Shown: positions 1-64,000 of the stretch, piece by piece
Layout of the letters: each line of letters opens with the position of its first letter
Position numbering within the stretch: position 1 is the first letter of the stretch
NCBI RefSeq assembly: GCF_014696315.1
Contig: NZ_JACJPX010000003.1
Coordinates: forward strand, 124,001-188,000
Length of the DNA: 64,000 bases
Source: Calothrix membranacea FACHB-236
Lineage (GTDB): Bacteria > Cyanobacteriota > Cyanobacteriia > Cyanobacteriales > Nostocaceae
Direction of reading: 5' to 3'
Position numbers and translations under genes: made by a program
Notes under the pieces: generated by a model
Told to the model about the DNA's origin: nothing
Database searches by the model: none
Seen by the model: only the letters and a program-made list of their open reading frames with translations

Positions 1-1252
1 AATCATCAGAGATATAATCTAAATCAATATCTTCGGTAAATTTAAGTATTGCTGGCTCTGTTTGAGGATAGCGTTGCTGGTAAAGCTGAATTAATGACAA
101 TAAATCATTGGTGTAGTTATTAATATAAGAGATATTGGCATAAATAAAGTTTACAGGGTTATTAATTTCGTGAGCAACACCCGCTACCATTTGGCCAAGC
201 GCAGACATTTTTTCTGTTTGAATCAGGTGAGATTGGGTCTGCTTTAATGAATTTAAAGCTTGCGTCAATTCTTGAGTTCGTTCATCTACCCTTGTTTCTA
301 AAGTCTCACGTGCTAACTCTAGTTCATGAGTGTATTGTGCTAGGCGTTGAATTAAACTATTGAGCGAACTAGCTAAGACTCCTATCTCATCTTTTGTAGT
401 TACAGGGGCTAATAGATTAAAGTTTAATTCTTCAGTTGTTTGCCGTGCAACATCAGTGACAGCTAGGATAGGAGCAGTTAATAGATAACTTGTATAGTGG
501 GCAACAATACCAGCTAGTATTATTGATAGTAAAATGCTGGTAGCAACAATTTTAAAGCGAATTGTTTCTGCATCACTTAGCGCTGTTTCAGCTTTTTTTT
601 CATCTTGATATGAGGCATTAATAACGTGATTTAAATCATCATCAATTAAATCAAAATCCACAGCTATGCGACTACTAGAAAATTCCACTAGAACTTCTTG
701 TAACGGTTCAATATCTTCTGGTTTAAAACTAGAGTTAGCCGGAATTGCTTGCATCAGCTTTTGTACTTGGTGGATATATTCTTGTTTTATCCTTGAGTGA
801 GTTTTAAGAAAATTAGGTATACCTTCACTATGCTTCTCATTTTTGTAAGTTTCGCTACTTACATGATTCTCTACCTCATCCCATAGCTGTTTCAGTTCAA
901 TTGCATACTGAGAAAAATCAGCGTATTGATGCTGCAAAAATTCTCGTTTATGGGTAATTAAAGCAATTACTTGTTGTTGACTAGTCCTTGTTTGTAAGAC
1001 AGCAGTTTGCAAGCGATGGAGTAGCCGGAGTTCATACTGAGCATCATCTTTTTGCTGTCTAGCTGGTTTTTGGTAAAAATCTCCAACTATCAACCCGCAA
1101 ACTGTACCTAAAACAGCAATACTAAGGCTAAGAATATATCCATAACGAATTTTTTGCCCAATAGTAAAATTTTGAATTATTTTTAATAGCAAACTTTCAT
1201 CTATTTGAATAAAAGCATCAAATAACTTTTTGTATAATCGATTTTTTTGCAT
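1..1252 (-). CDS. Sensor histidine kinase, C-terminus outside window
   Basis: This is a membrane sensor kinase read leftward from an ATG at 1252; the window edge cuts off its catalytic domain. The translation starts [11 protein letters not shown], has a first membrane segment near residues 40-60 ([20 protein letters not shown]), an extracytoplasmic helical region of about 200 residues, and a second membrane segment ([20 protein letters not shown]). A HAMP-like linker and a coiled coil follow, ending in the phosphoacceptor box [12 protein letters not shown]. That box is typical of cyanobacterial HisKA kinases and resembles the one in the kinase at 47279-48658. The ATPase domain is not visible. 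No partner regulator is seen, so its signal is unknown. The kinase identity is firm; the exact start is less so. Confidence 0.85.
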
Positions 1253-1829
1253 ATTAAAAAATTAAAGCAAATTATCAGCCAATCATTAATCTACAACAAA
1301 AAGATTGCTGGCAATATCCTATTAATTTATGCAGATGAGTTTTAGTGATCAAGGCTAAATTTATTAGCTAATATATTCAATCTGCAATTGATAATATTAG
1401 ATAATAATCCAAACTTTGTTGTATATTAAATATTTTTATTATTAGAAATAAAATAACTTCGGTCAAGCACTCTCTAGAAAACTTCACTATGCTTAGAGCA
1501 AAGCTTTATTAAAATAGATACAATTCAAAGATTAACTTTTTATCTTTGCAGGGATTCCTATAGTTGACTTCCGAAATATTACTGATTTTTTGACTTTTAT
1601 GGATATATGCTTTTAAGTAGAAAAGAATGAATAAAAAAGAAAAGTGGACAAAAATTTTTCAAACATCAAATTAGGATTTTTAAATTTCTCACCCTCTACT
1701 GCAGCACTGAAAATTTAATGATTTGTAGTTCGTAATTGATCATTCGTATGCAAAATAATAGAGTCAGAGTAGGAATATAGGAAAAAATAATTATAATTTA
1801 TATTTAAAATTGATAAATTTAGGTTAGCT
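1253..1829. other. AT-rich intergenic region, no gene seen
   Basis: The stretch between two divergently read genes is AT-rich and has no convincing open frame. It should hold the promoters of both the kinase and the permease gene. No clear operator or terminator could be recognised. Confidence 0.5.
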
Positions 1830-2669
1830 ATGAAAATTTTGCGGCATAATTCCCAATTTAAGGTTTTAGGAACATATAGTATTTTAGGTGCGATCGCACT
1901 CCTAACTCTGTTCCCATTGCTGTGGCTCATTAGTACAGCTTTAAAATCTCCTACAGAAAACATTTTGCAGTCGCCGCCACAGTTATTACCCAGCCAACCT
2001 ACGCTGGATAATTTTGCTAGCGTCTGGAATTCTCTGCCTTTTGCCCAGTATCTCTACAACAGCACGCTGGTGGCATTGTTAACTGTGGTTTTAAATCTAC
2101 TCTTTTGCGCCTTAGCAGCCTATCCCTTAGCAAGGCTATCATTCCCAGGGCGGGATTGGATTTTTATCGCCATTGTTTCCACGATTATGATTCCTTTTCA
2201 AATCGTGATGATTCCCTTATATATTTTGACTGTCCAAATAGGTTTGAGAAATACTTATTTAGGAATGATTTTTCCCAGTTTAGCTTCGGCTTTTGGTATT
2301 TTTCTATTGCGCCAAGCTTTTATGAGCGTTCCTAAAGAAATAGAAGAAGCTGCCCGTATGGATGGCAGCTCTGAGTTAGGTTTATGGTGGTATGTAATGT
2401 TGCCGGCAATTCGCCCAGCACTTGCAACCCTGGCTATTTTCGTCTTTATCGGTTCTTGGAGTGATTTTTTGTGGCCGTTAATTGTCATCCAAGACGAGAA
2501 CTTATACACTCTTCCCCTGGGCGTTGCAAAGCTTGCAGGTACGTTTTCTCTTGACTGGCGGTTGGTAGCTGCTGGTTCGGTAATTTCCATTGCCCCTGTT
2601 TTGGTACTATTTCTCTTCTTGCAACGCTATATCGTACCTACAGAAACTGGTAGTGGTGTGAAAGGTTAA
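1830..2669 (+). CDS. Carbohydrate ABC transporter permease (MalG type)
   Basis: Inner-membrane permease of a binding-protein-dependent sugar importer, MalG/UgpE family, 279 residues as expected. Six hydrophobic segments can be traced, the first at residues 15-35. The cytoplasmic EAA loop that docks on the ATPase reads EEAARMDGSSELGLWWYVML near residues 170-190. Such permeases normally sit beside a MalF-like permease and a binding protein; neither is next to it here, and the flanking genes are a kinase and a sugar transferase. The gene is therefore an orphan subunit whose partners must lie elsewhere. The substrate cannot be told from this subunit. Confidence 0.85.
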   Translation: MKILRHNSQFKVLGTYSILGAIALLTLFPLLWLISTALKSPTENILQSPPQLLPSQPTLDNFASVWNSLPFAQYLYNSTLVALLTVVLNLLFCALAAYPLARLSFPGRDWIFIAIVSTIMIPFQIVMIPLYILTVQIGLRNTYLGMIFPSLASAFGIFLLRQAFMSVPKEIEEAARMDGSSELGLWWYVMLPAIRPALATLAIFVFIGSWSDFLWPLIVIQDENLYTLPLGVAKLAGTFSLDWRLVAAGSVISIAPVLVLFLFLQRYIVPTETGSGVKG

Positions 2670-2784
2670 ACAATTCAAAACTCAATATTATAAATTACCA
2701 AAAAGTTTGGAGTATACATTCATAATGTTGAATTCTGTCTCATAGCGAGATAGGCACACCCTGACTAGCAAGAGTGGCTATAAG

Positions 2785-3492
2785 TTAATAAGCACCTGTC
2801 TTTAACAAGACTACCCTGATAGTTTTCAAAATAAGGCTGAGGTCGTAAGCAACAGACCACTTACGCTGATATTCGATATCCATGCTGACTACTTTTTCAA
2901 AATCGGTAATGCTAGAACGACCGTTAGCTTGCCATTCTCCGGTAATACCTGGTTTAACTTGCAGTCTTTCCCAGTGATGAGGTTCGTAGTTGATTACTTC
3001 ATCAGGAGTAGGTGGACGAGTACCAACTAGGCTCATGTCTCCCAGCAGGACGTTCCAAAACTGAGGTAATTCATCTAAGCTGGTGCGACGTAAAAATTTA
3101 CCCACACGAGTAATGCGTGGATCGTCTACAGCTTTAAAAATGTGACCTTGAGCTTGGTTTTTTACCAAATGCTTGAGTTTGTCAGCGTTGACAACCATCG
3201 AGCGAAACTTCCATATACGGAAGGGTTTACCTTGAAGGCCACAACGAATTTGTGAGTAAAATATCGGGCCTGGATCGTCAACAATAGTAACAATCGCTAC
3301 TGGAATTGCCACTATTGCTGTGATAATAAGTCCGATGAGCGCACCGAAAATATCAATCAATCTTTTTGCTGTGCTGCTGATAGAGGGGTGTAAAGACTGT
3401 GGTGATAGATTTACGGAATCAATCTGATTCCATAATGCTAAATTCTCCACAGTACAACCTTTTGCATCAGTAGTAAAAGTAGACATGGACAT
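2785..3492 (-). CDS. Polyprenyl-phosphate sugar-phosphate transferase (WcaJ/exopolysaccharide type)
   Basis: Initiating glycosyltransferase that loads the first sugar phosphate onto a lipid carrier for exopolysaccharide synthesis. It is 235 residues, the short form with only the C-terminal catalytic module. After about 40 variable residues come AKRLIDIFGALIG and a membrane segment (LIGLIITAIVAIPVAIVTIV), then the family signature region: KFRSMVVNADKLK, RVGKFLRRTSLDELPQFWNV, SLVGTRPPTPDEV, and KPGITGEWQANGRS. The sequence begins MSMSTF, so either the first or the third residue could be the start. The protein would act at the plasma membrane. Which polysaccharide it serves (capsule, sheath or heterocyst envelope) is not visible, since no other polysaccharide genes are nearby. 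Confidence 0.88.
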   Translation of the reverse strand: MSMSTFTTDAKGCTVENLALWNQIDSVNLSPQSLHPSISSTAKRLIDIFGALIGLIITAIVAIPVAIVTIVDDPGPIFYSQIRCGLQGKPFRIWKFRSMVVNADKLKHLVKNQAQGHIFKAVDDPRITRVGKFLRRTSLDELPQFWNVLLGDMSLVGTRPPTPDEVINYEPHHWERLQVKPGITGEWQANGRSSITDFEKVVSMDIEYQRKWSVAYDLSLILKTIRVVLLKTGAY

Positions 3493-3715
3493 AGTTTGCC
3501 TGCGGTTGTTACTGGACTGTACCGTTTCACTTATGTTCAGTTGCTACTGAGTTTGTACTGAGTGCTAATATAGACAATTTTTTTATCTATCATAGAAATA
3601 TCAAGCTGGGCTTTACACAATCTTTCAATTGCACAGCATAATTATGAAGTTTCGGTATACTTTTGTAAAAGAAAAAAATACGTGATATGGTACGTAGATT
3701 TTCGTAGGTAGGGGG

Positions 3716-3852
3716 ATGGGTAATGGGTAATGGGTAATAGGTAATGGGTAATAGGTAATGGGTAATAGGTATTTGTTATTTCTCCTTTTCCCCTTGTCCC
3801 CTTGTCCCCTTGTCCCCAGTCCCCAGTCCCCAATCCCCAATCCCCAGTCCCC
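3716..3852. repeat. Short tandem heptamer repeats
   Basis: Two adjoining tracts: TGGGTAA/TAGGTAA units at about 3716-3770, then CCCCTTGT, CCCCAGT and CCCCAAT units at about 3787-3852. They lie just after the stop codon of the 1316-residue gene. The same families recur through the window and are typical of Nostocales genomes. Open frames across them are artefacts. Confidence 0.9.
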
Positions 3853-6800
3853 TAAACCTCTAAGGCAAAATTAACGGTATATGGTTCCTCTAGAGATTGC
3901 TGAGTACTGGCTTTGATTGCATCAAGATAGCGACGCAAAGACGAAAGTTGTTGTGAATTGGGTCGATAGCTGAGATTACCTTGTTTTTCAAACAGCGGTG
4001 CAGATGCGATCGCATGATAGTCTGGGTTATCTTGAGAACTTTGGGACAGCCATGCGGAATCTGGAGCGTTGGGTATTAATCCTGCGGGTAATTCCCCTTC
4101 TAAGAAGGCTAACAGGCGTTGCTGACAAGTTCTGGTATTAATGCCACGACCCTCAAATAACTGGATGATTTCGCTAAAAGACAGAGATCTATCTGGTAAT
4201 AGTCGCAGCAATTCAGTAAACAGGAAATAATCGGTATATTGTTGTCTGGGGATGTCTAAAACCTGAGGATGTAGGGGTAACATCGCTAAACCATAGGCAA
4301 CTCGACTACAATTAGGCGCGCCATTATCACCCAGATAAGAATCTTGAATAATCTTGGCGTTGGGGAGTTTTTGCTTCAGCCAACGGTTGACTGTCGCGAT
4401 GGAAGTAACGCCACCTGTTAAGATAGCTTGGTTAATTGCTTCTGTGGGGATACCACGCGCTACCAGTAACTTATTAAGTTCGCGATTCAAGCGACGCACA
4501 AAGGGAACTAGGACTTGGCTTTCCAAATCTCGCCTTTGTAAAATCCATCGCTGATCGGCTAAGTCTAGAGTGAAAGATTCTTGGTGCTGTAAGATTAACT
4601 TCAGGGCTAATGCCGCATCTAGTACAGCTTGTCCTAACAGCGAACTTTCTAGACGCTGCTGGAGGCGAATCCGGGCGATAATATCTGGTTCGCCAACTCG
4701 CGGGAGTTCTAAATCTTCTAACCCCAAACTTTGCCAATGCATCTGGTCTAATCCTGGAATATTTGATTGCCAGAGTCCAGGTTGGCTGCTAATTTGACTA
4801 TCACCTGTAATTTCATCTCTTGATTGCCGAGATTTTGGTGGTAAAAGCAGCTGACAAATAATATCTTGCTCGATGCCCTTGCCTGCATAAGCAAAGCTAT
4901 GGAGCATAAAATCATTATGGGCAAACTGGGATAAGTTTTCCGGCAAATCCACTAATGCCATTTCTGTGGCGGTAGCACCAATATTAATGGCTAGGGTATC
5001 GCCTATGAGTGGCTGATCGCTAATTTGTATAGGACGTAAACCTTGGCTTTGGCTTAACTGTACGGCTTCACCGTTACCAGCATCGAGTAAGCTCAAAAGA
5101 CTAGCGATCGCTTCCTCAACGAAAAATACTTGCTGTGGATGTTTGACTAATTTGCTATTGAGTAATGCTTCGCGCAAATTAAAGCGATATTGTTCTGACC
5201 AACTAGACGGGCAGGTACAAATCACACCTGCAATATTATTGATAATGTTGCGGAAAGTTGGCTCTTTTAAACCTACAGCTGCCGCAGTTAAACCTTGAGT
5301 AGTACTTTGGCGATCGGACTTGAGAGTTAATAGTAATTTAGCGAGCGATCGCACAACCCAAACTAAAGGCCCCGCAGAAAAGTCATTAAATTGCAGCACA
5401 GGTTCCCATTTTTGCCTAGCACTTTTGTAGGGAATAGCTACTTGTAAATAGGGTTTTAACTGTGCGGAATAAAGAGTATTTTTTAATTTTGAATCTGACT
5501 TTGGTGGTGCGGGAGTACTAGCTAAGTTGTCAGATAATTTTTCTGGGGCGACAGATGCAGGTGCAGAAGCCGTAGGTAGATAAACTTCTGCTGGTAACCG
5601 AAACGACTGCTGGAAAGAACTACCGCCCGCTGGATTTTCTGCTGACCAGTAAATAGGATATACAACACAAGTAGAGCGATTCAAGAGTGCGGCGGAAATA
5701 CCCGTTGTGCCAAAATCAATTCCTAGATACCAGTTCGACTCTGGAGTATTTTGAGGTGCGGGTTGTGGCTGATTTAGGCTGGGCGCGCCAGACAGCGAAG
5801 GATCGGCTGTGGCTGTTGTCTCTTCCTTTTTTTTTTCAATGATTGGGCTAAAGTCTAACTCAGCTTCTGGCTGTGGGAAGGAAGTTGGTGCCAGTTGGGG
5901 CGCTTCTGTATTATTAAAAGCATTGGGAGAGAGATTTTCTGCTGGTTCCTCAGTAACAGTTTCCTTGGCTGTCTTTTGTTGATGTCCTTGATTGGTTCGA
6001 TTCACCCAGCTGGTAATTAGCGGTGACTGAGAATTTAGCAGCCCATCAAAGTTAGCCAAATCTTGATCCAATAGCTGTAACTGCTCATCATCCAAGGAAA
6101 TATCTGGCATGGTAGCTGCTGTTTCTAGGGAGAGCAAATTTTCTCGTGGTGAAGCTGGAATATAGTTATCTAACGAGTTCTCTTGTTGCTCATCGTGCGC
6201 CTCTACTTCCTGACGTTGGCTAGGAGTGATGACTGTTTTTGAAGTTGAGACATCTTCTAGGGGAGATGAAACTGCAAGTACTTGTGGTTCATCTCCTAAA
6301 TCAACTAATAAATCTGTCAGGGCTGTAATGGTATCGGTATTAGCTTGATTAGCTTTAACCTCGCTTGTGGTTGTTACCGCGGCAGATGGTGGTGTTATGG
6401 CTGGAGTTTCGTCAAAAAATAATGTTTCCCATTCTTGTGAAAATAAATCTGTGGGTGGTGGAGGTAAATTTTCTATTGCGGGTAAAGTATCTTGACTTGT
6501 TTCTGCAACAGTAATGTCTATTTGCTCCAACTCCACATTATTTGCTGTAGAGACAACATCTACAGGTTCGACGGTTTCTGTAGGTAATACTGATGGTAAA
6601 ACAGTTTCTGGTGGAGATAGCTTATTAACAACAACTTGGTTTGACGCTATTTCCTCAACAGGCTGAGTCTGATTTTTCTTGCCAAACAAACTGGCATAAA
6701 GTTTATCTACTTCATCTACTGGAGAACTATCTGACTGTAATGTAGTTGGCGTTGCAGCATCAGGAGTCTCAAAAGATGAGGATGCATCTGCAATCAGTTC

Positions 6801-7802
6801 CAACAGCATTGCATCCAAGTCTTCTGGAGGTGCAGTATTTTCTGGTTGTGCTGGTAAATTTACTAATGGTTGATTGACTAATTCAACTTGAGTATCATCC
6901 GGCTCTAGAAGTGATGGTGGAATTACTTCTTCCCTAGGTACCGATAAAGAAGCTTGCTGTTGAGGAAATTCTTGTAAATACTGTGTCAAATTATTAACAA
7001 AGCTGACCATCACTTGTTCCCCTTGCAACCCTTGAGCGTGCATTCTGGTAAGGGCTTGCGATAGGGACTCATGGTAAGTCCGAATATTACGCTGTAATGC
7101 CTCAAAGACAATATTTAACGTGCCATCTAACGACAGTAAGCGTTGATCAAATTCCTTGCCTAGCCTAGTTAACTGCTCTACTGGCTCGGAAGATTGTAAC
7201 AAAGGTTGAGGTGTCGCTCCCACAGCGTCAGGAGTGGTGTTATTTGTTGTGGCTGCACTAGAAGAATTTGCCAAACTCTGCGCCAAATTTGAGGTTAAAG
7301 CTGGCACGAGGCGACTGCCAAGCACCTCTAAAAATTCCTTAATGATTTGTTCTTGGTTTGCTAACTGTTGGGTTAGGGAATAGTTATGTAGTCGCCTTTG
7401 CTCTAGTTGCCTAATTTCCTGCACCAGCGTTGCTCTTTCTTGCAACAAGGTTGACAATTCTGCTTGCAACGGCTGAAGCAAAGCTTTAATTTCACTATTT
7501 AAGTTTTGGCTCTGTTCCTCATGGGACTGCTGGGTTTGGCTTAAAGATTGCTGACTATTTTGATCGACAAATTTTGCTAACAAAGGCGATCGCGGTTTCT
7601 GTTGGGAGGGTTGGTTTTGAGTATCATTCGCCAAAACCTCACTTTCTCCCAGTTTCACAAGAAAATCGCGAACTCGGTCTAAAACCTCTTTTGGCTCCTG
7701 CGCCTGACTAGACAGGAGTTTAGACAGGCGCTTACCATTACTGGCAAGTAAATTGTCAATATCTGCAATTAGTCTTTGAATTTCATCTGCGCGAGAAGTC
7801 AC
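3852..7802 (-). CDS. Large protein with N-terminal coiled coil and C-terminal Hsp70/actin-fold ATPase domain
   Basis: Conserved cyanobacterial-type protein of 1316 residues with no assigned function. Residues 1-270 are largely helical and Q/E/L-rich, likely coiled coil (for example LQERATLVQEIRQLEQRR). Residues 270-690 are acidic, proline- and threonine-rich and probably disordered. The last 620 residues carry an Hsp70/actin nucleotide fold: phosphate-1 loop NWYLGIDFGTTGISAALL, a CTCPSSWSEQYRFNLREALL segment like the DnaK core, phosphate-2 loop LAINIGATATEMALVDLP, and adenosine loop AILTGGVTSIATVNRWL. No substrate-binding domain of DnaK is recognisable. A scaffold or regulated ATPase is possible, but that is inference. 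Confidence 0.8.
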   Translation of the reverse strand: MTSRADEIQRLIADIDNLLASNGKRLSKLLSSQAQEPKEVLDRVRDFLVKLGESEVLANDTQNQPSQQKPRSPLLAKFVDQNSQQSLSQTQQSHEEQSQNLNSEIKALLQPLQAELSTLLQERATLVQEIRQLEQRRLHNYSLTQQLANQEQIIKEFLEVLGSRLVPALTSNLAQSLANSSSAATTNNTTPDAVGATPQPLLQSSEPVEQLTRLGKEFDQRLLSLDGTLNIVFEALQRNIRTYHESLSQALTRMHAQGLQGEQVMVSFVNNLTQYLQEFPQQQASLSVPREEVIPPSLLEPDDTQVELVNQPLVNLPAQPENTAPPEDLDAMLLELIADASSSFETPDAATPTTLQSDSSPVDEVDKLYASLFGKKNQTQPVEEIASNQVVVNKLSPPETVLPSVLPTETVEPVDVVSTANNVELEQIDITVAETSQDTLPAIENLPPPPTDLFSQEWETLFFDETPAITPPSAAVTTTSEVKANQANTDTITALTDLLVDLGDEPQVLAVSSPLEDVSTSKTVITPSQRQEVEAHDEQQENSLDNYIPASPRENLLSLETAATMPDISLDDEQLQLLDQDLANFDGLLNSQSPLITSWVNRTNQGHQQKTAKETVTEEPAENLSPNAFNNTEAPQLAPTSFPQPEAELDFSPIIEKKKEETTATADPSLSGAPSLNQPQPAPQNTPESNWYLGIDFGTTGISAALLNRSTCVVYPIYWSAENPAGGSSFQQSFRLPAEVYLPTASAPASVAPEKLSDNLASTPAPPKSDSKLKNTLYSAQLKPYLQVAIPYKSARQKWEPVLQFNDFSAGPLVWVVRSLAKLLLTLKSDRQSTTQGLTAAAVGLKEPTFRNIINNIAGVICTCPSSWSEQYRFNLREALLNSKLVKHPQQVFFVEEAIASLLSLLDAGNGEAVQLSQSQGLRPIQISDQPLIGDTLAINIGATATEMALVDLPENLSQFAHNDFMLHSFAYAGKGIEQDIICQLLLPPKSRQSRDEITGDSQISSQPGLWQSNIPGLDQMHWQSLGLEDLELPRVGEPDIIARIRLQQRLESSLLGQAVLDAALALKLILQHQESFTLDLADQRWILQRRDLESQVLVPFVRRLNRELNKLLVARGIPTEAINQAILTGGVTSIATVNRWLKQKLPNAKIIQDSYLGDNGAPNCSRVAYGLAMLPLHPQVLDIPRQQYTDYFLFTELLRLLPDRSLSFSEIIQLFEGRGINTRTCQQRLLAFLEGELPAGLIPNAPDSAWLSQSSQDNPDYHAIASAPLFEKQGNLSYRPNSQQLSSLRRYLDAIKASTQQSLEEPYTVNFALEV

Positions 7803-7980
7803 TGTATATACCTTAGGTAGAACTTTCTGTCAATTTTTAAGCAAGTTAATTTACAATTATTGAAGCTACGCGGGTTGGCGTTTTGCCAATCTCCCGATCG
7901 CACTTCTAAGTGCAATTATGTTTATGTTATAGATTATGGGAATTTAGGCTATCGTCAATAGACCTTGGGCATAAATTGGG

Positions 7981-8166
7981 ATTGGTAATGGGGCATTGGG
8001 CATTGGGCATGGTAAGAGGTAATTGGTAATTAATTTCTCCTTGTCTCCTTGTCCCCCACTCTACGGGTTCGCCGTTCGGCGTTCTCGCAGAGTGGCCTCA
8101 ACGCGTCTACATATCCCCAGTCCCTAGTCCCTAGTCCCCAATCCCTAGTCCCCAATCCCCAATCCG
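7981..8166. repeat. Short tandem repeats and a dispersed hairpin between divergent genes
   Basis: The 670-base gap 7803-8472 contains GGGCATT units (about 7990-8010), CTCCTTGT units, and CCCCAGT/CCCTAGT/CCCCAAT units (8114-8165). Between them is an imperfect inverted repeat, ACTCTACGGGTTCGCC with GGCGTTCTCGCAGAGT, a dispersed palindromic element. No gene was seen in the gap. The promoter of the Crp-family gene must lie in the last 250 bases. Confidence 0.75.
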
Positions 8167-8472
8167 TTAAGTTAAGAGTCTAAGGTTAGCAAAAATTAAC
8201 TACCTTGAGTATCATTAATGTGTCTACTGAGGTTGGGAAGTTAAGAGTTGGCGATCGCATTGGCCCCTAAAGAATAACCTTATGAGCCGTTTCTACACTC
8301 CCTGAGGTTTTTAGATACTAAAAAAACAACTCTTGGATCGCTTTCTTGTGTAACATAGTTTAGTTTTATTTTTGTAAAGTGCTGGGTTCTGATAGCTTAG
8401 GCTTAAGATAGCACTCTCGTTTGTTGTGTATCCAACAGCTTTATTTAATAAATATGTAATTCAGATGATGTA

Positions 8473-9171
8473 ATGGAAGACCGATTTAGCCTGCAAACAC
8501 CTGCCAATCCCTGGATGCTCTCGACTCCCTTTTTTCAAGGGCTACCGGAATTGGTTGTGGAAACAGCCCTCACTCATTTTGTGACCCGTACTCATCCACC
8601 CAATCAAGTGATTTTACTGGAAAATGATTGGGGTGGTTCAGTATACTTTATTGTTGATGGTTGGGTCAAAATTCGTACCTATAATTTAGAAGGCAAAGAG
8701 GTAACATTAAACATTATCGGGAAAGGGGAACTGTTTGGGGAAATGGCGGCGCTAGATGAAGTACCTCGCTCTACCGATGTCATTACCCTCACACCTACTG
8801 TCATTGGTAGTATGCCATCGCAGGACTTTGTCAAGTTACTTCAAACAGAACCTATGGCAGGAATGCGATTAGCTCAACTGATGGCGCGGCGTTTGCGACA
8901 AGTCAATCGGAGACTGCGATTGCGGGAATCTGATAGCCAATCACGGGTAGCTGACACCTTACTATTTTTGGCTGAAGGACAGGGAAAAAAAGCGCAAACG
9001 GGTACAGAAATTCCTAATTTACCGCATCGAGAACTGAGCAGTTTAAGTGGACTGGCACGAGAAACAGTGACACGAGTCTTGACAAGGCTAGAAAAGAAAG
9101 GCTTGATTAGACGGGATCAGGATATTATTTGTATTCCTGATTTGACTGCCTTGGAAAGAATGATCGTTTAA
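8473..9171 (+). CDS. Crp/Fnr-family transcriptional regulator
   Basis: DNA-binding regulator of 232 residues. An N-terminal cyclic-nucleotide-binding-type beta barrel spans about residues 20-135 (VILLENDWGGSVYFIVDGWVKI, GKGELFGEMAALDEVPRSTDV). After a long dimerisation helix, a C-terminal winged helix carries the recognition motif LSSLSGLARETVTRVLTRLEKKG near residues 185-210. The RETVTR core matches Crp/Fnr DNA-recognition helices. No Fnr-type cysteine cluster is present. NtcA, DevH and cAMP-receptor homologues of cyanobacteria all share this plan; DevH-like is my best guess but I cannot confirm it. A Crp-type palindrome occurs upstream of coxBAC at 56100, which some member of this family could read. 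The DUF2232 gene follows after a short gap and may be cotranscribed. Confidence 0.85.
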   Translation: MEDRFSLQTPANPWMLSTPFFQGLPELVVETALTHFVTRTHPPNQVILLENDWGGSVYFIVDGWVKIRTYNLEGKEVTLNIIGKGELFGEMAALDEVPRSTDVITLTPTVIGSMPSQDFVKLLQTEPMAGMRLAQLMARRLRQVNRRLRLRESDSQSRVADTLLFLAEGQGKKAQTGTEIPNLPHRELSSLSGLARETVTRVLTRLEKKGLIRRDQDIICIPDLTALERMIV

Positions 9172-9184
9172 ATACTTGTCAAAT

Positions 9185-9943
9185 ATGAGCATTTTAGATT
9201 CTCTGCCAGATGAGCCAAAGCCAGGTTCATCGCCTGAATCTCAAACACCGCAAAATCGGTCAGACAAACAAGGCAATTCGCTCAAGTTTGACAATCAAAG
9301 CACGCTGCAACCACCCCAATTAAAGGTAGATGCACCTCTAAGAATGGTGGAAACGGCGTTTTTGGCTAGTACTGCGAGTTTGATTTGGTTTATTAATTTT
9401 TATTTCCCTTTGGGCCCGTTATTAAAAATATTTTTTCCAGTACCGATCGCTCTAGTTTACTTGCGTTGGGGGCGACGAGCTGCTTGGATGGCGGCGGTAA
9501 CATCTGGCTTGCTGTTAGGGGTGTTAATGGGCCCTGTTCGTAGTTTACTGTTTGTGATGCCCTATGGTTTCATGGGCGTGCTGTTAGGAAGCGCATGGAA
9601 TCGCCGTGTCCCCTGGATCGTTTCTATTACCTTGGGTATGTTACTCGGAACTGTAGGGGCGTTTTTTAGGGTATGGTTCCTGTCTGTTTTATCGGGTGAA
9701 GACCTTTGGATTTATGCGATCAACCAAGTAACAGAACTACTTGAGTGGATATTCCTGAAGCTGGGATTATTAATCAATCCCAGTACATTGTGGATTCAAA
9801 TCGGGGCGATCGCTTTGATTATGTTCAATAATTTTATCTACTTGTTTGTAGTCCACATAGGAGCATGGCTGTTGTTGGATCGCCTGGGAAATCCCATCCC
9901 CCGTCCGCCTCGCTGGGTACAAGTTTTGATGGATTATGAATAA
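9185..9943 (+). CDS. DUF2232-family integral membrane protein
   Basis: Multi-pass membrane protein of 252 residues, family DUF2232, function unknown. After about 55 polar residues there are several hydrophobic segments (FLASTASLIWFINFYFPLGPLLKIFF, TSGLLLGVLMGPVRSLLFVM, IALIMFNNFIYLFVVHIGAWLL). The glycine-rich segments resemble small-molecule or vitamin transporter S-components, but no substrate can be assigned. I chose the ATG at 9185; a TTG at 9176 would add three residues. It starts 13 bases after the Crp-family gene, so the two probably form an operon. Confidence 0.75.
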   Translation: MSILDSLPDEPKPGSSPESQTPQNRSDKQGNSLKFDNQSTLQPPQLKVDAPLRMVETAFLASTASLIWFINFYFPLGPLLKIFFPVPIALVYLRWGRRAAWMAAVTSGLLLGVLMGPVRSLLFVMPYGFMGVLLGSAWNRRVPWIVSITLGMLLGTVGAFFRVWFLSVLSGEDLWIYAINQVTELLEWIFLKLGLLINPSTLWIQIGAIALIMFNNFIYLFVVHIGAWLLLDRLGNPIPRPPRWVQVLMDYE

Positions 9944-9958
9944 TAGTCAAAAGTTGCA

Positions 9959-9980
9959 CAGACGCGATTAATCGCGTCTG
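9959..9980. repeat. Dispersed palindrome CAGACGCGATTAATCGCGTC-type
   Basis: A perfect 22-base palindrome built on GACGCGATTAATCGCGTC. Copies also occur at 16899-16918 and 59091-59118. It is always intergenic, here just after a stop codon, and can form a strong hairpin. Confidence 0.85.
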
Positions 9981-10150
9981 TACAAGAGTCCAAAGTCCAA
10001 AGTCCAGAGTTATAGTAATTGAACTTCATACCGGATCGCACAAATATTAGGGAGCAGAGTTATATGGGAAAGGTAGGGAAACAAATATTAGGAACCTAAA
10101 CTTAGTAGCATTCACCCTTGACCCTTGACCTTTGACCCTTGACCCCTCCA

Positions 10151-11314
10151 ATGATTAGTATTTATACTCAAATAGCACAGGGAGAAGCTTGGATTGCTAA
10201 GTATCGCGATCGCCTACCTGTGTTTGTTTATGTTTTAGGATTTACGGAAACTGCTTTGATTCCAGGAATTTCTGCGGCGGGAAAGACTCCAGAAGATAGG
10301 AAGTATACCGCTTGTGCTGATGCAGAATTTCTCTACTACGGTGCTGAACACCAAGCCACATATCCCTTACCACCACTAGCGGCTGGCGCGTCGCCTGTGC
10401 TGATTTCTCGCGCTGTAGTGGAAGCGCTGAAAACTCCTGTTTATTTGTTTAATGCAGGATTACCCTACACCCCAGCAGTTCCCAGCATCGATTTGGGTGG
10501 CTTTCCCGCTAGGTGTTTAAGTCAAGGTAACGCGATGGAATTAGCAACAGTACAGCACTTGCTAGAACAAGGGTTGCTTTGGGGTACTAAACTGGCTGCT
10601 AATCAAGATGGGTATTTAGTTTTAGGGGAATGTGTGGTTGGTGGCACTACTACCGCTTTAGCAATTTTAACTGGCTTAGGCATACCAGCCGAGGGCAAAG
10701 TCAACAGCAGTCATCCTATTTGTAACCATGAGCAAAAATCGGCCTTGGTACAAGCAGGTTTGGAGAAAATGAGACAAAGAGTAAGCAATCTCCAATCCCC
10801 AATTACCAATTACCAACCCAAAGTAGATCCTTTAGAACTGATCGCAGCTGTTGGTGATCCGATGCAGGTAGTTGTGGCGGGAATGGCGATCGCAGCTAGT
10901 CGCAGTTGTGGTGTGTTACTGGCTGGTGGGACGCAAATGCTAGCAGTATACGCTCTGATTAATGCGATCGCTCAAGCTTACAATTTACCTTGGCAACCAG
11001 AAGAAGTAGTAGTGGGTACGACGCGCTGGGTAGCAGAAGATCCCACTGGGGGGACGGTGGAACTAGCCTTAAGTTTAGGTAGACAAGACATGATGAAGGG
11101 TGGAGAAACCCCACCCTTACTAGCTACACAACTGAATTTTACTGATTCTTGTTATCCCCAACTCCAGGCTTACGAGCAGGGCTTTGTTAAAGAAGGTATG
11201 GGCGCTGGAGGATCTGCGATCGCTGCTCATCTTAGTCTAGATTGGCAGCAAAACCAACTTTTGGAAGCCATCGAAAAACAACTTGAGAGATTGAGCAGAT
11301 TCAATCAACAATAG
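10151..11314 (+). CDS. CobT-like protein (TIGR00303 family)
   Basis: Protein of 387 residues related to nicotinate-nucleotide:dimethylbenzimidazole phosphoribosyltransferase (CobT), which activates the lower ligand in cobamide assembly. The cyanobacterial TIGR00303 branch has not been assigned a certain role. Family-like segments are GECVVGGTTTALAILTGLGI, VVVAGMAIAASRSCGVLLAGGTQM and VKEGMGAGGSAIAAHL. The ATG at 10151 is used; the frame is open from a TTG at 10139, but that falls inside a GACCCTT tandem repeat. Around residues 213-223 the coding sequence runs through intergenic-type repeats (CCAATCCCCAATTACCAATT), giving the unusual segment SNLQSPITNYQP. This looks like an in-frame repeat insertion into a surface loop. 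Confidence 0.8.
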   Translation: MISIYTQIAQGEAWIAKYRDRLPVFVYVLGFTETALIPGISAAGKTPEDRKYTACADAEFLYYGAEHQATYPLPPLAAGASPVLISRAVVEALKTPVYLFNAGLPYTPAVPSIDLGGFPARCLSQGNAMELATVQHLLEQGLLWGTKLAANQDGYLVLGECVVGGTTTALAILTGLGIPAEGKVNSSHPICNHEQKSALVQAGLEKMRQRVSNLQSPITNYQPKVDPLELIAAVGDPMQVVVAGMAIAASRSCGVLLAGGTQMLAVYALINAIAQAYNLPWQPEEVVVGTTRWVAEDPTGGTVELALSLGRQDMMKGGETPPLLATQLNFTDSCYPQLQAYEQGFVKEGMGAGGSAIAAHLSLDWQQNQLLEAIEKQLERLSRFNQQ

Positions 11315-11516
11315 CGGATGTCAAGACTCAGCAAGTTTGGATCTATTCTGTTACAAAAGTGACTGATTTTTAGATTGTAAATTGAGAATTTTGGATTGAA
11401 ATCGTCAATATTTACGCAAAAGCTGCTGATTAATTTGGGAAAAATTAAACATCCAAAATTTAAAACCCCGTAGAAGGCTTGGGGTCAACCTAAAAATCTA
11501 AAATTGTTCGACGGAA

Positions 11517-11891
11517 TTAATGAATTCTTTCTCGGAGTAATTGTTCTTCTAAGGCTGCAATGCGATTGTACGCTGCAGTTAATTGTGCTGTTAGTCTTTG
11601 TATTTGAATTTCTGGGGAGATAGTTTTTTCTCCTCCTTGACGATTCATATCGCTGTAAATGCCATCAGCCAATACATCCTTATGTTCCATTTCAGGATTG
11701 TAATTGAGATTTCCCCGAAACTGGTAATGTACAGCTTCGGTATTGTCTGAATAACCATCTCTGGCCTGGGTTTTAGCTAAAGAGCATTCTGATAGAGTTT
11801 GAGTCACTTTACCATCAAGCTCCTCAATCACTTGGCAGAGGTTATCCAGCTTATGGCTCAAAGTCGTGATCTGCTTTTGTAATGGCTCCAT
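11517..11891 (-). CDS. Hypothetical coiled-coil protein
   Basis: A 124-residue protein I do not recognise. Both ends are helical with heptad-like spacing: MEPLQKQITTLSHKLDNLCQ at the N-terminus and QIQRLTAQLTAAYNRIAAL at the C-terminus. The middle is polar and probably loop. It has no signal peptide or membrane segment. It lies alone, read away from the next gene, with no operon partner. Its codon use looks like that of its neighbours, so it is probably real. Confidence 0.6.
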   Translation of the reverse strand: MEPLQKQITTLSHKLDNLCQVIEELDGKVTQTLSECSLAKTQARDGYSDNTEAVHYQFRGNLNYNPEMEHKDVLADGIYSDMNRQGGEKTISPEIQIQRLTAQLTAAYNRIAALEEQLLRERIH

Positions 11892-12690
11892 TTAATACCC
11901 TAATCCGCATATTTTCTCTATGTTATTCAATTTACTGCCGACCTTAAATATACTTATGAATTATTTAATTTTTGCCAACTTCTGTTGGATTGTGAAACTA
12001 AAGTCATTACTTATCTATATATCTCAATATTTTCCTTGGTAGCTCTCAGGATTTTGTTGAGTAAATTTAAGTTTTTGGGATTAATTTTACGATAAATTCT
12101 ATAAAATAGAGATAATTGAAGATTTTGCTGCTTAATAACCAACAAATATGTCCATTCTTATGGGTTTAGCAGCAGAATCTAGTTGAACTTAGACGCAAAA
12201 ATTTTATTTAGACAGGTGTGTAATTACCAGAAGAGTTACAGTTAAAAGTTGGTGTAGTGCTATTGCTAGGGTGAGCTAATAAAATCCGACTCAGCTATTC
12301 CCTAGGCGATCGCGTTTCTCTCTGGTCAGGAGTTTGTAGTATAGTAATCAAATATGCGACGGATACATTCTCTACCAATCATGGGTATTCGACCATATAG
12401 CAGAGAAATCAAGCAGAATTGGGTAATTGAGATAATTAGGGAAAAATATTAAGTAGTAGCCTACTGTTAATTAGAGCAAGCACCACCAAATTTCTACATC
12501 TATCGAAAGTAGGATAAAAACTCAGGAAGCTATGGTTGACTGTTCACAGTTAATAGTCAACAGTCTACTGTTAACGACTCTCAGATGAACAATTGATTTT
12601 TTGGAGTGCCCTCAAGAGTGCAGGTTGTTAAAATTCTGGTATTTCAATGCTTAACATAGGTATAATGCAACATTTCATATCCTATAATCG
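11892..12690. other. Intergenic region with inverted GTTGACT-type repeats
   Basis: About 800 bases without a convincing gene. Near 12535-12580 there is a cluster of GTTGACTGTT / AATAGTCAAC inverted units. These also occur near 18025, 29935 and 33170, so they are a dispersed repeat. The promoter of the solute-binding protein should lie near the right end. Confidence 0.55.
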
Positions 12691-13842
12691 ATGGATCGAC
12701 GGTCGTTTATATTAGCCACAGGTACACTGGCAATTTCACAACTACTTATTGGCTGTGGCGGAAGCAACCAGACGCAGCTGAAAGTACAGCTATTAAAAGG
12801 TTCCATACCTGGCCAGGTAGTTAATCAATTTCAGAAAAACTTGCAGCGACAGATAGAGTCAAAATTTACTCCTGTCGATCAAATACAAGATTTATTTAAA
12901 CAATTGCAAAGTTGGCAAGAAAAGCCAAAAACTAGCGATGAGCAAGGATGGAGCCGATTTATCCCATTTCAGGAAAACCAAAAAACGCCTGTAGCTGACT
13001 TAGTCACATTGGGAGATTATTGGCTGAAAGCGGCGATTCAACAAAATCTAGTTGAGCCAATAAATCAAGGACAAATAAAACAGTGGTCGGCTGTAGAGGA
13101 AAAGTGGAAGCAACTGGTAACGCGCAACGACCAAGGTAATCCCGATCCGCAAGGGAAAGTTTGGGCGGCTCCTTACCGCTGGGGTAATACAGTATTAATT
13201 TATGATCGCCAAAAGTTCCAAAAATTGGGATGGACACCCCAAGATTGGAGTGATTTGTGGCGAGAGGAAGTGCGATCGCACATTTCTCTACTCAATCACC
13301 CACGAGAAGTAATTGGTCTAGTTTTAAAGAAATTAGGAAAATCTTACAATACCGAGAATCTTGACCAAGTACCAAACTTGGAAACAGAATTACGAACATT
13401 AAATCAACAAGTTAAATTCTACGATTCTCGAACCTACCTAGAACCCTTAATTGTTGGTGACACCTGGCTAGCGCTGGCTTGGTCTGAGGATGCAACGCCA
13501 GTATTATTGCGTTATCCCCAACTAGCAGCAGCTATCCCCCAATCGGGAACATCATTATGGGCTGATCTATGGGTACGTCCCAAAGGTGCTGTTAAAGATG
13601 ATTTATTAAATAGATGGATCGATTTTTGTTTACAACCCGCGATCGCTAAACAAATTGCGATCCTCACCAAAACTAACTCGCCAACTGCAACAAATATTGC
13701 AGCTTCAGATATTCAGGAACCATTGATCAGTCTTTTAGTGAATAATCCTGCAGTTTTCGATAAAAGCGAATTTTTGCTCCCCTTGTCTGATTCTGCGACA
13801 AAGCAATACGAAACTTTGTTTACCAAAATCAAGCAAGGATAA
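12691..13842 (+). CDS. Extracellular solute-binding lipoprotein (PotD-like)
   Basis: Periplasmic binding component of an ABC importer, 383 residues, polyamine/PotD-like fold. The N-terminus MDRRSFILATGTLAISQLLI has a twin-arginine-like DRRSF motif and ends in a lipobox LLIGC, so the protein is probably Tat-exported and lipid-anchored at Cys22. Binding-protein-like segments are GKVWAAPYRWGNTVLIYDRQKF and GDTWLALAWSEDATPVL, similar to the PotD substrate cleft. No permease or ATPase gene lies nearby, so its partners and substrate are unknown. Many cyanobacteria carry such isolated binding proteins. Confidence 0.8.
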   Translation: MDRRSFILATGTLAISQLLIGCGGSNQTQLKVQLLKGSIPGQVVNQFQKNLQRQIESKFTPVDQIQDLFKQLQSWQEKPKTSDEQGWSRFIPFQENQKTPVADLVTLGDYWLKAAIQQNLVEPINQGQIKQWSAVEEKWKQLVTRNDQGNPDPQGKVWAAPYRWGNTVLIYDRQKFQKLGWTPQDWSDLWREEVRSHISLLNHPREVIGLVLKKLGKSYNTENLDQVPNLETELRTLNQQVKFYDSRTYLEPLIVGDTWLALAWSEDATPVLLRYPQLAAAIPQSGTSLWADLWVRPKGAVKDDLLNRWIDFCLQPAIAKQIAILTKTNSPTATNIAASDIQEPLISLLVNNPAVFDKSEFLLPLSDSATKQYETLFTKIKQG

Positions 13843-14153
13843 AAACTCAACCCTCAAGGGGATGGATTTTCGGCGCTTTCAATCAAATAAATTACCCTTA
13901 TAATGTTCGCTTAAAGACTAGCTTGACAGCGGAAAATAACTAATTCGGCGGATATAAGATGAAAGGATGTTTGACGGGCGCAACATTATTGTGTCCTGTC
14001 TATCTCATTTATCTTTATAACCCTGTAATTCCTGGCAAATGCCGATGCTGTAAATTCTTTACATGAGATATAATGCTGCTTTAAACTGTGTAACCAATAT
14101 TACTAAATAATTACAACCATTATTTACTAAGTTAACCCAAGGTGTGACTAACT
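13843..14153. other. Short intergenic region, no gene seen
   Basis: About 310 bases between two rightward genes. No gene, strong hairpin or operator is evident. The last 100 bases are AT-rich and probably contain the promoter of the small MazG-like gene. Confidence 0.4.
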
Positions 14154-14423
14154 ATGCAATTAAACGATTATCAAAAAAAAGTAGAGGCAACTAATAATGA
14201 TAGTGATTATAACTATGAGGTAAAAATCTCTTCCACAGCAGGGATGGTATTAACCCAAGCTGAGGAGATTAACGAAATGATAGATAAATTATTAGTAGAT
14301 TTCAAACCAATAGACCGCGAAAAACTCACTAAGAAATTAAGCGGACTTTTGTATTGGACTGTAGTTTTAATGACTCACTTTGATGTAAATATTGAGGATA
14401 TTGCCAAAAGGTCACTTGATTAA
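14154..14423 (+). CDS. Small MazG-like protein with degenerate active site
   Basis: Protein of 89 residues. It starts with the LNDYQKKVEAT motif and ends with LLYWTVVLMTHFDVNIEDIAKRSLD, as in MazG-type nucleotide pyrophosphohydrolases (usual ending DVLWYLAALADELGISLEEIA). The first metal-binding helix keeps acidic residues (AEEINEMIDKLL). In the second helix the acidic pair that normally precedes the LWY motif is replaced (KKLSGLLYWT). Hydrolase activity is therefore doubtful, and a binding or regulatory role is possible. The family assignment rests on motif similarity from memory. Confidence 0.55.
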   Translation: MQLNDYQKKVEATNNDSDYNYEVKISSTAGMVLTQAEEINEMIDKLLVDFKPIDREKLTKKLSGLLYWTVVLMTHFDVNIEDIAKRSLD

Positions 14424-14632
14424 AAATAACGCTTTAATCACTTTGAATTCATCTAATAATCAGGCTGACTTAGCAAAAATTTCAATACATTTTTTTAACC
14501 TGAGCAAATACGGTCAAAAAATTATTTTGTATATTAAATTTTATCAATATTTTTTAATTTGCTAACACTGATGAATTGGTGCGTTGCGCTGCGCGACAAC
14601 ACACCCTACTTATTTATTTAAAAAAGTATTGT

Positions 14633-14836
14633 TTAGGAAAGCCTTTTTGCTTCTACAGTCTGCGGTAATTGTAAAGGTTCTGATAAATTTGGAATTGCTA
14701 ATTCCCAACCGTTTGCTAAGGTAAAAATTTTACCTTCCGAACCCTCTGTTTGGCTGACCACTTCTTCCTCAAGGTCTTTTTTAGCAACATAGACTAATAA
14801 CTGTCCAGCAGAATTCTGACGCAGCATTACTTTCAT
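14633..14836 (-). CDS. nifT: NifT/FixU protein
   Basis: Small protein of 67 residues of the NifT/FixU family, found in most nif clusters. Its precise role in nitrogenase maturation is not settled. The start MKVMLRQNSAGQLLVYVAKKDLEE and the segment LANGWELAIP match the family, and the length is typical (65-75). Its ATG overlaps the stop of nifZ by four bases (ATGA), implying translational coupling in a nifV-nifZ-nifT unit. The unit is read away from nifB. Confidence 0.9.
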   Translation of the reverse strand: MKVMLRQNSAGQLLVYVAKKDLEEEVVSQTEGSEGKIFTLANGWELAIPNLSEPLQLPQTVEAKRLS

Positions 14837-15126
14837 TTAGCTTCCTCAACAATTTCTAATTCTTTTTTACGACAACCGACTATTAAACCTTTTTCAATAA
14901 AATGCACTGCATAAATATAGGAATTTTGCAAAAATGTTCCTATACTGACGATGTATCCAATTTCTCCTTTTTTGGCTAGAGTTGCCCCAATTTCTTGACC
15001 GGGATATGTGCCATCATTACGGATCAGTTTGCGAGTTCTGACTTTTGAGCCAATTTCAAAAGCTGGTGGTAAATCAAGTTCTAATTCGTCTAATTGCATA
15101 GGATTTATATCAATTTCAAAACTCAT
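14833..15126 (-). CDS. nifZ: NifZ nitrogenase maturation protein
   Basis: NifZ is needed for formation of the second P-cluster in the MoFe protein. This copy has 97 residues. The family core is visible: FEIGSKVRTRKLIRNDGTYPG followed by GEIGYIVSIGTFLQNSYIYAVHF and the ending GLIVGCRKKELE. It lies 17 bases after nifV and overlaps nifT by four bases. Some bacterial NifZ proteins carry a longer C-terminal tail that is absent here, as in other cyanobacteria. Confidence 0.92.
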   Translation of the reverse strand: MSFEIDINPMQLDELELDLPPAFEIGSKVRTRKLIRNDGTYPGQEIGATLAKKGEIGYIVSIGTFLQNSYIYAVHFIEKGLIVGCRKKELEIVEEAK

Positions 15127-15143
15127 CCAAAATCAAAATTGAA

Positions 15144-16259
15144 TCACCTTTCAGATGGAACTAAACTCAATAGTTCTTGCATATTTAGACTGCGTTTATT
15201 TTCTACAGATTGTTGCCGTACTGCATCTAAAATGGATTGGGTTTCATCTGGGTTTAAGTTGATCCCTTGTTGCCGTAGTAAGTTAGCTACCAAATGCCGA
15301 CCCGAATGTTTACCCACAACTAAGCGTCTTTCCCAGCCTACTTCTTCTGGTGCAAAAGGTTCGTAAGTCACAGGGTTTTGCAAAACGCCATGAGCGTGAA
15401 TTCCAGATTCATGAGCAAAGGTATTTTCGCCAACGATCGCTTTCCAAGGAGGTACATGACAACCGGAGGCTGTGGCTACTATTCGCGAAAGTTCCAATAA
15501 CCGAGTGGTATCAATTCCTAAATCGATTTCTTGAAGGCGTTTGAGCGCCATCACCACTTCTTCTAAGGCGGCGTTACCAGCTCTTTCCCCCAAGCCGTTA
15601 ACGGTTGTATTCACCGATAAAGCGCCAGCTTGCAACCCAGCTAAAGCATTTGCGGTTGCTAAACCGAAATCATTATGGGTGTGCATTTCCACTGGGATTG
15701 ATAAATACATCACCAATTGATGAACTCTGGTGTATGTAGTAAAGGAGTCGAGAATGCCGATAGTGTCGCAAAAGCGAAACCTGGACGCACCCCATTCTTG
15801 AGCATAAAGCGCTACATCTAAGAGGAATTTTTCATCGGCTCTAGAAGAATCTTCACCACCTACAGCTACCCAAAGACCGCGATCGCGTGCAAAGCTAATT
15901 GCATCTTTGAGTTTTTTTAACATCAAGCGCCACTGTCCGTGAAATTTGGCAGCAATTTGAATTTCGGAAACAGGAACGGATATATGTACGCGCTGCAACC
16001 CACAGGCGATGGAAGCCTGAATATCTGAGATATTCGCGCGATTCCAGCCTAAAAGTTGAGCTGTTAAACCCAAGCGAGAAATTGCGGCGATCGCTTGGGT
16101 TTCCACTTCACCCATTGCGGGAATACCTACTTCTAATTCACCTACACCAATAGCGTCCAATAATTTAGCGATCGCTACTTTTTCCTCAACATTAAAGGCT
16201 ACACCCGCCGCTTGTTCTCCATCCCTTAGTGTAGTATCGTTAACAATGATCGCATTCAT
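15144..16259 (-). CDS. nifV: Homocitrate synthase NifV
   Basis: NifV condenses acetyl-CoA with 2-oxoglutarate to give homocitrate, the organic ligand of FeMo-co. The protein is 371 residues from the ATG at 16259 ([20 protein letters not shown]). A TTG three codons upstream is less likely, and an AAGAGG ribosome site lies 11 bases before the ATG. The DTTLRDGEQ motif binds metal and 2-oxoacid. The HTHND segment ([17 protein letters not shown]) and the [15 protein letters not shown] motif are the DRE-TIM family signatures. Absence of the leucine-regulated C-terminal domain separates it from isopropylmalate synthase. It is the first recognisable nif gene of the leftward unit. Confidence 0.95.
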
Positions 16260-16346
16260 AATGCCCAACGCCTCTTGTAGGATTTTAGCTTTTCCCCTGG
16301 GGATTAATTGCTATTAGCAATAGTGGTATGATGAATTACTCAAAAT

Positions 16347-16439
16347 TTATTTCTTGGCTCGTAGCAATAAATAGCCAAAGTATGTATTCACAATTGCAGG
16401 AATAACTATCAAACTGATACTGGCAAGTAATACTGTCAT
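16347..16439 (-). CDS. Thirty-residue single-span membrane peptide next to nifV
   Basis: A very short ORF: ATG at 16439, TAA at 16347, 30 residues. The N-terminus MTVLLASISLIVIPAIVN runs on to YFGYLLLRAKK, giving one hydrophobic helix with a basic cytoplasmic tail. A good ribosome-binding site (GAGGAA, about nine bases upstream) precedes the ATG. It sits between the 86-residue ORF and nifV on the same strand, with gaps of about 40 and 90 bases, so it is probably in their operon. Size and topology recall the tiny subunits of respiratory or photosynthetic complexes, but I recognise no family. Confidence 0.55.
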   Translation of the reverse strand: MTVLLASISLIVIPAIVNTYFGYLLLRAKK

Positions 16440-16480
16440 GATGCTAGCTTCCTCATGAGTAAATTTTCATCAGCGAGTAA

Positions 16481-16741
16481 TTAATAATTCACTTCTGCTG
16501 TACAGGATTTTTCTAGCCAATCGAGTAACTCTTGCCGATCAGCGAAAGAATTGTGGGCATGACTGCGAACAAAAAGAGCTGCGATCGCATGATTAAAACC
16601 CACCATCACAGAATGATCTGCTGGCGACCGACAAGGAATCATTAAATCTTGTAAGTGCTGATAAATTCGCCAGCGATCGCTAACAGGTATCTCGGAAATT
16701 TGCGTATTAAGATTACAAGTAGGAGGCTTAAACATAAGCAA
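16481..16741 (-). CDS. Conserved-looking small protein upstream of nifV
   Basis: Protein of 86 residues that I cannot assign with certainty. It reads MLMFKPPTCNLNTQISEIPVS and then has a helical region (DRWRIYQHLQDLMIPC) and a His/Ala-rich part (AIAALFVRSHAHNSF) ending DRQELLDWLEKSC. It resembles the small Asr-type hypothetical proteins found in cyanobacterial nif regions, but I cannot name a family. It is the first gene of the leftward unit leading to nifVZT, and its promoter must lie in the large gap to nifB. A nitrogen-fixation role is inferred from position only. Confidence 0.6.
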   Translation of the reverse strand: MLMFKPPTCNLNTQISEIPVSDRWRIYQHLQDLMIPCRSPADHSVMVGFNHAIAALFVRSHAHNSFADRQELLDWLEKSCTAEVNY

Positions 16742-16898
16742 AATGCCTGTAGAAAATTTTGATTCTTAATTATTTATGAGTCATGCTCAAAAATTTGAAT
16801 TTATACCTATTCAACAATCACTAATTAACTACTACACTTAAAAATCTATGTAGTATTGGTGATAATTATCGTTATTAAAGAAAACAGTACTTTTGTAC

Positions 16899-16918
16899 AG
16901 ACGCGATTAATCGCGTCT
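16899..16918. repeat. Dispersed palindrome AGACGCGATTAATCGCGTCT
   Basis: Second copy of the palindrome seen at 9959 and 59091. It lies between the divergent nifV and nifB units and can form a perfect hairpin. Confidence 0.85.
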
Positions 16919-17090
16919 CTTTTGACTTCTAAGGCAGCGGTACTAGTCTATTTCTATCCCGCCCAGTTTATAAGAACTAGTTATACCAGGTGACTCTAAC
17001 CATACCAGTGCATTCATTAGCCTGTACTCAATTACTATCAATCCTGATTTCATCAGAATTTACAAGCAGAAAAAATTTTTTTTCCCCCAA

Positions 17091-17113
17091 GGTACTAGTA
17101 TTTATCAAAGTCA
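17091..17113 (-). promoter_or_regulatory. Composite element pointing toward the nifV unit
   Basis: Read on the minus strand it contains TGACTTTG and then ATAAATACTAGTACC. This matches the right half of the elements before nifB (AATACTAGTACC) and weakly the left half. It lies about 350 bases before the 86-residue ORF, in the same orientation as that operon. A weaker half-site, GGTACTAGT, is at 16939-16947. Confidence 0.5.
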
Positions 17114-17578
17114 ATAGTCAGTACTTATTTATTTCAAAATGAAAGTCCCATAGGGATTTGACCGAATTTTGATTTTATTTGCTGGCATATAAATTTGTAC
17201 TCATCTTCATCTTAGATGAAATGTATTAAACAATAATTTTCTGTATCTGAAGTTACGATTTCCTATGATTTGTTTTCCTGAAGTAGTTTCATGGGGTAAA
17301 AGCCTCAACGGGAGTGACCCCGCACATAATTAGCTCAACTTTGTGATGCTCTGCATAAACAAAAAATCCCGCAAGTATGAAAACAGTGGTTCTGTATCTC
17401 ATGACACGATTTTTGGTTAAGTTATTTTAAAATTAAATTTTTCCATGAGAAAAGTGTTATTTTGGATACGGAATTGAATTTCGCTTAACGACTGGGGCAG
17501 TGTTTGGTTAACTACTCCAGTTATTTATCTCTCAAATACCCAAATAACTAGTGTTTTGGGTAGCGATAGAGCAATATC

Positions 17579-17600
17579 TGAGTACAGATAAAACTCAACC
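17579..17600 (+). promoter_or_regulatory. Candidate CnfR element, copy 1 upstream of nifB
   Basis: TGAGTACAG followed by ATAAAACTCAACC. The first eight bases equal the TGAGTACA core I recall as required in nifB promoters of Anabaena variabilis. Copies 2 and 3 follow within 120 bases in the same orientation. Confidence 0.55.
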
Positions 17601-17650
17601 AAAAAACACCTCAAATTAGACTCAAACTCTTGTTAGTGCTAGGTTCAAGG

Positions 17651-17672
17651 CGAGTACAGAAATACTTGAACC
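17651..17672 (+). promoter_or_regulatory. Candidate CnfR element, copy 2 upstream of nifB
   Basis: CGAGTACAG followed by AAATACTTGAACC. It aligns base for base over most of its length with the minus-strand element at 56518-56539 between coxBAC and cnfR. Confidence 0.6.
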
Positions 17673-17683
17673 CCTTCATCATA

Positions 17684-17717
17684 AATACTCGTACCTAGTG
17701 CAGAAAATACTAGTACC
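17684..17717 (+). promoter_or_regulatory. Candidate CnfR element, copy 3 with a tandem half-site
   Basis: Two tandem right halves, AATACTCGTACC at 17684 and AATACTAGTACC at 17706, are spaced 22 bases apart (two helical turns). The second is preceded by TAGTGCAGAA, a degenerate left half. Confidence 0.6.
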
Positions 17718-17777
17718 TATCCCTAAAAACTTTTTTTAAAATTTTTGCAAAGCTTGGCAAGTATCAGTTTCACTTTT

Positions 17778-17787
17778 TGAGTACAAG
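17778..17787 (+). promoter_or_regulatory. TGAGTACAAG element proximal to nifB
   Basis: TGAGTACAAG lies about 340 bases before the nifB ATG. It is the closest match in the window to the TGAGTACAAAA sequence I recall from nifB promoter work in Anabaena variabilis. If the transcript starts near 17840, it would be in an activator position. Confidence 0.5.
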
Positions 17788-18124
17788 CTTAATAAGTTTA
17801 ATAAATTATAAAAAACACTCACAACTTCCGCTTGTGAAGCTGCTGCTATAAATAAAACATGTAGCGCACAACACCCAAGGCACTAACAAAAATGTATCGC
17901 TAAATACTGAATGCACTAACCAAGACCCGACAGTTATAACTATCAAAAGTTGTAGCGAGAAGTAATTGAAGATGCGATATTAGCTGTTCCACATTTTATT
18001 TACATATTTAATGGTGTGGATTTTTGACCGTTGACAGTTAACCGTTAATAGTCAACTAACTTGGCTGAGATTGAAAGCATCTTCCATAATGCCAGCCCCC
18101 AACTCTAATACGTAGCGAAATTCA

Positions 18125-19576
18125 ATGACACCACCTACAGGGCTTTTAACTTCTGCCACTACGGAGATAACAACTCAAGCCAAATCCGGCGGTTGTGGTT
18201 GCAGTAGCAAAACCGATACCACAACAAGTTTAGATGAAAAAATCCAAGCAAGGATTGCAAAACATCCTTGCTATAGCGAAGAAGCGCATCATCACTATGC
18301 GAGGATGCACGTTGCAGTAGCACCAGCTTGTAATATTCAATGCAACTATTGCAACCGCAAATATGACTGTGCAAACGAAAGCCGTCCTGGTGTTGTCAGC
18401 GAACTGCTCACACCAGAAGAAGCAGCGCATAAAGTTTTAGTGATTGCAGGCAAAATTCCCCAAATGACCGTTTTGGGAATTGCAGGCCCTGGAGATCCCC
18501 TAGCGAACCCAGAAAAAACTTTCCGCACCTTCGAGTTAATTGCCGAGAAAGCACCAGATATCAAGCTTTGTCTGTCAACTAACGGATTGATGCTTCCCGA
18601 TTACGTGGATCGAATTAAACAACTCAACATCGACCACGTCACCATAACTATTAATATGGTAGACCCAGAAATCGGAGCGAAGATTTATCCTTGGGTTCAC
18701 TACAAACGCAAGCGCTATAGAGGGATTGAAGGTGTCCGCATTCTGCATGAAAAGCAGATGGAAGGATTACAAGCCTTACAAGAAGCAGACATCCTTTGCA
18801 AAGTTAACTCGGTCATGATTCCGGGAATTAACGACGAACATTTGGTAGAAGTCAACAAAGTCATTCGTTCTAAGGGCGCATTCCTCCACAATATTATGCC
18901 CCTGATTTCTGCCCCAGAACATGGTACTCACTTTGGTTTAACAGGTCAGCGCGGCCCCACATCTAAAGAATTGAAAGCAGTACAAGATAGCTGTTCTGGC
19001 AATATGAAAATGATGCGCCACTGTCGCCAGTGTCGCGCCGATGCTGTGGGATTGTTAGGTGAAGACCGTAGTCAAGAATTCACCAAAGATAAATTCATGG
19101 AAATGCCTCCAGAATATAATCTAGAGCAACGCCAAGAAGTTCATGCAGGTATTGAGAAATCGCAAAAAGAAATTCAAGCCGTCAAAGAAAAGGTAGTAGA
19201 GACATTACATACAACATCTCTACAAGACAGACCCAAAATCTTAGTTGCAGTCGCCACTAAAGGCGGTGGTTTAGTTAACCAGCACTTCGGTCATGCTAAA
19301 GAGTTTATGATTTACGAAGTCGATGGCAGCAGTGCTAAATTTGTCGGTCATCGCAAAATTGACCATTACTGTCAAAGTGGATATGGCGAAGAAGCCACTT
19401 TAGACAACATTATTAATACTATTTCCGATTGCAAAGCGGTTCTGGTGTCCAAAATAGGTCACTGTCCTCAAGAACAATTGCTCAAAGCTGGCTTACAGAC
19501 CGTTGAAGCTTACGACGTAATTGAAAAAGTTGCTTTGGAATTTTACGAGCAATGGATTTTAGGGACTGGGGAATAG
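18125..19576 (+). CDS. nifB: FeMo-co biosynthesis radical SAM protein NifB
   Basis: NifB fuses two 4Fe-4S clusters with a carbide and a sulfide to make NifB-co, the FeMo-co precursor. It has 483 residues, as in other cyanobacteria. An N-terminal Gly/Cys stretch (SGGCGCSS) precedes the radical SAM motif [14 protein letters not shown] (CX3CX2C) near residues 62-76. The SAM-binding GPGDPLANP follows, and [16 protein letters not shown] supplies further cluster ligands. The C-terminal third, from about residue 370, is a NifX/NafY-type domain ([23 protein letters not shown]). It is first in the rightward nif operon. Its last codons (ILGTGE) run into a GGGACTGGGG tandem repeat, so the tail is repeat-derived. 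Confidence 0.97.
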
Positions 19577-19724
19577 GGACTGGGGACTGGGGACTGGGGA
19601 GGGGATGAGGGGGATGAGGAAGCAGGGGGACAAGGAGACAAGGAGACAATGAGCAATTACTATTACTCATTACTCATTACTCATTACTCATTACTCATTA
19701 CTCATTACTCATTACCCATTACCA
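19563..19724. repeat. Tandem heptamer repeats between nifB and fdxN
   Basis: GGGGACT units at about 19563-19598 are followed by GACAAGGA units and a long ATTACTC array (about 19663-19724, eight or so copies). They separate nifB from fdxN inside the operon and may affect mRNA processing. The repeat begins before the nifB stop codon. Confidence 0.9.
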
Positions 19725-19746
19725 ATGCCCAAAAAGGAGGATAGTT

Positions 19747-20106
19747 ATGGGTTACAAGATTACCAGCCAATGTATTTCCTGCGATCGCTGTCGGTCTGTA
19801 TGTCCCACAGGTGCAATCAAAATCACCACAGATGGTCACTACTGGATTGATTCTAATCTTTGTACAAACTGTGTTGGTGCTTATAGTGTTTCTCAATGTC
19901 TCGCTTATTGTCCTACACAAGATGGTTGCATTCCTGTGCCGACTGATTATTGGGAATGGTGGTTTGCTACTCACGATCGCCTCATCGCCAAGTTAATAGG
20001 AACATCCCAAACAGATTACTGGGAACGCTGGTTTAATCTGTATTCTCAAAAACTTTCCGAGCAATTATCTAAGCGCAAGCAAAAAGTGGTGAGTGTAGAA
20101 GCATGA
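19747..20106 (+). CDS. fdxN: Nif-associated 2[4Fe-4S] ferredoxin FdxN
   Basis: Bacterial-type ferredoxin of 119 residues that carries electrons for nitrogenase assembly or function. The first cluster motif is CISCDRCRSVCP at residues 9-20. The second region is LCTNCVGAYSVSQCLAYCP, with the irregular CX2CX8CX3C spacing seen in cyanobacterial FdxN. A 50-residue C-terminal extension follows with two YWEWW/YWERW motifs. A strong AGGAGG ribosome site sits eight bases before the ATG. The stop overlaps the nifS start (ATGA). The N-terminal 60 residues are clearly paralogous to the N-terminus of CnfR encoded at 57462. Confidence 0.94.
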   Translation: MGYKITSQCISCDRCRSVCPTGAIKITTDGHYWIDSNLCTNCVGAYSVSQCLAYCPTQDGCIPVPTDYWEWWFATHDRLIAKLIGTSQTDYWERWFNLYSQKLSEQLSKRKQKVVSVEA

Positions 20107-21299
20107 GTGTGATTTATTTAGATAACAATGCCACGACTAAGGTAGATGAGCAAGTTATAAAGGCGATGCTGCCCTACCTCACCGAGTTTTACGGTAATCC
20201 TTCTTCGATGCACAGCTTTGGCGGACAGGTAGGGAAAGCAGTTAGGGAAGCTAGGGCGCAAGTTGCATCCCTTTTAGGAGCCGAAGATTCCGAAATTATC
20301 TTCACCAGTTGCGGTACTGAAGGCAATAACGCAGCCATCAAAGCAGCTTTAGCAGCACAACCTGAAAAACGCCATATTATTACTACTCAGGTAGAACACG
20401 CAGCAATACTCAATGTCTGCAAACAACTAGAAAAACAAGGCTATACAGTTACCTACTTATCTGTAGATGATCAGGGACAAATCGACTTGATGGAACTAGA
20501 AGCCGCCCTCACTGGCAATACTGCTTTAGTTTCCACCATGTATGCCAACAATGAAACCGGCGTGATTTTCCCCATCGAGCAGATTGGTTTACGGGCGAAA
20601 GATGCAGGTGCTATCTTCCATGTAGATGCAGTCCAGGTGGTGGGTAAAGTTCCCCTCAACCTCAAGACTAGCAGCATTGATATGCTCACCCTCTCCGGTC
20701 ACAAACTCCATGCTCCTAAAGGGATGGGTGCATTGTATGTCAGACGCGGTGTGAGGTTCCGTCCCCTGTTAATTGGTGGACACCAAGAACGAGGACGCAG
20801 AGCAGGTACAGAGAACGTTCCTGGTATTATTGCTTTAGGCAAAGCTGCGGAATTAGCGCAAGTACATTTAAAAGATATACAACGGGAAAAAGCATTACGC
20901 GATCGCTTAGAAAAAGGTTTGCTGACTGCGATCGCTGACACTCAAATTAATGGTCATCCCACTTCTAGATTACCTAACACCACCAATATCGGTTTCAAGT
21001 ACATTGAAGGCGAAGCGATTTTATTATCCCTCAACCAATACGGCATCTGTGCATCTTCTGGTTCCGCTTGTACTTCTGGTTCTTTAGAACCCTCCCATGT
21101 TTTACGGGCAATGGGCTTACCATACACCATTCTGCACGGTTCGATTCGCTTCAGTCTTTCACGCTACACCACTGAAGCCGAGATAGATAAAGTCCTTGAA
21201 GTCATGCCTCCAATTGTCGAACGCCTACGGGCTATCTCTCCATTCAACAACGACCAAGCTGATTGGCTGCAAGGGCGGGAAGAAGCGTTGGCTCATTGA
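20103..21299 (+). CDS. nifS: Cysteine desulfurase NifS
   Basis: PLP enzyme that takes sulfur from cysteine to build nitrogenase iron-sulfur clusters on NifU. It has 398 residues. The N-terminal YLDNNATTKVDEQVIKAML is the class V aminotransferase start. HVDAVQVVGKVP and LSGHKLHAPKGMGALYVRRG contain the PLP-binding lysine. ASSGSACTSGSLEPSHVLRA contains the catalytic cysteine loop. Its ATG overlaps the fdxN stop by four bases, so translation is coupled. It is followed by 100 bases of repeat-like sequence before nifU. Confidence 0.97.
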   Translation: MSVIYLDNNATTKVDEQVIKAMLPYLTEFYGNPSSMHSFGGQVGKAVREARAQVASLLGAEDSEIIFTSCGTEGNNAAIKAALAAQPEKRHIITTQVEHAAILNVCKQLEKQGYTVTYLSVDDQGQIDLMELEAALTGNTALVSTMYANNETGVIFPIEQIGLRAKDAGAIFHVDAVQVVGKVPLNLKTSSIDMLTLSGHKLHAPKGMGALYVRRGVRFRPLLIGGHQERGRRAGTENVPGIIALGKAAELAQVHLKDIQREKALRDRLEKGLLTAIADTQINGHPTSRLPNTTNIGFKYIEGEAILLSLNQYGICASSGSACTSGSLEPSHVLRAMGLPYTILHGSIRFSLSRYTTEAEIDKVLEVMPPIVERLRAISPFNNDQADWLQGREEALAH

Positions 21300-21402
21300 T
21301 CAGGGACTGGGGATTAGGGACTGGGGATCGGGTAAGAGAAAGAATTTTCCTAATAACCAAATAATCAATACAAAATTCAAAATCCAAAATCTAAAATCGA
21401 TC

Positions 21403-22329
21403 ATGTGGGAATATACGGATAAGGTATTAGAACTTTTTTACAACCCCAAAAACCAAGGTGCAATAGAAAATAGTAACGAAGCAGGTGTAGCGGTGGTTTT
21501 TGGAGAGGTGGGCAGTATTGCTTGCGGCGACGCTCTGAGACTGCATCTCAAGGTAGAAGTAGACAGCGATAAAATTCTTGATGCTCGTTTTCAGACTTTT
21601 GGTTGCACCAGTGCGATCGCATCTTCTTCGGCTTTGACTGAGTTAATTAAAGGTATAACCTTAGATGAAGCATTAAAAGTTACCAACAAGGAGATTGCTG
21701 AATACCTGGGCGGATTACCTGAAGCCAAGATGCACTGTTCGGTGATGGGGCAAGAAGCTTTAGAAGCAGCGATTTTCAAATACCGAGGTATTCCGGTAGT
21801 TGCTCATGACGATGATGAAGGCGCATTGATTTGTAGTTGCTTTGGGATCAGCGAATCCAAGGTTCGTCGGGTGATTCAAGAAAACAGCCTCACTACTGCC
21901 GAACAAGTAACCAGCTATATCAAGGCGGGTGGTGGCTGCGGTTCTTGTCTAGCTAATATCGATGACCTAATCTCTGCAGTACAAAAAGAATCAGTTGTTG
22001 GTACTAGCTATAAATTAAGCACAAAAATTGCTGCAACTACTCAAGAACAATCCACACGACCACTAACAACCGTCCAAAAAATCGCCTTGATTCAAAAGGT
22101 TCTAGACGAAGAAGTTAGACCACTACTGATTGCCGATGGCGGAGATATTGAACTGTACGATGTGGATGGAGACCGGGTGCAAGTGATGCTACAGGGTGCT
22201 TGTGGTTCCTGCCCCAGTAGCACTGCAACCCTCAAAGTAGCAGTTGAAGCCAAATTACAAGAGCGTGTGAGCCAAAACCTACGAGTAGAAGCCGTTGACC
22301 CCATATTCAGCATCAGTAAGGGTCGTTAA
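21403..22329 (+). CDS. nifU: Iron-sulfur scaffold NifU
   Basis: Scaffold on which clusters for nitrogenase are assembled with NifS. The true start is the ATG at 21403 (MWEYTDKVLELFYNPKNQGA), giving 308 residues. The frame is open upstream, but that part overlaps nifS and repeat sequence. Three modules are present: an IscU-like domain at residues 1-130 (GEVGSIACGDALRLHL, FGCTSAIASSSALTE, MHCSVMGQEALEAA); a central 2Fe-2S domain (LICSCFGISESKV with GGGCGSCLANIDD); and a C-terminal Nfu domain (MLQGACGSCPSSTATLK). All expected cysteines are visible. Confidence 0.96.
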   Translation: MWEYTDKVLELFYNPKNQGAIENSNEAGVAVVFGEVGSIACGDALRLHLKVEVDSDKILDARFQTFGCTSAIASSSALTELIKGITLDEALKVTNKEIAEYLGGLPEAKMHCSVMGQEALEAAIFKYRGIPVVAHDDDEGALICSCFGISESKVRRVIQENSLTTAEQVTSYIKAGGGCGSCLANIDDLISAVQKESVVGTSYKLSTKIAATTQEQSTRPLTTVQKIALIQKVLDEEVRPLLIADGGDIELYDVDGDRVQVMLQGACGSCPSSTATLKVAVEAKLQERVSQNLRVEAVDPIFSISKGR

Positions 22330-22468
22330 AAATCACACCAATTACCAATTACCAATTACCAAACCATGCAATCTTTCTCCTTTCTCGTTCGTAATGTGTT
22401 AGAGCGAGCGCCACCAGCGACTTTCTCAACCGCGATCGCCTAGTTACTAAGAGCGATCGCATCTATAA

Positions 22469-23416
<948 letters not shown>

Positions 23417-23435
23417 GCTTACTCGTCAGCTAATT

Positions 23436-23532
23436 GTGGGCTGGGGTTAGCGAAAGAAGTAAATGGGTTGATGATTTAGACCTGTAAAGAACCCTCCTGA
23501 ACATCATCTATCCATTTAGCTACCCACCCACT
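23436..23532 (+). other. Large mRNA hairpin in the nifH-nifD spacer
   Basis: The left arm at 23436-23475 (GTGGGCTGGGGTTAGC, then TAAATGGGTTGATGAT after an eight-base bulge) pairs with the right arm at 23502-23532 (CATCATCTATCCATTTAGC, then TACCCACCCAC). Stem-loops after nifH are known in Anabaena to stabilise or terminate nifH transcripts and give excess Fe protein. That role is inferred here. Confidence 0.65.
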
Positions 23533-23599
23533 TTCTTACTTTTACTCCCTACTCCCTATTCCCAAACTCTGCGATCGCAAGTAGTCAAGAGGATAAACT

Positions 23600-25096
23600 A
23601 TGACACCCTCCGAAGCCGCAATTTTAGAGCAAACCACTGCTACCGAGGCAGCATCAGAAATTGATAAAAAAGCCTTGCTTCAGGAAGTTCTGGAAGCATA
23701 TCCTGACAAAGCCAAGAAAAAACGGGAAAAGCACCTGAACGTTTACGAAGCAGGCAAGTCCGATTGTGGTGTGAAGTCCAACATCAAATCTGTTCCTGGT
23801 ACAATGACCACCCGTGGTTGCGCCTATGCAGGCTCCAAAGGTGTGGTCTGGGGGCCAATCAAGGATATGATCCATATTAGTCACGGCCCTGTTGGTTGCG
23901 GTTATTACTCCTGGTCTGGTCGTCGTAACTACTACATTGGTACCACTGGCATTGACAGCTTTGGCACAATGCAGTTTACCTCCGATTTCCAAGAACGGGA
24001 CATCGTATTTGGTGGCGACAAAAAACTTGCCAAGCTCATCGATGAAATTGAAGAATTATTCCCCCTGAATCGTGGGATTTCCATTCAATCAGAATGCCCC
24101 ATCGGTCTAATTGGGGATGACATCGAAGCTGTTGCTAAGAAAAAAGCTAAGGATACTGGCAAGACTGTTGTTCCCGTGCGTTGCGAAGGCTTCCGGGGTG
24201 TGTCTCAGTCCCTAGGACACCACATTGCGAACGATACCATTCGTGACTGGGTATTCCCTAAAGCTGACAAAGCCAAGAAAGAAGGCACTCTCGGATTTGA
24301 GCCTAGCCCCTATGATGTGGCAATCATTGGTGACTACAACATCGGTGGTGATGCTTGGTCTAGCCGTATCCTTTTAGAAGAAATCGGCTTGCGCGTTGTG
24401 GCTCAGTGGTCTGGAGACGGTACTCTACATGAGATGATGCTCACCCCCAGCGTGAAACTGAACCTAGTTCACTGCTACCGCTCAATGAACTACATCTCCC
24501 GTCACATGGAAGAAGCTTATGGTATTCCCTGGTTAGAATATAACTTCTTCGGCCCCACCAAGATTGCTGAGTCCCTGCGGGAAATTGCCTCCAAGTTTGA
24601 TGAAACCATCCAAGCAAAAGCAGAAGAAGTCATCGCTAAATACGAAGCGCAAACCAAAGCAGTACTCGATAAATATCGCTCTCGCTTAGAAGGAAAAACA
24701 GTTGCTCTCATGGTGGGTGGTTTACGTCCCCGTCACGTTGTTCCAGCCTTTGAAGACCTCGGCATGAAGCTAGTCGGTACAGGCTACGAATTCGGTCACA
24801 ACGATGACTATAAACGTACTACTCACTATGTTGAGAATGGCACATTAATTTACGATGACGTGTCTGCTTATGAATTTGAGCAATTTGTTAAAGCACTCCA
24901 GCCTGACTTAATAGCCTCTGGTATTAAAGAGAAGTACGTATTCCAGAAAATGGCACTTCCTTTCCGCCAAATGCACTCGTGGGATTATTCCGGGCCATAC
25001 CACGGCTACGACGGATTTGCAATTTTTGCCCGTGACATGGATCTTGCCCTCAACAGCCCCACCTGGAGCTTAATCGGCGCTCCTTGGAAAAAGTAA
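23600..25096 (+). CDS. nifD: Nitrogenase MoFe protein alpha subunit NifD
   Basis: Alpha subunit of dinitrogenase holding FeMo-co, 498 residues, complete and with no excision element inside. P-cluster cysteines are in [15 protein letters not shown] and [10 protein letters not shown], with a third in [12 protein letters not shown]. FeMo-co ligands are the cysteine of [10 protein letters not shown] and the histidine of [13 protein letters not shown]. The substrate-site glutamine and histidine are in [11 protein letters not shown]. The absence of a vnf/anf-type signature and the presence of nifV and fdxH support the Mo enzyme. Transcribed with nifH and nifK. Confidence 0.98.
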
Positions 25097-25160
25097 TACA
25101 GCCTCTTCCTCTTCCTCCTCTGCTTCCCCACTCCCTACCTCCCAAACTTGGAGAATACTG

Positions 25161-26699
25161 ATGGCTCAACACGATGTAAACAAGATTAAGGATCACGCCG
25201 AACTTTTCCAACAGCAGGAATACCAAGAGCTATTTCAAGCCAAAAAAGAGTTTGAATGTGGACATGAATCCGAAGAAGTTACCCGGATTGCTGAGTGGAC
25301 AAAGACCTGGGAATATCGAGAAAAGAACTTTGCCCGTCAAGCTTTAACTGTTAACCCTGCGAAAGCTTGCCAACCTCTGGGATCAATTTTGGCAGCCGTT
25401 GGTTTTGAAGGCACACTACCTTTTGTACATGGTTCTCAAGGCTGCGTTGCATATTTCCGCAGTCACTTGACCCGTCACTTCAAAGAACCGTTTTCTGCCG
25501 TATCCTCCTCCATGACGGAAGATGCAGCCGTATTCGGTGGTCTGAAGAATCTGATTGAAGGTTTAGCAGTTTCCTACAACTTATATAAGCCCAAAATGAT
25601 TGCTGTCTGCACTACCTGTATGGCAGAAGTAATTGGGGATGACTTGCAAGCCTTTATTAGAACTGCTAAGGAAGAAGGAGCTGTTCCTGAAGACTTCCCT
25701 GTTCCCTATGCTCACACTCCCAGCTTTGTTGGTTCCCATATTTTGGGGTACGACAACATGATGAAGGGGATTCTGTCAAATTTGACAGCCGGTAAGAAGA
25801 AAGAAACCACCAACGGCAAAATCAACTTTATTCCTGGGTTTGAAACCTACATTGGCAACCTCCGCGAAATTAAGCGGATTGCTAATGTGATGGGAATTGA
25901 CTATACCTTGTTAGCAGATAACTCAGAATACTTGGATTCTCCGAATAATGGTACATATAATATGTATCCTGGTGGAACCAAGCTAGAAGATGCAGCTGAT
26001 TCTATCAATGCTGAAGCGACGATCGCACTCCAAGCTTATGCCACAACCAAAACTCGTGAATACATCGAACACGAATGGCATCAAAAGACCTACGTTAACC
26101 GTCCAGTAGGTATTCGTGGTACTGATGAATTCTTGATGAAACTATCGGCGTTAACTGGTAAGCCCATTTCCCAAGAACTAGAAGATGAACGGGGACGCGC
26201 AGTGGATGCGTTGACTGATTCTCAAGCATGGTTGCATGGTAAGCGGGTGGCAATGTATGGCGATCCCGATCTAGTGATTGGTTTGACACAATTCCTCTTA
26301 GAAGTAGGTGCAGAACCAGTTCACATCCTTGTCAGCAACAGCAACGAACATTTTGAGACAGAACTGCGCGCCTTACTCGACTCTAGCCCCTTTGGGCAAG
26401 GTGCGACAATTCACGGTGGACGCGACCTCTGGCATATGCGTTCCTTACTATTTACAGAACCCGTAGACCTGCTCATCGGTAACTCCTACGGTAAGTACCT
26501 CTGGCGCGACACCAAAACCCCATTTGTGCGGATTGGCTACCCCATCTTTGACCGCCACCACCTGCATCGCTACGCTACCTACGGCTACCAAGGCACAATC
26601 AACCTACTCAACTGGATTGTCAACACAATTCTGGATGAGTTGGATCGCAACACCATCATTCCATCTAAGACCGATATTTCCTACGACTTGATTCGGTAA
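25161..26699 (+). CDS. nifK: Nitrogenase MoFe protein beta subunit NifK
   Basis: Beta subunit of dinitrogenase, 512 residues. P-cluster ligands are in AKACQPLGSILAAVGF, HGSQGCVAYFRSHL and TTCMAEVIGDDLQAF. The C-terminus RYATYGYQGTINLLNWIVN is typical of NifK. It starts 64 bases after nifD with a GGAG ribosome site. A GGGCATA/GGGCATT repeat tract follows at 26702-26740. Confidence 0.98.
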   Translation: MAQHDVNKIKDHAELFQQQEYQELFQAKKEFECGHESEEVTRIAEWTKTWEYREKNFARQALTVNPAKACQPLGSILAAVGFEGTLPFVHGSQGCVAYFRSHLTRHFKEPFSAVSSSMTEDAAVFGGLKNLIEGLAVSYNLYKPKMIAVCTTCMAEVIGDDLQAFIRTAKEEGAVPEDFPVPYAHTPSFVGSHILGYDNMMKGILSNLTAGKKKETTNGKINFIPGFETYIGNLREIKRIANVMGIDYTLLADNSEYLDSPNNGTYNMYPGGTKLEDAADSINAEATIALQAYATTKTREYIEHEWHQKTYVNRPVGIRGTDEFLMKLSALTGKPISQELEDERGRAVDALTDSQAWLHGKRVAMYGDPDLVIGLTQFLLEVGAEPVHILVSNSNEHFETELRALLDSSPFGQGATIHGGRDLWHMRSLLFTEPVDLLIGNSYGKYLWRDTKTPFVRIGYPIFDRHHLHRYATYGYQGTINLLNWIVNTILDELDRNTIIPSKTDISYDLIR

Positions 26700-26798
26700 T
26701 TAATGGGCATAGGGCATAGGGCATGGGGCATTGGGCATTTCTCCCCTGTTTCCTCTGCCCCCTCTGCTCTTTTCCCCATTCCTTATATCTTGACCGTT

Positions 26799-27086
26799 AT
26801 GAGTACCATCATCAACAGTAGCGATCGCTTCGATGTTCTCTTTCCCTTACGCCAATGGGTGAATCAAATTCAAGTATGCGATCGCAATACCGCCCATCTC
26901 ATTTGCCAAGTTATTCCCTGTTGCTGTCCCTTTGAACGCAACATTAAATTCCTTACATACACCATCCACATTCCCCCACTCTGCAAACTAAATCCCCTCT
27001 ACGACGAATTTGTAGCTTTACGCTTCCGCAGCCTCTCCTACCTCGCAGATGAGTGTGCTGAAGATATAACCAAATACATTTGCTAG
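26799..27086 (+). CDS. Mo-dependent nitrogenase C-terminal (Mo-nitro_C) family protein
   Basis: Small protein of 95 residues, found almost only in cyanobacterial nif regions and named for a domain once thought to be part of nitrogenase. Function unknown. Family features are a start with PLRQWVNQIQVCDRNTAHLI, the cysteine run CQVIPCCCPFERNI, and IPPLCKLNPLYDEFVALRFR. The real start is the ATG at 26799; the open frame upstream to 26703 is repeat sequence. It lies between nifK and nifEN on the same strand, with about 100 bases on each side. Confidence 0.8.
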   Translation: MSTIINSSDRFDVLFPLRQWVNQIQVCDRNTAHLICQVIPCCCPFERNIKFLTYTIHIPPLCKLNPLYDEFVALRFRSLSYLADECAEDITKYIC

Positions 27087-27190
27087 TTATTTATTCTCCA
27101 CACCCCTTTGCATTAAAAAATTTCAATTCCTCCTCTCTGCGCCTCTGCGTCTCTGCGTGAACCAAATTCTTATCACCAACTGCTAAACTC

Positions 27191-29932
27191 ATGAAAATCA
27201 CCCAAGGCAAAATTAACGAGCTGCTGAGTGAGCCAGGATGCGAACACAATCACCATAAGCATGGGCAGAAGAAAAATAAATCTTGTCACCAACAAGCCCA
27301 ACCTGGTGCAGCACAAGGAGGTTGTGCCTTTGACGGAGCATCAATCGCCCTAGTCCCCATTACCGATGTTGCTCATTTAGTCCACGGGCCGATCGCTTGT
27401 TCTGGTAACTCTTGGGGTGGTCGTGGTAGTCTTTCCTCTGGTTCTCATCTCTACAAAATGGGTTTTACAACCGACCTTAATGAGAACGATATTATTTTCG
27501 GTGGGGAAAAAAAGCTGTATAAAGCAATTTTGGAAGTACAGCAACGCTATCAACCCGCAGCAGTATTCGTTTACTCTACTTGTGTGACGGCGCTGATTGG
27601 CGATGATTTAGACGCAGTTTGTGAAGCCGCAGCGAAGAAAACAGGTACACCCGTAATCCCTGTGAATTCCCCTGGTTTTATTGGTAGTAAAAACCTTGGT
27701 AATCGTGTCGGTGGGGAAGCCTTACTAGAATATGTTATCGGTAGTGCTGAACCAGAATATACAACCCCTTATGATATTAATCTCATTGGTGAGTACAACA
27801 TTGCAGGCGAATTGTGGGGAGTTCTACCTTTATTTGAAAAATTAGGTATTCGAGTTTTAGCCAAAATCACGGGTGATGCTAAGTACAAAGAAGTTCAGTA
27901 TGCTCACCGTGCCAAACTAAACGTCATGATCTGCTCCAAAGCCTTGATCAACGTGGCAAGAAAGATGGAAGAACGCTATGGCATTCCCTACATCGAAGAA
28001 TCTTTCTATGGCGTGGATGACATGAATCGCTGTTTGCGGAATATTGCTGCAAAAATCGGTGAGTCCCTTCGGGATAGCTTCGCTTCACAAGCTTTGCAAG
28101 AGCGAGTAGAGAAATTAATTGCCCAAGAAACTGCTGCGCTAGATATTGCATTGGTTTCCTATCGCGCCCGTCTAAAAGGTAAGCGCGTTGTCCTTTATAC
28201 CGGGGGTGTGAAAAGTTGGTCAATCATCTCGGCGGCTAAAGACTTGGGAATGGAAGTTGTCGCCACTAGCACCAAGAAAAGTACTGAGGAAGATAAAGCG
28301 AGGATCAAAGAATTACTAGGAAAAGATGGCATTGCTATGGAAAAAGGTAACGCCCAAGAACTGCTACGGGTAATTGCCCAAACGAAAGCCGATATGTTAA
28401 TTGCTGGTGGTCGCAATCAATACACCGCCCTCAAAGCCCGCATTCCATTTTTAGATATTAATCAAGAACGACATCATCCCTACGCTGGATATGTGGGCAT
28501 GGTGGAGATGGCGCGAGAACTGGATGAAGCGCTTTTCAGTCCAGTATGGGTGCAGGTGCGGAAGCCGGCATTGTGGGAAGATGGAGCAGAGGAGCAGAGG
28601 GGCAGAGGGGCAGAGGAAGAAGGTTTAATCCAAAATCCAAAATCTAAAATCCAAAATTCTGCAAAGTCGGTTGCAGTCAATCCGTTAAAGCAAAGTCAAC
28701 CTTTAGGTGCAGCCTTAGCATTTTTAGGATTGAAGGGCGTAATGCCTTTGTTTCACGGTTCTCAGGGTTGTACTGCCTTCGCCAAAGTCATGTTAGTGCG
28801 GCATTTTCGGGAAGCCATTCCCCTATCCACCACTGCCATGACTGAAGTTACCACTATCTTGGGTGGCGAAGACAATATTGAGCAAGCAATCCTGACGCTG
28901 GTAGAAAAATCAAAGCCAGAAATCATTGGTCTGTTAACTACTGGACTTACGGAAACCAGAGGGGATGATATGGAAGGCATCCTCAGAAGTATCCGCAAAC
29001 GCCACCCAGAATTATATGATTTGCCGATTGTATTTGCTTCTACACCTGATTTTAAAGGTGCATTGCAGGATGGTTTTGCTACAGCAGTCGAAAGCATAGT
29101 TAAAGAAATTCCCCAACCAGGAGAAACCAGGCTAGACCAAATCAATATTTTGGCAAGTTCTGCATTTACAGCTGGGGATGTACAGGAAATTAAAGAGATT
29201 GTTGCAGCCTTTGGGCTAAAAGCCATTGTTGTACCTGACCTTTCCGTTTCACTTGACGGTCACTTGGATGATTCTTACAGTGCAGTGACAGGTGGCGGGA
29301 CAACTTTGGCAGAACTCCGACAAATGGGTAGTTCGGTGTTTACCTTAGCACTAGGCGAGAGTGTGCGCGGTGCAGCCGAGAGTTTGCAACAACGATTTAG
29401 CATACCTTACGAGGTATTTCCCCAACTGACTGGGCTAGATGCAGTAGATAACTTCTTGCAAGGACTGGTTGATATCAGCGGGAATACAGTCCCAGCCAAA
29501 TACCGCCACCAACGCCGCCAGTTGCAAGATGCGATGCTGGATACTCACTTTTACTTCGGGCGTAAGCGGGTGTCGTTAGCCCTAGAACCGGATTTACTGT
29601 GGTCAACAGTTTGGTTTTTGCAATCAATGGGTGCAGAAATTCAAACCGCAGTCACAACCACAAAGTCGCCGCTGTTAGAGCAACTCCCTGTGGAAAGCGT
29701 CACTATTGGCGATTTGGAGGACTTTGAGCGATTAGCAGTAGGTTCTGACCTGCTGATTACTAATTCTCATGGTAAAGCGATCGCTCGTCGTCTACAAAGT
29801 TCTTTCTATCGTCTTGGGTTCCCGATTTTTGACCGCTTGGGTAACGGACAGCGTTGTACTGTCGGCTACCGAGGAACCATGCAATTGTTGTTTGATATCG
29901 GCAACTTATTTTTAGAAGCAGAAGAACATTAG
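27191..29932 (+). CDS. nifEN: Fused FeMo-co scaffold NifE-NifN
   Basis: One 913-residue polypeptide with NifE at residues 1-462 and NifN at about 494-913. Together they form the scaffold on which NifB-co matures to FeMo-co. The NifE part shows [32 protein letters not shown] and [15 protein letters not shown]. The NifN part shows [35 protein letters not shown] and ATSTK-type nucleotide-fold segments. The linker (residues 463-493) is highly charged, [14 protein letters not shown] then QNPKSKIQN. It is encoded by intergenic-type repeats (GCAGAGG units 28582-28619 and AATCCAAA units 28627-28658). I recall the same fusion in the nif2 cluster of Anabaena variabilis. Confidence 0.95.
28582..28658 (+). 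repeat. Repeat-derived linker inside nifEN
   Basis: GCAGAGG units are followed by AATCCAAAATC-type units, in frame. The same AAAATCCAAAATCTAAAATC family is intergenic at about 21370-21398 and, on the other strand, 54594-54632. This marks the former nifE-nifN spacer. Confidence 0.8.
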
Positions 29933-29985
29933 TTGACTGTTGACCGTTGACTGTTGACTGTGGATTTATAGTTGGAGGACAAATT

Positions 29986-30390
29986 ATGAAAATTGCTTTT
30001 ACAACTAGCGACCAAATTCATATTAATGCTCATTTTGGTTGGGCGAAAAAAATTGATGTTTATGAAGTTTCACCAGAGGGGTATCAGTTTCTCAATACTC
30101 TGAGATTTGATGGCGACCTCAAAGAAGATGGTAATGAGGATAAATTAGTTCCCAAAATTGAAGCTTTAGCTGATTGCACAATTGTTTATGTATCAGCAAT
30201 TGGCGGCAGTGCGGCGGCTCGGTTAATTAAGAACCGCATTACACCCATTAAAGCTAGGTCTGAAAATGACAAAATTACTGACCTTCTGGATCAGTTAGTC
30301 CAGACCTTGAAAAGCAGTCCTCCACCTTGGTTACGGAAAGCTTTACAACAAAAATCATCAAATTTTGCAGAAGAGGAAGTAGGCGTATGA
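29986..30390 (+). CDS. nifX: FeMo-co carrier protein NifX
   Basis: NifX binds NifB-co and FeMo-co precursors in transit to NifEN. It has 134 residues from the ATG at 29986, which has a perfect GGAGGA ribosome site; the longer frame from 29947 is GTTGACT-type repeat sequence. The dinitrogenase iron-molybdenum cofactor fold is visible in MKIAFTTSDQIHINAHFGWAK and YVSAIGGSAAARLIKNRITP, homologous to the C-terminal part of NifB. Its stop overlaps the next start (ATGA). Confidence 0.93.
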   Translation: MKIAFTTSDQIHINAHFGWAKKIDVYEVSPEGYQFLNTLRFDGDLKEDGNEDKLVPKIEALADCTIVYVSAIGGSAAARLIKNRITPIKARSENDKITDLLDQLVQTLKSSPPPWLRKALQQKSSNFAEEEVGV

Positions 30391-30863
30391 GTTCAACTGA
30401 AATTGTTAATCAAACTGTTCCTAACGAAGCTTTAAATTCTCCTTTTGTCCAAGAGTTAGTTAGACAAATTCGCGCTCAAGATTCTTATGGATTTTATCGC
30501 AATTGGTCAGATGAATTAATTCTTAAACCTTATATTGTTAGCAAGCAAGCTAAACGCCAAATTTCTGTAGAGGGTGATGTTGAACCCGCTACCAAAGCCA
30601 GAATTATGTCATTCTATCGCGCGATCGCCGCCCAAATCGAGCATAAAACTGGTTCATTATCTCAAGTAGTTCTCGATTTGAGTCATGAAGGTTTTGGCTG
30701 GGTGTTGGTTTTTTCCGGTCGTTTGCTACTAGTCTCTAGAACCTTACGCGATGCTCAACGTTTCGGCTTTGATTCCCTAGAAAAACTAGCAGAAGAAGGC
30801 GATAAACTCACACAAAAGGGCATTGAATTAGCAGAAAAATACACTGAAGTTGCCAAGTTGTAA
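30387..30863 (+). CDS. NifX-associated protein (DUF269)
   Basis: Protein of 158 residues of the DUF269 family, nearly always next to nifX; biochemical role unknown. Recognisable parts are FVQELVRQIRAQDSYGFYRN, the W-S-D element (WSDELILKPYIV), and the C-terminal helix LLLVSRTLRDAQRFGF. The ATG at 30387 overlaps the nifX stop by four bases; the longer frame from 30327 lies inside nifX. Translational coupling supports a joint role with NifX. Confidence 0.9.
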   Translation: MSSTEIVNQTVPNEALNSPFVQELVRQIRAQDSYGFYRNWSDELILKPYIVSKQAKRQISVEGDVEPATKARIMSFYRAIAAQIEHKTGSLSQVVLDLSHEGFGWVLVFSGRLLLVSRTLRDAQRFGFDSLEKLAEEGDKLTQKGIELAEKYTEVAKL

Positions 30864-30882
30864 GAATTCACAGGAGAAAATT

Positions 30883-31119
30883 ATGGTGCCAGCAGCAGAG
30901 ACAGATTGCGAAAATCAAAAAGCTATTGAAGATTTAAAACTACAAATTAAGCGGCTAAATAGTAAAGCAGGTCAAATGAAGATGGATCTGCATGATTTAG
31001 CGGAAGGCTTGCCAACCGATTACCAAAACTTGACAGCCTTAGCATCTGAAACTTATGAAATTTACCGTCATTTGGATGAACTGAAATCTCAGCTAAAAAA
31101 TTTGGAGCAAAAATCATGA
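30883..31119 (+). CDS. CCE_0567-family small coiled-coil protein
   Basis: Helical protein of 78 residues similar to the nif-cluster protein CCE_0567 of Cyanothece, a metal-binding helical-hairpin protein. It consists of a helix with heptads (AIEDLKLQIKRLNSKAGQMK), the conserved turn DLHDLAEGLPTDY and a second helix (SETYEIYRHLDELKSQLKNL). The ATG at 30883 has an AGGAG site seven bases upstream. Its stop overlaps the nifW start by four bases. Confidence 0.85.
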   Translation: MVPAAETDCENQKAIEDLKLQIKRLNSKAGQMKMDLHDLAEGLPTDYQNLTALASETYEIYRHLDELKSQLKNLEQKS

Positions 31120-31433
31120 CATGGGATGTAGAAAAGTTTAATCAAATTGTCGATGCGGAGGAATATTTTGATTTTTTTAAACTTGATTACGATCCTAAAG
31201 TTGTCTATGTTAATCGCTTACATATTTTGAAGCTTTTTTCTGAATACATTCGCGAGATTGATACTAATAATTCCGCAATCAGCCAAGCAGAAAAACTCGA
31301 TTTATACTGCACAGCACTCAAACAATCTTACGAAATTTTTCTCAGTTCCACACCTCTACAACAAAAGCTGTTCAAGGTGTTTAAACACAAGCCAAACAAT
31401 ATTGTCATGCTGACAGAAATAGCCACCAGTTAA
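31116..31433 (+). CDS. nifW: Nitrogenase stabilising/protective protein NifW
   Basis: NifW is needed for full MoFe-protein activity and may protect it from oxygen or help homocitrate insertion. It has 105 residues, normal for the family. The core EEYFDFFKLDYDPKVVYVNR and RLHILKLFSEYI, with the ending KVFKHKPNNIVML, is diagnostic. The start overlaps the previous gene (ATGA). Confidence 0.93.
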   Translation: MTWDVEKFNQIVDAEEYFDFFKLDYDPKVVYVNRLHILKLFSEYIREIDTNNSAISQAEKLDLYCTALKQSYEIFLSSTPLQQKLFKVFKHKPNNIVMLTEIATS

Positions 31434-31439
31434 ATCTCT

Positions 31440-31520
31440 TTCTCTGTGTTCTCCGCGCTCTCTGCGGTTATATAAATTATTTTTTAACCGCAGAGTTCAC
31501 AGAGGCGCAGAGTGAAGAAG
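31440..31520. repeat. Dispersed inverted repeat, nifW-hesA spacer
   Basis: TCTCTGCGGTTA pairs with TAACCGCAGAG, followed by TCACAGAGGCGCAGAG. A related copy lies at about 52820-52885 between coxC and coxA. It may act as an mRNA processing hairpin inside the operon. Confidence 0.7.
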
Positions 31521-31607
31521 TGAGAAATTTATTGTAGATGTATGCACTTTGAAAGGGCTATCCCTAGCCCCTAGCCTCTAGCCCCTTCAAGACAGGAGAA
31601 ATCAACA

Positions 31608-32408
31608 GTGGTAAACCTCTCGCCTACTGAATTAGAACGTTACCGCCGCCAAATCATACTCCCTGGTTTTGGCAAAGAAGCACAGCAACGACTCAAGTCA
31701 TCAACGGTAGTGGTTACAGGTGTGGGAGGATTAGGCGGTACAGCAGCACTTTACTTGGCGGTAGCTGGTGTTGGGCGGCTGATTCTGGTTCGAGGCGGTG
31801 AGTTGCGGCTAGATGACATGAATCGCCAAATTCTCATGAGTGACGATTGGGTAGGTAAGCCGCGCGTGTTTAAAGCCAAAGAACGGCTTGAGGATATCAA
31901 CCCAGATGTGGAAGTCGAAGCCATATTTGATTACGTTACACCGGATAATGTCGATTCCTTGGTTCAATCTGCCGATGTTGCGCTTGACTGCGCCCACAAC
32001 TTTGTGGAACGCGATTTATTGAATGCAGCTTGCGTGCGTTGGCGTAAGCCGATGGTAGAAGCGGCGATGGATGGGATGGAAGCTTATTTAACCACAATTG
32101 TCCCTGGCGTGACACCTTGCTTATCTTGCCTATTTCCCGAAAAACCAGAATGGGATCGGCGCGGCTTTGGCGTGCTGGGTGCAGTTTCTGGAACCCTTGC
32201 CTGTTTAACAGCACTAGAAGCAATTAAGTTGATTACTGGATTTAGTCAGCCACTGTTATCGCAACTATTAACAATGGATTTACACCAGATGGCATTTGCC
32301 AAGCGTCGTTCCTACCGCGATCGCAATTGTCCAGTTTGCGGTACTCATTCTCCCCATTATCATAACCCCCTACAGCTGAGTCACTTTGCCTTAGCCAGTG
32401 CTGAGTAA
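31608..32408 (+). CDS. hesA: HesA, ThiF/MoeB-like adenylyltransferase
   Basis: HesA belongs to the E1-like ThiF/MoeB family and is linked to molybdenum or sulfur handling for nitrogenase in cyanobacteria. It has 266 residues. The nucleotide motif is VVVTGVGGLGGTAALYLAVAG. An arginine finger segment follows (LDDMNRQILM), as do two zinc-binding cysteine pairs (CLSCLFPE and CPVCGTH). The start is a GTG at 31608 with an AGGAGA site 8-9 bases upstream; no ATG fits. Confidence 0.9.
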   Translation: MVNLSPTELERYRRQIILPGFGKEAQQRLKSSTVVVTGVGGLGGTAALYLAVAGVGRLILVRGGELRLDDMNRQILMSDDWVGKPRVFKAKERLEDINPDVEVEAIFDYVTPDNVDSLVQSADVALDCAHNFVERDLLNAACVRWRKPMVEAAMDGMEAYLTTIVPGVTPCLSCLFPEKPEWDRRGFGVLGAVSGTLACLTALEAIKLITGFSQPLLSQLLTMDLHQMAFAKRRSYRDRNCPVCGTHSPHYHNPLQLSHFALASAE

Positions 32409-32452
32409 GAAGTTCTTCTGTCTCCCAATCCCCAATCCCTAGTCCCCAAATT

Positions 32453-32824
32453 ATGACTCTCACATTAACAGAAGCAGCAGAATTCCGTCTTCGTACTTTT
32501 CTTTTAGCCTCAAATAAAGATGAAAATGCTACTCAACGAGGCATCCGTGTTGCTGTTGAGGATGGCGGTTGTAGTGGTTATCAATATGCCATCAAAGTGA
32601 TCAACGCTCCCCAAGCCGATGACATAGTGATGCAGCAAGGCAAATTACGCATCTACGTTGATTCAAAAAGTGCGCCATTACTAGAAGGCGTTGTGGTTGA
32701 TTTTGTCGATGGCTTGCTGGAAAGCGGATTTAAGTTTAGCAATCCCAACGCTACTGATACCTGTGGTTGTGGGAAATCATTCCAAGCAGGTAATTGTTCT
32801 CCTGCTGGCGTACCTTGTAGCTGA
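32453..32824 (+). CDS. hesB: HesB/IscA-type iron-sulfur carrier
   Basis: A-type carrier for iron-sulfur clusters, 123 residues. The three ligand cysteines are visible: CSGYQYAIKV in the centre and DTCGCGKSF at the C-terminus, before a short extra tail CSPAGVPCS. It follows hesA after 44 bases. HesB genes in nif clusters of cyanobacteria are co-induced with nitrogenase. Confidence 0.92.
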   Translation: MTLTLTEAAEFRLRTFLLASNKDENATQRGIRVAVEDGGCSGYQYAIKVINAPQADDIVMQQGKLRIYVDSKSAPLLEGVVVDFVDGLLESGFKFSNPNATDTCGCGKSFQAGNCSPAGVPCS

Positions 32825-32860
32825 TTACTGAAACCTTTATTTATTGTGGAGGATATGACA

Positions 32861-33160
32861 ATGACAACTTTTCAAGTGAGATTGATCAATAAAAAGCGAT
32901 CGCTCGACATTACCATTCCTGTTGATGAAAATACCACGATTCTAGATGCTGCTGAAGCACAAGACTTAGAGTTACCCTTTTCCTGTCGTTCTGGTTCTTG
33001 CTCTAGTTGCGTTGCCAAAGTAGTTGAAGGTGAAGTCGATCAATCGGAACAGGTATTTCTCGATGATGAGCAGATGGCGAAAGGATTTATTGTCCTCTGT
33101 GTTACCTACCCCCGTTCTGACTGCACGATTCGCACTCACCAAGAACCTTATTTAGTTTAA
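32861..33160 (+). CDS. fdxH: Plant-type 2Fe-2S ferredoxin FdxH
   Basis: Immediate electron donor to NifH, 99 residues. The cluster motif is [16 protein letters not shown] with the fourth ligand in [11 protein letters not shown]. The start ATG at 32861 has a GGAGGA site seven bases upstream; a second ATG at 32855 is too near that site. The heterocyst-type lysines at the N-terminus (INKKRS) are present, as in nitrogenase-active FdxH. Confidence 0.93.
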
Positions 33161-33251
33161 GTGATGATAGTTAACAGTTGACTGTTGACTGTTAACTGCG
33201 CTCAAGCATTTTTGAATTGATTTGTCCCTGGCAATTACGGAAAATTACACT

Positions 33252-33548
33252 ATGGCAATACTTACTGGTATAACCTTTGGGGGACAAGCCTGGACACCCC
33301 AATTTGTTCAAGATATTAACCAAGACAAATGCATTGGCTGTGGTAGATGTTTTAAAGCTTGTGGTCGGAATGTGCTAATTCTGCAAGCATTAAATGAAGA
33401 TGGTGAGTTAGTAGAAGATGAGGAGAATGAAGAAATAGAGCGTAAAGTTATGTCGATCATTCATCCTGAATATTGTATTGGCTGTCAAGCTTGTGCTAGG
33501 ACTTGTCCCAAAAATTGTTACACCCACAGTCCACTCGAACAAAATTAA
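33252..33548 (+). CDS. fdxB: Nif-specific ferredoxin III (FdxB type)
   Basis: Two-cluster ferredoxin of 98 residues with motifs [15 protein letters not shown] and [15 protein letters not shown], separated by an acidic insert ([11 protein letters not shown]). This is the TIGR02936-type nif ferredoxin. The ATG at 33252 begins [18 protein letters not shown], the usual family start. It is the last recognisable gene of the nif operon; a 220-base gap to the convergent NADH dehydrogenase gene follows with no clear terminator. Confidence 0.9.
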
Positions 33549-33771
33549 TATAGTTTTATTTGGCAGCTTGACAAGCACAAAATTACCAAGAGGATGTGTA
33601 AATTAAGTTTTCTGCAAAGTGTTTTAGCCAATTCAGTGAGGTGCTTTTCTGACTGAATAAATTGCAGAAACTAGCTCATCCAATTTCTAGAACCTAGAGA
33701 AGGTCAGATTCTTCCTCCTCTATTTCTTCTTCCCACTCTGCTTATGCAGCAATAGGATAATTTATTTCTTG

Positions 33772-35097
33772 CTAGCTCCTTTGCAAGTTAACAGGTTTTA
33801 CTTCTGTAAAAGCTTCTCGACCTGTAATTAATCGAGAACGACGATTTCGAGTAATATAATTCCACGCCCACTGGAATACTACTAGTAATTTGGTATCAAA
33901 CTCGATTAAGAAGTAGATATGAACTAATAGCCAAAATACCCAAGCTAGGAAACCTTGGAGTTTGATCAAGCCTAAATCTACAACAGCTAAATTTTGCCCA
34001 ATCATCGCCAAACTACCTACATCGTTGTAATGGAATTGTGGCAAAGTCTGACCTTTCAGCCGTCTTTTAATGAGTTTTGCTACATACTCTCCTTGTTGTT
34101 TAGCTACAGGTGCAACACCAGGTAAGGGTTTACCATCTTGATGGGAAAAGTTGGCTAAATCTCCAACTACAAAAATGTTTTTATAATCTCTGACAGTCAA
34201 GTCGGGTTCTACAATCACACGTCCGGCGTGATCGCACTCTACATCTGTACGTTCTGCTAGGATTTGACCCATTGGGGAACCTTTGACACCTGCTGCCCAT
34301 AAGACAGTTTGTGAGGGAATTTCTTTTACTTCACCTGCTTGCTTGAAAGTAACGATGTTATTTTCAATATTTATCACCCTAGTTTTAGTGTGAATAACTA
34401 CACCTAATTTTGCCAAAGATTGCTCTGCTACTTGGGATAAGGTTGGCGCAATGTGTGGCAGGATGCGATCGCCTCCTTGCAATAGTAAAATTTTGGTTTC
34501 TGAGGTGTCGATGCTGCGGAAATCTTCTTTGAGGGTTTTGTATGCCAATTCCGCGATCGCACCTGCTAATTCTACTCCTGTAGGGCCACCACCCACAATC
34601 ACAAAAGTCAACCAAGCACGGCGTTTTTCGGGATTGGTTTCTCTTTCGGCTGCTTCAAATGCACCAAATATCCGGCGACGCATTTCTATTGCATCTTCCA
34701 CAGTTTTCAAGCCAGGAGCAAAGTCTTTCCAGTTATCTTTACCAAAATAGGAATGATTAGCACCTGTGGCGACAATTAATGTGTCATATTTTACTGCTTT
34801 ATCGCCCATCATTACTTTTTGTGCTTTGGGATCAATATCGCTGACTTCTCCCAGCAAAACTTGTGTATTCTTGCTTTTGCTAAATACGGATCGCAATGGC
34901 GAGGAAATATCTCCAGGTGATAGTGTACCTGTAGCAACTTGATATAAAAGTGGCTGAAATAGGTGAAAGTTACGTTTATCAATGAGAGTAACATTTACAT
35001 TAGCTTTAGCTAGATGTTTTGCTGTATAAAGTCCACCAAAGCCACCACCAACAATTACTACTTGATGTTGTGCTTTTTTATCAACTGAAATTACCAT
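33772..35097 (-). CDS. Type II NAD(P)H dehydrogenase (NDH-2)
   Basis: Single-subunit flavoprotein that oxidises NADH and reduces plastoquinone without pumping protons; 441 residues from the ATG at 35097 (MVISVDKKAQHQVVIVGGGF). An upstream ATG at 35148 would add 17 residues. FAD-binding VVIVGGGFGGLYTAKHLAKA is near the N-terminus. The NADH-binding fold is FVIVGGGPTGVELAGAIAEL. The FAD domain end reads IFVVGDLANFSHQDG. A C-terminal amphipathic/membrane helix (GFLAWVFWLLVHIYFL) docks it to the membrane. It converges on the nif operon; a role in respiratory oxygen removal is possible but not shown. Confidence 0.9.
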   Translation of the reverse strand: MVISVDKKAQHQVVIVGGGFGGLYTAKHLAKANVNVTLIDKRNFHLFQPLLYQVATGTLSPGDISSPLRSVFSKSKNTQVLLGEVSDIDPKAQKVMMGDKAVKYDTLIVATGANHSYFGKDNWKDFAPGLKTVEDAIEMRRRIFGAFEAAERETNPEKRRAWLTFVIVGGGPTGVELAGAIAELAYKTLKEDFRSIDTSETKILLLQGGDRILPHIAPTLSQVAEQSLAKLGVVIHTKTRVINIENNIVTFKQAGEVKEIPSQTVLWAAGVKGSPMGQILAERTDVECDHAGRVIVEPDLTVRDYKNIFVVGDLANFSHQDGKPLPGVAPVAKQQGEYVAKLIKRRLKGQTLPQFHYNDVGSLAMIGQNLAVVDLGLIKLQGFLAWVFWLLVHIYFLIEFDTKLLVVFQWAWNYITRNRRSRLITGREAFTEVKPVNLQRS

Positions 35098-35148
35098 GAA
35101 AAAATATCGCCTTGTGTTAAGAGAGTTGTAACTTTTCTTAACATTCAT

Positions 35149-35611
35149 GTAACAGCATTATGCTTCCAGTTGCCGTTTATTTAGAACAATTTAAAAAATC
35201 CTAAAAGTAGCGAAAGTTAGTATTTACTTATTATTGATAGCTAAAGTTTTCTTTTGATATTGCAATAACTTTAATTAAAAAACTGTATTTAATTTTCAAT
35301 ATTGTGCTTTCTCAGTATTAAAAGCTAATAGATAGGACTCATATTTGATTTTTGACGTTCACGTAGGATGCGTTAGCGATAGCGTAACGCATCGGTGCCA
35401 AAGCTGTTCTGATATTTTTTCAAAAATCAAATTGGATTCCTATAGGAATCTCCCCCCGCCCTTGCAAACTTTCCCAGACGAAGAAATTAGTAATTTTATT
35501 GACAAAACTTTTAATTACGAGTGATTACTGATGATTGCAGCATTTAAGCATAGCTAGGATGTAGCAAATAATATAGCATCTGCTACTTGAAATAGTGAAT
35601 CTAAGAGGTAA
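35149..35611. repeat. Intergenic region with dispersed hairpin
   Basis: The 460-base gap is AT-rich. At 35367-35393 it carries a palindrome, GATGCGTTAGCG with CGTAACGCATC, preceded by GTTCACGTAG. The same unit is found at 52892-52920. No gene is seen. Confidence 0.7.
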
Positions 35612-35833
35612 ATGACTATTAAAAAACCCTTGGCAAGAAATCAGCCAGAGGTAGGACAGCTCATCCGTAAGCTGCGGCTTTTGGCTGGGCTAACGCAAGA
35701 ACAGTTTGCAGCCTCTCTAGGCGTTACATATTCAACAATTAACCGTTGGGAAAATAAACGCTCTCAACCATCACCTTTGGCGATGGAGAAGATTGAGGGA
35801 ATGTTGCAGGAAATGGGCGAACAAGTTTATTAG
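35612..35833 (+). CDS. Small XRE-family helix-turn-helix protein
   Basis: DNA-binding protein of 73 residues made up almost wholly of one Cro/C1 HTH (VGQLIRKLRLLAGLTQEQFAA, then LGVTYSTINRWENKRSQPSP). A good AAGAGG site precedes the ATG. It lies 148 bases before the toxin-fold helicase gene on the same strand. XRE proteins of this size are common antitoxins, so it may regulate or neutralise the next gene. Single-gene XRE regulators are also common, so the pairing is inference. Confidence 0.8.
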   Translation: MTIKKPLARNQPEVGQLIRKLRLLAGLTQEQFAASLGVTYSTINRWENKRSQPSPLAMEKIEGMLQEMGEQVY

Positions 35834-35981
35834 TTCTAGAAAGTCAGGCATATTTGCTCTGTTTGGGTATGGGCGATCGCAAATTTCACTTGGCAATTGA
35901 GGATTAATAAGAGTTAGACCAATATTAATTATTTATCTATGTATTTTTTGACTAATTTATTTAAGCTGACAAAACAAAATT

Positions 35982-38909
35982 ATGCTCTCAATCGTCTTAC
36001 ATCCAGATGTTGTAAAATTTTTGCGTAAAGATATTAGTAGTACTGTTCGACAAAAAACTTGGGATTGCATTAATCAGCTAAGACAGCGGCAGTTTAATGG
36101 TGGATTGAGAGTTAAACGTCTTAAAGGAATTACTAAAAGAGTTTGGGAAGCAAGAATTGACCGTGCCAGTCGTCTAATTTTTACTTACAACAAATCAAGA
36201 CAGCCTGAAACAGGAGAGGCGGAAGTTTACATCGCTATTCAGGATATTTGTTTGGATCATGATGATGTTCCTAGAAAAGCAGCTAGAGAAAGAACACCAG
36301 ATGCAACTTGGTTATATGAAGAGATAATTAATACTCTAGGTAACATAGAATCAAGTTTGCATGAACTGCCACAAACTGAACGTGACACACTAGAATTAGC
36401 TCTATTAGAAGATGAAGATTTAGATTCAGTAATTTCATCAGAACATAGAGATGAACTATTAGGTAATATCCAGTGGTTAATTATAGACTCACCTGAAGAT
36501 TGGCAACGAGCTATTATCAATCAGGATGTAGATTTACAATTAAAACTCACTCCAGAAGAATACGCACTAGCTACAAAAAATGTCGATATTCTCCTCAAAG
36601 GTAGTGCTGGAACTGGCAAAACTACAGTAGCCATACATCGCATTTTATATGATTACTTGCAGTATCCACAATCTGGTAAAAGACTTTACGTAGCTTATAA
36701 TCCTTTATTAGTAAACAATGCCAAAGAACAGTTTTATCAATTATTAGGTAGTAATGATCCTGCCGTTACATCCCTCTTTCAGTTTAAAACCTTAAGAGAC
36801 TTATGTTTAGAAATTCTGGAGCAAACTGGAGAGAGCTATTTACCAGAAGATGAAGTCAATTTTCATATTTTTGAAAAAATTTACCTGCATAAAGAACGTC
36901 AAAGATATCCCACTGCTTTAGTTTGGAATGAAATTCGTAGCATTATTAAAGGCAGCCAACTTGCTTTAGATTCAGATTATTTAAGCCAATCTGAATATGA
37001 ACATTTAGGTGCTAAACGTTCAAGTATTATTCAACTTAGTAGACGTGCTAATTTTTACTCTGCGTTTACCTATTGGTATCAAAGAAAAATTAAAGAGAAT
37101 GGGCGGTTTGATGAGATAGATTTGACGCGGAGAGCCTTAGAAATTATCACTGAAAAAAATCTTAAAGATTATCGGTTAATTGTCTGTGATGAAGTGCAAG
37201 ATTTTACTGAATTACAGTTGGAATTTATCATGCGGCTAATTGCACCCACAGGTAATTTGTTTTTTGCTGGTGATTTACACCAAATGATTAGTCCTAGTGG
37301 TTTTCGCTGGGAAGACTTGAAAACAAGATTTTTTCACCACGGACGACAACAACCTCTGCAAGAAACATTTACATTTAACTTCCGCAGTGTTGGTTCATTA
37401 GTTAATTTGGCTAACCAAATATTACAAGTACGTTATCGATTATTAAATACATCTTATCCCTATAAAAATACTCAGGCTATTAGCAATTATGGTGAACCAA
37501 CTCGTATAGTTGCTGCTTCTAACAAACAGCTTGAATCTATACTGCAAACGCTGCATCCAGGTGATGCTATTTTAGTGAGAACAAATCCAGAAAGAGAACA
37601 TCTGCGCGAGGTTTTTAAGTCTTCTTTAGTGTTTACAATTGAGGAAGCTAAAGGGTTAGAGTTTGATACTGTATTTTTAGTAAATTTTTTTCAGTGCCGC
37701 CGGGATTTATGGCAGAGAGCTTTACAAAAACCTTCTCGATTGCAAGAGCATGAAACACCAGGGTTATTATTAGAAGTGAATTTACTTTATGTCGCAATAA
37801 CTCGTGCCCGTCGGATTTTAAATGTGTGGGAAGAAAAAATTTCTGAATTTTGGCAGCAACCAGAGCTAATAAATCACTACACAATTCAGGATATGCAAAC
37901 GGTTGCTGAAAATCGTTCGGGTACACAAGTTCACGATTGGCAGCAACGTGGAGAATATTACTTAAAAGCTGAGTTTTATCTACAAGCTGCTGAATGTTTT
38001 GAGAAATCAGGTGATAGATTAAAATATTCCCAGGCAAGGGCTAAACAACTGCACAAAGAAGGCAAATATCAAGAAGCTGCGGAAATTTTTGCTGAATTAG
38101 AAAATTGGGAAACTGCTGCTAAACTTTTCCAGCGTGTTCAGCAATGGCAATCAGCAGCAAACTGTTGGGGAAAAGTAAGTAATGTTGAACAAAAGCAAAT
38201 TTGTGAAATTCATTTATTAGAAGCACAAGGCCAATTTGCACAAGCAGCTAGAGAATGGGAAGTTATTGGACGATATAAGCAGGCTGCTGAATTATTTGAG
38301 AAATATGAACAGTGGCATCCAGCAGCAAACTGTTGGCAACAAGCAGGGAATTTAGAAAAAAAGCAAATCTGTGAAATTCGATTACTAGAAGTAAAACAAC
38401 AGTGGGAGGATGCAGCCGAGCAATGGCATCAACTGAGGCGTTTTGATGATGAAAAACGTTGCTGGTTGAATAGTAATAATACAGCTAAAAAAGCTGAATA
38501 TCAAGCGAAGGATTTTGAAAAACAAAAACAATGGTTACAAGCATATGAACAATATCAATTAGCAGGAATAGTTGATAAAGCTGCAGAAAATCGTCAAAAG
38601 GCTATTGAAAGTTTAATGGCATCTGGAAAGCAAAACTTTGAACAACAAAATTTTCAAGGAGCATTAGCTGATTACACACAGGTATTGCAATTAAATCCTA
38701 AACAGACTGAAGCTTATGTGCGCCGAGGAATGGCTAAAACGAAACTCAAACAATATGTTTCTGCTATAGAGGATTACAATCAAGCTTTGATGATTAATCC
38801 ACAATATGCAGATGTATACCACTATCGAGGTAGAGTTTACCAAATATTAAGTCAGCTAGATCTCCAAAAGGCACAGATGCTGAAAGCTCAGAAAAAGACT
38901 GAAAGTTAG
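35982..38909 (+). CDS. RelE-like domain / UvrD-type helicase / TPR fusion protein
   Basis: A 975-residue fusion. Residues 1-95 look like a RelE/ParE-type toxin fold (LHPDVVKFLRKDI, LRVKRLKGITKRVWEARIDRASRLIFTY). Residues 190-640 are a superfamily 1 helicase: Walker A KGSAGTGKTTVAIHRI near 207, Walker B VCDEVQDFTELQ near 402, motif IV NFRSVGSLVNLANQIL, motif V EEAKGLEFDTVFLVN and motif VI LLYVAITRARRIL. Residues 650-960 are helical repeats, first degenerate (A-A-E-x-F/W-E), then two canonical TPRs (YTQVLQLNPKQTEAYVRRGM, YNQALMINPQYADVYHYRGR). Related cyanobacterial proteins exist, but I know no assigned role. It may act in defence or nucleic-acid surveillance. Confidence 0.8.
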   Translation: MLSIVLHPDVVKFLRKDISSTVRQKTWDCINQLRQRQFNGGLRVKRLKGITKRVWEARIDRASRLIFTYNKSRQPETGEAEVYIAIQDICLDHDDVPRKAARERTPDATWLYEEIINTLGNIESSLHELPQTERDTLELALLEDEDLDSVISSEHRDELLGNIQWLIIDSPEDWQRAIINQDVDLQLKLTPEEYALATKNVDILLKGSAGTGKTTVAIHRILYDYLQYPQSGKRLYVAYNPLLVNNAKEQFYQLLGSNDPAVTSLFQFKTLRDLCLEILEQTGESYLPEDEVNFHIFEKIYLHKERQRYPTALVWNEIRSIIKGSQLALDSDYLSQSEYEHLGAKRSSIIQLSRRANFYSAFTYWYQRKIKENGRFDEIDLTRRALEIITEKNLKDYRLIVCDEVQDFTELQLEFIMRLIAPTGNLFFAGDLHQMISPSGFRWEDLKTRFFHHGRQQPLQETFTFNFRSVGSLVNLANQILQVRYRLLNTSYPYKNTQAISNYGEPTRIVAASNKQLESILQTLHPGDAILVRTNPEREHLREVFKSSLVFTIEEAKGLEFDTVFLVNFFQCRRDLWQRALQKPSRLQEHETPGLLLEVNLLYVAITRARRILNVWEEKISEFWQQPELINHYTIQDMQTVAENRSGTQVHDWQQRGEYYLKAEFYLQAAECFEKSGDRLKYSQARAKQLHKEGKYQEAAEIFAELENWETAAKLFQRVQQWQSAANCWGKVSNVEQKQICEIHLLEAQGQFAQAAREWEVIGRYKQAAELFEKYEQWHPAANCWQQAGNLEKKQICEIRLLEVKQQWEDAAEQWHQLRRFDDEKRCWLNSNNTAKKAEYQAKDFEKQKQWLQAYEQYQLAGIVDKAAENRQKAIESLMASGKQNFEQQNFQGALADYTQVLQLNPKQTEAYVRRGMAKTKLKQYVSAIEDYNQALMINPQYADVYHYRGRVYQILSQLDLQKAQMLKAQKKTES

Positions 38910-38930
38910 TACTGCTGCCTTGCTACCCAA

Positions 38931-38959
38931 ATTCCCGACTTTTTCAACAAATCGGGAAT
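38931..38959. terminator. Hairpin after the helicase gene
   Basis: ATTCCCGA and TCGGGAAT arms enclose a CTTTTTCAACAAA loop, 22 bases after the stop. It belongs to the same repeat family as the stronger hairpin at 63111. It may serve as a terminator, although no T-run follows. Confidence 0.45.
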
Positions 38960-39130
38960 CTAAATCTCGCTAAAGTTAAGTAACCCAACATCTATATGGT
39001 GGTGGGTTAGGCACTAAGATAGTTATTTTGTGATAAATCATATTAAAAATCAACTCTTATTGCTGTTGGTTATAACTAAGGCTATCTTAAGAACGAAAAC
39101 CCTTTCTTGTAGGTTGGGTGAGGTGTATAA

Positions 39131-39598
39131 ATGTTAATGTTACTCTTCTACTTAAATAATGAGCGTTACGCTATAGCGAGTCAACAGGTTGTAGAAGTTT
39201 TACCACTTGTCACCCTCAAAACTCTTCCTCACACACCTGAGCATTTAGCTGGTGTGTTTAACTATCGAGGAAACATTGTTCCTGTGCTAGATTTATGCCA
39301 GTTGATACAAGGTAACCCCTGCTGTGAACACTTGAGTTCTCGCATTATTTTAGTGAATTATTGGCGAGGAAATGTTGCAAAGTCTTCTTCAAAGTCTGCT
39401 TTTGTAGGTTTGATGGCAGAACGAGTTGTAGAAACGTTGCAGCAATCAGAAATAAAGTTAGTTGATACCAATTTAGAGATAGGTGCAACCCCCTATCTAG
39501 GTAAGATGATTTTAGATGATCAAGGCATGATTCAATGTTTGCAGATTGAACATTTGTTATCAGAAGTGGAACAAGTTTATCTTTTACCAGCTAGCTAA
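39131..39598 (+). CDS. CheW-type adaptor (WspB-like)
   Basis: Single-domain CheW protein of 155 residues that couples receptor to CheA. The fold is clear: LLFYLNNERYAIASQQVVEVLP at the start, LAGVFNYRGNIVPVLDLCQL in the middle and VGLMAERVVETLQQ. It is first of seven chemosensory genes read rightward (39131-48658). The order CheW, CheR, MCP, CheW, CheA, CheB and REC output contains the same set as the Pseudomonas Wsp system, except that the receptor is third. Confidence 0.88.
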   Translation: MLMLLFYLNNERYAIASQQVVEVLPLVTLKTLPHTPEHLAGVFNYRGNIVPVLDLCQLIQGNPCCEHLSSRIILVNYWRGNVAKSSSKSAFVGLMAERVVETLQQSEIKLVDTNLEIGATPYLGKMILDDQGMIQCLQIEHLLSEVEQVYLLPAS

Positions 39599-39832
39599 AT
39601 ATTTAAGCAGAGGGGCAGGGGTAAGTAAACTAGTTTTTAGGAATGAAATTGAATAATTTATTTTTTGGAATTTCCTAAATACTGCATTTTTTACTAGAAG
39701 TAAGTACAGATAATTATCAGGTCAAGGCAGTGCCTTGCCCCTACCTGTGGACTTCATTATCTCAAATAGGCTGGACGTAGATAAACAGAATGAATTAAGC
39801 ACAATAAATTTAATTTTGTACCACTATTTATA

Positions 39833-41038
39833 ATGACCTATTCTGATGGCGAAGCTTTACTGAGAAGAAGAATTGGTTTAGATGCAAACTCAATAGGTGC
39901 GGCTAGTATTGCTAGAGCTATTGAGCAGAGAATGGCGGATGGCAAAATTACAGAAATAGCTTCCTATTTGGAACGATTGCAGGAATCTACAGCGGAATGG
40001 GAAGCATTAATTGATAGTGTAATTGTTCCAGAAACTTGGTTTTTTCGGGAGCGGGAATCTTTTAATTTTTTACAAAAATATATTCAAACAGAGTGGTTAA
40101 TAAATCAGCCCAAAAGAGTATTACGGGTTTTAAGCGTGCCATGTTCTACTGGTGAAGAGCCTTATTCAATTGCGATCGCACTTTTGGAGGCTGGCTTAAA
40201 TCCGGCTAATTTTCACATTGATGCTATCGATATTAGTAAAAAATGCTTGTTAACGGCTCAAAGAGCCATTTACGATAAATATTCTTTTCGTGGCAATAGT
40301 TTATCTTTCCAAGAACGCTATTTTCAACCAACTGAGGCGAGATACCGACTGTGCAAACAGGTAAGAAATTTAGTGCATTTTCGCCAAGGTAATTTAGCTG
40401 ATACAGATTTTCTGCTGGGTGCTGCATCCTATGATGTTGTCTTTTGCCGCAACTTGTTGATTTATTTTGAACCTAGTACCAAAGAACGTACTATCCGCAC
40501 CTTGGAACGGTTACTAATTGAGGATGGCTTATTGTTTGTTGGTCATGCGGAAACAGGTTTGTTACTGAACTCGCGTTTTACTTTGGTTCCTCATTCTTTG
40601 GCTTTTGCCTATCGTAAAACGAATGTGTCTCGTTCTGTAAGCAAAAGTAGCCCAGGCGATCGCAAAAAGCATCATCCCATTCCACCCAAACCGCGTATTG
40701 CTCAGCATCGCCAACCGCAACAACCACCAATTCCGCAGCAAAACTTGCTAGATGCTGCCAGAACTTTAGCTGATCAAGGCTCTTTGCAACAAGCCTGTCA
40801 ACTTTGCCAAGACTATCTGCACAAAAATTTGGCCAGTGTCGAAGGCTATGTACTGCTTGGTCAAGTGCAACAAGCAATGGGTGAAAATGAACAAGCAGCA
40901 GCATCTTTCCAAAAAGCAATTTATCTGCAACCCAATCACGAAGAAGCATTAATTCATTTAGCTTTATTGCGAGAACATCAAGGAGATATGGTTAATGCTG
41001 AGCTGCTTTGGCAACGCATTCATCGGCTGCATAATTAG
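39833..41038 (+). CDS. CheR-type methyltransferase with C-terminal TPR (WspC-like)
   Basis: SAM-dependent receptor methyltransferase, 401 residues. The CheR catalytic region has PETWFFRERESFNFL, SVPCSTGEEPYSIAI (SAM motif), FHIDAIDISKKCL and YDVVFCRNLLIYFEP. A proline/glutamine-rich linker at about 270-300 leads to TPR units (GYVLLGQVQQAMGENEQAAA, AIYLQPNHEEALIHLALLRE). WspC of Pseudomonas also has C-terminal TPRs, which supports the Wsp comparison. It should methylate the CHASE3 receptor encoded next. Confidence 0.88.
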   Translation: MTYSDGEALLRRRIGLDANSIGAASIARAIEQRMADGKITEIASYLERLQESTAEWEALIDSVIVPETWFFRERESFNFLQKYIQTEWLINQPKRVLRVLSVPCSTGEEPYSIAIALLEAGLNPANFHIDAIDISKKCLLTAQRAIYDKYSFRGNSLSFQERYFQPTEARYRLCKQVRNLVHFRQGNLADTDFLLGAASYDVVFCRNLLIYFEPSTKERTIRTLERLLIEDGLLFVGHAETGLLLNSRFTLVPHSLAFAYRKTNVSRSVSKSSPGDRKKHHPIPPKPRIAQHRQPQQPPIPQQNLLDAARTLADQGSLQQACQLCQDYLHKNLASVEGYVLLGQVQQAMGENEQAAASFQKAIYLQPNHEEALIHLALLREHQGDMVNAELLWQRIHRLHN

Positions 41039-41250
41039 CAATCAAGATGATATTTGCTGTATTAGCACTGTTTCAACATGATGAATTGTTAATTTATTTA
41101 TCTTTTATTTATAAGTTGTTTGTCTTATAGCTGGCATGGGAACGCTTGCATTTACAAGGTGTGTCTCTGCCTAGATGTTTTGTTTGTTAATTATAGATTT
41201 CTATAAATTAACTAAATTGATTTCGTATTATTTGAGGACACAATAAATAT

Positions 41251-42888
41251 ATGCAACAAGGCTTAAAACTTAATCAATTTGTAGTGGCTGGCTGTGGGTT
41301 AATTGTTATCTTGGCTAGCGTAACAACATATATTACCAAAAGAACCAATCAAGAGTTATTAGCTAATGCAAATACAGTTAGTAAAAGCTATGCTTTAAAA
41401 GCAAATTTAAAAGAATTGGAGAAACTATTAGTAGACTCTGAAACTGGACAGCGAGGATTTATTATCACAAAACAAGAAGAATATCTAGAACCCTTTTATA
41501 AGGCAGAAGAACAAATAAGTATTGTTTTAAATGAATTGAGTAAAGAATTTAAATCTGATAGCTCACACAGTATGTCATTTAATAAAATTGTAGAACTATC
41601 AAAAGAAAAGATTCATCTATCAGAGACAACAATTCAAATGAAAAAGAATGGGCAAGATAAACAGTTGCTGACCTATTTCTCTGAAGATAGAGGCAAAAAG
41701 CTCATGGATCAAGTTAGACAAGAGCTTGATAAAATGCTCAAAGCAGAAGATGAAAACTTAAAAGAGCATCAAAAAGAAGTTAATCAACTGCAAAGTTTTT
41801 CCGATTTAGTTATTGTTGGTAGTTTGATATGTATTATTATAACAGTAGTATCAGTTTGCCTAGCTATTATTCTGATACCTGGTAGAGCTTTGAGCCGTTC
41901 TTTACAAAGTGCCTTTACTTTAGCAGAAAAGGTTTCTGCTGGTGATTTAACAGTTGAGATTGAATCTAATTCAACAGATGTCATTGGTAAGCTCATGTCT
42001 ACTTTAAAAGATATGGCACAAAACCTCAGTAATCTGATTAGACAAGTACAACAATCGGGGATTCAAGCAACTTCTTCCGCAACACAGATAGCAGCATCAG
42101 GTAAACAATTAGAAGCCACACTTACTGAGCAAGTAGCCTCAACCAATCAGGTAGCAGCAGCGGCGAAAGAAATTTCCGCGACTTCTAGAGAACTTGTAAA
42201 AACAATGGAAGAAGTAGCGGCTATGTCGCAAAGTACAACAATTGCAGCTACTGATAGTCAAAAAGATTTGTTGCGAATGGAAGCAACGATGCGTCAGCTA
42301 GCAGAGGCGACTAATTCTATTGCTGCGAGGTTAGGAGTAATTAGTGAGAAAGCTAACAATATTAATAATATTGTGTTCACAATTACTAAAGTAGCAGACC
42401 AAACAAATTTACTGTCATTGAATGCAGCTATTGAAGCTGAAAAAGCTGGGGAATATGGCTTAGGTTTTGCTGTTGTTGCGAGAGAAATTCGCCGTTTAGC
42501 AGACCAAACCGCAGTTGCTACCCTTGATATTGAGCAGATGGTTAAACAAATGCAATCTTCCGTTTCTACAGGCGTGATGGAAATGGATAAGTTTGCCACA
42601 GAAGTTGGACGAACTGTGGAAGATGTCGCTAATATCAGCACTCAGGTAGGACAAATTATTGAGCAAGTACAGGATTTGTCACCCAGATTTGAAGTTGTCA
42701 GCCAAGGGATGGAAACTCAATCTCAAGGCGCGCAACAAATTAGTGAAGCGATGACACAATTAAGCAGTACTTCTGCTCAGACTGCTGGTTCATTGAGAGA
42801 AATTAATAATACGATTTCTCAACTTAACCAAGTTGCTCAAGGCTTACGTCAAGAAATTTCTCGCTTTAAAGTTAGGGCAATAAGTTAA
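41251..42888 (+). CDS. Methyl-accepting receptor with CHASE3 sensor domain
   Basis: Transmembrane chemoreceptor of 545 residues. TM1 is near residues 10-29 ([19 protein letters not shown]). An extracytoplasmic CHASE3 domain covers about 40-175 ([25 protein letters not shown]). TM2 is [21 protein letters not shown], followed by HAMP ([15 protein letters not shown]) and a signalling coiled coil. The hairpin tip reads [30 protein letters not shown] over two segments. WspA of Pseudomonas has a four-helix periplasmic domain, and CHASE3 has a related helical fold. The signal is unknown; surface contact or ionic conditions are options by analogy. Ends at a TAATAGG repeat. Confidence 0.9.
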
Positions 42889-42962
42889 TAGGTAATAGGT
42901 AATAGGTAATTGGTAATTGGTAATTGGAATTTATCTCCCTCATCTCCCTCATCTCCCTCATC
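42887..42962. repeat. Tandem repeats between MCP and CheW genes
   Basis: TAATAGG/TAATTGG heptamers at about 42887-42927 are followed by three copies of a CTCCCTCAT nonamer at about 42935-42962. They overlap an artificial N-terminal extension of the next frame. Confidence 0.85.
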
Positions 42963-42975
42963 TTCTTTTTCTACT

Positions 42976-43644
42976 ATGAATAATTGTTATAATCTCATCG
43001 GTATTGCTGGCGATCGCTCTTGTCCAGAGTTACCTAATTTTATTCATTGTCGTAACTGTCCGGTTTATTCAAACATTGGTCGTCAGTTACTAGAGCGCAC
43101 TATACCGGAAAATTATCGCCGTGAGCGAACTGAGCTATTTTCTCAAGAACGGGTAGATGCTAAAACTTTAACTATTGCAGAAACTCTGACAGTTGTTATC
43201 TTTCGTTTGCAAGGAGAATGGCTGGCGCTGTCTACGCAAGTTTTTAAAGAAAGCATATCGCCGACGTTGATTCATACTCTACCCCATCGGAGTAATCAAA
43301 TATTACGAGGATTGGTCAATATTCGCGGCGAATTACAATTGTGTATCTCGTTAACTCATTTGCTGAATTTGGAAACTGCTAATACCCCAATTGCAACTTT
43401 GAGTCCTGTAGTCTATCCACGCATGGCGGTAGTAGAAAAAGCAGGTAGTGTGTGGGTGTTTTCTGTAGATGAACTTTATGGAATTCAGCGATTTCAGCAA
43501 CGTGAATTACGAGATACGCCAAATAGTATGACAGCAGCAACTCACCACTTTACCAAAGGTTTTTTCTATTGGCGTGAGAAGAGTCTCGGCTATTTGGATG
43601 AGGAATTATTATTCACCACCTTGGACAGAAAGGTGTATCGATGA
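42976..43644 (+). CDS. CheW-type adaptor with N-terminal Cys motif (WspD-like)
   Basis: Second CheW adaptor, 222 residues from the ATG at 42976 (MNNCYNLIGIAGDRSCPELP). The longer frame to 42910 is repeat sequence. Residues 1-65 contain four cysteines (MNNCYN, SCPEL, CRNCPVYS) in a short segment typical of WspD-type CheW proteins. The CheW domain follows: VIFRLQGEWLALSTQVFKES and LRGLVNIRGELQLCISLTHLL. Its stop overlaps the CheA start by four bases. The cysteines might bind metal, which is inference. Confidence 0.85.
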   Translation: MNNCYNLIGIAGDRSCPELPNFIHCRNCPVYSNIGRQLLERTIPENYRRERTELFSQERVDAKTLTIAETLTVVIFRLQGEWLALSTQVFKESISPTLIHTLPHRSNQILRGLVNIRGELQLCISLTHLLNLETANTPIATLSPVVYPRMAVVEKAGSVWVFSVDELYGIQRFQQRELRDTPNSMTAATHHFTKGFFYWREKSLGYLDEELLFTTLDRKVYR

Positions 43645-45920
43645 CAAAACTAACAGATTATAGTCATTTTTCTATGCTGGATTTATTCAGCATGGAAGTA
43701 AAAACCCAGGTTGCTATTTTAAACGATCGCCTCTTAGCGCTAGAAAATCAATCCCATCACCACGAAGACTTAGCAGCTTTGATGCGCGCTGCTCATTCTA
43801 TTAAAGGCGCGGCGCGGATTGTGCAACTTAATTCGGTTGTTACCTTAGCTCATGCGATGGAAGACTGCTTTGTCGCAGCGCAGGCGGGAGAAATTAAGTT
43901 AAATGCAACTAATATTGATGTGCTGCTAGCGGCTGTAGATATGCTGCTACATATAGGTGAAGCTTGCGAAGGTAACCCTAACCCACAATTACCAGATGAA
44001 GCTAGTATTCAAACTTTAGTCAGTGCGATCGCCAATATTGGCAATTCCCAGCCTGTTAGTCAAACTGTACCTGCAGAAATTACGCCACCACAGACAGCAC
44101 AAGAATCTCCTTGGACTGTACCGCTATCTCAGGTTTTTAACTCAGAGGAAAAACCCGAAACCATACAAAACCGAGTTGTACGGGTAGGTGCAGAAAATCT
44201 CAACTCCTTGATGGGATTAGCTGGAGAATCCTTAGTTGAGTCCAAGTGGTTGGAAGGTTTTGCTGATTCGCTGGTGAAACTCAAAACTAGCCATACACAT
44301 TTATCTGGCTTATTAGAAGGGTTACATGAGTTATTAAGTAAACAACATTTTGGGCATTTAATCGAACGCCAAATTCAAGAGCAAATGAGTGCAGTATCGC
44401 AAATAGCTAGTGAATGCCGCCAGCGATTAGGCGATCGCCACAATGAAATAGAATTATTTTGCCAGCGTTCTACTAATTTAAGCGATCGCTTATATCGTCA
44501 AGTTATCGCCACTCACATGAGTCCCTTTGGCGAAGCTGGACAAGGTTTTCCGCGCATGGTGCGGGATATGTCCAGACAATTGGGTAAACGCATTCAATTA
44601 GAAATTACTGGGAAATCCACGCTGGTAGATAGGGACATTCTCGAACGCCTTGAAGGGCCTTTAACTCATATTCTCCGTAACGCTATAGATCACGGTATTG
44701 AAACACCCCAGGAACGTTTAGCAGTAGGGAAGCCAGAAACCGGCACAATTCGCATAGAAGTTGTCCATCGTGCTGGAATGCTGTTAATTACGGTTTCTGA
44801 TGATGGGCGAGGAATAGATTTAGAATTTTTACGCCAGGAGATTGTGAGAAAAAACCTCACTGCACCAGAAATGGTTGCAAAACTCACTGAAGCTGAGTTG
44901 ATGGAGTTTCTATTTTTACCTGGGTTTTCTACCGCCAAAACAGTAACAGAAATTTCTGGTCGGGGTGTGGGATTAGATATTGTACATAGCACAGTCCGCG
45001 AAGTTGGCGGTAATTTGCGGGCAGCTTCTAACTTAGGCTTAGGTATGACATTTTACCTCCAGCTACCCCTAACGCTGTCAGTACTGCGAACTCTTGTAGT
45101 AGAAATTGCCAATGAACCCTACGCCTTTGGTTTAGCACGTATAGATCAGTTAATGATGGTTCCCAGATCAGCAATTGTGGTATCTGAGAATCAGCCATTT
45201 TTTATGCTAAATGAGCAAGCGATCGCTTTAATCTCAGCCCATCAAGTTTTAGAATTACCAGCACAGGTACAAAATCCCGAATTACTCCCAGTCGTAATTA
45301 TTAGCGATCGCCTCAGTCGCTATGGTGTCGTAGTTGACCGATTTATTGGCGAGTGCAGTTTAGTTGTGCGACCCCTCGACCCCCGTTTGGGTAAAGTTCC
45401 CAATATCAGCGCCGCCGCCTTACTTGATGATGGTTCACCAGTATTAATTATTGATATTGAAGATTTAGTTCGTTCCATCGCCAAGGTGCTTTCTAGTGGA
45501 CAAATCAGCCAGGTAAATCATACTACTCAAAAAGCAGCCGTCAAAAACTACAAACACGTGCTGGTAGTCGATGATTCGATTACAGTCCGTGAAATGGAGC
45601 GAAAACTGTTAGAAAACAAAGGTTATAAAGTCGAAGTAGCAGTTAATGGTATGGATGGATGGAACGCCATTCGTAGCAGCGATTATGATTTGATTATTAC
45701 AGATATTGATATGCCAAGAATGAATGGTTTTGAACTCACCAGCCAAATCAAAAACCATGAAAAATTAAAGCATACACCTGTAATTATTGTTTCATATAAA
45801 GACCGAGAAGAAGATAAAATTCATGGCTTAGAAGCAGGTGCAAACTACTATCTGACAAAGAGTAGTTTTCACGACGATACCTTGCTCAAAGCCGTACTAG
45901 ACCTAATAGGCGAACCATAA
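43641..45920 (+). CDS. Hybrid CheA histidine kinase with receiver domain (WspE-like)
   Basis: Central kinase of the system, 759 residues. HPt domain with phospho-histidine H52 (MRAAHSIKGAARI). Dimerisation and ATPase regions follow (ILRNAIDHGIETPQERL for the N box, VSDDGRGIDLEFLR for the G1 box, FSTAKTVTEISGRGVGLDIV for F/G2). A CheW-like regulatory domain is at about 480-610. A C-terminal receiver (HVLVVDDSITVREMERKLL, DLIITDIDMPRMNGFEL with the phospho-aspartate) completes it. The single HPt plus terminal REC equals WspE. The ATG overlaps the preceding stop (ATGA). Confidence 0.93.
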   Translation: MTKLTDYSHFSMLDLFSMEVKTQVAILNDRLLALENQSHHHEDLAALMRAAHSIKGAARIVQLNSVVTLAHAMEDCFVAAQAGEIKLNATNIDVLLAAVDMLLHIGEACEGNPNPQLPDEASIQTLVSAIANIGNSQPVSQTVPAEITPPQTAQESPWTVPLSQVFNSEEKPETIQNRVVRVGAENLNSLMGLAGESLVESKWLEGFADSLVKLKTSHTHLSGLLEGLHELLSKQHFGHLIERQIQEQMSAVSQIASECRQRLGDRHNEIELFCQRSTNLSDRLYRQVIATHMSPFGEAGQGFPRMVRDMSRQLGKRIQLEITGKSTLVDRDILERLEGPLTHILRNAIDHGIETPQERLAVGKPETGTIRIEVVHRAGMLLITVSDDGRGIDLEFLRQEIVRKNLTAPEMVAKLTEAELMEFLFLPGFSTAKTVTEISGRGVGLDIVHSTVREVGGNLRAASNLGLGMTFYLQLPLTLSVLRTLVVEIANEPYAFGLARIDQLMMVPRSAIVVSENQPFFMLNEQAIALISAHQVLELPAQVQNPELLPVVIISDRLSRYGVVVDRFIGECSLVVRPLDPRLGKVPNISAAALLDDGSPVLIIDIEDLVRSIAKVLSSGQISQVNHTTQKAAVKNYKHVLVVDDSITVREMERKLLENKGYKVEVAVNGMDGWNAIRSSDYDLIITDIDMPRMNGFELTSQIKNHEKLKHTPVIIVSYKDREEDKIHGLEAGANYYLTKSSFHDDTLLKAVLDLIGEP

Positions 45921-45976
45921 TTGCAATTTTAGATTTTAAATTTTGGATTTTGGATTTAAGGCTAATAACTAAGCCA

Positions 45977-46063
45977 ATCACCAATTACCCATTACCCATT
46001 ACCCCTTCCCCCTTTCCCATTCCCCAGTCCCCAATCCCCATTCCCCATTCCCCAATCCCCATT
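45977..46063. repeat. Tandem repeats between cheA and cheB
   Basis: CCCATTA units and then CCCCAGT/CCCCAATCCCCATT units fill the gap directly up to the CheB start codon. They leave no normal ribosome site, which may lower CheB expression. Confidence 0.8.
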
Positions 46064-46065
46064 CC

Positions 46066-47043
46066 ATGAAAATCGCCATTGTTAACGATATGGTAATGGC
46101 TGTAGAAGTCCTACGCCGAACCATCGCCAAAATACCAGATTATGATGTTGCCTGGATTGCTTACGATGGTGTAGAAGCTATCAATAAATGTGCAGCTGAT
46201 ACTCCTGACTTAATTTTAATGGATGTGCTGATGCCCAATATGGATGGAGTCGAAGCCACCAAGCACATCATGAAGCGATCGCCTTGTGCAATTATCATGG
46301 TGACTGCTAGTGTTAGCCGTTACGCTGGTAAAGTTTTTGAAGCAATGTCTTATGGCGCTTTAGATGCTATTAATACGCCTACGGAAGGTAGTACCGGACT
46401 GCTGAAAAAAATCTCTACTATCGCCAAATTAATTGATAAATCTCCCCGTCTAAGAATAGTAAATAAACCTCATAATTTACCACCATTAATTGCGATTGGT
46501 GCCTCTACAGGCGGGCCGCAAGCCTTAACGAAAATTCTCTCGCAATTTCCTCAAAATTTTCCGGGTGCAATAGTTGTTATTCAACATTTAGATGCTCAGT
46601 TTACTGCCAATTTTGCTGCTTGGTTAAACGAGCAAACTCCCTTATCTGTACAAATAGCTAATCCTGGTTCTTCTGTGCAACCGGGGAAGGTTTTACTAGC
46701 GGGTAGGAATCATCATCTTGTGATGCGTCCCAACCTGACTTTTGAGTATGAAGAAGAACCCTTAGATTGTTACTACCATCCCTCAATTGATGTCTTTTTT
46801 AAAAGTGCAGCTAAAAACTGGACTGGAAATGGCGTAGGCGTTCTACTCACTGGGATGGGTAGGGATGGCGCTCAAGGTTTAAAAATGATGCGAGATGCTG
46901 GTTGGCATACCATTGCCCAAGATAGCAGAACTTCGATTGTTTACGGTATGCCCAAAGCCGCAGCAGAGTTGAATGCGGCTGTAGAGATTTTACCAGTCGA
47001 TGCGATCGCCTCAGCTTGTATCAAATCTATATCTGCTGGCTAA
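46066..47043 (+). CDS. CheB methylesterase (WspF-like)
   Basis: Receptor methylesterase/deamidase with a receiver domain, 325 residues. The receiver starts [20 protein letters not shown], with ND instead of the usual DD pair, as I recall for WspF-type proteins. The phospho-aspartate is in [13 protein letters not shown]. The esterase triad is in [16 protein letters not shown] (Ser), VIQHLDAQF (His) and [15 protein letters not shown] (Asp). It should oppose the CheR encoded at 39833. The start codon abuts a tandem-repeat tract. Confidence 0.9.
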
Positions 47044-47278
47044 TATTAATTGAGTTTGTCAATAAATCTCAGTAAATTCACTATTAAAACATCATTTTAT
47101 CTTTGATTTGCACTAGAAAATACTCTGACAAATTGGTTTTATAAACTCAAAAAATATGTTTTTCTAAGTTAGAGAAATCACTGATTTTTTACAAAAAAAC
47201 ACATTTCTAATCAACAGGGAAAAATAGGTTAATATTAATACAACTAATCACTTAGTTTAAATTTACTAATACTTTGAT

Positions 47279-48658
47279 ATGGTCACACACCTAAAATTAC
47301 GATCAATATCGTCAGATATCAAAAAAACTGTACCGAATTATCTTCCAGTAAATAGTTCTGAATCTGCTTTTTCTAGGGAAGATATAGCTACAGATAAAGC
47401 CACGGTAATGTTAATTGATGATCAGCTGATTATTGGTGAAGCTGTTTGTCAAATTCTGTCTAGCGATCCCAAAATTTCATTTCACTATATAAGTGACCCC
47501 ACACAAGCTATTCAACAAGCGATCGCTCTATCTCCAACAGTAATTTTACTGGATTTGGTGATGCCAGAAATGGATGGATTAATGTTGTTGCGTTGGTTTC
47601 GTTCCCATCCTGCAACCCGCGATATTCCCATAGTCATGCTATCTAGTAAAGAAGAAGCAAAAGTAAAAGCAGAAGCCTTTGCTGCAGGGGCAAATGACTA
47701 TCTAATTAAGTTGCCAGATCCAGTTGAGTTAATTGCTAGGATTCGTTACCATTCCAAGGCATACAATAATCTCAAAGCACTCACTACAGCAACTATTAAC
47801 GCTCAATTACAAGCGAAACAATTAGAACATACTGTCAAGCAATTGCAAACAACCCAAGTGCAACTTGTGCAGACAGAAAAAATGTCTAGTTTGGGCCGGA
47901 TGGTTGCAGGATTAGCGCACGAAATCAATAATCCAATTAATTTCATGCAAGGTAATTTCAAATACCTTGATAATCATATCCAATCTTTAGTAGCTCTCAT
48001 TCAAGCATATCAACAAGAATATCCCCAATTTAATGCTGTCATTGAAGAAAAAGCTAGCGATATTAATCTAGAATTTATTCTTGAGGATTTACCTAAAATT
48101 CTCACATCCATGAAAATAGGGTCTGAGCGGATTAGCGAAATGATTTTATCATTGCGAAACTTTGCTCGGCTTGACCAAGCTGGTAGCAAGAAGGTAAATA
48201 TTCATGAAGGCATTGAGAGTACCTTATTACTTTTAAGACATCGCATCAGACAGGATATTCAAATTGTTAAGGATTACAGTAATCTTCCCTTAATTGAATG
48301 CTATCCTGCCGAATTAAATCAGGTATTCATGAATGTTCTAAATAATGCCATTGATGCATTGTTAGAACAGCACGATAAAGCTCAAGACAAACAAATTATC
48401 ATAAAAACCGAAATTACAGAGTTAGCAACCGTTAAAATTACCATTAGTGATAACGGCATTGGGATTAAACCAGAAATACAAGCTAAAATTTTTGACCCAT
48501 TTTTTACAACTAAACCAGTAAACAAAGGAACTGGTTTAGGATTATCAATTAGCTATCAAATAATTGAGGAACATCAAGGAAAGATTAGTTTAAAATCAGA
48601 GCTAGGTCACGGAACAGAATTTGTGATTGAGATTCCTGTACAGTTAAATCAACCATAA
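47279..48658 (+). CDS. Receiver-histidine kinase output protein of the Wsp-like system
   Basis: Output protein of 459 residues. Receiver at about 40-165: TVMLIDDQLIIGEAVCQILS, phospho-Asp in VILLDLVMPEMDGLML, then FAAGANDYLIKLPDPVELIA and RIRYHSKAY. These last motifs resemble closely the receiver of WspR as I remember it. A coiled coil (about 165-205) leads to a HisKA domain (MVAGLAHEINNPINFMQGN) and an HATPase (NVLNNAIDALLEQH, ISDNGIGIKPEIQAK, GTGLGLSISYQII). WspR has GGDEF here instead. The phosphorelay partner of this kinase is not in the window. It lies 235 bases after CheB, possibly with its own promoter. Confidence 0.85.
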   Translation: MVTHLKLRSISSDIKKTVPNYLPVNSSESAFSREDIATDKATVMLIDDQLIIGEAVCQILSSDPKISFHYISDPTQAIQQAIALSPTVILLDLVMPEMDGLMLLRWFRSHPATRDIPIVMLSSKEEAKVKAEAFAAGANDYLIKLPDPVELIARIRYHSKAYNNLKALTTATINAQLQAKQLEHTVKQLQTTQVQLVQTEKMSSLGRMVAGLAHEINNPINFMQGNFKYLDNHIQSLVALIQAYQQEYPQFNAVIEEKASDINLEFILEDLPKILTSMKIGSERISEMILSLRNFARLDQAGSKKVNIHEGIESTLLLLRHRIRQDIQIVKDYSNLPLIECYPAELNQVFMNVLNNAIDALLEQHDKAQDKQIIIKTEITELATVKITISDNGIGIKPEIQAKIFDPFFTTKPVNKGTGLGLSISYQIIEEHQGKISLKSELGHGTEFVIEIPVQLNQP

Positions 48659-48916
48659 AATTTTCTTCGCTGCAATCTTGATAAATTGCTCAACTAGACT
48701 TCGTAGATTACTTTATATTGGCTGACTCGGACTTATTACAAGCATTTTGATATTTCCCCCAATTTTAAATATCAACTTTAATTCAGGGTATTCTCCATAA
48801 AATAATTGCATTCATACCATCGATAATACTTTCACCTCACATCCATTTTTGACACTATTATCGGGGTTTATCTTCTTCGCTCAAACCAGATAATATCTCA
48901 CAAACCTCCTCAATCA

Positions 48917-49669
48917 CTAGATTGCATACGAGAGAGATACTCTATCATTCTCTAGATATTTGTTATAGCATCTGCCTTGTTCGCAAATTTGACGCTCAAT
49001 ACCATTAAAGAATTGCAAACGCGCATCCATTGCTTCTAAAATGGCTTGTTTAATCTGCATATCAATATTCTCATCATTGGTATTGAGATGAGGTTCTATG
49101 ACTGCGGCTAGTTTTGCTGCATGGCTATCATCGACATCAATATGAACTTCAAAAAATATCAATGATTCCTTGGGTAATGGCGTTGAACCTGAGATTCCCT
49201 TATATAATTGTGTGTACAACGAGCTAACAATCCCTTCGGAAGCATAACAGACTGCACCCAAAGCAGCTAAATAGCCATATTGAAATGGAATTCTCAAGTA
49301 AGTTTCAATTAAAGCACGAGTTTCTGGTGCAGTTGGTAATGCTGCTAGAGTGTTGTCATCAATACCCAGGGTACGAGTAAACCGCCGAAATAATTCTGGA
49401 TGGGATTGACTTAAATCTCCCTGTCCCATTTCATCCAATAAGTTATCTAAGATTACTAACTGAGCCGCTTCATCTGAGCAGCATGACAAAATTTTGGCAA
49501 GAATCCGGTTAAATTCCTTGGAGAATTTATACATCTGCACAGCTAGCACTTGTACATCTGGAAGCGATAAATTTCCAGTACGACAGCGGGTAAGAAATTG
49601 ATGGTTCCATAGGGGATGGTTAACTGTTATTTCCCGCAAAGAATTTGTTTCTAAAGATGACACAAGCAT
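48917..49669 (-). CDS. Heme-oxygenase-like diiron protein (TenA/PqqC-like fold)
   Basis: All-helical protein of 250 residues related to the iron-containing redox enzymes of the heme-oxygenase-like diiron oxidase (HDO) superfamily. The likely metal ligands are a helix with LDNLLDEMGQGD (Glu), AVCYASEGIVSSLY (Glu) and the diagnostic FFEVHIDVDDSHAAKL (His, Asp, His). Members such as UndA, SznF and BesC carry out oxidative cleavage or N-oxygenation. The start lies four bases after the methyltransferase stop, so the two are coupled. The substrate is unknown. Confidence 0.72.
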   Translation of the reverse strand: MLVSSLETNSLREITVNHPLWNHQFLTRCRTGNLSLPDVQVLAVQMYKFSKEFNRILAKILSCCSDEAAQLVILDNLLDEMGQGDLSQSHPELFRRFTRTLGIDDNTLAALPTAPETRALIETYLRIPFQYGYLAALGAVCYASEGIVSSLYTQLYKGISGSTPLPKESLIFFEVHIDVDDSHAAKLAAVIEPHLNTNDENIDMQIKQAILEAMDARLQFFNGIERQICEQGRCYNKYLENDRVSLSYAI

Positions 49670-49673
49670 ATTC

Positions 49674-50444
49674 TTACCTTGATACTTGAATTGCTAAATG
49701 AAGTGGTAAATCGAGCAAGGGACTAAAAAATGATTCATCTAATGCAACATGTTCTGGAGTCACACGTAATTCTTTGAAGATTGGCATTGTATTGAAATTA
49801 GCCATCTGCAAACAATTAAAGTAATCTTCCAGAGTTTTGTGAATTAGTTGCACATTTAGCCAAGAACCATCTCGTTTCCAAATACGTCCAGGAAATAGCT
49901 GATCTCGCTTGCTGAAGTAGCCTTTACCTTCTACTTGGAAATAAAACGGATATGCGGCTTCACGCATATAGGGAAAGGATGGATGGGGAATGCTAAATAC
50001 AAATCTGCCACCAGGACGAAGTATTCTGGCAACTTCTGTCATACATTCCTGGGTTTGAGCAATTGTTAAATAGTTAAATAGAAAAACAGCAACTACTAAA
50101 TCTATTTCACCATCACCAAGTTGTGGGAGATTCGTAGCACATCCTACTTCATATTTAATCCCTAGCGGATTTTCTAACTCTTGCAGATTTGCGGCTGTAA
50201 TCATGGCTTGGGAACTATCTATTCCATATACTTGTGCAGCTCCACGTCGGCGTAATTCTCGCGTGCAATAACCTTCACCACAACCTAAATCAATGACTTG
50301 TAGTTGATTAATCGGCTCACACATTTCTAATACAAAAGGACGAGCTGTAAAGTCTGAAAGCGAAAGCGGTTGTCCTCTTACCCAATCTGAAGCAGTGTGA
50401 TTATATAGATTTATCGTAGAGTCTTTATTGTTTAAAATTGACAT
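49674..50444 (-). CDS. Class I SAM-dependent methyltransferase
   Basis: Small-molecule methyltransferase of 256 residues. Motif I is VIDLGCGEGYCTRELRRRGA, motif II/acidic loop VYGIDSSQAMI, post-motif GEIDLVVAVFLFNYLTIAQ and motif III ILRPGGRFVFSIPHPSFPY. The C-terminal half resembles methyltransferases acting on small metabolites. It is directly upstream of the diiron protein (four-base gap) and 330 bases downstream of the DHDPS-family gene on the same strand. Confidence 0.83.
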   Translation of the reverse strand: MSILNNKDSTINLYNHTASDWVRGQPLSLSDFTARPFVLEMCEPINQLQVIDLGCGEGYCTRELRRRGAAQVYGIDSSQAMITAANLQELENPLGIKYEVGCATNLPQLGDGEIDLVVAVFLFNYLTIAQTQECMTEVARILRPGGRFVFSIPHPSFPYMREAAYPFYFQVEGKGYFSKRDQLFPGRIWKRDGSWLNVQLIHKTLEDYFNCLQMANFNTMPIFKELRVTPEHVALDESFFSPLLDLPLHLAIQVSR

Positions 50445-50773
50445 TGTAATTATTTTCGGTATTTTGCTTTAAGTTGATGAGTTATGTGCAATATTGCCAA
50501 AGCCAAAAATCAAACTACATCAGTAAATATTGAGGATTTTTTGGCATTAAAACTCTTATAATGCTTGATTAAATTGCTGTGATAAAGGCTTATAAATTAC
50601 TTGGATGATTGATGCATACAATCCCCATCAGCATGGGTTATAGATTGAGAATAAATTTATCTATGAATGCTAATATCCCAATTTTTATGTAATTAATAAA
50701 TATCAAATACATAAAAAATTGTTGCTGAATGAATTTAGTTCTAACATTCAATAGTTTAAGTTATTGAGAGTAT
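50445..50773. other. AT-rich spacer inside the three-gene metabolic group
   Basis: About 330 bases without a gene. It is AT-rich and could hold a promoter for the methyltransferase and diiron genes. No hairpin is obvious. Confidence 0.4.
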
Positions 50774-51661
50774 TTACACTGATTTTCTAGCAATTAAGTT
50801 AACATCCATCCTATTTTCTGATAATTCATCGATACTGCAATGACGAACTTTTGCTGAAGAGATGATGTCTCGATTACGTAAAATTTCTTTTCTTACAGCT
50901 AATCCACCTTGATATTCATATCTAAAAAAAGGTAAGCAACGCTGATACTCTTGAGCAGCGGCTAATAATTCACCTCTATGAAAATAATCCATTATTGTTA
51001 GTAAATGCTCAGGATAAGCATAACCTGTCATTAACCCGTGGCTACCTGCTTGGAGTTCTGGTAGACAATTTAAACCACCCAATGCGCCAAAAATAGCCAA
51101 GCGATCGCCTATGCTATTACGTAATAGCAAAATTTTCTCGTGTGTTGGTTCTTCCTCTAATTTAATCGCCTGTACCTGCTCAACTTCCTCCACCAAACTT
51201 GCAATAAAATCGACAGATAATTTTCCCGTTAAGGGAGGATAATCTAGAATCACTAAAGGCATTTGAGTTGCAATGCCAATTTCCTGGTAGTGTTGTTTCA
51301 CTTGTTGACTATCAGAAAAGCTAGGAGGTACAACTAACAACCCCTTAGCGCCTAATGCAGCCATTTGTAACCCAAATTTTGCTGCTGCATCTGCTTTCCC
51401 GCTTACTCCCACCACAACAGGGACACGATTTTTAACTTGCTGGAAGACAATTTGTGCGACACGCAACCGTTCTTGGAGTATTAATTTAGCTTCTTCTCCC
51501 AAAACAGTTAATATCGCTAGTCCATGTACTTTTTTGTGAATATAAAACTCGACTAAACGCTCTAAACTAGCTTCATCTAATTCACCTTTCACTTTAAATG
51601 GTGTGACTAAAACTGCATAAAGGTTGGGAGATAAATAATTCTGTGTAAAAAAATTGTCCAT
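50774..51661 (-). CDS. Dihydrodipicolinate synthase-family aldolase/lyase
   Basis: TIM-barrel Schiff-base aldolase of 295 residues. N-terminal VLVTPFKVKGELDEASLERL, then VPVVVGVSGKADAAAKFGL. The catalytic tyrosine lies in LDYPPLTGKLSV and the Schiff-base lysine in VQAIKLEEEPTHEK. The usual GTTGE motif is altered to LTVLGEEAKL (true DapA: GTTGESPTL), so it is probably not the lysine-pathway enzyme. Possible substrates are other 2-oxo acids plus an aldehyde. It heads a leftward group with a methyltransferase and a diiron protein. Confidence 0.78.
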   Translation of the reverse strand: MDNFFTQNYLSPNLYAVLVTPFKVKGELDEASLERLVEFYIHKKVHGLAILTVLGEEAKLILQERLRVAQIVFQQVKNRVPVVVGVSGKADAAAKFGLQMAALGAKGLLVVPPSFSDSQQVKQHYQEIGIATQMPLVILDYPPLTGKLSVDFIASLVEEVEQVQAIKLEEEPTHEKILLLRNSIGDRLAIFGALGGLNCLPELQAGSHGLMTGYAYPEHLLTIMDYFHRGELLAAAQEYQRCLPFFRYEYQGGLAVRKEILRNRDIISSAKVRHCSIDELSENRMDVNLIARKSV

Positions 51662-52152
51662 CAGGATGATGATAGTAATTTATGCAAAATTAAATTTACT
51701 CAGTTAGATAATTGAAAAACAACATTTTTTGATAGCACTAATATCAAATTATGGTGTTTTTAAGTAAAGGCGGTACATAGTAAAGGCACATAAAATTGCG
51801 CCCTCAAAACCATCTGTATCTCAAGTTGGAGTAGCTTATTGTAGGCAAGTTGTGAGATGCCGTGCTTATTTTCTAACAGGCTTTTTATCAGGTGAAAATC
51901 CTATTTATACCTATTTTTGATATCTCACAGATAAACTGCATTGACTAACCAAAGTGTCCTATTTTAGATATATCTCGGTGGACATCCTAGTAATCAATGT
52001 GTGTTTTATTGAATATTAAAAAGCTGAAAGGGGGAAAAAGGAAAAACATTTCCTCTTTCCCCCTCAAAAACTTTACATAGTTGAGTTTAATTGTGGCTAC
52101 TTGTCCTTTTAGCTGATTCCTGGTTTTTTCAGCTTTGCATTTTGCGTAACTG
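51662..52152. other. Intergenic region between coxC and the aldolase gene
   Basis: A 490-base stretch with no gene seen. It contains the coxC-distal hairpin (52027-52067) and AT-rich sequence that must include the promoter for the leftward aldolase gene. Confidence 0.5.
52027..52067 (-). terminator. Hairpin downstream of coxC
   Basis: An AAAGGGGGAAAAAGGAAA arm pairs with TTTCCTCTTTCCCCC around an aacat-type loop, about 90 bases after the coxC stop. It is a plausible terminator for the coxBAC operon, though a strong T-run is lacking. Confidence 0.5.
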
Positions 52153-52764
52153 CTAAAATACGCTCAGGATATACAATAGCGTAAACAGAATGATCCAGAT
52201 GATATCTACAAAGTGCCAGTAGATTTCTGCCATTTCAATGCCAGTATGTTTCGTAGCAGAGTAATGACCGGCACGGCGCGATCGCCACAGTACACCCAGT
52301 ATTAACAGCAACCCTACAAATACGTGTAAACCGTGGAACCCTGTCATCAAATAAAAGCAGTTAGAAAACACGTTGGTAGTTAACCCATATCCTAAAGTTA
52401 GATACTCATATACCTGACCTCCAAGGAAAATAGCCCCCATCAACGCTGTGATGCCATACCATAGGCGCATCCCAGCAACATTGTTTTTCTTAATCGCTGT
52501 ATCACCTAAGTGGATCACAAAGCTACTAGAAACTAGGATGATGGTGTTAATTGTTGGTACAAGCAATTCTACTTCTGTACCTTCTGGTGGCCAAACTGCC
52601 GCACCACCACGCAAAACCAGGTAAGTGGCAAAAAAACCGCCAAACATCAAAGACTCAGAAAACAAAAACGTCAGCAGCCCAAACACCCGCAAGTCTTGAT
52701 GTTCTTCATGGGAAGCGGCTGAACTTAACGCTATTTCTGGGGCGTTCAAAGTTGAATCCTGCAT
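52153..52764 (-). CDS. coxC: Cytochrome c oxidase subunit III
   Basis: Subunit III of the aa3-type terminal oxidase, 203 residues from the ATG at 52764 (MQDSTLNAPEIALSS); a TTG three codons earlier is less likely. Five membrane helices fit the short bacterial form. Markers are FLFSESLMFGGFFATYLVLRGG, FYLMTGFHGLHVFVGLLLILG and IYWHFVDIIWIILFTLLYI. It is third of the coxB-coxA-coxC unit. The gap to coxA contains dispersed repeats. Confidence 0.93.
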   Translation of the reverse strand: MQDSTLNAPEIALSSAASHEEHQDLRVFGLLTFLFSESLMFGGFFATYLVLRGGAAVWPPEGTEVELLVPTINTIILVSSSFVIHLGDTAIKKNNVAGMRLWYGITALMGAIFLGGQVYEYLTLGYGLTTNVFSNCFYLMTGFHGLHVFVGLLLILGVLWRSRRAGHYSATKHTGIEMAEIYWHFVDIIWIILFTLLYILSVF

Positions 52765-52819
52765 AAATTCCAATTTCCAAATTGAAGGAGAAATAATTGG
52801 CTTGAATTTCAGCCCTCAT

Positions 52820-52920
52820 CTTTTCTCTGTGTCCTCTGCGGTTAAAAATCATATAAAACCACAGAGGCACAGAGAACGCAGAGTTCACGTAGGATGCGTT
52901 AGCGATCGCGTAACGCATCC
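52820..52920. repeat. Dispersed hairpins between coxA and coxC
   Basis: CTCTGCGGTTAAA with AACCACAGAGGCACAGAG (like 31440-31520) is followed by GGATGCGTTA and TAACGCATCC around GCGATCGC (like 35367). The second hairpin ends eight bases from the coxA stop codon. Confidence 0.8.
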
Positions 52921-52927
52921 ACTGGCG

Positions 52928-54586
52928 TTAAACCGAAGCAGCGGTTTGCGCTGTTGGTTTTCCTTCATCGCTACGCCCATAATCGTAGGGGCCGTGAGTC
53001 ACAACTGGTAGTACTTCCCAGTTTTCAATCGCTGGGGGTGAAGTGGTTGTCCATTCTAAAGTCAGCGCTTCCCAAGGGTTATCTGATGCTTTGGGGCCAT
53101 TGATCCAACTCCAAATGGCGTTGAGGAAGAAGGGAATTACAGATATGCCCAAGACAATTGCGCCAATGGTACAAATATGATTAATTCCTGCAAACTGAGG
53201 GTCATACATGGCGACACGGCGCGGCATTCCTTGCAACCCGAGTTGGTGCATGGGTAAGAAAGTGAGGTGAGTACCAACAAAAGTTAGGGCAAAATGTACT
53301 CTTCCCCAAGTTTCATTCATCATTCTGCCTGTCATCTTGGGGAACCAATGGTAAATTCCCGCATAGATACCAAATACAGAACCGCCAAATAAAACGTAGT
53401 GGAAGTGACCTACTACATAATATGTATCGTGAACGTGGATATCAAAAGGCGCAGTACCCAAGGTTACGCCGCCTAATCCGCCAACTACAAACATTGACAG
53501 CAAGCCGATCGCAAATAGCATGGCACTGGTAAAGCGGATTTTACCGCCCCAAAGTGTTGCTACCCAACCAAAAATTTTCACGCCAGTGGGAACAGCAACA
53601 ATCAGGGTGGAAATAGTGAAGAACATCCGCATCCAAGGGGGTGTACCACTGGTAAACATGTGGTGTACCCAGACAAATAAACCAATGATGCAGATTGCCA
53701 AGCTAGAATAAGCGATCGCTTTATAGCCAAATATCGGTTTACGGGCGTGAACGGGAATCACCTCCGACATAATGCCGAAGATGGGCAAAATCATTAAATA
53801 TACTGCGGGGTGGGAATAAAACCAAAATAAATGCTGATAAAGCACCACGTTTCCGCCAGCATCCGGCTTAAAGAAAGAAGTGCCAAAGTTGATATCAAAT
53901 AATAACAGCACTAATCCAGCTGCTAGCACTGGAGTAGACAGCAGGGCTAAAACTGAAGTTGCTAAAATTGCCCAGCAGAATAACGGCATTTGCGTCCATT
54001 GCATACTGGGGACTTTCATTTTCAAGATGGTGACGACAAAATTTAACGCCCCCAAAATTGAGGAAGTTCCCACCAACACGATCGCTAAAATCCACATTGA
54101 CTGGGCAGTGTTGGCTGTAATTAAACTCAGTGGTGGGTAAGCAGTCCAGCCACTTTGGGAACCACCAAAGAAGAAGCTACCCAAAAGTAAGGCCCCAGCC
54201 GGCGGATTCAACCAAAAGGCGATCGCATTTAATTTGGGAAACGCCATATCTCGCGCCCCCACCATCAAGGGGATGAGGAAGTTACCAAATCCCCCAATCG
54301 CCGCCGGCACAATCCACATAAAAATCATCAATGTGCCGTGATTGGTCATGAAGGCGTTATACAGGTTGGGATCGAGAAAATCCGCATCTGGTGTATTTAA
54401 TTCGATGCGGATCGCCATCGCCATTAATCCGCCAATTAAGTAAAACACAAAGGCGGTTACCAGATATTGAATGCCAATGACTTTGTGATCGATATTAAAA
54501 GTGAAATAGTCGTACCATTTCCACTTTTGGGGTAGTTCGTGGTGGGTAACGACTGCTGTAGTTTTGGGAGTTTCTAATTGTGTCAT
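52928..54586 (-). CDS. coxA: Cytochrome c oxidase subunit I, A2 type
   Basis: Catalytic subunit of the terminal oxidase, 552 residues and twelve membrane helices. Low-spin haem ligand region FMTNHGTLMIFMWIVPA. CuB and active-site region FWFYSHPAVYLMILPIFG. HHMFTSGTP holds the CuB histidine pair. DTYYVVGHFHYVL holds the haem a3 and a ligands. The helix VI motif is YSHPAVY rather than GHPEVY, which is the YS form of A2-type oxidases that lack the D-channel glutamate. It lies between coxB and coxC. With cnfR and nif close by, a role in removing oxygen during nitrogen fixation is likely. Confidence 0.95.
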   Translation of the reverse strand: MTQLETPKTTAVVTHHELPQKWKWYDYFTFNIDHKVIGIQYLVTAFVFYLIGGLMAMAIRIELNTPDADFLDPNLYNAFMTNHGTLMIFMWIVPAAIGGFGNFLIPLMVGARDMAFPKLNAIAFWLNPPAGALLLGSFFFGGSQSGWTAYPPLSLITANTAQSMWILAIVLVGTSSILGALNFVVTILKMKVPSMQWTQMPLFCWAILATSVLALLSTPVLAAGLVLLLFDINFGTSFFKPDAGGNVVLYQHLFWFYSHPAVYLMILPIFGIMSEVIPVHARKPIFGYKAIAYSSLAICIIGLFVWVHHMFTSGTPPWMRMFFTISTLIVAVPTGVKIFGWVATLWGGKIRFTSAMLFAIGLLSMFVVGGLGGVTLGTAPFDIHVHDTYYVVGHFHYVLFGGSVFGIYAGIYHWFPKMTGRMMNETWGRVHFALTFVGTHLTFLPMHQLGLQGMPRRVAMYDPQFAGINHICTIGAIVLGISVIPFFLNAIWSWINGPKASDNPWEALTLEWTTTSPPAIENWEVLPVVTHGPYDYGRSDEGKPTAQTAASV

Positions 54587-54680
54587 ACCAATTTTGGATT
54601 TTGGATTTAAGATTTTGGATTGAAAATCTTGAATAAAATCAAGACTAGCTATCCGAAGTTGGTATTATCTGGAAAAACGT

Positions 54681-55526
54681 TTATGGATTGATGGCAACAG
54701 TTTGATCCATTTCTGGCTGTTGGGCTACGCGATTTTCTGCCAACCAGCGATCATAATCTTCTGGGGAGTGGACAACTACAGAAGTACGCATACTACCGTG
54801 ATAGCCACCACACAGTTCAGCGCAAACTATGGGATAGGTTCCTGTTTTGGTGGCGGTGAACCTTAACTGTGTAGGTTGACCGGGAATTGCATCTTGCTTC
54901 AACCGAAACTGCGGCACCCAAAATGAGTGAATTACATCATTTGCAGAGATGTTCAGCAATACATCTTGACCGATGGGAACGTGCAGTTCGCCAGTATTCA
55001 CATCGCTATCGGGATAGTTAAACAGCCAAGCATATTGCATTCCAGTGACGTTGACCACTAAAGATGGTGGCTTCCCTTCGGTTGCAGGTGTCGAACCAAT
55101 CCCAATGGGGTTTGATTTGGATTCTGCCATCATTGACTCGTGGGTCATACCGTGATGGCCAATCTCATCCATCCCGCCCATTTCGGTGTAAACATCTACG
55201 CTGTAAACCCCCAATCCAATCACAATGATTCCGGGGATGATCGTCCACAAAATTTCTAGGGGAAAGCTACCTTCAATTGGCAAACCATCGCCCGTCTCTC
55301 CACGCCGCCGACGAAATTTAATTACAGAAAACAGGATGGCCCCTTGTACTACTAAAAATAAAGCAGTCCCAATGGCTACCATCACATTAAAGAAATTATC
55401 TACTAAAGGCGCTTGTGCAGAAGCTTGAACTGGCAGAAGATGATTATTTTGCCCTACCCACAAGCTAATTAGCGTAATTAAGATACCTGCAATTAAAGTT
55501 ATGATCCCAAGGGGAATTTGTTTCAT
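54681..55526 (-). CDS. coxB: Cytochrome c oxidase subunit II
   Basis: Subunit II, which takes electrons from cytochrome c or plastocyanin, 281 residues from the ATG at 55526 (MKQIPLGIITLIAGILITLI) with an AGAGGAA ribosome site. It has an N-terminal signal/TM helix, a second TM (NVMVAIGTALFLVVQGAILFS) and a cupredoxin domain. CuA ligands are in CAELCGGYHGSM (two Cys, His, Met) plus the histidine of DVIHSFWVPQF. A His/Met-rich insert (MGGMDEIGHHGMTHESMMAE) precedes the cupredoxin domain and could bind copper. The start overlaps the stop of the upstream small gene (ATGA). Confidence 0.94.
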   Translation of the reverse strand: MKQIPLGIITLIAGILITLISLWVGQNNHLLPVQASAQAPLVDNFFNVMVAIGTALFLVVQGAILFSVIKFRRRRGETGDGLPIEGSFPLEILWTIIPGIIVIGLGVYSVDVYTEMGGMDEIGHHGMTHESMMAESKSNPIGIGSTPATEGKPPSLVVNVTGMQYAWLFNYPDSDVNTGELHVPIGQDVLLNISANDVIHSFWVPQFRLKQDAIPGQPTQLRFTATKTGTYPIVCAELCGGYHGSMRTSVVVHSPEDYDRWLAENRVAQQPEMDQTVAINP

Positions 55527-55876
55527 AAAATAATTTCCTCTGGATAAGTATTTTGCTGCCACATTTTTTCCAACATTTTGACTTTTCTTTGCAGCACAGC
55601 AGCACGATAAGCAACATAGCTCTTATGCAAAGTAATTCCTAAACAAAGGCCAATGGGAGCCAAAATTATCACCCATAATAATATAGAAATAGCGGTAGTG
55701 ACACCATGATTAGTGAAGTGTTGAACATCTGAAACAGCATACACTAGGTTTTGTGTAGCCTGAAAATTTAGATGTTCCTGCCAAACTACAATTATTGCCA
55801 CTAAAGCTGGAGAAAGCACTACTAAGCTTAATAAAAATACTGTGAGAATTCTCAAGAGTTTAGATTTCATAAGCAT
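55523..55876 (-). CDS. Small two-helix membrane protein leading the cox operon
   Basis: Protein of 117 residues (115 if it starts at the ATG at 55870). Two hydrophobic segments are visible: ILTVFLLSLVVLSPALVAIIVVW near the N-terminus and ISILLWVIILAPIGLCLGITL. A basic coiled C-terminal tail follows (YVAYRAAVLQRKVKMLEKMW). It is translationally coupled to coxB by an ATGA overlap. I do not recognise a named family; by position it may help oxidase assembly, as small membrane proteins before cox genes often do. Confidence 0.72.
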   Translation of the reverse strand: MLMKSKLLRILTVFLLSLVVLSPALVAIIVVWQEHLNFQATQNLVYAVSDVQHFTNHGVTTAISILLWVIILAPIGLCLGITLHKSYVAYRAAVLQRKVKMLEKMWQQNTYPEEIIL

Positions 55877-56099
55877 TACTGCAAAACCGCATATTCCTAT
55901 GGATGCGGGGGTATAAGTTCTGCATTTTAAATCTGGTTAGTTTCAGTTTTAAATGTCAACAATCTTTACAAATCACAGATAACCTCGTTGATATTTGATA
56001 GACGCAGGTATTACTTCAACTTATGTTTGGCGCGTTTATATATAGGACTGAAACAACTAGCCAACTAGATACAAGTTAGGAATGTTAAGTAGGTTTTTC

Positions 56100-56113
56100 G
56101 TGATATATATCAC
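56100..56113. promoter_or_regulatory. Crp-type palindrome upstream of coxBAC
   Basis: GTGATATATATCAC is a perfect 14-base palindrome that fits the Crp core GTGA-N6-TCAC (the consensus first T is a C on the left, while the last A is kept on the right). It lies about 225 bases before the cox operon start. A cAMP- or Fnr-type regulator could act here. Confidence 0.5.
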
Positions 56114-56470
56114 AAAAAAAGATATTTGGGTTAAATCTACTCAGTTAAGACTATATTTTTCAGAATTTCTTTAGAATTTAGAATTTCTTTAGAGTTTATA
56201 GTTCTTAACTATTGATTATTGAAAGTCTCAACTATAGCAATCTGTGCAGAAGTTACAAATATCTCTTTACTTTATCCTCCTTGTTACTTTTGTCTCCTTG
56301 TCCTGTTCATATATCAAATACAACTGCAATAGGAATTAATGACACTTGCCTGAGTTCTATCTATCAAAAGTGTTATATCAGCTACCTCATCTAGTAACAG
56401 CAATTAATTAGGAATGTACTCAAATGTTAAAAGCCTTGCAGTATAAAGCTTTTTAAATTTATTTATGGTG

Positions 56471-56539
56471 GGGTACTAGTATTTTTATGAGGGTAAGAGT
56501 ATTTACTTACAGGTGGGGGTACTAGTGTTTCTGTACTCA
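56471..56539 (-). promoter_or_regulatory. Cluster of three candidate CnfR elements between coxBAC and cnfR
   Basis: Read on the minus strand: TGAGTACAG plus AAACACTAGTACC at 56518-56539, a weaker AAATACTCTTACC near 56492-56504 and AATACTAGTACC at 56472-56483. The first aligns closely with copy 2 before nifB (17651). All three point toward coxBAC, about 600-660 bases upstream of it. Confidence 0.55.
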
Positions 56540-57461
56540 ATACCAAGCTCTACTGAGGTAACATCGGCAGCTATTTGTTAGGTTATTCTTTGCCAGCAAA
56601 GAAATGTTACAAAGTTATTAATTAAGTAAAGCGCGCTTGTACTCTCAATATTCTGTATTTCAATATACACAATTCATCAATTACAACTAAATTTCCAACA
56701 AATACAAGGATTTTTAGGTAAATAAAATACATCAGCAGTCAACTATATTCTGCCTCTACGAGAATATAGTAGTCTCAATTTTGGTGCAGCTAAGTATCGC
56801 TAGATTTGTTATTCGCTATCGCCAGAACTCTATTCTATTTCTATGCAAATATTTTGATGAATGATATTAGATTGTTATATACACATCACAAAGTTAAAAT
56901 TATCTAAATATTGCTAAAAAGAGAGAATTTTCTTGAACATCGGATATCAACTAAATTTAATAAAGTCAAATTTTCTTGATTTTGATATCTTCAAATCGCT
57001 GTGGCGCAAATCTCTACATTTTGCTAACAGATGCTTAAAAAAATAATGATTTTAGCGCACTCAAGTCGATTTTATGCTTTCCCTAATATCCTCTATTAAA
57101 TTAGAAGAGGTTTGTTACATTCATGTTAAAATCGGTAACTAAATGTTAGTGAAAGCTACTCTGTATAATAATTGTTTGGTAAATGTGAAGATTCATTTAA
57201 TAGTTCAAAATGAACAAAAAAATCAGATGTTTTTAGTTAAAAAAGTTACTAAGGTTAAGATAGAACAATGCTGATAGCAGAATAATTTTGCAATCAAGAG
57301 CAATTAATTTTTAAATAATTAAAATTTTGTGGCGATCGCGTATTAACAACATCTAGAAAATTCGGCATCTTTGCCACCGAGAGGAATACATAAAAACTGA
57401 AGTCCGTAGATATCTACGGCTTTATTTAGCATTTCAATTTAAAAATCACTCTTACAATACT

Positions 57462-59057
57462 ATGCCCTACGCCATTACTAAGCGCTGTATTCAGTGTGAC
57501 AAATGCCTTCCTCAGTGTCCTAAAGGTGCGATCCATGTTATCGATGGTGACTACTGGATAGACCCTAGTTTGTGTAATAACTGCGAAGGTTATATGACAC
57601 CACAGTGTGTCCTTTCTTGCCCTGTTAACTCTCCAGTGCCTTATCAAGCAAAAAAGGGTAGATGTAAGGTTGATGCTAATCTCATTGCAACTCAGAAGCT
57701 ATTCACCGATGGTAAAGGACATCCTTTTGCCTCAGCCATCGTCATTTGGGAACTATGCAACGTTTTAGCCCAACGCCAATCGCTTCCCTGGCAAGTTGAT
57801 ACGGATGGAGAGCTATATTATCAACGGCAAATTAATGGTGGTAAAGGTGCGATCGCATTCCGAGTGACGGATAATATGAATTCCGAGCTAGAATGCGTAC
57901 TCAAAGGTGCCAAGGCTTTATCTGCGCTCGAAGCATTTGATATTAGATCTGCTTGTATGCACTTGATCTATGCGGCTCATGCCACTAACCTAGATCAGCC
58001 TTGGGAAGAAGAGTTTATCATCAACGACCGCCAAATTGAAGAATATCTAGGACTAGACAAGCGCAAAGACTTGAACAAAACTACCAAGCTAGCGCTGATT
58101 AAAGAACTTGCTCAACAACCCTGTCAACTTATCGCCTCTATTGATTTACCTGCAAAAGGAAAGATTCCAGGGGTATACCTAGAAAAAAGCCGCTTGTGGC
58201 ATTTATTAGATATTCAACACCACTTTCAAGAAGATGATTTAGGATGCAAACATCTAGTTGGGTTGACTTTTACAATTAAAGCAGGTCAATGGGCAGAGTA
58301 TTTTCTCAATCGCCAAGGTTGCAAAGAGCGTACTGCTTTCTATCAATACGGTACCTTACCCAAAGCTTTACTGAATGTAGTCATGAGCATTTGGCAACAG
58401 CATGAAGGCGCAGCGCGGATGATGCTGTGGTTATTATTTAAAACCAAAATAGGTAGAGAACAGCGCATTACTATCCCCACTCTCATGAGAGTTGCTTACG
58501 GCGAGCGAAAATTGAGCCAAGTCTCTGGACACCCGGAGAATCGCCAACGCCTCTTAAGAATATTTGAAAGCGATTTAGAAGTACTTAATTATCATGGACT
58601 CAAACCTATATTCGATCCCGTTACCTACCCATTAGAAATTCAACCTTTGTGGGCAAAGTTAGTTGATATTCCCGAAGACGCAGACGCAGCATTGGACTTC
58701 TGGATAGATGATGGTAGTAACGGTACGCGATTAACCGATGCAGCACCTCGCGGTAAGTGGAATCGACTAATGAATGCCCGCATTTTATATTTTGAAGTTC
58801 CACCAGATTGGAAAAAACAACTTGCCAAGTCTAAAAAGAAGCAGCGAACTACTAACCGCAAAACAAAATTCAAACCACAAATAAATCTTTCTGTTGAATA
58901 TATTCTTGAAGCTAGAAAAAGGTTAGGGTTAAGCCAAAGAGACTTAGCAAGGCTAACAGGTAAAAGCCAAAGTTGGATTCGTGATATTGAAAATGGGCGT
59001 TTTGAAGCTAAGTTAGAAGACCAAATGTTATTACGAAAAGCGCTGGGGATGAATTAG
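57462..59057 (+). CDS. cnfR: CnfR (PatB-type) ferredoxin-HTH activator of nif genes
   Basis: Transcriptional activator of nif genes under low oxygen in cyanobacteria, 531 residues. The N-terminus is a two-cluster ferredoxin: C9, C12, C15 and C19 in CIQCDKCLPQCP, and C38, C41, C49 and C53 in LCNNCEGYMTPQCVLSCP. The middle 400 residues are specific to CnfR/PatB. The C-terminal 50 residues are an XRE-type HTH (LEARKRLGLSQRDLARLTGK, SQSWIRDIENGRFEAKLEDQ). The clusters are thought to be the oxygen sensor. By linkage with a nifEN-fused cluster it corresponds to the CnfR2 type. It is divergent from coxBAC. Confidence 0.93.
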   Translation: MPYAITKRCIQCDKCLPQCPKGAIHVIDGDYWIDPSLCNNCEGYMTPQCVLSCPVNSPVPYQAKKGRCKVDANLIATQKLFTDGKGHPFASAIVIWELCNVLAQRQSLPWQVDTDGELYYQRQINGGKGAIAFRVTDNMNSELECVLKGAKALSALEAFDIRSACMHLIYAAHATNLDQPWEEEFIINDRQIEEYLGLDKRKDLNKTTKLALIKELAQQPCQLIASIDLPAKGKIPGVYLEKSRLWHLLDIQHHFQEDDLGCKHLVGLTFTIKAGQWAEYFLNRQGCKERTAFYQYGTLPKALLNVVMSIWQQHEGAARMMLWLLFKTKIGREQRITIPTLMRVAYGERKLSQVSGHPENRQRLLRIFESDLEVLNYHGLKPIFDPVTYPLEIQPLWAKLVDIPEDADAALDFWIDDGSNGTRLTDAAPRGKWNRLMNARILYFEVPPDWKKQLAKSKKKQRTTNRKTKFKPQINLSVEYILEARKRLGLSQRDLARLTGKSQSWIRDIENGRFEAKLEDQMLLRKALGMN

Positions 59058-59090
59058 GGTAATGGGTAATGGGAATTTCTCCCCGTGCTT

Positions 59091-59118
59091 GTAGAGACGC
59101 GATTAATCGCGTCTCTAC
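59091..59118. repeat. Dispersed palindrome, 28-base copy
   Basis: GTAGAGACGCGATT and its exact complement form a perfect 28-base palindrome 34 bases after the cnfR stop. It is the longest of three copies (9959, 16899) and could end cnfR transcription. Confidence 0.85.
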
Positions 59119-59338
59119 CTCGCCTCTTTAGGGACTTCCAGAAAATAAATTATCCGATTTCCGAGAGAAGATATTTTTATTTTTCCCCCTGCTCCCAGCC
59201 CCTCTGACTTGAAAGTGCTAAGTTCTGAGTGCTGAGTGCTGAGTAAAAATCCCAGCCTCGACTTTCATGCTTGGCGGTGAAATTTTTTCATTGGGACTGC
59301 CTACACAGTGATAGTACATTTTTTAAGTTGGAAGTCCC

Positions 59339-59734
59339 TTAAGCTTCGTTAAACTTGGCGCGAATAGTTTCTATGCGTTGACGATTTACACCTAAATCGC
59401 TTTTACCCAAACGAGAAGCTGAACGCACCTGAATGACATTTGCGTTGCGGTCAAGATAGAATTCGACATCATCCACGAAGCCTAGTAAGGCACTTTTAAA
59501 TTCTGCATACAAGTAATCAGGACTTTCAGTAACAATCTGAGTTCTGGGTAAAGACTCAATGATACTTTTAAGATTGGCGATCGCTTGTTCTGGTGTTGAT
59601 GTGAAAGTCAGAGGCGCAATTTGATGAACTGCATCTGTACTTTGGCTAGAGACACAGTTAGGGCTATTGGGACAAGATGCTAGTTTCCCGTTGTTAACCC
59701 CTAAGTTATTAGGTCTTTTACCTGCAAAAACCAT
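59339..59734 (-). CDS. DUF1499-family protein
   Basis: Protein of 131 residues of the DUF1499 family, widespread in cyanobacteria and chloroplasts, function unknown. Family signature LASCPNSPNCVSSQSTD near residue 20, then ESPDYLYAEFKSALLGFVDDVEFYLD and VIQVRSASRLGKSDLGVNRQRIE. No clear signal peptide is seen from this start (MVFAGKRPNN), and the gene stands alone. Confidence 0.88.
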   Translation of the reverse strand: MVFAGKRPNNLGVNNGKLASCPNSPNCVSSQSTDAVHQIAPLTFTSTPEQAIANLKSIIESLPRTQIVTESPDYLYAEFKSALLGFVDDVEFYLDRNANVIQVRSASRLGKSDLGVNRQRIETIRAKFNEA

Positions 59735-59840
59735 AATTATCTTGTGAAATTGTGTAATTTAAAGTCGTATTCACTCTAGAAGAATTAATTGCTCGCAAGC
59801 AAGCCACCTAAGATGGAATATATAGGAATACGAATTAAAT

Positions 59841-60491
59841 TTATTCATTAGCAGAACGTTCAAACACTACGGAAAGATTATTTGCTGGCATTTGGTAAAT
59901 TTGTTTGAACAGGAAATTTTCTGCATTAGCTGCTGCAACTACATCATCCAAGTTACGCACGCCCCACTCGGGATTTTGAGCCCGTAAATATTCGTCAAAA
60001 GCAGCATTACTCGGTGCTGTATGTTCTCCACCTCGTTTAAATGGGCCGTATAAATACAGGATACCTCCTGGTTTGAGGATGCGATTTGCACCTGCCATTA
60101 GTCCCAGACAAGCTGACCAAGGTGAAATGTGAATCATATTAATGTTAACAATGGCAGCAATTGGTGAAGTCTCAAGCCACTCGCTGACTACTCCTGTTTC
60201 CACTGGCCAAACTGCTTCTCTCACATCCAGCGTTTGCGGTGGATAAATGTTATCACAGCCGCAGTGTTGAATCCATGCATTAATGCTAGTGAGTGATTGC
60301 GGGTTTACATCTGTGGGTAGCCACTGGCGTGGGCTGAGTTTGGGAGCAAAAAATACTGAATGTTCGCCAGTTCCAGCAGCTATTTCTAATATCGTGCCAC
60401 TCGCAGGTAATACTTGTAAAAGTACTTCTAAAATCGGTTCGCGGTTGCGCTGGGTTGCGGGTGCTTCTTGCCTTGCGTCTTGTAGTGCCAT
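59841..60491 (-). CDS. DUF938-family SAM-dependent methyltransferase
   Basis: Protein of 216 residues. The SAM motif reads ILEIAAGTGEHSVFFAPKL, with LPTDVNPQSL as the acidic loop and NINMIHISPWSACLGLMAGA typical of DUF938. The later segment LYLYGPFKRGGEHTAPSNAAF is a strong family marker. The substrate is unknown. It is read away from the aminotransferase gene. Confidence 0.87.
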   Translation of the reverse strand: MALQDARQEAPATQRNREPILEVLLQVLPASGTILEIAAGTGEHSVFFAPKLSPRQWLPTDVNPQSLTSINAWIQHCGCDNIYPPQTLDVREAVWPVETGVVSEWLETSPIAAIVNINMIHISPWSACLGLMAGANRILKPGGILYLYGPFKRGGEHTAPSNAAFDEYLRAQNPEWGVRNLDDVVAAANAENFLFKQIYQMPANNLSVVFERSANE

Positions 60492-60728
60492 TCCTGTAGT
60501 TGGAAAAAGAAAGTGGGAGAACTGCCATCAAGACCATAATACCGAGGGCAGCCGCATCTAAATTGGTAATTATCGTTTAAATCTCGTGATTGTAACGCTG
60601 CCGAAAGTATGCTGTGTATTACTCCAATCAGCATTAATAAGCAAAATTAAGAATCCTCAGAGTCACTCAAACAACGGTGATGCGATCGCTCTATGATGCG
60701 GTAAGTACCGCATAGCTGAGAAAAAATC

Positions 60729-61877
60729 ATGACGCATACCGTATCAATCAACGACAGTCAGAGGTTACAACTTGCACCTTTAGCAACACCGAATCGTCTA
60801 TTATTAGGGCCAGGGCCTTCCAATGCTCATCCAGCCGTTCTTCAGGCAATGAATACCTCACCAGTTGGGCATCTTGATCCCGCTTTTCTGGCTTTGATGG
60901 ATGAAATTCAGTCATTACTACGCTACGTATGGCAGACAGAAAATCCCCTAACTATTGCAGTTAGCGGTACGGGAACAGCCGCAATGGAAGCAACCATCGC
61001 CAATGTTACAGAACCCGGCGATGTAGTATTAATTGGTGTAGCGGGATATTTTGGCAATCGCCTTGTCGATATGGCAGGTAGATATGGCGCAGATGTCCGA
61101 ACTATTACCAAACCCTGGGGACAAGTCTTCAATTTAGATGAAATTCGCACTGCACTAGAAACTCATCGCCCAGCAATTCTCGCCTTAGTTCATGCTGAAA
61201 CCTCCACTGGCGCGCGTCAGCCTTTAGAAGGGGTAGCAGAATTATGTCGTGAATTTGACACGCTGCTACTAGTAGATACAGTTACTAGCCTGGGTGGAGT
61301 ACCCATCTTTTTAGATAATTGGGGAGTTGACCTCGCTTATAGCTGTAGTCAAAAAGGCCTGGGTTGTCCTCCGGGTGCTTCACCCTTTACCATGAGTCCC
61401 CGTGCTGTAGAGAAATTGCAAAAGAGACGCAACAAGGTTGCTAACTGGTATTTAGATATGAACTTGCTCAGTAAATACTGGGGGAATGAACGCACCTATC
61501 ACCATACAGCGCCCATTAATTTGTATTATGCCTTACGAGAAGCACTGCGTTTAGTTGCAGAGGAAGGACTAGCAAACTGCTGGCAACGTCATCAAAAAAA
61601 TGTAGAGTATCTCTGGGAGAGCTTGGAAGATATTGGATTAAGTATGCACGTAGAGCGAGAATATCGCCTCCCAACCCTGACCACTGTCCGCATCCCTGAA
61701 GGGGTAGATGGCAAAGCCATTGCCCGTAAGTTACTTGATGAACATAACATTGAAGTTGGCGGTGGTCTTGGCGAACTAGCTGGTAAAGTTTGGCGCGTTG
61801 GACTAATGGGCTTTAATAGCCGTAAAGAAAGTGTTGATAGACTTTTAGAAGCACTGCGCCAGGTGTTACCTAAATAG
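60729..61877 (+). CDS. Alanine/serine-glyoxylate aminotransferase family protein
   Basis: PLP-dependent class V aminotransferase of 382 residues. It probably converts glyoxylate to glycine using alanine or serine, a photorespiration step. Markers are LLLGPGPSNAHPAVLQAM at the N-terminus, VSGTGTAAMEATIANV, VDTVTSLGGVPIFLDNWGVD, and SCSQKGLGCPPGASPF with the PLP lysine. The C-terminus VWRVGLMGFNSRKESVDRLL is standard. The gene stands alone, divergent from the DUF938 gene. Alternative substrates within this family cannot be excluded. Confidence 0.9.
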   Translation: MTHTVSINDSQRLQLAPLATPNRLLLGPGPSNAHPAVLQAMNTSPVGHLDPAFLALMDEIQSLLRYVWQTENPLTIAVSGTGTAAMEATIANVTEPGDVVLIGVAGYFGNRLVDMAGRYGADVRTITKPWGQVFNLDEIRTALETHRPAILALVHAETSTGARQPLEGVAELCREFDTLLLVDTVTSLGGVPIFLDNWGVDLAYSCSQKGLGCPPGASPFTMSPRAVEKLQKRRNKVANWYLDMNLLSKYWGNERTYHHTAPINLYYALREALRLVAEEGLANCWQRHQKNVEYLWESLEDIGLSMHVEREYRLPTLTTVRIPEGVDGKAIARKLLDEHNIEVGGGLGELAGKVWRVGLMGFNSRKESVDRLLEALRQVLPK

Positions 61878-62041
61878 GGATTAGGGATTAGGGACTAGGT
61901 ATTAGGAACTACTAAGTAGTTTTTTTACCCAGTACTCATAACTTTTTCAAGTTAGCCTCTGATGCAATCAATCACACAACTAAGGCATGAAAATTAACTG
62001 TTCCTAGTACCCAGTACCTAGTTCCCAATCCCTATTTGCCT

Positions 62042-62377
62042 CTATTTATTCTTGTGGCTTTGCTTTCCAGCCTTAGAATGTTGCTCTTTGGTACCACCCT
62101 GAGTGCTTTCTTCGTTATCGTGGTCATCATTATTATCACTATTGGATTTGCTGCTGCCTCTGTGGGAACTCTTGCCGCCCTTGCTGCCAATTTCAGCCAT
62201 GTGTTCTCTGTCTTGGCTTACAGCTTCACCACCTTTGCGTCCAGCTTCACGGGCTTCCTCAGAGGTAAACTCGTGCGCTGTACCTTTTTCATGGGCAGCG
62301 TGTCCGCCTTTACTAGCAATTTCGCGTTGCTTATTTTCATCCATAGAAGCAAAACCGCGTTTACTGGTGTCTGACAT
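62042..62377 (-). CDS. KGG-repeat general stress protein
   Basis: Hydrophilic protein of 111 residues related to stress-induced YciG/con-10 proteins. Three or more KGG repeats are visible: KRGFASMDENKQREIASKGG, AREAGRKGGEAV and MAEIGSKGGKSS. The C-terminal 40 residues are Ser/Asn/Asp/His-rich and disordered (DNNDDHDNEE). Such proteins accumulate in desiccation or stationary phase. It is preceded by an AAGGAG ribosome site. Confidence 0.88.
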   Translation of the reverse strand: MSDTSKRGFASMDENKQREIASKGGHAAHEKGTAHEFTSEEAREAGRKGGEAVSQDREHMAEIGSKGGKSSHRGSSKSNSDNNDDHDNEESTQGGTKEQHSKAGKQSHKNK

Positions 62378-62760
62378 TTGAAAACTCCTTTTAACTAACT
62401 AAAGCTTTTGACTTTGTAGCAAGTGGAAACCGGATTCGGTTCCTCATGTCAAATCATCACTTCCTTAAGTTAGCTACCAAATTGAGTTGTATTCATGTCT
62501 CCTTAGGGAGAAAGATTTACGGTTACAGCATCATTATAGATATATACAAAGATATATACTGAAAATCTGAATTAGCGATAACCCATCAGCGCAAAAAAAC
62601 GTCACAAAATTTCCACGAAATCTTTAAATTATCAGCTTCAGCAATTTAGATAAATTGTCTTTTTGCAGAGCTTGCTTAATAGAGGAATCTGATTTTTTAC
62701 CGAAATAACCTACTCTTAATTTGAGTTGTGAAATTGGTAATAGTTACAAAAATTTATAGT

Positions 62761-62779
62761 GGCTAGGAGTTTCCTAGCC
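62761..62779. terminator. Perfect short hairpin
   Basis: GGCTAGGA and TCCTAGCC enclose a three-base loop, followed by AAAAAA on the plus strand. It lies between the small membrane ORF and the KGG gene and may separate the two transcripts. Confidence 0.45.
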
Positions 62780-62895
62780 AAAAAATTATGAATTTTTAGC
62801 GAATGCTGAATAATTGTTATAGATTGTAAAGCGCGATCGCTCTCCTCAAATGCTTGGTAATCAGTTGAGTTAAGGGATCTCAATTTCTCTAGAAT

Positions 62896-63006
62896 TTACT
62901 GGGATAGAAAGCCAGCGAATAAAAGAGGCAAAAGAATTAAAGCCGAGATAATCAACACTAGCGTGATTGGCTGTATTTTTATAATGTTCTTATCAGGCTC
63001 TGGCAT
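62896..63006 (-). CDS. Thirty-six-residue membrane peptide
   Basis: Short ORF with ATG at 63006 and TAA at 62896. The sequence starts MPEPDKNIIKIQPITLV and continues as one hydrophobic helix (LIISALILLPLLFAGFLSQ), so it would be a tail-anchored single-span peptide. AAGGTG lies five bases before the ATG as a ribosome site. I do not recognise a family. Confidence 0.45.
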   Translation of the reverse strand: MPEPDKNIIKIQPITLVLIISALILLPLLFAGFLSQ

Positions 63007-63110
63007 TGTTCACCTTGGGAAAAAATAGGTAGACAATTTCAGCCTAAACTATTTTCACGCTCCGATTCAAGTCAAGCTAGGTTGAAATATCACATACTTT
63101 AGTAAGATTT

Positions 63111-63143
63111 AGAACCCCGACTTTTCCAAAAAGTCGGGGTTCT
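63111..63143. repeat. Perfect 15-bp-stem hairpin
   Basis: AGAACCCCGACTTTT, loop CCA, AAAAGTCGGGGTTCT. It is a dispersed element of the same type as 38931-38959. It lies about 50 bases downstream of the stop of the leftward secreted-protein gene and may serve as its terminator. Confidence 0.8.
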
Positions 63144-63194
63144 GGGTTATCCCTAACAACAACTTTGTAATTACGAATTACAAATTATTCTGTT

Positions 63195-63797
63195 TTACTT
63201 CACAGCCGAGAATACAGGGCTTGGTCTTTTAAGCTTGGCGTAGGTGCGGCGAACAGGTGGCTGATGCACCATCGAATAACCCATCCAGAGAATATTCTGC
63301 CGTTCTTTAACCGGAAACGAAACTGTGTGGACTAATGCATCTTGTTGCCACATCAATGAAGAAAAAGGTTGTGGTGGGTTTTGCTGATTTCCTTCTAATA
63401 AATACCCTTGGATATTTTTTCCTAAAGAAACTGGCTTACCTGTGTGTCTATGTTTATAAAATTCTTTGATTGCAGTTACAGAATTGGGGCTATCAACGCT
63501 AAAACTGCCTACCAAACAAGGCGTATCAGTAGTTTCACAACTGAACAAACCTACAATCATACTGCGAGGCGAATTGCTAGAAAAAACTTTGACAGTTAGT
63601 TTACTGAGCAAATCGCGATTGCTTCCATCTCCTAAGCGAATTTGTTCAGGTAAACGCATTGCATAACCCGGTGGTAAGCTTTGCTGAATTTCTGGCAATT
63701 CGGAAATAAACACTTCCGATGGAATAGCAGAAGCAGGAAATGTACTGCCTAAAACAGCTAGAACAACTGGTAAAGTAAGTAATTTACGAAACAGCAT
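63195..63797 (-). CDS. Secreted or periplasmic protein of unknown function
   Basis: Protein of 200 residues with a signal peptide: MLFRKLLTLPVVLAVLGSTF then cleavage near PASAIPS. The mature part contains LPPGYAMRLPEQIRLGDGSN and FSCETTDTPCLVGSFSV with two cysteines that may pair. No family was recognised. It is alone on its strand and followed by the strong hairpin at 63111. Confidence 0.7.
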   Translation of the reverse strand: MLFRKLLTLPVVLAVLGSTFPASAIPSEVFISELPEIQQSLPPGYAMRLPEQIRLGDGSNRDLLSKLTVKVFSSNSPRSMIVGLFSCETTDTPCLVGSFSVDSPNSVTAIKEFYKHRHTGKPVSLGKNIQGYLLEGNQQNPPQPFSSLMWQQDALVHTVSFPVKERQNILWMGYSMVHQPPVRRTYAKLKRPSPVFSAVK

Positions 63798-63902
63798 GTT
63801 TTAACCATTTTTTATAAGTGGATAATAAAAACTACTTGAAAAAATGGTTAAACAGCCTGAGAGGAATTACTTATTAATTAGTAATAAAAAGACACAGTTA
63901 GA

Positions 63903-63975
63903 TTGGGGGAATGGGGAATTGGTAATTGGTAATTGGTAATTGGTAATGGGAACACCAAATACCAAACACCCAAAT
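63903..63975. repeat. Tandem AATTGGT heptamers
   Basis: Several AATTGGT units, flanked by GGGGAAT and CACCAAATACC sequence. Same class as the tract at 42887. Confidence 0.85.
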
Positions 63976-64000
63976 TAAAAATCTACGCCACGTTTGAGTT

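Follow-up and report, generated by a model that had tools for sequence, protein, structure and literature searches.

Do the nif genes and the oxidase genes of a cyanobacterial nif cluster share a promoter signal, and which regulator would read it? The question is raised by a stretch of 64,000 nucleotides from Calothrix membranacea FACHB-236 (hereafter the window), for which an initial annotation had proposed a two-part motif in front of nifB, the nifV unit and coxBAC, oriented with each operon and linked to CnfR. Our analysis supports a shared, oriented promoter element that is common to nifB, coxBAC and, reduced to its R3, L3 and -10 parts, the nifV unit, and that is, judging from its sequence, probably a CnfR target. 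The genes concerned are:

14833-16741, minus strand: nifV unit, with an Asr1405/Asl0597-family ORF, nifV (15144-16268) and nifZ (14833-15126)
18125-19576, plus strand: nifB of the nif2 type (nifB2; TIGR01290, 673 bits)
52153-55562, minus strand: coxB, coxA and coxC (coxB and coxA above curated cut-offs, coxC below)
55523-55876, minus strand: 117-aa ORF with a hydrophobic N-terminus, the first ORF after the cox array and before coxB
57462-59057, plus strand: cnfR-like gene (531 aa), N-terminal ferredoxin-like, C-terminal XRE helix-turn-helix

The cnfR-like gene is divergent from coxBAC. Its product has ferredoxin-type matches at residues 1-61, below curated cut-offs, and an HTH_3 match at residues 481-529, above cut-off, and so shows the CnfR/PatB layout of two N-terminal 4Fe-4S sites and a C-terminal XRE helix-turn-helix; it is by this domain order, as described in the accessible part of PMC8510180, and not by alignment with a named CnfR or PatB, that it is presumably CnfR. 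Its nearest relatives are found in Nostoc linckia FACHB-104 (98%) and Nostoc carneum (94%). Because the same genome encodes a second nifB (84% identical) and a second CnfR relative (64% identical, beside another cox operon), we refer to the cluster in the window as nif2-type.

Across an order-wide sample of nifB upstream regions, exact TGAGTACA and AYACTNGNACC words recur at repeating distances. They represent two separate elements, L (TGAGTACA, 8 bp) and R (AAATACTNGNACC, 14 bp), for which matrices were trained on 38 order-wide nifB upstreams with L2 as the zero point. The elements follow the order L1-72-L2-9-R1-22-R2-22-R3-62/73-L3, which is followed by a stretch rich in TAAT and then by an extended -10, TGNTATAA; in the trained model, L1 lies mostly at -71 to -74 from L2, R1 at +9 to +11, R2 at +31/32, R3 at +53/54 and L3 at either +115-117 or +126-128. 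The period of R1-R3 is 21-23 bp at most promoters, i.e., about two helical turns. Upstream of nifB2 we find the following members, all on the plus strand:

17579-17586, plus strand: L1, TGAGTACA, 72 bp upstream of L2
17651-17658, plus strand: L2, CGAGTACA
17660-17673, plus strand: R1, AAATACTTGAACCC, 19.4 bits
17683-17696, plus strand: R2, AAATACTCGTACCT, 20.3 bits
17705-17718, plus strand: R3, AAATACTAGTACCT, 19.4 bits
17778-17785, plus strand: L3, TGAGTACA, 73 bp from R3 and followed by a TAATAAGTTTAATAAATT tract
17844-17852, plus strand: predicted extended -10 of nifB2, TGCTATAAA, 66 bp from L3

The region thus carries three TGAGTACA-type sites, with L2 in the form CGAGTACA, together with R1-R3, as in CnfR-activated promoters of the CS or motif type. 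The copies that the initial annotation had placed at 17579, 17651, around 17695, at 17778 and at 56471-56539 are all present there, and at nifB, the nifV unit and coxBAC alike the elements are oriented with the operon that follows. What finds no support is the contiguous two-part motif as a unit: its halves are separate members of the array and the composite is L2 plus R1. The halves adjoin one another only at 17651 and 56539; 17579 is an L alone and the copy near 17695 an R alone, and the supposedly extra copy at 17778 is L3, a regular array member. The composite as a single motif, a 22-bp consensus allowing at most 4 mismatches, was found at 6 of 21 nifB loci, a count that read the wrong side for the minus-strand nifB of L096, L098, L100 and L109-L112, and was dropped in favour of the array model, whose scans read both strands.

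With this model, nifB2 (100.5) and coxBAC (83.8) are the only two sites in the window that score at least 25, and the maxima of the null sets are 27.5 in reversed DNA (1,585,292 bases, 1.59 Mb) and 26.3 across 300 dinucleotide shuffles of the window. Three R3-L3 pairs spaced 62 or 73 bp occur in the window, and none of the 300 shuffles contains any. That short AT-rich words have merely clustered by chance is nevertheless suggested by one count: TGAGTACA with at most one mismatch shows no enrichment across the window (54 observed vs 45.8 expected, with 11 of 100 shuffles reaching 54), for which reason we rejected the L element alone as evidence. Given that the array and the R3-L3 pairs stand far above their nulls, and that a composite core of 20 positions (at most 3 mismatches) is matched 12 times in the genome (8,810,062 bases) vs 4 in a backward control, chance is a practically negligible explanation. 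Within the organism's own genome, fewer than two mismatches to this core occur only in the cox (0) and nifB2 (1) copies.

On the cox side, all members lie on the minus strand:

56532-56539, minus strand: L2, TGAGTACA
56517-56530, minus strand: R1, AAACACTAGTACCC, 17.2 bits
56491-56504, minus strand: R2, AAATACTCTTACCC, 17.4 bits, 35 bp from L2 where 31-32 is usual
56471-56484, minus strand: R3, AAATACTAGTACCC, 21.5 bits
56415-56422, minus strand: L3, TGAGTACA, 62 bp from R3
56372-56380, minus strand: predicted extended -10 of the cox operon, TGATATAAC, 42 bp from L3

L2, L3 and R1-R3 are found, and L1 is absent at its place (best score -12.3); a AGAGTACA word lies at 56645-56638, 106 bp upstream of the cox L2. 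The 117-aa ORF before coxB has no Pfam or NCBIfam match and is 34% identical (E 6e-22) to the alr2522-type protein, the first ORF of an operon to which we return below. Downstream of coxC, at 48917-51661 on the same strand, lie haem-oxygenase/TENA-like, methyltransferase and DHDPS-like ORFs.

Among 16 cox upstream regions scored (spans of 1846-2500 bp, with approximate coxB starts for L156, L157, L159, L160 and L161), four have the array (window 83.8, G082 79.4, G106 85.0 and G154 68.7) and 12 do not (-2.2 to 14.5), so CnfR control of cox would not be general. These 12 include all six loci scored with cox2 beside cnfR1 (-0.2 to 14.5): the own genome's second copy and those of G126, G050, G109, G092 and G073, which belong to the window's family and are presumed heterocystous by kinship. 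Loci of the window type score as follows: L001 86.7, L007 83.8, L005 53.3, L006 45.6, L002 42.0, L003 29.9 and L004 27.5; strong R3 and L3 are kept in all seven of these loci, the last two of which score at or barely above the null maximum and keep only R3 and L3 well. In L008, R3 is present and L3 is weaker (15.8).

The degraded forms in L003 (29.9) and L004 (27.5) might be taken to mean that the cox copy is a functionless relic of promoter duplication. We consider this very improbable, as R3, L3 and a -10 at 41-42 bp are kept in 8 of 8 nif2-type cox promoters (window and L001-L007), and as cox arrays of 68.7-85.0 occur in G082, G106 and G154. It is also rather improbable that the array, which sits in the intergenic region common to coxB and cnfR, acts on cnfR as an autoregulatory element, or on both genes, rather than on coxBAC. 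A weak half-array (30.8) does precede cnfR in G083 (L281/L237), but the orientation of the window's array and its -10 at 56380 are directed to cox, in G106 and G154, whose best CnfR match is on another contig, an array stands before fdx-coxBAC as well, and none is found in the six cox2-beside-cnfR1 loci.

Towards nifV, a smaller set of elements is found:

17090-17103, minus strand: R3-like element, AAATACTAGTACCT
17023-17030, minus strand: L3-like element, TGAGTACA, 73 bp from R3, the same spacing as in nifB2
16980-16988, minus strand: predicted extended -10, TGGTATAAC, 42 bp from L3

Here only R3, L3 and the -10 are retained in canonical spacing; the full-array score of 22.8 is inside the null range, and the three sites of the CS or motif type are not found on this side. 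A further TGAGTACA at 17203-17196 (minus strand) lies outside canonical spacing, and the ACTAGTACC word near 16939, which had been counted with the element, probably falls outside it, being downstream of the predicted -10. The half-array of this window could represent the promoter site that has been missing. As the reduced copies keep R3-L3, this pair looks like the core of the array.

How widely is the array distributed? At least 45 is scored by 35 of the 38 order-wide nifB upstreams, which are the training set itself, and the model finds no array in the other three (L203 28.9, L195 7.2 and L204 4.2). Outside the training upstreams are G064 and G083 (contig ends), G018, G019 and G090 (longer loci) and the window's nifB2; the nifB arrays of G018, G019 and G090 score 101.2, 83.0 and 92.7, respectively. 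In a second set of nifB loci (L093-L112, of which L100 and L110 are also in the training set and L093 is the window), 20 of 20 arrays score at least 79. Pattern searches in 148 genomes returned 24 matches in 18 genomes for tandem R elements (9 in the backward control), 37 matches in 23 genomes for R3-L3 (2 in the control) and matches in 34 genomes for L2-L3 (15 in the control), the last scored only where the locus had been extracted, was fetched later or was covered by another locus. Class-wide, the R3-L3 pattern is found in 36 of 291 genomes, with 1 backward-control match, a count of pattern-bearing genomes and not of regulon members. In the own genome there are three L2-L3 pairs (nifB1, cox and a small-ORF operon), nifB2 being missed because its L2 is CGAGTACA.

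The pattern-search loci that score at least 40 span 28 genomes, all within the 42 of 148 that have NifB, and fall before four classes of genes: nifB; nifP; coxBAC; and a small-membrane-ORF operon resembling alr2522-alr2527. In the nifP class, a serine acetyltransferase gene comes first, with Asr1405-like, nifV and nifZ-like ORFs behind it in several loci; two examples, L239 and L282, give a match to serine O-acetyltransferase, which we take to be the nifP type. In the coxBAC class, either a nif-specific ferredoxin gene or a small membrane ORF precedes coxBAC (L160 and L161 match ferredoxin III, nif-specific). In the fourth class, L012 matches cysteine synthase and nitrogenase-associated protein.

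Two strong arrays, L276:2702 (G080, 80.7) and L275:7155 (G106, 65.2), stand outside all four target classes, and the latter adjoins a transposase-like ORF. Weak R3-L3 half-arrays occur before cnfR and two nif-linked protein types (L281:213 in G083, L278 and L280). Pattern matches inside ORFs (L128, L131/L143) were set aside, as were R3-L3 and L2-L3 loci scoring below 40 (L220, L223, L226, L227, L236, L237, L241, L251, L253, L257, L259, L261 and L272-L274), although L220, L226, L227 and L237 nonetheless have R3-L3 pairs near nif-linked genes.

The distance from L3 to the -10 takes two preferred values. Of 127 distinct arrays, 116 have their best-matching -10 at 66-69 bp from L3, 5 have it at 41-42 bp and 6 elsewhere. 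When the strict word TGNTATAA was scored over 152 distinct R3-L3 pairs, all 58 nifB pairs had it at 66-69 bp, as did 27 of 30 nifP pairs, the other 3 being without the word. Of the 23 pairs that precede the small membrane ORF, 15 have it at 67-68 bp and 8 at 41-42 bp, these 8 being the nif2-type cox promoters of the window and L001-L007. Where the downstream gene is unnamed (33 pairs), 22 have it at 67-68 bp, 4 at 42 bp and 7 lack it; the four at 42 bp (L093-L096, L093 being the window) face away from nifB, on the divergent side. Single pairs precede NifZ (42 bp), an RDWLV-type gene (44), CnfR (70), NifV (68), an asr2523-type gene (67) and FdxB (69), and two TPR-type pairs are without the strict word; NifP, FdxB, RDWLV, TPR2517 and NafArsC are our own labels, with examples matched for NifP, FdxB and NafArsC, and RDWLV and TPR2517 being labels only. 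Both geometries coexist in one cluster: in the window the distance is 66 bp at nifB2 and 42 bp at both cox and the nifV unit, with TGNTATAA at 17844 (plus), 56380 (minus) and 16988 (minus), and a second nif2-type locus (L113) has 66 bp toward nifB and 42 bp on the other side. At the nif2-type nifB (L093-L096) the distance is 66 bp and at the other copy (L109-L112) 67 bp, in each of the same four genomes, a difference that might bear on the choice between CnfR1 and CnfR2.

The fourth target class concerns an operon of small ORFs and a luciferase-like monooxygenase, which the array precedes in the own genome (L208:7957-11070, C79), in L012, L041, L065 and L070 and in others. The operon adjoins a cysteine synthase gene and lies roughly 9-15 kb from cnfR1, in the order cox2, more ORFs, nitrogenase-associated protein, cysteine synthase, array, small ORFs and luciferase-like monooxygenase. 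Of the 72 CnfR loci L009-L080, 26 have a single match scoring at least 38, in every case at most 1403 bases from the left end, on the cysteine synthase side and not adjoining cnfR. This gene order fits the region from patB (all2512) to alr2527 in PCC 7120; the numbers all2521-alr2524 are those we presume to apply, matched to published passages by gene order and product and not by sequence. In the passages available, a cupin is assigned to alr2518 and a nitrogenase-associated protein to alr2520 (PMC2821919), the cluster patB-alr2524, together with coxBAC, is up within 21 h of nitrogen step-down (PMC3141674), asr2523 shares a nitrogen-fixation co-occurrence module with PatB (PMC5862535), tables of a sigma-factor study give negative values for coxB2, asr2523 and alr2524 (PMC4390870), and alr2522-alr2527 are named "unknown proteins, luciferase-alpha subunit" (PMC7065334). 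Going by the array before it, the alr2522-alr2527-type operon is likely a direct CnfR target.

From the observed sequence, spacing, conservation and gene neighbours we infer CnfR binding, activation and start sites, and we put at roughly 0.77 the probability that the elements form an activator array which depends on CnfR and serves the promoter next to it. CnfR made from 57462-59057 would attach to the L and R elements, being presumably active at low oxygen via its Fe-S sites; the period of R1-R3, about two helical turns, fits several CnfR units on one face of the DNA. Bound at the R repeats and L3, it would bring RNA polymerase to the extended -10. The full array would thereby serve nifB2, the near-full array the operon of the small ORF and coxBAC, and the minimal R3-L3 form the nifV unit, such that the oxidase, with its oxygen removal and ATP, and nitrogenase are induced together.

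It is possible, if unlikely, that L and R are instead read by different proteins, CnfR and a second factor such as a vegetative anaerobic factor or NtcA. The two sequences do differ, it has been argued that CnfR2 needs an additional factor when vegetative cells are anaerobic (PMC8510180, in the part available), and GTAN8TAC words of the NtcA kind are present at 17243, 17894, 56493 and 56655. These four are the only exact words in the two intergenic stretches. An NtcA-activated layout would have such a word centred at about -41.5, and relative to the starts that follow from the predicted -10 boxes no word has that position. Against a second reader, the L2-R1 core of nifB2 is GTA-N6-TAC instead of the GTA-N8-TAC of NtcA; two set R3/L3 spacings are kept across target classes; and inducibly expressed CnfR2 switches on nifB2 in a strain mutated in ntcA (accessible part of PMC8510180). 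Besides CnfR acting through the array, other activators are possible for some cluster genes, since the legend of an L. boryana figure marks in yellow genes that keep lower transcripts without cnfR (PMC5943405, as far as available).

The nifB part of the CnfR-dependent array is known in kind, as CnfR elements at nifB have been published as CS1-CS3 and motifs I-IX. In the available passages on A. variabilis, expression of nifB1, nifB2 and nifZT2 requires CnfR (PMC8510180); nifB1 and nifB2 likewise have three conserved upstream sites, CS1-CS3 (Vernon 2017, as cited in PMC8510180; Thiel 2014, PMC4284476), with a TGAGTA-type motif and a further conserved motif (PMC4284476, PMC8510180), and are described as having an extended -10 without a -35 and as depending on CnfR (PMC8510180, PMC4284476). 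For L. boryana, motifs I to IX of the nifB promoter are given for CnfR recognition (Tsujimoto 2016, as cited in the passages seen of PMC5943405), and the divergent nifB and nifP promoters there are CnfR-activated and carry several conserved motifs (PMC5943405). The view that the right half of the two-part motif lies beyond earlier descriptions is probably wrong, given these motifs I-IX (PMC5943405) and the 'another conserved motif' that a legend of the A. variabilis review sets beside the TGAGTATA motif (PMC4284476), both in the parts available. What differs is that the accessible descriptions of CS1-CS3 do not mention 22-bp R repeats, a fixed L3 to -10 distance or targets of the cox or alr2522 type. 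In the L. boryana work, cox genes were fused to a truncated nifB promoter in a Synechocystis construct, and the native cox promoter does not appear in the available passages (PMC5943405). Anabaena PCC 7120 cox2 (alr2514-alr2516, in the patB-alr2524 region) is likewise a nitrogen-fixation oxidase near cnfR/patB (PMC4390870, PMC3141674, in part), but the array is absent upstream in the six cnfR1-type loci scored, which are from genomes other than PCC 7120. In the literature available, which left key primary papers beyond reach, we met no report of CnfR elements at native cox or alr2522-alr2527, nor of two fixed -10 distances.

We somewhat favour a broader reading in which CnfR is a low-oxygen regulator that reaches wider than the nif clusters, with one spacing code, in which L3 and the -10 are set either 66-69 or 41-44 bp apart, giving it direct control of nifB and nifP, of alr2522-alr2527 near cnfR1 in Nostocaceae and, both within nif2-type clusters and in certain further genomes, of the heme-copper oxidase coxBAC; in cnfR1-type lineages, the oxidase would have been removed from CnfR control or never have been under it. 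The spacing code offers a cheap way to find candidate CnfR targets in cyanobacterial genomes. It also bears on the transfer of nif genes into non-fixing hosts, where cox has been tied to the nifB promoter by construction (PMC5943405, in the part available). Nitrogenase in oxygenic phototrophs needs simultaneous removal of oxygen, and the coxBAC array, if the reading given here is true, would mean that the oxidase of vegetative-cell (nif2) systems is turned on directly by the master switch of nif.
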